Shown here in pieces: positions 1 to 22,019 of a stretch of 22,019 nucleotides of DNA (within the stretch, counting starts at the first letter, position 1; every line of letters starts with the position of its first letter). The notes beneath the pieces are model-generated. The model searched no databases and was not told where the DNA came from. It saw only the letters and a list, made by a program, of their open reading frames with translations. The stretch is from a virus: the IMG/VR virus record IMGVR_UViG_3300032342_001230, positions 1 to 22,019 of that record; one strand, written 5' to 3'. Made by a program: the position numbers and the translations under genes.

Positions 1-1
1 A

Positions 2-565
2 GACGAGGACGAAAAGAGATTAGACGGTGCTGACATAGCAATGGATCATCTTGCTGAAGATGAGCACTATTATACGAAGCTCAAGGAAATGGAAAGACAA
101 GGTAAAGAGGGCGCCAAGTCTGAAACAAAGAAAGAGAAGCTCTTGAAGCTTGGTGAAGCTACTGAAAAATCTGTTATTAAAGAACGAAAACTTGCTGGGA
201 CTGTAGCTAATGCTGAAAAGATGGCTCGTATTAGACAAGAGACAAATGCAAGTCCAAGCGAAATGAAGGCTACGCACGGTCAGTTGAGGGCGTATACGGC
301 TAAACTAAAAGCTGAAAGAAAGAAGAATGAAAGTGTAACAAAGGCTAAAATATTTAGAAATCCCACGCAAGAAGAAAACTTTAGAAGTAATAGGCCATTT
401 GGCGGAAACGAGCAAACAAGAAAGAAAAAAGCAGATGAAGCGGCCGCTTCGAGGCGTCGAGAAAACGCTTCGGCTTTTACAGAGAAGATGATGTCACGGA
501 TCCGCACAGATCCAACGCATAGAAAGCTAGATCCTACTGGTGGGTATGGTGATTTTAATGACTAA
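2..565 (+). CDS. DUF5661-like protein, 5' end outside window
   Basis: The reading frame is open to the left edge, so the first 187 visible residues are the C-terminal part of a longer protein; an internal ATG lies at 41. Visible residues 12-32 (IAMDHLAEDEHYYTKLKEME) match the helix pattern I associate with DUF5661, a short domain of unknown function common in phage proteins. The rest is strongly charged (Lys, Glu, Arg) and predicted helical, with a C-terminal segment rich in Arg and ending GGYGDFND. It opens a run of overlapping genes that looks head- or virion-related. The molecular role is unknown; the domain call is from memory of the motif. Confidence 0.7.
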   Translation, partial: DEDEKRLDGADIAMDHLAEDEHYYTKLKEMERQGKEGAKSETKKEKLLKLGEATEKSVIKERKLAGTVANAEKMARIRQETNASPSEMKATHGQLRAYTAKLKAERKKNESVTKAKIFRNPTQEENFRSNRPFGGNEQTRKKKADEAAASRRRENASAFTEKMMSRIRTDPTHRKLDPTGGYGDFND

Positions 566-854
566 ATACTTTGACTGGGCAAGAGTAAAAGACATGGATT
601 CACGTAAAAAGTCTGACATTAACATGTCTTCGACTTTTGCTGAGCAGCGTAAAAAGAAAGAAACTCATAGACACTCTAAGGAGTTCGGCATTAAACAAAT
701 GGGCGAGGAAGTAAACATCGATTGGGGTAAAGCAGAGGGAGTATACGACGACCCAAGACGTGCATTACAGAAGCTTGCTGCAGCTGAACAGAAGGCTGAC
801 AAAATAAACGAAGAAGATGATGAGAATGACCGTCCCGAGGGCGAACTTGAATGA
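558..854 (+). CDS. Small charged protein, unknown function
   Basis: 98 residues, very hydrophilic, with an acidic C-terminus (NEEDDENDRPEGELE) and no cysteine or membrane segment. I chose ATG 558 because it has a GGTG ribosome-site remnant about 6 nt upstream and overlaps the previous stop by only 8 nt; GTG 540 and ATG 546 are in-frame alternatives. Its stop overlaps the next start in an ATGA. Position between a DUF5661-like protein and the NUDIX-ART fusion suggests a virion accessory role, but nothing in the sequence identifies a function. Confidence 0.7.
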   Translation: MTKYFDWARVKDMDSRKKSDINMSSTFAEQRKKKETHRHSKEFGIKQMGEEVNIDWGKAEGVYDDPRRALQKLAAAEQKADKINEEDDENDRPEGELE

Positions 855-1435
855 TTACCGTCTATAAAACGACTAATCTTATCGATGGAAAAGTTTACGT
901 TGGTCAGCGTACATCGAAAAGGATGGCAGGCTATTATGGCTCTGGCAAACTAGTAAAGCAGGCTTTGGCTAAATACAGCAAAGAGAACTTCATAGTTGAA
1001 GAAATCGATTATGCGTATTCGTCTTGTGAAGCCGACCAAAAAGAAACATTATGGATTCAAGAGTGTGATTGTCTAGCGCCAAAAGGTTATAACATATGTC
1101 CCCATGGCGGCACTACTCGCGGCGCTCATTTTTCTGAAGAAATATGCAGAAAGTTTAGTGCTGTTTCATCGTTTAGGCGTCTCAAAGGTATTCCAAAGCC
1201 AGAAGAACAGAGACAAAAAATGCGGCTTGCTAGCAAAGGAAAGCCTAAATCTGAAGAACATTGTCAAAATATGAGAAAACCTAAATCTGAAGAGCACAAT
1301 AGAAAAAACAGCGAATCGCACAAAGGACAGATTCCTTGGAATAAGGGCCTCAAAACAGGACCAACAAACTATTCTGAAGAAGGGTGTTTGAGAAAGAGTG
1401 CAGTACAAAAAGAGATGGGCGGAGTATCGACGTGA
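851..1435 (+). CDS. GIY-YIG homing endonuclease with NUMOD3-like repeats
   Basis: 194 residues. The N-terminal GIY-YIG nuclease domain shows VYK at 4-6, YVG at 16-18, the catalytic-type Arg20 directly after it, and the metal-binding Glu65 in KETLWI. The C-terminal half carries NUMOD3-type DNA-binding motifs: FSEEICRKFSA near 94-104, two KPKSEEH repeats near 131-149, and PWNKG at 162-166. This is the architecture of free-standing phage endonucleases of the Seg/I-TevI type, which cut a cognate site and promote their own spread. It overlaps the gene before (ATGA) and the gene after (GTGA) by 4 nt, so it is built into the operon and does not interrupt a gene. Confidence 0.9.
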   Translation: MITVYKTTNLIDGKVYVGQRTSKRMAGYYGSGKLVKQALAKYSKENFIVEEIDYAYSSCEADQKETLWIQECDCLAPKGYNICPHGGTTRGAHFSEEICRKFSAVSSFRRLKGIPKPEEQRQKMRLASKGKPKSEEHCQNMRKPKSEEHNRKNSESHKGQIPWNKGLKTGPTNYSEEGCLRKSAVQKEMGGVST

Positions 1436-4077
1436 AAATCAACTTCAATAACATAAAGTTTGTCAGAAAAGATAAAACGCTGCTTGATAATCCGTATAAA
1501 ACGATTATGGAGCATGACAAGACTGGTTACGTATACGTCGACAACGTAGAGGGCGTGGCTGTTATTCCCTATCGAATGGGCGCAAACGGTCGAGAAATCC
1601 TTATTCGCGATGAGTATAGTCCTCTGCATAATACGGTTTTATCGATTATCACTGGGCGAAGAGATAAAGACGACAAGAACGGTCAAGCAGCAGCCCGCAG
1701 AGAGTTGTTAGAGGAAGCAGGTATTCTCGCGGAAGAACGATGGTTCAATGAGGTTGGTGAAATCCTACCTGCTGGTTCATACAAGCGAGCCGATGTGATG
1801 TATGTTGTCGACGTGACGGGTGTTCATCAGGGCCGACCAGAAACCGATGGAAGTATCTTTGAAAAGAAATCAACGAACATGTGGGTGCCTGTTAGTGAGC
1901 TTGCTCGCATGGTTAGAGAACCAAATGGCGCTACTGATGCATATTTTCTCAGCGCCGTTGCTAAATATTTAGTATGGTGCGGCTTGTTCAAGTCGGAGGA
2001 ATCAGATTTAGCTAAAGACAAGAAGGGCTCAGAGCGCCCTGGTCATAAATACATTCGTAGAGAAGGCCAGGCTGGCGGCTACAAATATATCTACAAGGAG
2101 CCTGAACAGAAGACTGCGAAGAAGGAAGACGAGAAGAAACCTAAGGGCGGAATCATGGAGCAGCTGGCTGCTCTCCTTGGTAAGAAACAAGGTGGCGAAG
2201 AGAAGAAGCCCAAGAAGCAGCTTCCATTCAAAGAGTTTCCAATGGCGCCTGAAGGCATGCCTGATTTTAAGAAGGGCGTGACGGCTGCACAGTGGATTGC
2301 AACACTTGACAGTATGGTTACTAGAACAACAAGCGACTTTATGGCAAATCTAGATGACGGCGATCATTTTTTAATGAGCGAACCGCTTAGGCGCGGTCAT
2401 CTTTATGCTGATGCTGTTATATCGATGCTAGATGCTGCTAGAAATGCATATTCAACTCAAGACCTTCATAGCAAAGACATTTTAGTTGAAGATAAGAAGA
2501 GACTTAGCGACGGCGCTCAAGGTGAGGTTCAACGAGGTATTTTGAAAGCGTCTTATTGCCTATGTGCAACTAAGCACATGACTGCAGCACTTAATAGCAG
2601 CCTTACTGAGCGTGTATTCAGTAATCTTGCTGAGAAGCTGGATGCAGGTGCAAGCTACAATAAAACAGACAAGCTCGTGACGATTGTTGCATCGGTAAAG
2701 AATCAGTTAGAAGATCTCAGCGGCATAATGAAAGACATCAGATGGCTTCAAGGTGGTGATCCAAAACTAGACTGGATGGTTGACAGCGTGTTCAAGGCTG
2801 TCGATGAGCTAATGCAGGCCAGAAACCGCTTTGTGACGAATGGCTTCAAGTTCTACATTGATAAACTGGCGCCAAAGATTGAGTCGCTGGCCGATGCAGA
2901 GGAAATAGATGATTCGGTAAAGCTCTTAGAGGGCTTAGAGACATTTAGACATGAAGCGATGTATTCGTCTACTACTTCACATGAAAACGAAACTTTTGCT
3001 AATCAGTGGAATATGAAACAAAAAGGCATCTATGACGGCGCTTCAAGATTTTCAGCATATGCTTCTGGAAAACTGGTAGATAAGGTAAAGGGCTTAGAAG
3101 ATCTTGGCGATGATAAGATTCTACAAGGCCATATCAACGAATTAGCCAAGAGTCCGGCATTTGCCTTCCTCTCAATGAGCAAGCACGTTTCATCGTTTCA
3201 GGTTAGCGAACAGATCTTTTCATACATAGACACACATGGCATTGACAAGTACTACAAGGACATGGTTTATCTTACAGGCGGACGCTCAAAGCCGTGGAAG
3301 GGCGCCAAGACTGATCACTACGAGCAGTATGTGAAAATCCTCACAGAAGCTTATAATGGCAATGATGTATATGAAAACGAAGACATGAAAGACATTGCTT
3401 CATTCTCAGGCGACCAAATGGGCAATATGGTAAAGAGCCATCCTGCTTCTACGGTCTATGCTGCAATGAATACAATGCTCTTGCTCAATAAAAAGACACC
3501 AATAACTTCTAGGGCTCCTGCTTTCATTAGAATGTGGTCGGTGGCGTCTCACAACTCACTTATGAGCAACGCCCTAGAAGAGTTTGTATCAGCTAAGAAC
3601 ATCGATAGAGGCTCCTATGTGAACTATCATATTGCCTCCAATAGAACGGTGACGCCTCGACGAACTTCAGTGAAAGAAGGCTTGGCTCATTCGGCAAATG
3701 AAATCTACGCTTACTCTCAGGAGCTCATAAATAGCTCTGATGAAATCAAGGGCGACACGGTAAAGCTGTATAGAGGCAATGGTTCAAGCGAAGTGAAATC
3801 GGTTGCTTCTTCTTGGACTCCTCGAGACGATGTGGCTGCTCACTTTGGAAGTGAAATATCGGTTGTTGATGCTCCGAAGGAATCCGTATTCCTATTCAAT
3901 GACATGATGAACGAGGATTATTGGACATTCCCTCACGAACGAGAGTTCATTTTGATGCCCGGGCTACTATCGGCGGATAAGAAGCTCAACCCGGAAGCAC
4001 TTGCACCTTCGGCTAGACAAAGTATTTTAGACAAGCAACTAGAACAACAGGCTGAAGCCTACGGTGAAAAATATTAA
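1432..4077 (+). CDS. NUDIX hydrolase - ADP-ribosyltransferase fusion protein
   Basis: 881 residues from GTG 1432, which has GGAG about 8 nt upstream and overlaps the endonuclease stop as GTGA; GTG 1384 is a less likely start. Residues 1-190 form a NUDIX domain: the box starts at Gly75 and keeps the catalytic RELLEEAGI (90-98), but has one extra residue and Lys where the Gx5E glutamate belongs. Layout resembles ADP-ribose/ADP-sugar pyrophosphatases. Residues 204-223 hold an HKYIRR...YIY module, then a Lys/Glu linker. Residues about 270-770 are helical and unrecognised. The C-terminus fits an R-S-E class ADP-ribosyltransferase: LYRG with Arg781, SSWT at 793-796, and E836-R837-E838 as the ExE motif. 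Families are well established; that one chain both makes and clears ADP-ribose products is inference. Its size and virion-gene context suggest it may be packaged in the particle. Confidence 0.85.
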   Translation: MKINFNNIKFVRKDKTLLDNPYKTIMEHDKTGYVYVDNVEGVAVIPYRMGANGREILIRDEYSPLHNTVLSIITGRRDKDDKNGQAAARRELLEEAGILAEERWFNEVGEILPAGSYKRADVMYVVDVTGVHQGRPETDGSIFEKKSTNMWVPVSELARMVREPNGATDAYFLSAVAKYLVWCGLFKSEESDLAKDKKGSERPGHKYIRREGQAGGYKYIYKEPEQKTAKKEDEKKPKGGIMEQLAALLGKKQGGEEKKPKKQLPFKEFPMAPEGMPDFKKGVTAAQWIATLDSMVTRTTSDFMANLDDGDHFLMSEPLRRGHLYADAVISMLDAARNAYSTQDLHSKDILVEDKKRLSDGAQGEVQRGILKASYCLCATKHMTAALNSSLTERVFSNLAEKLDAGASYNKTDKLVTIVASVKNQLEDLSGIMKDIRWLQGGDPKLDWMVDSVFKAVDELMQARNRFVTNGFKFYIDKLAPKIESLADAEEIDDSVKLLEGLETFRHEAMYSSTTSHENETFANQWNMKQKGIYDGASRFSAYASGKLVDKVKGLEDLGDDKILQGHINELAKSPAFAFLSMSKHVSSFQVSEQIFSYIDTHGIDKYYKDMVYLTGGRSKPWKGAKTDHYEQYVKILTEAYNGNDVYENEDMKDIASFSGDQMGNMVKSHPASTVYAAMNTMLLLNKKTPITSRAPAFIRMWSVASHNSLMSNALEEFVSAKNIDRGSYVNYHIASNRTVTPRRTSVKEGLAHSANEIYAYSQELINSSDEIKGDTVKLYRGNGSSEVKSVASSWTPRDDVAAHFGSEISVVDAPKESVFLFNDMMNEDYWTFPHEREFILMPGLLSADKKLNPEALAPSARQSILDKQLEQQAEAYGEKY

Positions 4078-4575
4078 ATGATAGCAAAAGACTACATTAA
4101 AAAAAGAAATCTCCGATTCTTACATCCCGACGTTGTTGCAAAATCGGATGATGCAAACGTCGCGTCGATACTTAAGGCGGTCGGCTATTTCAGAAACTTC
4201 CCAATCTTTAAGATGATGTATACGTTGCTCTACAAGAGCACATCGCTATCATTAGAGCAATACGGTCATGTCTATGCTGTGATGATGGATTACAAAAAGC
4301 ATCATCCATGCGATTTCTTTATTGATGGATTTTCTGCCGCATTATCAAAGAGCACAGCTGTGGGCGACGACATTAAGGCGCTGTATGGTATAATGATACA
4401 TAATCAAATGAATAAGAGCAGCAACTTGTTTATCCGCCGATCAAGGCTTGAGAAAGCTGTTGCCGATTACTATGCATTCGGAAAGCCAATCAATGTAGCG
4501 GTCATTAGAAAAGCAAAAGTGTTGAAAATCAGCAACTGGAATTTGATTAAGAGTATTGCCAAATGGAATCGCTAG
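4078..4575 (+). CDS. Unknown helical protein
   Basis: 165 residues, basic, predicted mostly helical, starting at the ATG directly after the TAA of the NUDIX-ART gene. I see no signal peptide, metal site or catalytic motif, and do not recognise a family. It is probably translationally coupled to its neighbours, since the next gene starts 13 nt before its stop. Confidence 0.7.
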   Translation: MIAKDYIKKRNLRFLHPDVVAKSDDANVASILKAVGYFRNFPIFKMMYTLLYKSTSLSLEQYGHVYAVMMDYKKHHPCDFFIDGFSAALSKSTAVGDDIKALYGIMIHNQMNKSSNLFIRRSRLEKAVADYYAFGKPINVAVIRKAKVLKISNWNLIKSIAKWNR

Positions 4576-5069
4576 CCGAGGATCTCACACTATCTGATTT
4601 AAACAACAAGATCGCTACAACGAAGGTTTATATCGAGAACGTTAAGAGACATTCTCATGAGATGAAGGCCTTCTTGCCAATATTCAACAATGCTGCTTCT
4701 CTTCCCATAAGTCGAACAAAATACGATGGAACTGTCGCGTATATCAATTGGATCTTACGCTCTGATGAATTATACCTATGTCTAAATATTTCATATTGCT
4801 TGTCTGGGCGATTCAAGTGTGCGCAAACACTGTCGCAGCTGTTAACATTAGCAGAGCTAACTGATCGTAGGAATATTAGAACACTGGATGGCAGAAGGTT
4901 CAAACAATACTATACGTACACTGCGACGGATCCTGTGTATGCTGTTGTGCCAGACAGAATAATCAGCCCAAAATCGTTTGCAATAATCGAAAATGGTTTA
5001 GAAGCTTTTAGGTCAAGAGACAAAATACTGAAACGCTTCGATGTACAATCTCCCCTGCTTGGGGTATAA
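4563..5069 (+). CDS. Unknown protein carrying a promoter in its 3' end
   Basis: 168 residues, unrecognised. The N-terminal 45 residues look helical (DLTLSDLNNKIATTKVYIENV), followed by a mixed segment with aromatic residues. It overlaps the preceding gene by 13 nt. Its last nine codons contain the TGTACA/TATAAT promoter of the next transcription unit, so its C-terminal sequence is constrained by a regulatory site. Confidence 0.7.
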   Translation: MESLAEDLTLSDLNNKIATTKVYIENVKRHSHEMKAFLPIFNNAASLPISRTKYDGTVAYINWILRSDELYLCLNISYCLSGRFKCAQTLSQLLTLAELTDRRNIRTLDGRRFKQYYTYTATDPVYAVVPDRIISPKSFAIIENGLEAFRSRDKILKRFDVQSPLLGV

Positions 5070-5070
5070 T
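5042..5070 (+). promoter_or_regulatory. TGTACA-type promoter P1
   Basis: TGTACA at 5042-5047 and TATAAT at 5065-5070, 17 nt apart, continuing as TGTACAATC like most other copies. It sits inside the end of the 4563-5069 gene and 12 nt before ATG 5083. The spacer contains CCCC...GGGG, a possible small stem. The GGAGG ribosome site immediately follows the -10 box, so the leader is very short. Confidence 0.75.
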
Positions 5071-5082
5071 GGAGGTTTATAC

Positions 5083-5268
5083 ATGGATCTCTTCGAGAAA
5101 GCCGGCTACGTTGGTGTTAAAAAGGAAAAAGCAAAGTATGTTCGGTCTCAAGAAATATTCGCAATTAAGCAGAAAGAAGGTCGTGCGTCAAAGAGATATG
5201 GCACGAAGAAACCCATTATCGAAGTTAATAAAAAGGATTTACTAGTTGCATGGCGGGAGGATATGTGA
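5083..5268 (+). CDS. Small basic protein, unknown
   Basis: 61 residues, Lys-rich, starting at ATG 5083 behind GGAGG at 5071-5075. An in-frame ATG at 5041 lies upstream of the promoter's own start point and is unlikely. It is the first gene of the unit driven by P1 and ends in a GTGA overlap with the SLOG gene. No family recognised. Confidence 0.75.
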   Translation: MDLFEKAGYVGVKKEKAKYVRSQEIFAIKQKEGRASKRYGTKKPIIEVNKKDLLVAWREDM

Positions 5269-5627
5269 AATTACTTATTTGCGGAGACCGTAATTGGTCG
5301 GACGGAAATGCTGTTAGAGAAGTAATTGCAAAGTTTCAGCCAGCTTTTGTTATCGAAGGTGAAGCTAGAGGTGCTGATATTCTGGCGAGACTATCTGCTG
5401 AAGCAATGGGAATTGAGGTAAAGCGTTTTCCTGCTGATTGGGAAAAGTATGGTCGTGCTGCTGGTCCCATTCGCAACAGCCAAATGCTAAAAGAAGGTCG
5501 GCCAGACGTGGTGGTTGGGTTTCATTACAAAATAGATGAGTCTAAAGGCACACGCGACATGCTAACTCGGGCTAAAAAGGCTGGCAAAGCTACATTTATA
5601 TTTGATGGTAAACTAAAGGAGTTTTAA
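5265..5627 (+). CDS. SLOG family protein (DUF2493/YpsA-like)
   Basis: 120 residues from GTG 5265, which has GGGAGG 4 nt upstream and gives the family's usual opening MKLLICGDRNW; ATG 5250 would add five residues. Seen: CGDRNW at 6-11, EGEARGADILA at 31-41, FPADWEKYGRAAGPIRN at 55-71, and SKGTRDML at 93-100. These match the Rossmann-like SLOG proteins (DUF2493, YspA/cpYpsA-related), thought to bind nucleotides or nucleotide-derived ligands such as ADP-ribose derivatives. The biochemical role of the phage versions is unknown. It lies between virion genes but behind its own promoter, suggesting a timing different from its neighbours. Confidence 0.88.
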   Translation: MKLLICGDRNWSDGNAVREVIAKFQPAFVIEGEARGADILARLSAEAMGIEVKRFPADWEKYGRAAGPIRNSQMLKEGRPDVVVGFHYKIDESKGTRDMLTRAKKAGKATFIFDGKLKEF

Positions 5628-5633
5628 ATGGCT
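5616..5633 (+). repeat. Duplicated ribosome-site/start module, copy 1
   Basis: The 18-mer AAGGAGTTTTAAATGGCT spans the end of the SLOG gene and the start of the lectin-like gene. An identical copy lies at 7373-7390 before the second lectin-like gene. It includes the ribosome binding site AAGGAG, a TAA (used as stop here) and the ATGGCT start. Confidence 0.85.
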
Positions 5634-6659
5634 AGAATATTTATAGACGGGTTTGAGAGTGCTACATGGGACTTATGGGATTTGAATATGTTTACGCATA
5701 TGAACGAGTATCCAGGCGTTGAAGTGCCGTCTGAGTTTACTAGTCGGTTTTGTGTAAATCAGGTGGGCTTATCTCGTGCTATCGCTCCTATGAGCGAAGC
5801 TTATTTTGCTATTAAGGCTGGTACTACGATCACTTTGAGGGATCCAATGATTTCTTTGGACTACAATTACGAACTTTTTTCTGGCGAGCCTCTCGGTGCT
5901 ATATTCACTTTATGGATAGATTCTAATATCGGCGCCATACACGTTGGAGGAGGTACGAATCTTGACGGCTTTCCAGAAATGGGACAAGGGAACCCTCAGT
6001 GGAGAGCTCAGTCAAACACGGGTCTTGTAAATACAAATACTTTTCATTTAATTGAAGCTTATTTCAAGATAGACGGTTCCGCAGGAAGGTGCATAGTTAG
6101 GTTCGACGGAATAGAGGTGATCAATTTTACAGGAAACACTCTTATTGGTGCTTATACAACTTTTAACGTAGTGGGACTTGGCCCTACCAATAGTAATACT
6201 TTTATGGACGACTTTATCATCGATGATTCTGAATTTCCTGGTGATACACGGATTGAAGCGATTTATTCTACGGGTGAAGGATCAACGACTGAATGGACAC
6301 CTTCACTTGCTCCAAATTGGGACTGTGTCGATGAAGTTCCACCTGATGATATCGATTACATATCTACAAACGCTATAAATAAAACTGATACTTATTTAAT
6401 GAGTGATCTTATAGGTCCAGTTAGTTCAGTCATCTGTGTCCAGCCTCAAGTAGAAATTGTAAAAGAGGGATCACCCACACCTCTAAATATCAATTTAGTT
6501 TTGCGATTAAATTCTACAGATTATCCATCTGCCGATAAAGCAGTTACAACAGTAGTACCGAATGGACTATCTGCTATATGGAATTCAAACCCAGCAGGAG
6601 GTTCCTGGGATGAATCTACTGTAAATAATCTTCAGGTTGGAGTAAAGAGTAAAACATAA
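5628..6659 (+). CDS. LamG/concanavalin-like tail or adhesin protein
   Basis: 343 residues, beta-rich, no signal peptide. Residues 1-200 open with IFIDGFESATWDLW and end with DDFIIDD, the layout of a concanavalin A-like (LamG) sandwich. Residues 206-250 (RIEAIYSTGEGSTTEWTPS, then VDEVPPDDIDYIS) match a second beta-sandwich module I know from many phage tail-tip and adhesin proteins. A role in host surface binding follows from these families. Start ATG 5628 directly follows the SLOG stop and has AAGGAG 6 nt upstream. Its stop overlaps the next start as TAATG. An exact receptor or tail location cannot be read from sequence. Confidence 0.72.
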   Translation: MARIFIDGFESATWDLWDLNMFTHMNEYPGVEVPSEFTSRFCVNQVGLSRAIAPMSEAYFAIKAGTTITLRDPMISLDYNYELFSGEPLGAIFTLWIDSNIGAIHVGGGTNLDGFPEMGQGNPQWRAQSNTGLVNTNTFHLIEAYFKIDGSAGRCIVRFDGIEVINFTGNTLIGAYTTFNVVGLGPTNSNTFMDDFIIDDSEFPGDTRIEAIYSTGEGSTTEWTPSLAPNWDCVDEVPPDDIDYISTNAINKTDTYLMSDLIGPVSSVICVQPQVEIVKEGSPTPLNINLVLRLNSTDYPSADKAVTTVVPNGLSAIWNSNPAGGSWDESTVNNLQVGVKSKT

Positions 6660-6919
6660 TGGCTGATCAACTTACAGTATTTCAATCATTAGCTCAGGTT
6701 GAGTTTCGCCAGCCTCCTAAACTTAAGGTGATTCAAGCAACAACGCAGGTTGAATATCGCCAGCCTCCTAAACTTAAGGTGATTCAAGCAACAACGCAGG
6801 TTGAATATCGCCAACCTCCTAAGCTTAAGGTTATTCATTTATTAGCGCAAGTGGAATATATTCCTGGTATACCACCACCTCCTCTCCCTAATATTCTTTT
6901 TGGTCATGTCATATGGTAA
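6659..6919 (+). CDS. Tandem-repeat protein with FGHVIW C-terminus
   Basis: 86 residues made largely of three full copies and part of a fourth of a 17-residue unit, QVEYRQPPKLKVIQATT, preceded by a short lead and followed by a proline-rich turn (IPGIPPPPLP) and the C-terminal hexapeptide FGHVIW. Each unit looks like a beta-strand/turn/beta-strand element. The same kind of ending closes the broken adhesin locus at 10241. Placement between tail-fibre-like genes suggests a structural or adaptor part. No family recognised. Confidence 0.7.
   Translation: MADQLTVFQSLAQVEFRQPPKLKVIQATTQVEYRQPPKLKVIQATTQVEYRQPPKLKVIHLLAQVEYIPGIPPPPLPNILFGHVIW
6695..6847 (+). repeat. Three 51-bp in-frame tandem repeats
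   Basis: Units at 6695-6745, 6746-6796 and 6797-6847; a degenerate fourth begins at 6848. The first two differ at only three or so bases while the third is more diverged, pointing to recent duplication by slippage or unequal crossing. Each adds 17 residues to the encoded protein. Confidence 0.9.
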
Positions 6920-7374
6920 TTACAAAAGAAGCCGAGATGAAAGCTTTGAGAGATGCTAAAATAAAAGCCTTGAAAACAGCTAGACAAAGGGCTTTAGATG
7001 ATCGAAAGAAAGCTATCGAAAACAGACCAAACATTTTAAATGCTAAGACAAAAGCTCGAGAAGATGTTAGAGTAAAGATTTTAGAAGAAGCCAAGATAAA
7101 GGCCATAGAAGAAACCAAGATAAGGGCCATAGAAGAAACCAAGATAAAGGCTCGAGAAATTAAGAAAGATGCTTTAGAGGCTAGAAAAAAGGCTTTAGAT
7201 GCTAGAAAGAAAGCTAAAGACAGTGTCAATAGAGATAACATAGTGTCTTATAAAGAAAAAGCTAGCAAAAGTTATAAGACGAGTACAAAAACAATGGAAG
7301 AGCATTCTCACATTGGTTCCGGCGGTGGTGCAGGAGTCGGTGCAGGAGTTACTAAAAGAAGAAGGCGTGTTTAA
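6913..7374 (+). CDS. Lys/Glu/Ala-rich coiled-coil protein
   Basis: 153 residues. Residues 1-110 are a continuous charged helix built from short repeats such as AIEETKIK and ARKKALD, followed by a Ser/Thr/Lys stretch, a Gly/Ala-rich segment (GSGGGAGVGAGV) and a basic end KRRRRV. This suggests a long coiled coil with a flexible basic tail. It overlaps the previous gene by 7 nt. The function is unknown; a fibre-linking or tail-fibre chaperone role is only a guess from the neighbours. Confidence 0.7.
   Translation: MVITKEAEMKALRDAKIKALKTARQRALDDRKKAIENRPNILNAKTKAREDVRVKILEEAKIKAIEETKIRAIEETKIKAREIKKDALEARKKALDARKKAKDSVNRDNIVSYKEKASKSYKTSTKTMEEHSHIGSGGGAGVGAGVTKRRRRV
7078..7149 (+). repeat. Three 24-bp in-frame tandem repeats
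   Basis: Units at 7078-7101 (diverged), 7102-7125 and 7126-7149 (nearly identical) encode ILEEAKIK, AIEETKIR and AIEETKIK. They extend the coiled coil of the surrounding gene by 8-residue steps. Confidence 0.8.
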
Positions 7375-7390
7375 GGAGTTTTAAATGGCT
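7373..7390 (+). repeat. Duplicated ribosome-site/start module, copy 2
   Basis: Identical to 5616-5633 over 18 nt (AAGGAGTTTTAAATGGCT). Here the TAA belongs to no gene in use; the preceding gene stops at 7374. It starts the broken lectin/propeller gene. Confidence 0.85.
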
Positions 7391-7597
7391 GTTTTAGCAA
7401 CAGATCTTTTTGAAGAAGCAACGACTGTTCCTGCTCCCTTACCTACCGAATGGTCATATCCAACGGGCCTTGAGGATAGTTTGTCAATGCATTGGGCTTA
7501 TCTTTCAAATATTCCCGGAGGTGGATCAGCCGAACAACGAGGCAACGAAGCCGTTATTCATCAGTCTGTACACACAAATAGGTGCCGCCTACCGTAA
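7385..7597 (+). pseudogene. Adhesin fragment 1: N-terminus of LamG-like domain
   Basis: ATG 7385 behind AAGGAG. 70 residues as read, of which about the first 65 (to ...HQSVHTN) are authentic; the last few (RCRLP) are out-of-frame residues after the lesion at 7576-7578. MAVLATDLFEEATTVPAPLP resembles the opening of other LamG-like phage proteins. Confidence 0.65.
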
Positions 7598-9113
7598 TGA
7601 TATTAATCCTGGTCCTAATCAATATGCCAGTGCTCAAATTGATCTTCATGGAGGAGGTGCGGTAGCCGTAAGAATGTCTCCAACTAATGGAAATTGTTAT
7701 TATCTATTCTTGACATATGGTCGTCTAGATCTTATTCTTTTTAAATATTTTGAAGGAAATCTTACTCAATTATCAAGTATATATATGCCGACTTTTATTC
7801 AAACGCATGAAGTCGGTGATGATATATCTTTGATCACTCTCGAGGCAAATGGACGATATATAAATTCATATTTTTCTGAATCGTATACTTTTGTCAATCA
7901 AATTATCGATGAAGATATTGTTTCGGGCCAGCCCGGAATGGTTTGTGACGCTGATAACAATAACATATGGTATACCGACAAAGGAGTTATAACCTTTGAA
8001 GCGGGTGATTTAGATGATTATGTTGTTCCTAAAGGATTGGGAGCGATCTACATATCTGATTCAAATAATAATAGAGTGATCGATCGGACGATACCTAATC
8101 TTGAATATATTTCTGAGTTTACTGATTCGGGTCAGCTAGTATATCCTACTGGTATCTGCAATGATGGAACACATTTATATCTAATTAATGAGGGTAAAAT
8201 ACTCTTGAAGTATTTGTTAGGAGAGACGGCTGCTGATTTGACTTTTGTTGAGGGAACTGGCTGGGATGTTTTCGCTAATTTTTGGGGTGATAGTGTATTT
8301 CTAACTGACGCCGATGATTTTATAAGCTACAGCACTGCAGATGAAGTTTTTGCTGAAACAACAAGTGTGGTCATTTGTACATGCGATGGTCGTGCTACAA
8401 TTGATAGCGTGACTGATGATTTAGGAAATACATACACAGAAGTGTTTTCGGGTACAGTTCCCTGGTCAGAAGCGGGAACAGACACTTATCTCATTACAGA
8501 TGATTTTTCAAATGGAACAATTGACGATCCGCCGTGGGGTTATATCGAAGGAACTGTATCTGAATCTGGTGGAACACTAAATGTTACAGCAGCTAGCGGG
8601 ACTAGTAGTGCCATTGGTAACGATTTATTTATGCGAAGTAACGATTTTTATGTAGAATTTGGTGTAAATATTCAATCGATTACAGCTGGCGATTCTGACT
8701 TGATATATTTAGCTTCTCTATACAATTCAGAAGTTAGTGCTAGTGTCTTTAATGTATTTATTGCCTCGACAACAAGAAAAATATATATCAACTGGAGAAA
8801 TAATGATAATTCTTACGAGTCACTCGAAGGTCCTGTTCTTTCTCTTACTACTCCATATACGATCGGAGCATATTTCAAATTTGGAAGTGGCGATGGCACA
8901 GCCGAACTATACGTAGATGATATTTTGACTTTATCAATATATGATTTAGCCAACGATGTTTATGCTGTTCAAGGATACTTTCCTGCAATAGGAAGTACAT
9001 GGATGGATGGAACTACTGGTTCGGCTTCACTAAAATTTGATAATGTAGTTTTTACGAGTGATTCTCTATGGTATAATAATATTAAAAATATTTACTTCAA
9101 AAATTACCAATGA
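7578..9113 (+). pseudogene. Adhesin fragment 2: LamG end, propeller blades, inserted LamG-like domain
   Basis: The frame continues from IGAAYRNDINPGPNQYASAQ and has no convincing start of its own (the earlier in-frame TTG at 7410 would encode unrelated residues). It holds the rest of the first LamG-like domain, NHL/YncE-like propeller strands (GICNDGTHLYLINEGKIL), the first half of an Ig-like domain (VVICTCDGRATIDSVTDDLGN), then a second LamG-like domain from DDFSNGTIDDPPW to KFDNVVFTSDSLW. It ends shortly after the A-run lesion at 9099-9103. Confidence 0.65.
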
Positions 9114-9789
9114 GGGACTGTCGGGCTCGACTATAACAGCTAATTTTTCTGGTCTGGTTACATATAGAAGTATACAGGTCATTAATTACTGGGGTCTTAA
9201 GGACAATTCATTCGATGTTGCTTTATTAAGTGATCCACGAGCAAGCGTTGTTGCTCCAGATGGTAATTACAGTGAAACATTGACTACGACAACTCCTAGA
9301 GAACTCGTTATAGCTTCTATTTTTAGTATCCTCCCAACTACAAATGTTGATCCATTTATAGTGGGTTCTGGCGGTTGGATACATAGAGGAGGAGGGGAAG
9401 ATCCTCCGTATGCAGGATTTTCATGGACAGGGATTCCCTGGTATTTTTGTGAGGATAAAGTTGTAGATATACCGAGCGAGATTGAAGCTATATGGACACC
9501 AGACGGCCCAGACTATTATTCTACTGTTATTGCATCGTTTAAGCCAATCGCAGAGGATCAGTTTTTTGAGATTAGAGGTATGTGTACTGATAATACATTT
9601 TTATATCTTATTGAAGCAGGCGATGGCGTAGTATGGGTTCCTAAGATTATAAAAAGACGATGTGACGATTTGTCATATGTCAGTTCTGTCGATTCTTTTA
9701 ATAGTGGCGATTTTTTAACGACCCAGTGGCTATTACGACTAACGGGAATTATTTATACGTCACTGATAATAATTCGGGTGGTAGAGTAA
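9103..9789 (+). pseudogene. Adhesin fragment 3: second half of Ig-like domain and a propeller blade
   Basis: Frame-1 continuation starting ITNEGLSGSTITANFSG, the strand pattern that completes the Ig-like domain begun near 8348. It continues into propeller sequence (GMCTDNTFLYLIEAGDGV, RRCDDLSYVSSVDSF) and then runs out of frame after 9724. Residues after LTTQ are not authentic. Confidence 0.6.
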
Positions 9790-9911
9790 TTGTATTTTTA
9801 AAGTCTGACTTGTCGTATGTTGATCAATTTGCTTCTGTGGCTGCATTAGCATTTGGAATTGATAATGATGGATCATATTTATACGTTTCTACTCAGAATC
9901 TTTTAGGATAA
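9723..9911 (+). pseudogene. Adhesin fragment 4: propeller blade
   Basis: Frame-0 continuation, AITTNGNYLYVTDNNSGGRV then FLKSDLSYVDQF and FGIDNDGSYLYVSTQ, clearly blade repeats like those in fragment 3. It ends at the TAA 9909-9911, which is in frame with the next piece. Confidence 0.6.
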
Positions 9912-10241
9912 TATATGAGAATAACACGATATGATATAACGACTTTTGCGGAAGTTGATTATTTTGATTTAAGTCCTATCCTTGGCGCGACGGATCCAAA
10001 TCCCTTTATAAGCTTTGGAGTAGTCGCCGATACGAACTCAGATTATGCATACATAACTGATTTCAGCGTTGAACCTCTTGGTGTTCTTCGTCTAGTTAAA
10101 TCAACTGCTGTAGCAGATCTTGCAACGGGAAGTCTTGGAACCCAGCCTGGTGAATTTTCAGAACCTACCTTCGCCACGATTGTTATTTTTCCTGTAGCAT
10201 CTGTGGACATTAATAGATCTTTTGGTCACATTATATGGTAA
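9912..10241 (+). pseudogene. Adhesin fragment 5: last blade and FGHIIW C-terminus
   Basis: Directly continues fragment 4 in the same frame after a single stop codon. An ATG at 9915 could restart translation, giving a 108-residue peptide, but no ribosome site is evident. It contains MRITRYDITTFAEVDYFDLS and a last blade, ending in FGHIIW. Confidence 0.6.
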
Positions 10242-10245
10242 TTAG

Positions 10246-11715
10246 ATGAAATTAGGAGACACAAAACTCAATCATAAATATCTCCGTGTGGTCACTACAA
10301 AGACTGGCAAAAAGAGGTATATTTATGAGGAGTCAGAAGAACGCCATCCCACTATACATCAAAAAGCAAGAGAGATGAAGAAACACCCATTCCAAATAGA
10401 GCTTAGTCCTGCCACGATGGCAATCATATCCAAGCTGCAATCTGCTGGGCATGAGTCATATGTAGTGGGCGGAGCTGTGCGTGATTCATTGATGGGTAAG
10501 GCTCCAAAGGACTTTGATATTGTAACTTCCGCACATCCAAAACAGATTCATGAACTATTTGGCATCCCAGGTTCAGTTGGTGCTAAGTTTGCTGTAAATA
10601 TAGTTGACGGTCATGAAGTAGCGACCTATAGAATTGATGATGCGGAAGCTACAAGTGCTAAAGAGACATCTGTTTCTTTGGCCTCGTCACTGAGCGAAGA
10701 TGTAAGGCGTAGAGACTTCACTGTAAATGCTCTTGCCTATGATCCTGTATCTAAACAAGTGTTTGATTTTGTTGGCGGAATAGACGACGCTAAGAATAAA
10801 ATACTCCGATTTGTAGGCGACCCCGATAAAAGAATAAAGCAGGATCCTCTTAGGATGCTCCGTGCTATCCGCTTCGCTAATTCAAAAGGCATGGACATAG
10901 AAATGGAATCGTTCAAGGCGATTCAAAAGAATATGCCGCTCATCAAGAAAGAAGCACCTGAGCGAATATCTGCTGAAATTATGAAGATGTTTGAGTCAAG
11001 AGAGTTGATTGCTGGGCTCACACTTATGCTGGCGACAGGTTTCTTCAAGGAGGTGATACCCGAGTTGCAAGAAGGACACGAGGTAGAACAGAATAAACAT
11101 CATGGCGAGAGCATACTGCTGCACAACATGCTGGCTGCCGATGCGATAAAGAAACCAGATCCAATTCTGAAGCTGGCTCTTCTGCTACATGACGTAGGTA
11201 AGGTTCAAACAAAACAGTTCAACCCAGAAATAAATGACTACAACTTCTTGGGGCATGAAACTGTTGGTGCTAAGATGGCTGTAAAGATAATGAAACGCCT
11301 CAAGTTTTCTACTGACGACATAGCGCGTGTCGATAACATCATTCGTCATCACATGTATTATTTCACAGACGAGACTAAAGACAAAACAATCAAGAAGTTC
11401 ATGGCTTTGCCCGAATTCAAAAATATACTTAGAGCTCGACTTGCTGATAGAAAAGCAAATTTGGCAAAGAAGGGCATTCCGTTTTCATTCAAGAAATTGG
11501 TTAGAAAAATCAGGGTCATTCAGACGACTAAGCAACCTGTTACTGTAAGAGATTTAGCGATAAATGGTCACGACTTGATGGACTTAGGACTTAAGCCGGG
11601 ACCGTTGTTTGGCAAATTTCTTAATAACGCTCTTGAATTAGTGCTTGAACAGCCTGAGCAGAATCAAAAAGAGATTCTATTAGAATTTGCTAGAAGAGAG
11701 TTTATTAATACATAG
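10246..11715 (+). CDS. cca: CCA-adding tRNA nucleotidyltransferase with HD domain
   Basis: 489 residues. The head domain has VVGGAVRD (73-80), the metal-binding DFD (89-91), RRRDFTVNALAYD (154-166) and QDPLRMLRAIRFA (199-211), all diagnostic of the poly(A) polymerase/CCA-adding family. A C-terminal HD domain follows with LLLHDVGK (312-319) and HETVGAKMA (337-345). Such enzymes build or repair the CCA end of tRNA from CTP and ATP; the HD part in cellular relatives has phosphatase/phosphodiesterase activity. Unusual: a 45-residue N-terminal extension with an HKYLR...RYIY module like that in the NUDIX-ART fusion. ATG 10246 follows the adhesin stop by 4 nt with only a weak ribosome site. CCA addition against poly(A) addition cannot be separated by eye. 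Confidence 0.92.
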   Translation: MKLGDTKLNHKYLRVVTTKTGKKRYIYEESEERHPTIHQKAREMKKHPFQIELSPATMAIISKLQSAGHESYVVGGAVRDSLMGKAPKDFDIVTSAHPKQIHELFGIPGSVGAKFAVNIVDGHEVATYRIDDAEATSAKETSVSLASSLSEDVRRRDFTVNALAYDPVSKQVFDFVGGIDDAKNKILRFVGDPDKRIKQDPLRMLRAIRFANSKGMDIEMESFKAIQKNMPLIKKEAPERISAEIMKMFESRELIAGLTLMLATGFFKEVIPELQEGHEVEQNKHHGESILLHNMLAADAIKKPDPILKLALLLHDVGKVQTKQFNPEINDYNFLGHETVGAKMAVKIMKRLKFSTDDIARVDNIIRHHMYYFTDETKDKTIKKFMALPEFKNILRARLADRKANLAKKGIPFSFKKLVRKIRVIQTTKQPVTVRDLAINGHDLMDLGLKPGPLFGKFLNNALELVLEQPEQNQKEILLEFARREFINT

Positions 11716-11733
11716 GTATAGTAAGGCAATAAA

Positions 11734-11787
11734 ATGATTATCTATAAAGCAACGAATATGGAGATGGATAAATGTCATACGTTTTAA
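11734..11787 (+). pseudogene. Remnant 5' end of a GIY-YIG endonuclease gene
   Basis: An ATG-started 17-codon frame encodes MIIYKATNMEMDK then CHTF and a stop. The first 13 residues parallel the start of the intact endonuclease at 851 (MITVYKTTNLIDGK), and the DNA is similar too (ATGATTA..TCTATAAA). It overlaps the start of the next gene, whose ribosome site lies inside it. It looks like what is left after an endonuclease gene was deleted or replaced, or a leader peptide that happens to resemble one. Confidence 0.4.
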
Positions 11788-12296
11788 AAGAGTCGTTTGG
11801 AACTACCGCAGACGATTATGAGTCAGTCCAAACGTCTTGGGCGGTCATCCGTGGAGCGATGAGTTTTGTTACTGCGTCGGCATATGTGTTGACGCAGGCT
11901 GAGCATATGCTTACAAAGGTGGGGACTCCATCAACTTATAATTTAACCGCGTATATATATAGCGACGGTGTAGGTAAACCGGGCACTCTTCTCGGTACGT
12001 CGATAAACACGATTCCGGTTTCTTCTCTTTCTACATCGTCCGGTACGTATTATGCGTTTCAGTTCGCAGGAGTATCGCTTTCATCCAGCACAACATATTA
12101 CATGGCAATCGCTGGCGACGATACAGTGGACACGAATTACTGGCGGATGTGGAGTGACTCTACTAGCGAGACGGGGATTTTCAGCCGGTACGAGGCCCCC
12201 GATTGGGTAGAATATTATGTATCCAACATACAGGGAATGATTAAGACTTATGTATATAGTGGCCCGTTTCCGTTTGCTTTTCCTCCTATGGGTTAG
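11772..12296 (+). CDS. Choice-of-anchor R-like surface/tail protein
   Basis: 174 residues, Ser/Thr/Tyr-rich and beta-rich. The core, HMLTKVGTPSTYNLTAYIYSD, then GKPGTLLGTS, then GVSLSSSTTYYMAIAGDDTVD followed by NYWRMW, matches the repeating pattern of choice-of-anchor R modules found in bacterial surface and phage tail proteins. Likely an adhesin or decoration part. ATG 11772 has GGAGATGG about 8 nt upstream. It is the last gene before the terminator at 12343. Confidence 0.65.
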   Translation: MSYVLKESFGTTADDYESVQTSWAVIRGAMSFVTASAYVLTQAEHMLTKVGTPSTYNLTAYIYSDGVGKPGTLLGTSINTIPVSSLSTSSGTYYAFQFAGVSLSSSTTYYMAIAGDDTVDTNYWRMWSDSTSETGIFSRYEAPDWVEYYVSNIQGMIKTYVYSGPFPFAFPPMG

Positions 12297-12342
12297 CTTA
12301 TTGACTTCGCATAATTGCGATTATGATAATACCGTGTTTTAG

Positions 12343-12367
12343 AGAGGGTCTTCGGACCCTCTTTTTT
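12343..12367 (+). terminator. Intrinsic terminator
   Basis: Perfect 8-bp stem AGAGGGTC / GACCCTCT closed by a stable TTCG tetraloop and followed by six T. It ends the structural/cargo block and sits only 3 nt before the next promoter's -35 box, cleanly separating two transcription units. Confidence 0.93.
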
Positions 12368-12370
12368 CGT

Positions 12371-12399
12371 TGTACAATCGCGAAACAATGTGGTATGAT
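12371..12399 (+). promoter_or_regulatory. TGTACA-type promoter P2
   Basis: TGTACA at 12371-12376 and TATGAT at 12394-12399, 17 nt apart. The expected transcription start, about 7 nt past the -10 box, falls at the ATG of the exonuclease gene, so the transcript would be leaderless or nearly so. Confidence 0.8.
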
Positions 12400-12406
12400 G
12401 GTGCTT

Positions 12407-12976
12407 ATGGATAAAAAATACTTGATGGTTATCGATTTAGAGGCAACTTGTTTCGAAAGAGGCTCTGAACCCGAAGGATGGTTTCAGGAAATCATCGAGG
12501 TAGGCCTTGTCCTCCTCGCCTCGCAAACTTTAGAAATAGTCGAAACGCATCAGCAGTTTGTCAAGCCAGTTTTGTTTCCTGAACTTTCTCCCTTCTGTAA
12601 AGGCTTGACGACCATTTCACAATCACAAGCAGACGGAGGTATTTCATTTCGCTCTGAAATGTCTTATTTGTCTGAACTGTATGCGGATTACAATCGTCCA
12701 ATGTTTTTCTCATTCGGTAAATACGATTACAATCAAATACTTCGGCAATGCAATCGGTTCAAGGTCGATTTTCCATTTCGATTAGAACAGCATGTAAATA
12801 TCAAACAGGCATTCAACAAGCTTTACAACAAGAACTTCTTTCGTGGCGTGCCCCATAAATACGCTCTAAAGTTTTTCAACGTATCAATAGAAGGCACGCA
12901 TCACCGGGCTTTGGACGATGCTCTAACGATTTCAAAGTTTCTCGTGAAAATGGTAAAAGACGGCCTAAAATATTGA
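12407..12976 (+). CDS. DEDDh 3'-5' exonuclease (ERI1/KapD-like)
   Basis: 189 residues. Exo I is VIDLEATC with Asp10 and Glu12; Exo II is GKYDYN with Asp107; Exo III is HRALDDA with His166 and Asp171, the DEDDh arrangement used by RNase T, ERI1 and KapD-type exonucleases. The spacing and the DLEATC signature are closest to the ERI1/KapD group, which trims RNA or DNA 3' ends with two metal ions. ATG 12407 gives a standard length; upstream in-frame codons back to 12323 overlap the terminator and promoter and are rejected. ATG 12425 is a shorter alternative. No ribosome binding site precedes either. Confidence 0.88.
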   Translation: MDKKYLMVIDLEATCFERGSEPEGWFQEIIEVGLVLLASQTLEIVETHQQFVKPVLFPELSPFCKGLTTISQSQADGGISFRSEMSYLSELYADYNRPMFFSFGKYDYNQILRQCNRFKVDFPFRLEQHVNIKQAFNKLYNKNFFRGVPHKYALKFFNVSIEGTHHRALDDALTISKFLVKMVKDGLKY

Positions 12977-13005
12977 TGTACAATCCCACCTCAGGGTGAT
13001 ACAAT
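12977..13005 (+). promoter_or_regulatory. TGTACA-type promoter P3
   Basis: TGTACA at 12977-12982, directly after the exonuclease stop, and TACAAT at 13000-13005, 17 nt apart. The leader AGACTTATCAAATC...CGGAGG follows, shared with P4-P7. Confidence 0.82.
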
Positions 13006-13035
13006 AGACTTATCAAATCAAAACGGAGGTGGTGC

Positions 13036-13347
13036 ATGGGTTTCATGGGACTGGGACACTGGGGTGAGTCGGACAATGCGGCAGACTTCCACGCTCGGCT
13101 TCGGCTTCAGATCCGGAATGAGTTCCGGAAAGAAATGAAGAACAAGGCGAATTGCTACAACACTCCTGGGTGGGTGAATGCCCTTCTCATTTTCAAGGAA
13201 TACCCTTCAATCGCCAAGTTTCTTGACGCTTCGATACTCAAAGCGATCGACAAGGAGATCGAGAAAGACCTGGGCTATTTGAAAGAGGGCGAGGGCTATG
13301 ATCTTATTAGGAACTTCCGCTCCATCAAGTTCAACACTGAGTTGTAG
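13036..13347 (+). CDS. DUF4259-like small protein
   Basis: 103 residues. The opening MGFMGLGHWGESDNAADF resembles the MGxWGxGxFxxDxAxD(F/W) start of DUF4259 proteins, a family of unknown function; the rest is helical and charged. It has a strong CGGAGG site 9 nt before ATG and is first in the P3 unit. Confidence 0.75.
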   Translation: MGFMGLGHWGESDNAADFHARLRLQIRNEFRKEMKNKANCYNTPGWVNALLIFKEYPSIAKFLDASILKAIDKEIEKDLGYLKEGEGYDLIRNFRSIKFNTEL

Positions 13348-13355
13348 GCGAAATA

Positions 13356-13544
13356 ATGGGCTATTCACCGCTCGTCATCAAGAAAATGTTGGCGTATGTC
13401 CCTTCGGGAAAGAAGCGCTACATGTGCTGCCTTTGTCACAAACAGTTCACATTTGTGGACATGAGGTTGCACCTCGAAATAGATCACGAAAAGAAAGTTG
13501 AAGGTGCTGGATACGTATTCTACGAAGGCGAGGTAACTGCATGA
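13356..13544 (+). CDS. Small zinc-finger-like protein
   Basis: 62 residues with C-x2-C at CCLC followed by HLEIDH (Cys24-Cys27 ... His39, His44), a C2H2-like metal site that may bind nucleic acid. Starts 8 nt after the previous stop and ends in ATGA overlap with the next gene. No named family recognised. Confidence 0.72.
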   Translation: MGYSPLVIKKMLAYVPSGKKRYMCCLCHKQFTFVDMRLHLEIDHEKKVEGAGYVFYEGEVTA

Positions 13545-13717
13545 AACTCTTTTATATCGGCGACATGTTTTACTCAGAGTCCGGGACGATGATGAGTCCT
13601 ATCTACCATTCTATCCCTCTGCCGCCTGAAGGCGGATATTATCGGAGCGACTGGGGCGAGGTGAGTCTTCCTCTAACGGGTGAAAACAACGACATTAATG
13701 AAAAAAGCACAAATTGA
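13541..13717 (+). CDS. Very small protein, unknown
   Basis: 58 residues (MKLFYIGDMFYSESG ... EKSTN), ATG at 13541 overlapping the previous TGA as ATGA. Its frame is coupled to its neighbours and has no internal stop. It contains a Tyr/Pro-rich middle (YHSIPLPPEGGYY). No family recognised. Confidence 0.6.
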   Translation: MKLFYIGDMFYSESGTMMSPIYHSIPLPPEGGYYRSDWGEVSLPLTGENNDINEKSTN

Positions 13718-13740
13718 TCGACGACTTAAGGAGAAAATAC

Positions 13741-14475
13741 GTGGCCCTGATTCTCGGTGACATACATGGTAATCTGTCAAAAGCAGAGGCATTCCTCGCC
13801 TTCAAGCCGGAGGAGACACATATATTCGTAGGTGATTATGCAGACTCTTTTGAAGAGACCGATGAAGAGATCTACAAAACGCTAAAGCTGTGTATAGAGT
13901 CTCCGGCGATACTGCTCCTCGGCAATCACGACCTTCACTATTTCAGCGAGCCTCCATTCACATGCTCAGGACATAGAGCGTATGCGCATAAGAGCCTCAA
14001 TGAAATCTTTGAGGCGTTTGTTGCTGAAAATAGGTTCAAGCCGTGTATTGCTGTTGACGGCTTCATTGTCACCCATGGTGGTGTTTCCAATGAGTTTGGG
14101 AATAGCGCTCTCAAGGTGAAGGATGTTGACGTCATTGCTGAAAAAATAACTTTTTTGTGGCAGATCTATCTTGATACACGGTTCCTGCGGTCTCCAAATA
14201 CTCCGCGGTTCAAGAATAGCTTATTTGCTATTTCTCCTACTCGGGGCGGGATGGACAGATTCTCTGGTCCCTTCTGGGCTGACTACAGGTCTGATAATCT
14301 GTATGGCGTGCCGCAGGTGTTCGGTCACTCCCGGACTCCTCTCGGTAATGTCATAAAGGTCGGCCCCAAATTAGCTTCTTTCGCAATTGGGTGCGATAAC
14401 GACAGACGGATCTGTTTCAATTCAACTACCAAGGATGTAGAAGACTTTGGTGACGACCCGCTACGGAGATTCTAA
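13741..14475 (+). CDS. Calcineurin-like metallophosphoesterase
   Basis: 244 residues from GTG 13741, with AAGGAGA 7 nt upstream; TTG 13714 is a possible earlier start. All the family's metal motifs are present: GDIHG (6-10), GDYAD (31-35, the GDxVDRG position), GNHD (61-64), THGG (111-114) and GHS (195-197). This is the PPP/ApaH-like layout, a di-metal phosphatase acting on phosphoproteins, dinucleoside polyphosphates or RNA 5' ends; the sequence does not say which. TAATG overlap with the deformylase gene. Confidence 0.9.
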   Translation: MALILGDIHGNLSKAEAFLAFKPEETHIFVGDYADSFEETDEEIYKTLKLCIESPAILLLGNHDLHYFSEPPFTCSGHRAYAHKSLNEIFEAFVAENRFKPCIAVDGFIVTHGGVSNEFGNSALKVKDVDVIAEKITFLWQIYLDTRFLRSPNTPRFKNSLFAISPTRGGMDRFSGPFWADYRSDNLYGVPQVFGHSRTPLGNVIKVGPKLASFAIGCDNDRRICFNSTTKDVEDFGDDPLRRF

Positions 14476-14936
14476 TGAATACTAAACGGTTGCTCGACAT
14501 ACTAAAAGAGCCAGACCCCATCTTACATGTGCAAAATGTGGATGTGGAAACTGTATGGTTTGGTGCACCGTGGCTGGTGTGCCTCGCTCAAAACATGATT
14601 CACACTATGCGCTCCGTCAAGGGTGTTGGAATAGCTGCGCCGCAAGTTGGGATCAATTACAACATGGCCGTCGCTGTAATCAGTACGGTTCCTGTCGTGC
14701 TAATCAACCCTGTCATACTCAGCAAGGCAGAGGAGACGATTGCTATCAAGGAAGGGTGCTTATCGTGTCCTGGTAGAGATGTAAGAATCTTACGTCCTGC
14801 TTGGATAGAAGTGAGGTATAATAGTATCAATGGTAAAGAGTTCATACGGCTCTTTGGTCAAATGGACGCGATCATTGTGTCGCATGAGCTCGATCATCTG
14901 GCGGGAAAGCTGATCACGGACTATGAAAGCAAATAA
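14475..14936 (+). CDS. def: Peptide deformylase
   Basis: 153 residues. Motif 1 GVGIAAPQVG (50-59), motif 2 EGCLS (93-97, metal ligand Cys95) and motif 3 HELDH (137-141, two His ligands and the catalytic Glu138) are all intact, so it should be active. It removes the formyl group from new N-terminal Met. Slightly shorter than typical bacterial enzymes (about 165-190) and lacking a long C-terminal tail, as in other phage deformylases. Start overlaps the preceding stop as TAATG. Confidence 0.95.
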   Translation: MNTKRLLDILKEPDPILHVQNVDVETVWFGAPWLVCLAQNMIHTMRSVKGVGIAAPQVGINYNMAVAVISTVPVVLINPVILSKAEETIAIKEGCLSCPGRDVRILRPAWIEVRYNSINGKEFIRLFGQMDAIIVSHELDHLAGKLITDYESK

Positions 14937-14957
14937 CATTATGCGGAGTGATTTAGT

Positions 14958-15185
14958 ATGACAACAAAGCTTGAGGATGAGTTGTTCGTCTACAAAACAA
15001 TGTCGGTCGCATTTAGGGCTGCTTTAGATAATCTCTTGAAAGACTATACTGATTGGATTGGTAATCAGACAGTAAAAGATGGAGTAATAGGTCTTTTGCT
15101 GTATCGTGTAACAGAAGCTGATAAATACATTCAAAACGAATTAGCGAAAAAGGCTCGTGAAGATCTTAAGTTCACCGATAATTAA
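14958..15185 (+). CDS. Small helical protein, unknown
   Basis: 75 residues, predicted all helical, starting at ATG 14958 with GGAG at 14944-14947. Immediately followed by the next ATG after its TAA. No motif recognised. Confidence 0.7.
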   Translation: MTTKLEDELFVYKTMSVAFRAALDNLLKDYTDWIGNQTVKDGVIGLLLYRVTEADKYIQNELAKKAREDLKFTDN

Positions 15186-15389
15186 ATGTCAGCTCTGCCA
15201 CCGAGGTACTATAGGCTATTTGAAGAGAACGAAAACACGGGTTTAAAGCTGTCAGCAAAGGTCGGTGGTGCTGGCGATGATGCATGTGAAGACTTAAAAC
15301 GGCCATTGGCTGAAATCTTTAAGGAATGGAGAAAAGAATGGGCAAAAAAGGGACTGTTACCAAAGCGACCAAGAAAAGGAAGTTTGTAG
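15186..15389 (+). CDS. Small protein, unknown
   Basis: 67 residues with a basic C-terminus (KKGLLPKRPRKGSL), starting right after the previous TAA and overlapping the next gene by 52 nt. No ribosome site of its own, so probably translationally coupled. No family recognised. Confidence 0.62.
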   Translation: MSALPPRYYRLFEENENTGLKLSAKVGGAGDDACEDLKRPLAEIFKEWRKEWAKKGLLPKRPRKGSL

Positions 15390-15616
15390 ACTTAGAGTTT
15401 GAGTGCGATGATGCGACACTCAAGCGTCTCAATAAGATTGCTGATTTAGCGGCTGTCACTCTCAGTCAGCTTGTATCGGTGATTCTGGCTTTATACGCCA
15501 ACGACATCAAAGAGGTCGAGGGCGAGGGCTTTGGCGCTGAAGAATGGACAATGGGCAAAGATAAGAAAATCAAGAAGCGCACTATCACAAGAGGGATTGG
15601 CTTAGGTGATAAGTGA
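15338..15616 (+). CDS. Ribbon-helix-helix-like DNA-binding protein
   Basis: 92 residues from ATG 15338, chosen because GGAG lies 6-7 nt upstream; ATG 15326 has a poorly spaced site. After a basic N-terminus, VDLEFECDDATLKRLNKIAD then AVTLSQLVSVILALYAND reads as beta-strand, helix, helix, the CopG/Arc pattern. Such proteins are usually dimeric transcriptional repressors, so this may regulate phage promoters. Fold call by pattern only. Confidence 0.65.
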   Translation: MGKKGTVTKATKKRKFVDLEFECDDATLKRLNKIADLAAVTLSQLVSVILALYANDIKEVEGEGFGAEEWTMGKDKKIKKRTITRGIGLGDK

Positions 15617-15785
15617 TAATTACGACAAGCTGGCTGATCTGTATGGCATGAGGGAGATGTTGGCTAACGACACGCCCTTTGGCATGAACAGAGTCGAGCT
15701 GTTCTATCTGTACATGGAGTTCGCATTTGTAGGTTTCATAGTCTTGATGGCGCTGCTACTCAAGGACCTGTGGGAGAAGAAGTGA
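15606..15785 (+). CDS. Small single-pass membrane protein
   Basis: 59 residues from GTG 15606. One clear transmembrane segment, FAFVGFIVLMALLLKDLW, lies near the C-terminus after a hydrophilic 35-residue region, with a basic end EKK. In-frame ATGs at 15648 and 15657 are alternative starts, the latter behind GAGGGAG. It overlaps the preceding gene by 11 nt and the next by 4 nt (GTGA). With its two neighbours it forms a membrane/lipoprotein cluster that could act in lysis. Confidence 0.6.
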   Translation: MISDNYDKLADLYGMREMLANDTPFGMNRVELFYLYMEFAFVGFIVLMALLLKDLWEKK

Positions 15786-15949
15786 AAACGTGGCTTAAGA
15801 TGGCGTTGGCAATCTCTGCTATTGCTACATTTGACACAATCATACACATTGAATCTGATCCCAAATGGATACTCTGGGTCAACAACCTGGCGTACTACAT
15901 ATTTGGTTCATATGTGGCTGACATATTACGAAACAAGGTGAGCACATGA
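15782..15949 (+). CDS. Small membrane protein, two hydrophobic segments
   Basis: 55 residues from GTG 15782, with GGGAGAAG just upstream. Hydrophobic segments at about residues 7-21 (MALAISAIATFDTII) and 29-48 (WILWVNNLAYYIFGSYVADI) with a short loop suggest a hairpin in the membrane, a holin-like size and topology. Overlaps both neighbours by 4 nt. Holin is only a possibility. Confidence 0.6.
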   Translation: MKTWLKMALAISAIATFDTIIHIESDPKWILWVNNLAYYIFGSYVADILRNKVST

Positions 15950-16086
15950 AACTAATCATACTGGCTCTCATACTGATCACACTAACAGGCTGCTCATTAA
16001 TCAGCTTCAACTTAAGACCATGTCCCTTCTACACTGGCGACCCTAATGCTGTCCCATATGATTACTACTATTTCAACTGTCACTAA
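15946..16086 (+). CDS. Small lipoprotein (outer spanin-like?)
   Basis: 46 residues from ATG 15946 (ATGA overlap). A lipoprotein signal: Lys2, a hydrophobic run LIILALILITL, and the lipobox LTGC with Cys16. The mature peptide is 31 residues, Pro/Tyr-rich, with two further Cys. In size and position after small membrane proteins it resembles Rz1-type o-spanins of phages of Gram-negative hosts, but no endolysin or clear i-spanin is adjacent. Lipoprotein call firm, spanin call weak. Confidence 0.7.
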   Translation: MKLIILALILITLTGCSLISFNLRPCPFYTGDPNAVPYDYYYFNCH

Positions 16087-16092
16087 TTGCTA

Positions 16093-16133
16093 TATATTAA
16101 TCCCACTCTCACATTCAAAATGGGCTTAATATA
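16093..16133. repeat. Imperfect inverted repeat after the lipoprotein gene
   Basis: TATATTAATCCCA at 16093-16105 pairs with TGGGCTTAATATA at 16121-16133, 12 of 13 positions, around a 15-nt loop. There is no T-run, so it is not a standard intrinsic terminator. Confidence 0.7.
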
Positions 16134-16269
16134 CCCAAACAGACTAACTGCTTTAATTATACTCTAAGTAACAATAGTATTACTGCATGATACACTGTAA
16201 CATCATAGTATAACTCCCCACATGCCGATGTGCCACATGAGAGACTGCTGTAAACACTCACCTCAGACA

Positions 16270-16321
16270 AACTGCTGTGACTAACTGCTGTGACTAACTG
16301 CTGTATACAACTGCTCCGTCA
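16270..16321. repeat. Iteron-like 13-bp tandem repeats
   Basis: Four units start at 16270, 16283, 16296 and 16309. The first two are AACTGCTGTGACT exactly, the third AACTGCTGTATAC, the fourth keeps only AACTGCT. Scattered ACTGCT or TGCTGT words flank them at 16147, 16244 and 16324-16344. Confidence 0.85.
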
Positions 16322-16482
16322 ATATGCTGTGATTGTCTGCTGTAGGCGGGGGCTGGGGGAGAGGGCGCACCTCAACAATAGGGTCGTCCATAGTGTCTCC
16401 ACGGTAAAGACACTACGGTATGTATACTCCGTAGACGTCTACGACAAAATAAAGGGGTCGAATTCCCGGTACGCTACGGTTG

Positions 16483-16704
16483 GCGCTCTGTATGACGTTC
16501 TCTACGTAGTGCTTATCGTACCCTGCGTCTGTGGGAGCGAGATGAAGGCTCTCACGGGCGCTCTTGGTGATTAAATGCACTCGTTCAGAGCGCTCTTAGC
16601 ATGATTTCCGGTTATCCTCACGCCCCGAAGGCGCTGTAAGCGCTCCCATAGCGTCTTCATCAATAACCCATAAAGCGATACCTTGCAGCGCTACCCATAG
16701 CGCT
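16483..16704. repeat. Cluster of GCGCT motifs
   Basis: GCGCT cores at 16483, 16559, 16590, 16631, 16640, 16688 and 16700, several extended to AGCGCT. One is a perfect 10-bp palindrome, AGAGCGCTCT, at 16587-16596. Two pairs share CCCATAGCG context (16645 and 16694). Likely protein-binding sites. Confidence 0.6.
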
Positions 16705-17094
16705 CCATTGAGAAGTCGTTGCAGACGCTGCAGGCTACGAGTTACTTAGAGTCTGTGGCCTATAAACAAGTACATCATACTACATTGGCGTCGTATTGTA
16801 CATCGTCTGTGCGCGGAGAACGCTGACGTATCTGCACGTAACAGAACGTCATCGAATTACAATTCCGTCCATATAACAGAACATGTATTCAATGAATTTG
16901 GGTTCTACCTATTGCAGAGTACGCTGGGCTACGTTGGAGACTCTAGTCGGTATTTTAATACAGCTCGCGGCCGAATTTCACTGTACGGTCAGAGGGCGTT
17001 CTGGGTTTTATCTCACGCCGTTTCCGTGATTGGCTAGCGTATATGGCCGCTGCAGTGTCTCCACAGTTTTTCTCAATATTGGCGAGATCTACGA

Positions 17095-17123
17095 TGTACA
17101 ATTACAGCTGAGTTTGATATAGT
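17095..17123 (+). promoter_or_regulatory. TGTACA-type promoter P4
   Basis: TGTACA at 17095-17100 and TATAGT at 17118-17123, 17 nt apart, followed by ACTTATTAAATACGGAGG. It starts the right-hand small-gene region. Confidence 0.8.
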
Positions 17124-17148
17124 ATACTTATTAAATACGGAGGGCCAC

Positions 17149-17391
17149 ATGTCACATATTCATGCATGCAAGCGAGATGGTAAATGCTTCTGCCCAAGCA
17201 AAACCATGTGGAATACGCTTCCACTGATGGTCGAGGCCGCGCTTCTTAAAAGCGATGGGAAGATTAAAGCGAAATTTAAGAAAAAGGTGAATCGAATCTC
17301 ATGCCCTGACTGCCGGGCGATTCTCGGTCTCGAGGGTCAGCCCAGTGAACCCAATTTAGCGGGCTTAACGATGTACATTCACGGCATTTAG
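17149..17391 (+). CDS. Small Cys-rich protein, unknown
   Basis: 80 residues with Cys at KCFC and a CPDC pair further on, a possible zinc site. CGGAGGG precedes ATG 17149. The next promoter's -35 box lies in its last codons and the -10 box just past its stop. Confidence 0.75.
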   Translation: MSHIHACKRDGKCFCPSKTMWNTLPLMVEAALLKSDGKIKAKFKKKVNRISCPDCRAILGLEGQPSEPNLAGLTMYIHGI

Positions 17392-17400
17392 TGATAGAAT
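17372..17400 (+). promoter_or_regulatory. TGTACA-type promoter P5
   Basis: TGTACA at 17372-17377 (inside the end of the previous gene) and TAGAAT at 17395-17400, 17 nt apart, followed by AGACTTATTAAATACGGAGG. Confidence 0.8.
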
Positions 17401-17428
17401 AGACTTATTAAATACGGAGGTGTACCGA

Positions 17429-17653
17429 ATGGGCTTAACGCCTTTCGCAGTACCGACAGTGTTAAATAACGGAGCCGAGGTCTTCGCCCTGAAGGGTATG
17501 AAGGGTCGGCACTGGGTGGTCCTCGCCAAGACCGATCAGGGCATTCACCCCTGGGTCACTTGGGCAGTGGATCAGAATGGCGACGCTTACTGGGGTCACT
17601 ACTTCGCAACGCAACCGGAAGCCTATGACGATTGGGAGAAGAGGAGCTTATGA
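17429..17653 (+). CDS. Small phage protein, unknown
   Basis: 74 residues from ATG 17429, 8 nt after GGAGG; the GTG at 17420 overlaps that site. The pattern HPWVTWAVD...GDAYWGHYF followed by an acidic helix recurs, as far as I recall, in unnamed small phage proteins. ATGA overlap with the next gene. Confidence 0.75.
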   Translation: MGLTPFAVPTVLNNGAEVFALKGMKGRHWVVLAKTDQGIHPWVTWAVDQNGDAYWGHYFATQPEAYDDWEKRSL

Positions 17654-17796
17654 GCGCGACCTATACACTGATTATCCAGTTCACAGGTCCCATTGGGATC
17701 AAGGAAGAGGATTTCGAACAGGGCGTCTACGATTCTATCAACAAGGCGGGTGGTGAGGTCCGCGAGTTCATTCTGGAGGATGACCAAGATGCCTAA
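17650..17796 (+). CDS. Very small protein, unknown
   Basis: 48 residues (MSATYTLIIQFTGP ... LEDDQDA), acidic, alpha/beta-looking: strand, helix with EEDFEQGVYDSINKAG, strand EVREFILE. ATG overlaps the previous TGA; the next gene begins 8 nt before its stop. No family recognised. Confidence 0.65.
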   Translation: MSATYTLIIQFTGPIGIKEEDFEQGVYDSINKAGGEVREFILEDDQDA

Positions 17797-18043
17797 TGTA
17801 CCGGGAACAAAAGTCTGGTTGCGCAAGAAGGAGCTCGACATCATATGCAAGCGGATTGAGGACACTCCTCCGATAGGGCGTCTTCTCATTGCCTACGACT
17901 TCGCGGAATACAATGTACGCAGGGCGAAGCAAGATAAACGCAACATCAAGATGGTGAAAGACTTCATTATAAAATGGTGGTTCAACTACGGATACCTGGG
18001 CTTCCCTTATGGGACGCCCTACATGGAGGAGGAGGAGAGATAA
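17789..18043 (+). CDS. Small basic protein, unknown
   Basis: 84 residues from ATG 17789, with GGAGG 8 nt upstream; the open frame further upstream overlaps two other genes and is rejected. Lys/Arg-rich with an aromatic patch (IIKWWFNYGYLGFPYG) and an EEEER tail. TAATG overlap with the next gene. Confidence 0.7.
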   Translation: MPNVPGTKVWLRKKELDIICKRIEDTPPIGRLLIAYDFAEYNVRRAKQDKRNIKMVKDFIIKWWFNYGYLGFPYGTPYMEEEER

Positions 18044-18279
18044 TGGGCTTAGAGAGCCACATTCGCCAAGTGCTCGAGGATGACCCAGTCGTGATGGCGT
18101 TCGGTCTCGACTACTGGTTTGAAAATGGGTTGAAGGTGTCCACGCAAGAAGCGGCCAACAAAATGGTGAAAATCTTCAATGATAGTGGGGAGTTTGGACA
18201 CGCTACTGCTCTGTACTCCCTGTTTGATAGGGAGTGGACAATCGAGTTTGGCGTACATCCTCAGTTCAAGCGTAAATAG
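18043..18279 (+). CDS. Small protein, unknown
   Basis: 78 residues from ATG 18043, behind GGAGGAGGAGAG. Mixed helix/strand, ends FGVHPQFKRK. Last gene of the P5 unit. No family recognised. Confidence 0.7.
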   Translation: MGLESHIRQVLEDDPVVMAFGLDYWFENGLKVSTQEAANKMVKIFNDSGEFGHATALYSLFDREWTIEFGVHPQFKRK

Positions 18280-18282
18280 GTA

Positions 18283-18311
18283 TGTACAATCACGGTATCT
18301 GTTGATATAAT
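18283..18311 (+). promoter_or_regulatory. TGTACA-type promoter P6
   Basis: TGTACA at 18283-18288 and perfect TATAAT at 18306-18311, 17 nt apart, followed by AGACCTATCAAATACGGAGG. Confidence 0.87.
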
Positions 18312-18339
18312 AGACCTATCAAATACGGAGGTTAGTGAC

Positions 18340-18810
18340 TTGATACCTGATGACGCTTTAACGGTGAAAATCTTGGCGCTCAACACGGACGACATCCTCC
18401 AGGTGTACTCCGGGCGCAACCGTGAGTGCTGCTGTGGATGCGCAGGCAAGCACACTTACAACCCGGACTTCAGGGCGCTTGGCTCTGAGAACCGTGGGTA
18501 CGAGGTGGACGAGGACGAATGCGATATCAACACGATCAAGCGCGTCCTCAACAAGATCAAGAAGAACGTCACCACGGCTGACTACCAGGGCGACTATGTT
18601 GCCGTGGTGATTGGTGAGCGTCCGGCGGATGTCTGGTATGACCGCGGACGTGGTGGCCGTCCTCGCCGGGTGGAACACAAAGGACGCCTCTACGTAGCGT
18701 ACTTCAAGCCCACGGAGCAGGAAATGCAGGAGAAGAGGGCGCGAAAGGCCGCTTACAAGGAAGAGACTGAGCGTCGCAACAAGGCGACCCTCGAAGGAGC
18801 TGGCATATGA
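18340..18810 (+). CDS. Cys-cluster protein, unknown
   Basis: 156 residues from TTG 18340, 8 nt after GGAGGT, with no ATG or usable GTG nearby. After a strand-rich start, VYSGRNRECCCGCAGKHTYNP (about 22-42) forms a tight cysteine cluster likely to bind metal, followed by an acidic helix, a strand region and a long charged C-terminal helix. I recall similar CxCGCxGxY clusters in unnamed small phage proteins. ATGA overlap with the next gene. Confidence 0.72.
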   Translation: MIPDDALTVKILALNTDDILQVYSGRNRECCCGCAGKHTYNPDFRALGSENRGYEVDEDECDINTIKRVLNKIKKNVTTADYQGDYVAVVIGERPADVWYDRGRGGRPRRVEHKGRLYVAYFKPTEQEMQEKRARKAAYKEETERRNKATLEGAGI

Positions 18811-19202
18811 GTAACAGGTGGAAGCGCGGCCCGTATGTCCCTGAGGGTCTGACGCTGAACTTGCGGAACCCGGCTCAAGTTGTGCTGTTCAATGAGGAGC
18901 TGGCAGGTCAAATCAGTGATGGCGTGTGGGAGAATGCTCGACCGTTCAATCATTGGACGTGGGTTCCGCGTGCTGAAAATGTGGGCATCAGCGAGGCGCC
19001 GGGCTTTTGTGCACCCGGTCTCACGTGGGGTTTCCGCCCTCCCAGGCGCTACAACTTCTGCGACAGCCTCCTGATCGAGGTATGTGGGGAGCGCATGATT
19101 GCTGAAGTACAAACTCGGTTGAAGGGTTATTTTGCGTACAATCTCGAGTCGCTTAAAGCTGACCTTCGTGACATCTCTAAGATTGTGAACGGCAAGCGAT
19201 AA
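18807..19202 (+). CDS. Unknown protein
   Basis: 131 residues, starting in ATGA overlap with the previous gene. Pro/Trp/Arg-rich middle (HWTWVPRAENVG, GFRPPRRYNFCD) and a helical C-terminus. Last gene of the P6 unit. No family recognised. Confidence 0.7.
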   Translation: MSNRWKRGPYVPEGLTLNLRNPAQVVLFNEELAGQISDGVWENARPFNHWTWVPRAENVGISEAPGFCAPGLTWGFRPPRRYNFCDSLLIEVCGERMIAEVQTRLKGYFAYNLESLKADLRDISKIVNGKR

Positions 19203-19208
19203 TCTCGG

Positions 19209-19237
19209 TGTACAATCACGGCATTTTATAATATAAT
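19209..19237 (+). promoter_or_regulatory. TGTACA-type promoter P7
   Basis: TGTACA at 19209-19214 and TATAAT at 19232-19237, 17 nt apart, followed by AGTCTTATCAAATCAGGGAGG-like leader. Confidence 0.87.
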
Positions 19238-19266
19238 AGTCTTATCAAATCAGGGAGGTACGAAAA

Positions 19267-19647
19267 TTGGACTTCAAGCGTCTCAAAGGTTACGAACCGA
19301 ATTACAGCACGTATGCGTTCTTCGGAGGTTCCAGCCGTCCTGGTGGAATCCGGCTGGGCGTGTCTGCTCCGTACATCACCTCGGCGGAAGGCAAGAGGCG
19401 CTTCAAGAAGAACCTCGGTATCGGCCGGGTGGCGTCCTGCCCCAGCGGCGACGGCAAGGTGACCTGGGAAGAGTACTTCTCGCACCCCGAGACTCCTGGC
19501 GTGATCTTCACGATCTATGATTGGAAGGGCGGGATGTCCTGTGGTTTCGGCATCAGCAATGCGCTCTATGAAAAGATCGAGGTGCCCTACGCAGAGAAAC
19601 TCAACCGAATGCTAGCCACGCTGGTCGCATTCACCCTGGGAGGGTAA
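19267..19647 (+). CDS. Unknown protein
   Basis: 126 residues from TTG 19267, 7 nt after GGGAGGT, the second TTG start directly behind one of these promoters. Gly-rich N-terminal half (FFGGSSRPGGIRLG) and a helical C-terminus. No family recognised. Confidence 0.7.
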   Translation: MDFKRLKGYEPNYSTYAFFGGSSRPGGIRLGVSAPYITSAEGKRRFKKNLGIGRVASCPSGDGKVTWEEYFSHPETPGVIFTIYDWKGGMSCGFGISNALYEKIEVPYAEKLNRMLATLVAFTLGG

Positions 19648-19648
19648 C

Positions 19649-20053
19649 ATGATTTGTCCAACGGCTCCCATCAAACCGTACGAAATAATTTCTTCGAATG
19701 GTGACTTCGTCAGGAAGTTCACGAACAAGCGCGATGTCCAGAAGGTAATGTTCTTCCTGGGCAAGAGCGACCTGCTCTTCGCATTGTCTGTAGACTACCC
19801 CGGGCTGACCAAGATCGATCCGGCGTATGTGGCCGCCGCAAAAGCGGAGCTCAAGCGACTCGGCTTTAAGGTGGAACGGAGCGACTACAAGACGACCTCG
19901 AAGGTGTACACCTACAGGATCTTCTACCAGGGTCCTCGCCCCGGTACCAAGTGGTATCGCCCCTGCTCCACTCGGCGCCAGGATGCAACTGGGTTCAAGA
20001 TCTACTTCTACGGATTTCCCAAGGAGGATGCCGCAGATGTCAATAAGCATTAA
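19649..20053 (+). CDS. Unknown alpha/beta protein
   Basis: 134 residues from ATG 19649, with GGGAGGG upstream. Pattern suggests helix-strand repeats (DVQKVMFFLGK, VAAAKAELKRLGFKVERSDY). A long open frame on the opposite strand across this gene is a shadow. Overlaps the next gene by 17 nt. Confidence 0.7.
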   Translation: MICPTAPIKPYEIISSNGDFVRKFTNKRDVQKVMFFLGKSDLLFALSVDYPGLTKIDPAYVAAAKAELKRLGFKVERSDYKTTSKVYTYRIFYQGPRPGTKWYRPCSTRRQDATGFKIYFYGFPKEDAADVNKH

Positions 20054-20291
20054 GGAAAAAAAGGAGTATGGCGCTGCACTTGGTGAGCTCTTCACCGACG
20101 GTGGTAGCGACACATTAATGGAGCTCTACAATGGGATGACGGATATCGATTGGCCCAAAGAAGTGCTCCACGCCCTCAACGAAGCGGATGAGCTGGGTGA
20201 AGAGATCGAGAGTTACATGAACATATACCTGGCTAAAAAGTTCGCTAAAGACGCGGGTGGTAAGTTCATACCGCATGGAGGTATTAAATAA
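20037..20291 (+). CDS. Small acidic helical protein, unknown
   Basis: 84 residues from ATG 20037, 9 nt after AAGGAGG; ATG 20028 is too close to that site. Acidic and helical (MELYNGMTDIDWPKEVLHAL). Its C-terminal codons carry the ribosome site of the next gene. Confidence 0.72.
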   Translation: MSISIKEKKEYGAALGELFTDGGSDTLMELYNGMTDIDWPKEVLHALNEADELGEEIESYMNIYLAKKFAKDAGGKFIPHGGIK

Positions 20292-20292
20292 C

Positions 20293-20580
20293 ATGTTCTT
20301 CGAAACGGGTAAATTCTGCGACGACTGCAACGCAGAGATTGTGGTGTATCCCTGCTCCGTAAAGATGGGTAAGGTGAATGCCAGGTCTCTCCCTGGGTGG
20401 AAGCGGTGCGAGTGCCGTCCCAAGTTCAATGAGATCTCTTCAGCTGAATTCGATGCTCTGGTACCCGGCTGGCGTGAACTCCTGGTTCCAGTGGATCCGC
20501 TCGATCCAGACTGTTCACTGGAAGAGGCTCTCGAAGATGTAAAAAATCTTGTCAATGAGCTACAGGATGCGGTAATTTAG
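20293..20580 (+). CDS. Small zinc-ribbon-like protein
   Basis: 95 residues from ATG 20293, 10 nt after GGAGGT. CDDC near residue 10 and C-x-C (CEC) near residue 38 suggest a zinc site, followed by a Pro-rich stretch and an acidic helix (SLEEALEDVKNLVNELQD). No named family. Confidence 0.72.
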   Translation: MFFETGKFCDDCNAEIVVYPCSVKMGKVNARSLPGWKRCECRPKFNEISSAEFDALVPGWRELLVPVDPLDPDCSLEEALEDVKNLVNELQDAVI

Positions 20581-20589
20581 TGGTATAAT
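20561..20589 (+). promoter_or_regulatory. Candidate promoter P8 with degenerate -35
   Basis: A perfect TATAAT at 20584-20589 and a downstream CGGAGG leader resemble the other promoters, but the position 17 nt upstream reads TACAGG instead of TGTACA. It could be weaker or under different control. Confidence 0.5.
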
Positions 20590-20620
20590 AGTACTACATA
20601 AAGCTTCACGGAGGTGTGTT

Positions 20621-20812
20621 GTGGGAAAGACCTGGAAGGACGACAAAGTAATCAGTCGTCATAAAAAGGGTGCAAGATTGGCTACGCTGGACATGGACTT
20701 ACGGACTCGAACCAAACCAGTGGAGAAGAAGGAAAGAGGTGGCGGCAAAAACTGGAGAAACATCATTGATGCACATTTGGAAGAGGACTACGATAACGAC
20801 ATAGGAGACTAA
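20621..20812 (+). CDS. Small basic protein, unknown
   Basis: 63 residues from GTG 20621, behind CGGAGG. Lys/Arg-rich N-terminal half and acidic C-terminus (LEEDYDNDIGD). No family recognised. Confidence 0.7.
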   Translation: MGKTWKDDKVISRHKKGARLATLDMDLRTRTKPVEKKERGGGKNWRNIIDAHLEEDYDNDIGD

Positions 20813-20814
20813 GC

Positions 20815-21132
20815 ATGAAAATTTCAGAGGTGGCGGTGTCCCTCACTCAGCATTATAGGGCACATAAGAAAGAAAATGGCGGGCACAAAACTGCTCCTAA
20901 AGGCAAGTACGGATTCAAGAGCATTCAGTACAAGGTGGCGGAATCTGATGGAACTATCCACGGACCGTTTCTTGGTCGTGGTGCGGCTCTCACTTCATTC
21001 CGTAATGATGTGAAGCTGAAGGGGAAGCCCACGGCTGGTGTGAAGTTTCTGGTCGAGGACATCTTCCGGCCTAAGGCTAAAGGTCAGGAGCTCAAGGTCG
21101 ACAAGGTAATCACCTTCGAGGTAACTGCATAA
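20815..21132 (+). CDS. Unknown protein
   Basis: 105 residues from ATG 20815, 2 nt after the previous stop. Basic, with alternating strand-like segments (YGFKSIQYKVAESDGTIHGP) and an FEVTA end. TAATG overlap with the next gene. No family recognised. Confidence 0.7.
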   Translation: MKISEVAVSLTQHYRAHKKENGGHKTAPKGKYGFKSIQYKVAESDGTIHGPFLGRGAALTSFRNDVKLKGKPTAGVKFLVEDIFRPKAKGQELKVDKVITFEVTA

Positions 21133-21515
21133 TGGGAAGACGGACAAAGGAAGAGCTAATTGCTTCCAACTATTACGAGTGGCTTGAAACTTGTAACAAG
21201 TTGAGGGAGCAAAAGAAGTCAGGTCCCAAACTGACTCCTGCTGAGAAGGCACTCCTCAAGACTATTCCCTCGCCTGAGGAACCGTACAAGAGTGCTGGAA
21301 AACAGCCCGAGGATGTGCCAGTAAAGAAGAAAAAGCCGGTCATGAAAAAGATCGACTTCGACAAAAGTGCAGTGTGGCCTGAGAAGGCTCAGTCATTCTT
21401 GTGTGCCGTATTCAACGTGCCATTTCGGGATGAGCATTGCATGTTGTTCTGTGAGAGGGATGACTGTCCCTTCCATGGCGTTGGATACTTCCGTTCACAC
21501 GGGGTAAAATTCTAG
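21132..21515 (+). CDS. Protein with C-terminal Cys/His site, unknown
   Basis: 127 residues. Charged, Pro/Lys-rich middle, then HCMLFCERDDCPFHG near 105-120, a Cys/His arrangement likely to bind zinc. TAATG start overlap. No family recognised. Confidence 0.7.
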   Translation: MGRRTKEELIASNYYEWLETCNKLREQKKSGPKLTPAEKALLKTIPSPEEPYKSAGKQPEDVPVKKKKPVMKKIDFDKSAVWPEKAQSFLCAVFNVPFRDEHCMLFCERDDCPFHGVGYFRSHGVKF

Positions 21516-21529
21516 GTTAGAGGTGAAGC

Positions 21530-21751
21530 ATGGCAAAGTATGAGAAGACACGCACGTATGTTGTATCGCAGATCTTTACAGGCGGAAATGGTGTGGTATT
21601 CTCCGCTCCTAAGGGTCGTGCATATGCGGACATTATCCTCCGAACTGGGTCACTCCCAAATCGGATGGTGAAGTCCTTGAAGGTCGGCAAGAAGGTCACC
21701 TTCACTCGGTTCTCAAATCAGTACACAACCTACTTTGCACCGAAGGCGTAA
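21530..21751 (+). CDS. Small beta-rich basic protein, unknown
   Basis: 73 residues from ATG 21530, with AGAGGTG upstream. The pattern of short strands and basic residues (SLKVGKKVTFTRFSNQYTTYF) suggests a small beta barrel, possibly nucleic-acid binding. It is the last protein gene in the window. Confidence 0.7.
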   Translation: MAKYEKTRTYVVSQIFTGGNGVVFSAPKGRAYADIILRTGSLPNRMVKSLKVGKKVTFTRFSNQYTTYFAPKA

Positions 21752-21758
21752 TCATCGG

Positions 21759-21787
21759 TGTACAATCGGCTGTAAATGTAGTATGAT
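21759..21787 (+). promoter_or_regulatory. TGTACA-type promoter P9, before a non-coding stretch
   Basis: TGTACA at 21759-21764 and TATGAT at 21782-21787, 17 nt apart. Unlike the others it has no CGGAGG leader and no open frame downstream; transcription would start near 21794, at the first base-paired element of the structured sequence. Confidence 0.78.
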
Positions 21788-21793
21788 GTACTT

Positions 21794-22019
21794 GTTGGTG
21801 GATAGGAAAAGGTGCTGGCCGATAGCACCGACGGATTAAGCATCGCCCGCTATCCGTTATTCCACCCATCACGGTCACCAGACCGAAGACACGATTGAGT
21901 GGCTAGCCACTAGTCCGACTGCAGGTGGTACCTCGTGAAAGCGAAGGGCCTTTACTGGTGACAAGCTGTGGGTGATGGTGAGCGGCGGGTCCGACGGGAT
22001 TTGAACACCGCTCAGGTAG
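21794..22019 (+). ncRNA. Candidate large structured non-coding RNA, 3' end outside window
   Basis: At least 226 nt without a credible gene, directly behind P9. Complementary segments: GGATAG 21800-21805 with CTATCC 21850-21855 (extendable through G-U pairs to 10 bp); GGTGCT 21811-21816 with AGCACC 21824-21829; CCATCAC 21866-21872 with GTGATGG 21972-21978; GTCACCAG 21874-21881 with CTGGTGAC 21955-21962; CACGA 21890-21894 with TCGTG 21933-21937; palindrome AGTGGCTAGCCACT 21898-21911; TGAGCGG 21979-21985 with CCGCTCA 22008-22014. Helices nest as a long multi-branched arm. Large phage RNAs such as GOLLD and ROOL are a reasonable comparison, but I cannot assign a class. CGACGGGATTTG at 21992-22003 also recalls the 5' region of tmRNA. 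Confidence 0.6.

Follow-up and report, generated by a model that had tools for sequence, protein, structure and literature searches.

At its right-hand end, the window analysed here (the whole of IMG/VR record IMGVR_UViG_3300032342_001230, a 22,019 bp environmental phage fragment) carries a promoter that leads into no recognisable gene, and this raises the question of what kind of transcript such a promoter could serve. Because the window is the entire record, the sequence stops at 22019 and the RNA cannot be extended beyond it. The likeliest reading of this stretch, which we hold with moderate confidence, is a dedicated gene for a small non-coding RNA, situated in the early region of a phage lineage rich in tRNAs.

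Promoter, leader and coding potential at the contig end

A sigma-70-like promoter of the phage early class, TGTACAATCGGCTGTAAATGTAGTATGAT, is present on the plus strand at 21759-21787, where the initial annotation had placed it, with a -35 element TGTACA (21759-21764), a 17-nt spacer and a -10 element TATGAT (21782-21787); its architecture is that of eight other sites in the window. The class was defined as TGTACA-17-TATAAT, or in fuller form as TGTACAAT-N15-TATRAT. With at most one mismatch the window holds eight such sites (seven plus, one minus), against none in 30 first-order shuffles; with at most two mismatches it holds nine. Behind six plus-strand sites (5042, 12977, 17095, 17372, 18283 and 19209), a Shine-Dalgarno site and a gene come within 12-30 nt; another site, at 12371 (plus), marks the beginning of the exonuclease gene region and lacks a clear Shine-Dalgarno site. 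Nearly all good matches to the class, in the window and in the related phage contig G003, reach a ribosome-binding site and gene within ~10-60 nt, and the absence of a gene after the 21759 promoter is therefore an exception. It is not the only one: the initial annotation had described eight like promoters, seven leading into genes and this one not, and while the class is real, the nine sites include a second gene-less promoter which that account had missed, on the minus strand at 16802-16774.

The predicted transcript start lies near 21794-21796, in a 5′ leader, GTACTTGTTGGTGGATAGG (21788-21806, plus), which is a form of the phage early mRNA leader (A/GTACTTATTAAAT..GGAGG) minus its GGAGG Shine-Dalgarno. 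In the 241 kb of the window, G003 and a second relative, G007, there are exactly three copies of the leader motif, GTA[CT]TTGTT-N0-5-ATAGG (window +21788, window -16773, G007 -1412), and a gene-less promoter immediately precedes each of them; the window and G007 units thus have in common the transcript 5′ end GUAYUUGUU...AUAGG. As the motif was read off its own sites before searching, its zero count in shuffles is an unfair test of significance, and what is informative is that the rest of the three records lacks it. Its resemblance to an ordinary early mRNA leader lacking GGAGG means, moreover, that it may reflect promoter and leader design and not RNA function.

Downstream of this leader, the putative non-coding RNA occupies at least 226 nt (21794-22019, plus) and, as reported earlier, runs off the contig, which ends inside it. 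The earlier statement that these nucleotides hold no credible gene is borne out: there is no forward ORF of at least 50 aa in 21794-22019, all three forward frames contain stops, and no Shine-Dalgarno site follows the promoter. Forward-frame codon scores for 17-codon pieces (-0.48 to +0.06) fall mostly with the off-frame controls from neighbouring genes (-0.24, sd 0.20), below those genes read in frame (+0.16, sd 0.14). A frame that begins with GTG at 21968 and stays open as far as the contig end was rejected for want of a good ribosome-binding site and for its non-coding-like codon scores. The G+C content of the stretch is 57%, against 49% in neighbouring genes.

Counterparts in related phages

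Relatives were located via the tRNA nucleotidyltransferase encoded at window 10246-11715. This protein is identical in G001, whose contig ends near the equivalent of window 12977, and is 81% identical in G003 (163 kb) and 75% in G007 (55.6 kb), both of which have the gene order of the window's right half in common with it. Scans of viral contigs with the exact promoter pattern and with the neighbouring proteins found relatives of the site only in G003 and G007, and none were found among genome contigs; a G012 match was rejected as it looks protein-coding on reading, and a promoter-like site at G003:3901 as it lies inside an ORF.

The syntenic anchor is a 127-aa gene (window 21132-21515, plus), which adjoins a gene-less promoter in G007 (50% identity) and lies near one in G003 (45%). 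Between it and the window promoter stands a 73-aa gene (21530-21751, plus), with a relative in G003 (31% identity) and none found in G007. In G007, a class promoter (minus strand, 1441-1413) directly follows the orthologous 127-aa gene, with no gene behind it. It opens a unit of 176 nt (minus, 1412-1237) that finishes in a terminator-like end, AAATAGGGCC...GGCCCTATTTTCTTTTC, with a 10-bp stem and a T-rich tail, called by inspection and not listed by our short-loop scan; a separate promoter, at 1220, serves the next gene. Two early genes of G007, of 127 aa and 103 aa, have an ORF inserted between them (L058 1816-2190) that by eye looks like an HNH-type nuclease.

It is because a relative has this 176-base promoter-plus-terminator unit beside the same neighbour gene that an RNA gene with its own promoter becomes probable, and we regard the G007 unit as the strongest argument in favour of a dedicated RNA gene. 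Beyond the leader, the window and G007 RNA bodies show no alignment above chance (26% of shuffles score as high); at the level of sequence, what is conserved between them is promoter, position and 5′ leader only, and the candidate RNA is probably fast-evolving. In the same area of G003, the 73-aa gene is followed by a terminator-like stem, and the gene-less promoter there points the reverse way; G003 has no plus-strand counterpart of the RNA. The claim of a dedicated RNA gene is thus upheld in part, by the gene-less promoter, the missing Shine-Dalgarno and the G007 counterpart, and weakened by the unaligned bodies. Also counting against it are the mild fold stability, the lack of a plus-strand counterpart in G003 and the lack of a 3′ end within the window.

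The second gene-less promoter (16774-16802, minus) matches the promoter and leader at 21759 over 41 nt (83%). Downstream of it, ~680 nt without a credible gene (16100-16770, minus) are rich in GAGCGC and include tandem 13-nt repeats, GACTAACTGCTGT, at 16266-16304. All three phages have a non-coding region of ~430-680 nt here, opposite the early operon and behind a class promoter: window 16100-16802 minus (promoter -16802), G003:152100-152728 (promoter -152728) and G007:5607-6060 (promoter +5607). GAGCGC occurs five times in the window copy, twice in that of G003 and four times in that of G007, where 0.1-0.2 would be expected, and the alignment of the window copy with that of G007 scores a little better than chance (0.5% of 200 shuffles do as well). 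This locus may be another RNA or an origin-like element. A bolder proposal, which we consider speculative, is that each genome uses its two gene-less promoters to make new phage RNAs of no known class as a coordinated pair, one short (~180-300 nt) after the 127-aa gene and one longer, GAGCGC-rich and on the opposite strand, conserved in position and fast-evolving in sequence.

Folding and comparison with known RNAs

The initial annotation had called this RNA highly structured, which overstates the case. The minimum free energy of the 226-230 nt stretch is -87 kcal/mol, with z of -2.1 to -2.6 against dinucleotide-preserving shuffles (about -2.6 for the annotated RNA); its best 150-nt window (21826) ranks 7th of 585 on both strands, and several coding windows score lower, such that predicted structure by itself would not single out the stretch. 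The 5′ part (21794-21872) folds with z of -3.1 and, by thermodynamic model and by eye, may form a three-way junction (21797-21866, plus) of helices P1 (21797-21802/21861-21866), P2 (21811-21816/21824-21829) and P3 (21830-21836/21852-21858), subject to competing pairings. A possible long arm (21867-21977, plus), seen by eye and by model, would pair 21867-21872 with 21972-21977 and 21874-21881 with 21955-21962, enclosing smaller hairpins, and the folds returned use competing registers for it. The model also predicts a possible terminal hairpin (21979-22014, plus; 21979-21985/22008-22014) containing GACGGGATTTGAAC. When the ends of the stretch were shifted slightly, two nearly equal folds with competing pairings came out. 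Once its terminator is removed, the G007 RNA folds no more stably than shuffles (z -0.65), which also counts against the RNA gene. A minus-strand terminator-like hairpin at 21829-21811 was rejected, the count of such hairpins being within chance expectation.

An Rfam scan of the window and of its end, at the gathering threshold and at relaxed E up to 10, gave nothing credible, in keeping with the earlier view that the RNA fits no recognised class; over this region, then, we found neither a clear ORF nor a known RNA model. The GOLLD, ROOL and OLE covariance models did not match the stretch, a partial RNA as query, at E up to 10. ARAGORN, which a cut-off tmRNA gene would be expected to escape, found no tRNA or tmRNA in the window. 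A nucleotide search of phages and plasmids gave no match, and no sequence relative among annotated phages. The window RNA and G003:14701 have 13 nt in common, AAGCATCGCCCGC; this match was set aside because it is no better than chance when the whole record is considered (BLAST E 7.3), and the RNAs show no further alignment.

Among known systems, the locus resembles the phage-encoded small regulatory RNAs reviewed in PMC12197685 in having its own promoter and no ORF or downstream gene, and in its short G007 counterpart with a terminator-like 3′ end; it differs from them in being a predicted RNA, with no sequence relative among annotated phages. With the large ornate RNAs GOLLD and ROOL (structures in PMC12286853) it has in common a phage association, a non-coding nature, a multi-helix prediction and a tRNA-rich lineage, but it has no Rfam match and its G007 counterpart is only 176 nt. 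Ornate RNAs measure several hundred nucleotides; the cut-off window copy measures at least 226 nt. The short G007 counterpart leaves the suggestion of a large ornate RNA unsupported.

RNase P RNA is a further point of comparison, as a divergent copy lies within the tRNA cluster of G003 (L039 3308-3510, that is G003:15308-15510), matching RF00010 at 52.3 bits (E 2.3e-14; gathering score 100) with the core motifs GAGGAA, GGAUGCAACGCAA and ACAGAA aligned to the model. This is possibly a phage-encoded, reduced RNase P; the window RNA, by contrast, neither matches RF00010 nor aligns with the G003 copy. The cluster itself (G003:11820-29000; L036/L039) contains over 30 tRNA genes with small genes scattered among them, and between tRNA genes it has two long non-coding stretches without Rfam match (L039 1145-1588 and 2400-2719), the first downstream of a class-like promoter site at G003:13120. 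The lineage also encodes the tRNA nucleotidyltransferase named above, whose frame in G005 (L007 4311-6839) runs stop-free into a long C-terminal part, RNA ligase-like by eye; this suggests a fused tRNA-repair protein. A window ORF at 851-1435 reads as a GIY-YIG endonuclease by eye, with no Pfam match at 1e-3; G007 contains several copies similar to it, as is the case with mobile homing genes.

Alternative readings and the proposed early RNA

The most serious alternative, unlikely as we judge it, is that the transcript serves as a long structured 5′ leader, or as a precursor, for something off the contig, be it a protein gene, a cluster of tRNAs or some other processed RNA. The contig does end within the transcript, and the G003:13120 site (two mismatches) leads through ~440 nt of non-coding DNA to a tRNA-Glu in the cluster just described. 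However, the syntenic G007 unit has its terminator-like stem ahead of the next promoter, an early leader in these phages typically measures 25-60 nt, and there are no tRNAs near the site in G003 or G007.

Less likely again is a relic, in which promoter and leader remain after a small early gene was lost or decayed and the DNA downstream is little constrained. The resemblance of the leader to that of an ordinary mRNA minus GGAGG would suit such a history, as would the unconserved RNA bodies, folding only mildly above chance and a gene-variable region from which the 73-aa gene is absent in G007. Yet G007 is also gene-less beside the same gene, with its terminator-like stem intact; the -10 and -35 elements are well kept, and the raised G+C would be odd for decaying DNA.

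That the promoter acts instead on DNA, by way of an R-loop or replication primer, the RNA having no separate role, seems to us improbable. Phage T4 has transcription-dependent origins, and the window's two gene-less promoters have a common start region, the second lying in repeat-rich, GAGCGC-rich, origin-like non-coding DNA; but the GC skew of G003 has no switch at 150-156 kb, and the 21759 region is without repeats or an AT-rich unwinding element. Very improbable is a phage tmRNA 5′ end from ~21971 onward: TCCGACGGGATTTG is one base from the E. coli tmRNA 5′ motif, TTCGACGGGATTTG, but the GACGGGATTTGAAC letters are equally like an antisense tRNA T-arm, neither likeness is backed by a model, the motif falls within a predicted self-contained hairpin, and a truncation-aware Rfam scan of the last 60 nt (tmRNA, RF00023) gave no match, a weak test with only 50 nt of the candidate.

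We propose, therefore, to retain the small, dedicated RNA gene as a working model. The lineage's usual early promoter would drive an RNA whose leader is without a ribosome-binding site; the RNA would be made, the window copy would end soon after the contig edge, and its product would act in trans early in infection, by base-pairing or protein-binding. Such a trans-acting regulatory or decoy function is, we infer, its likeliest role.

The locus thus stands as a plausible, putative small RNA gene and does not argue for a new ornate RNA class. If transcribed, it would be an uncharacterised early non-coding RNA of a phage lineage, itself uncultivated, with tRNA-maintenance genes of its own, and its promoter-plus-leader signature (an early promoter followed by a leader without ribosome-binding site) would offer a means of finding such RNAs.
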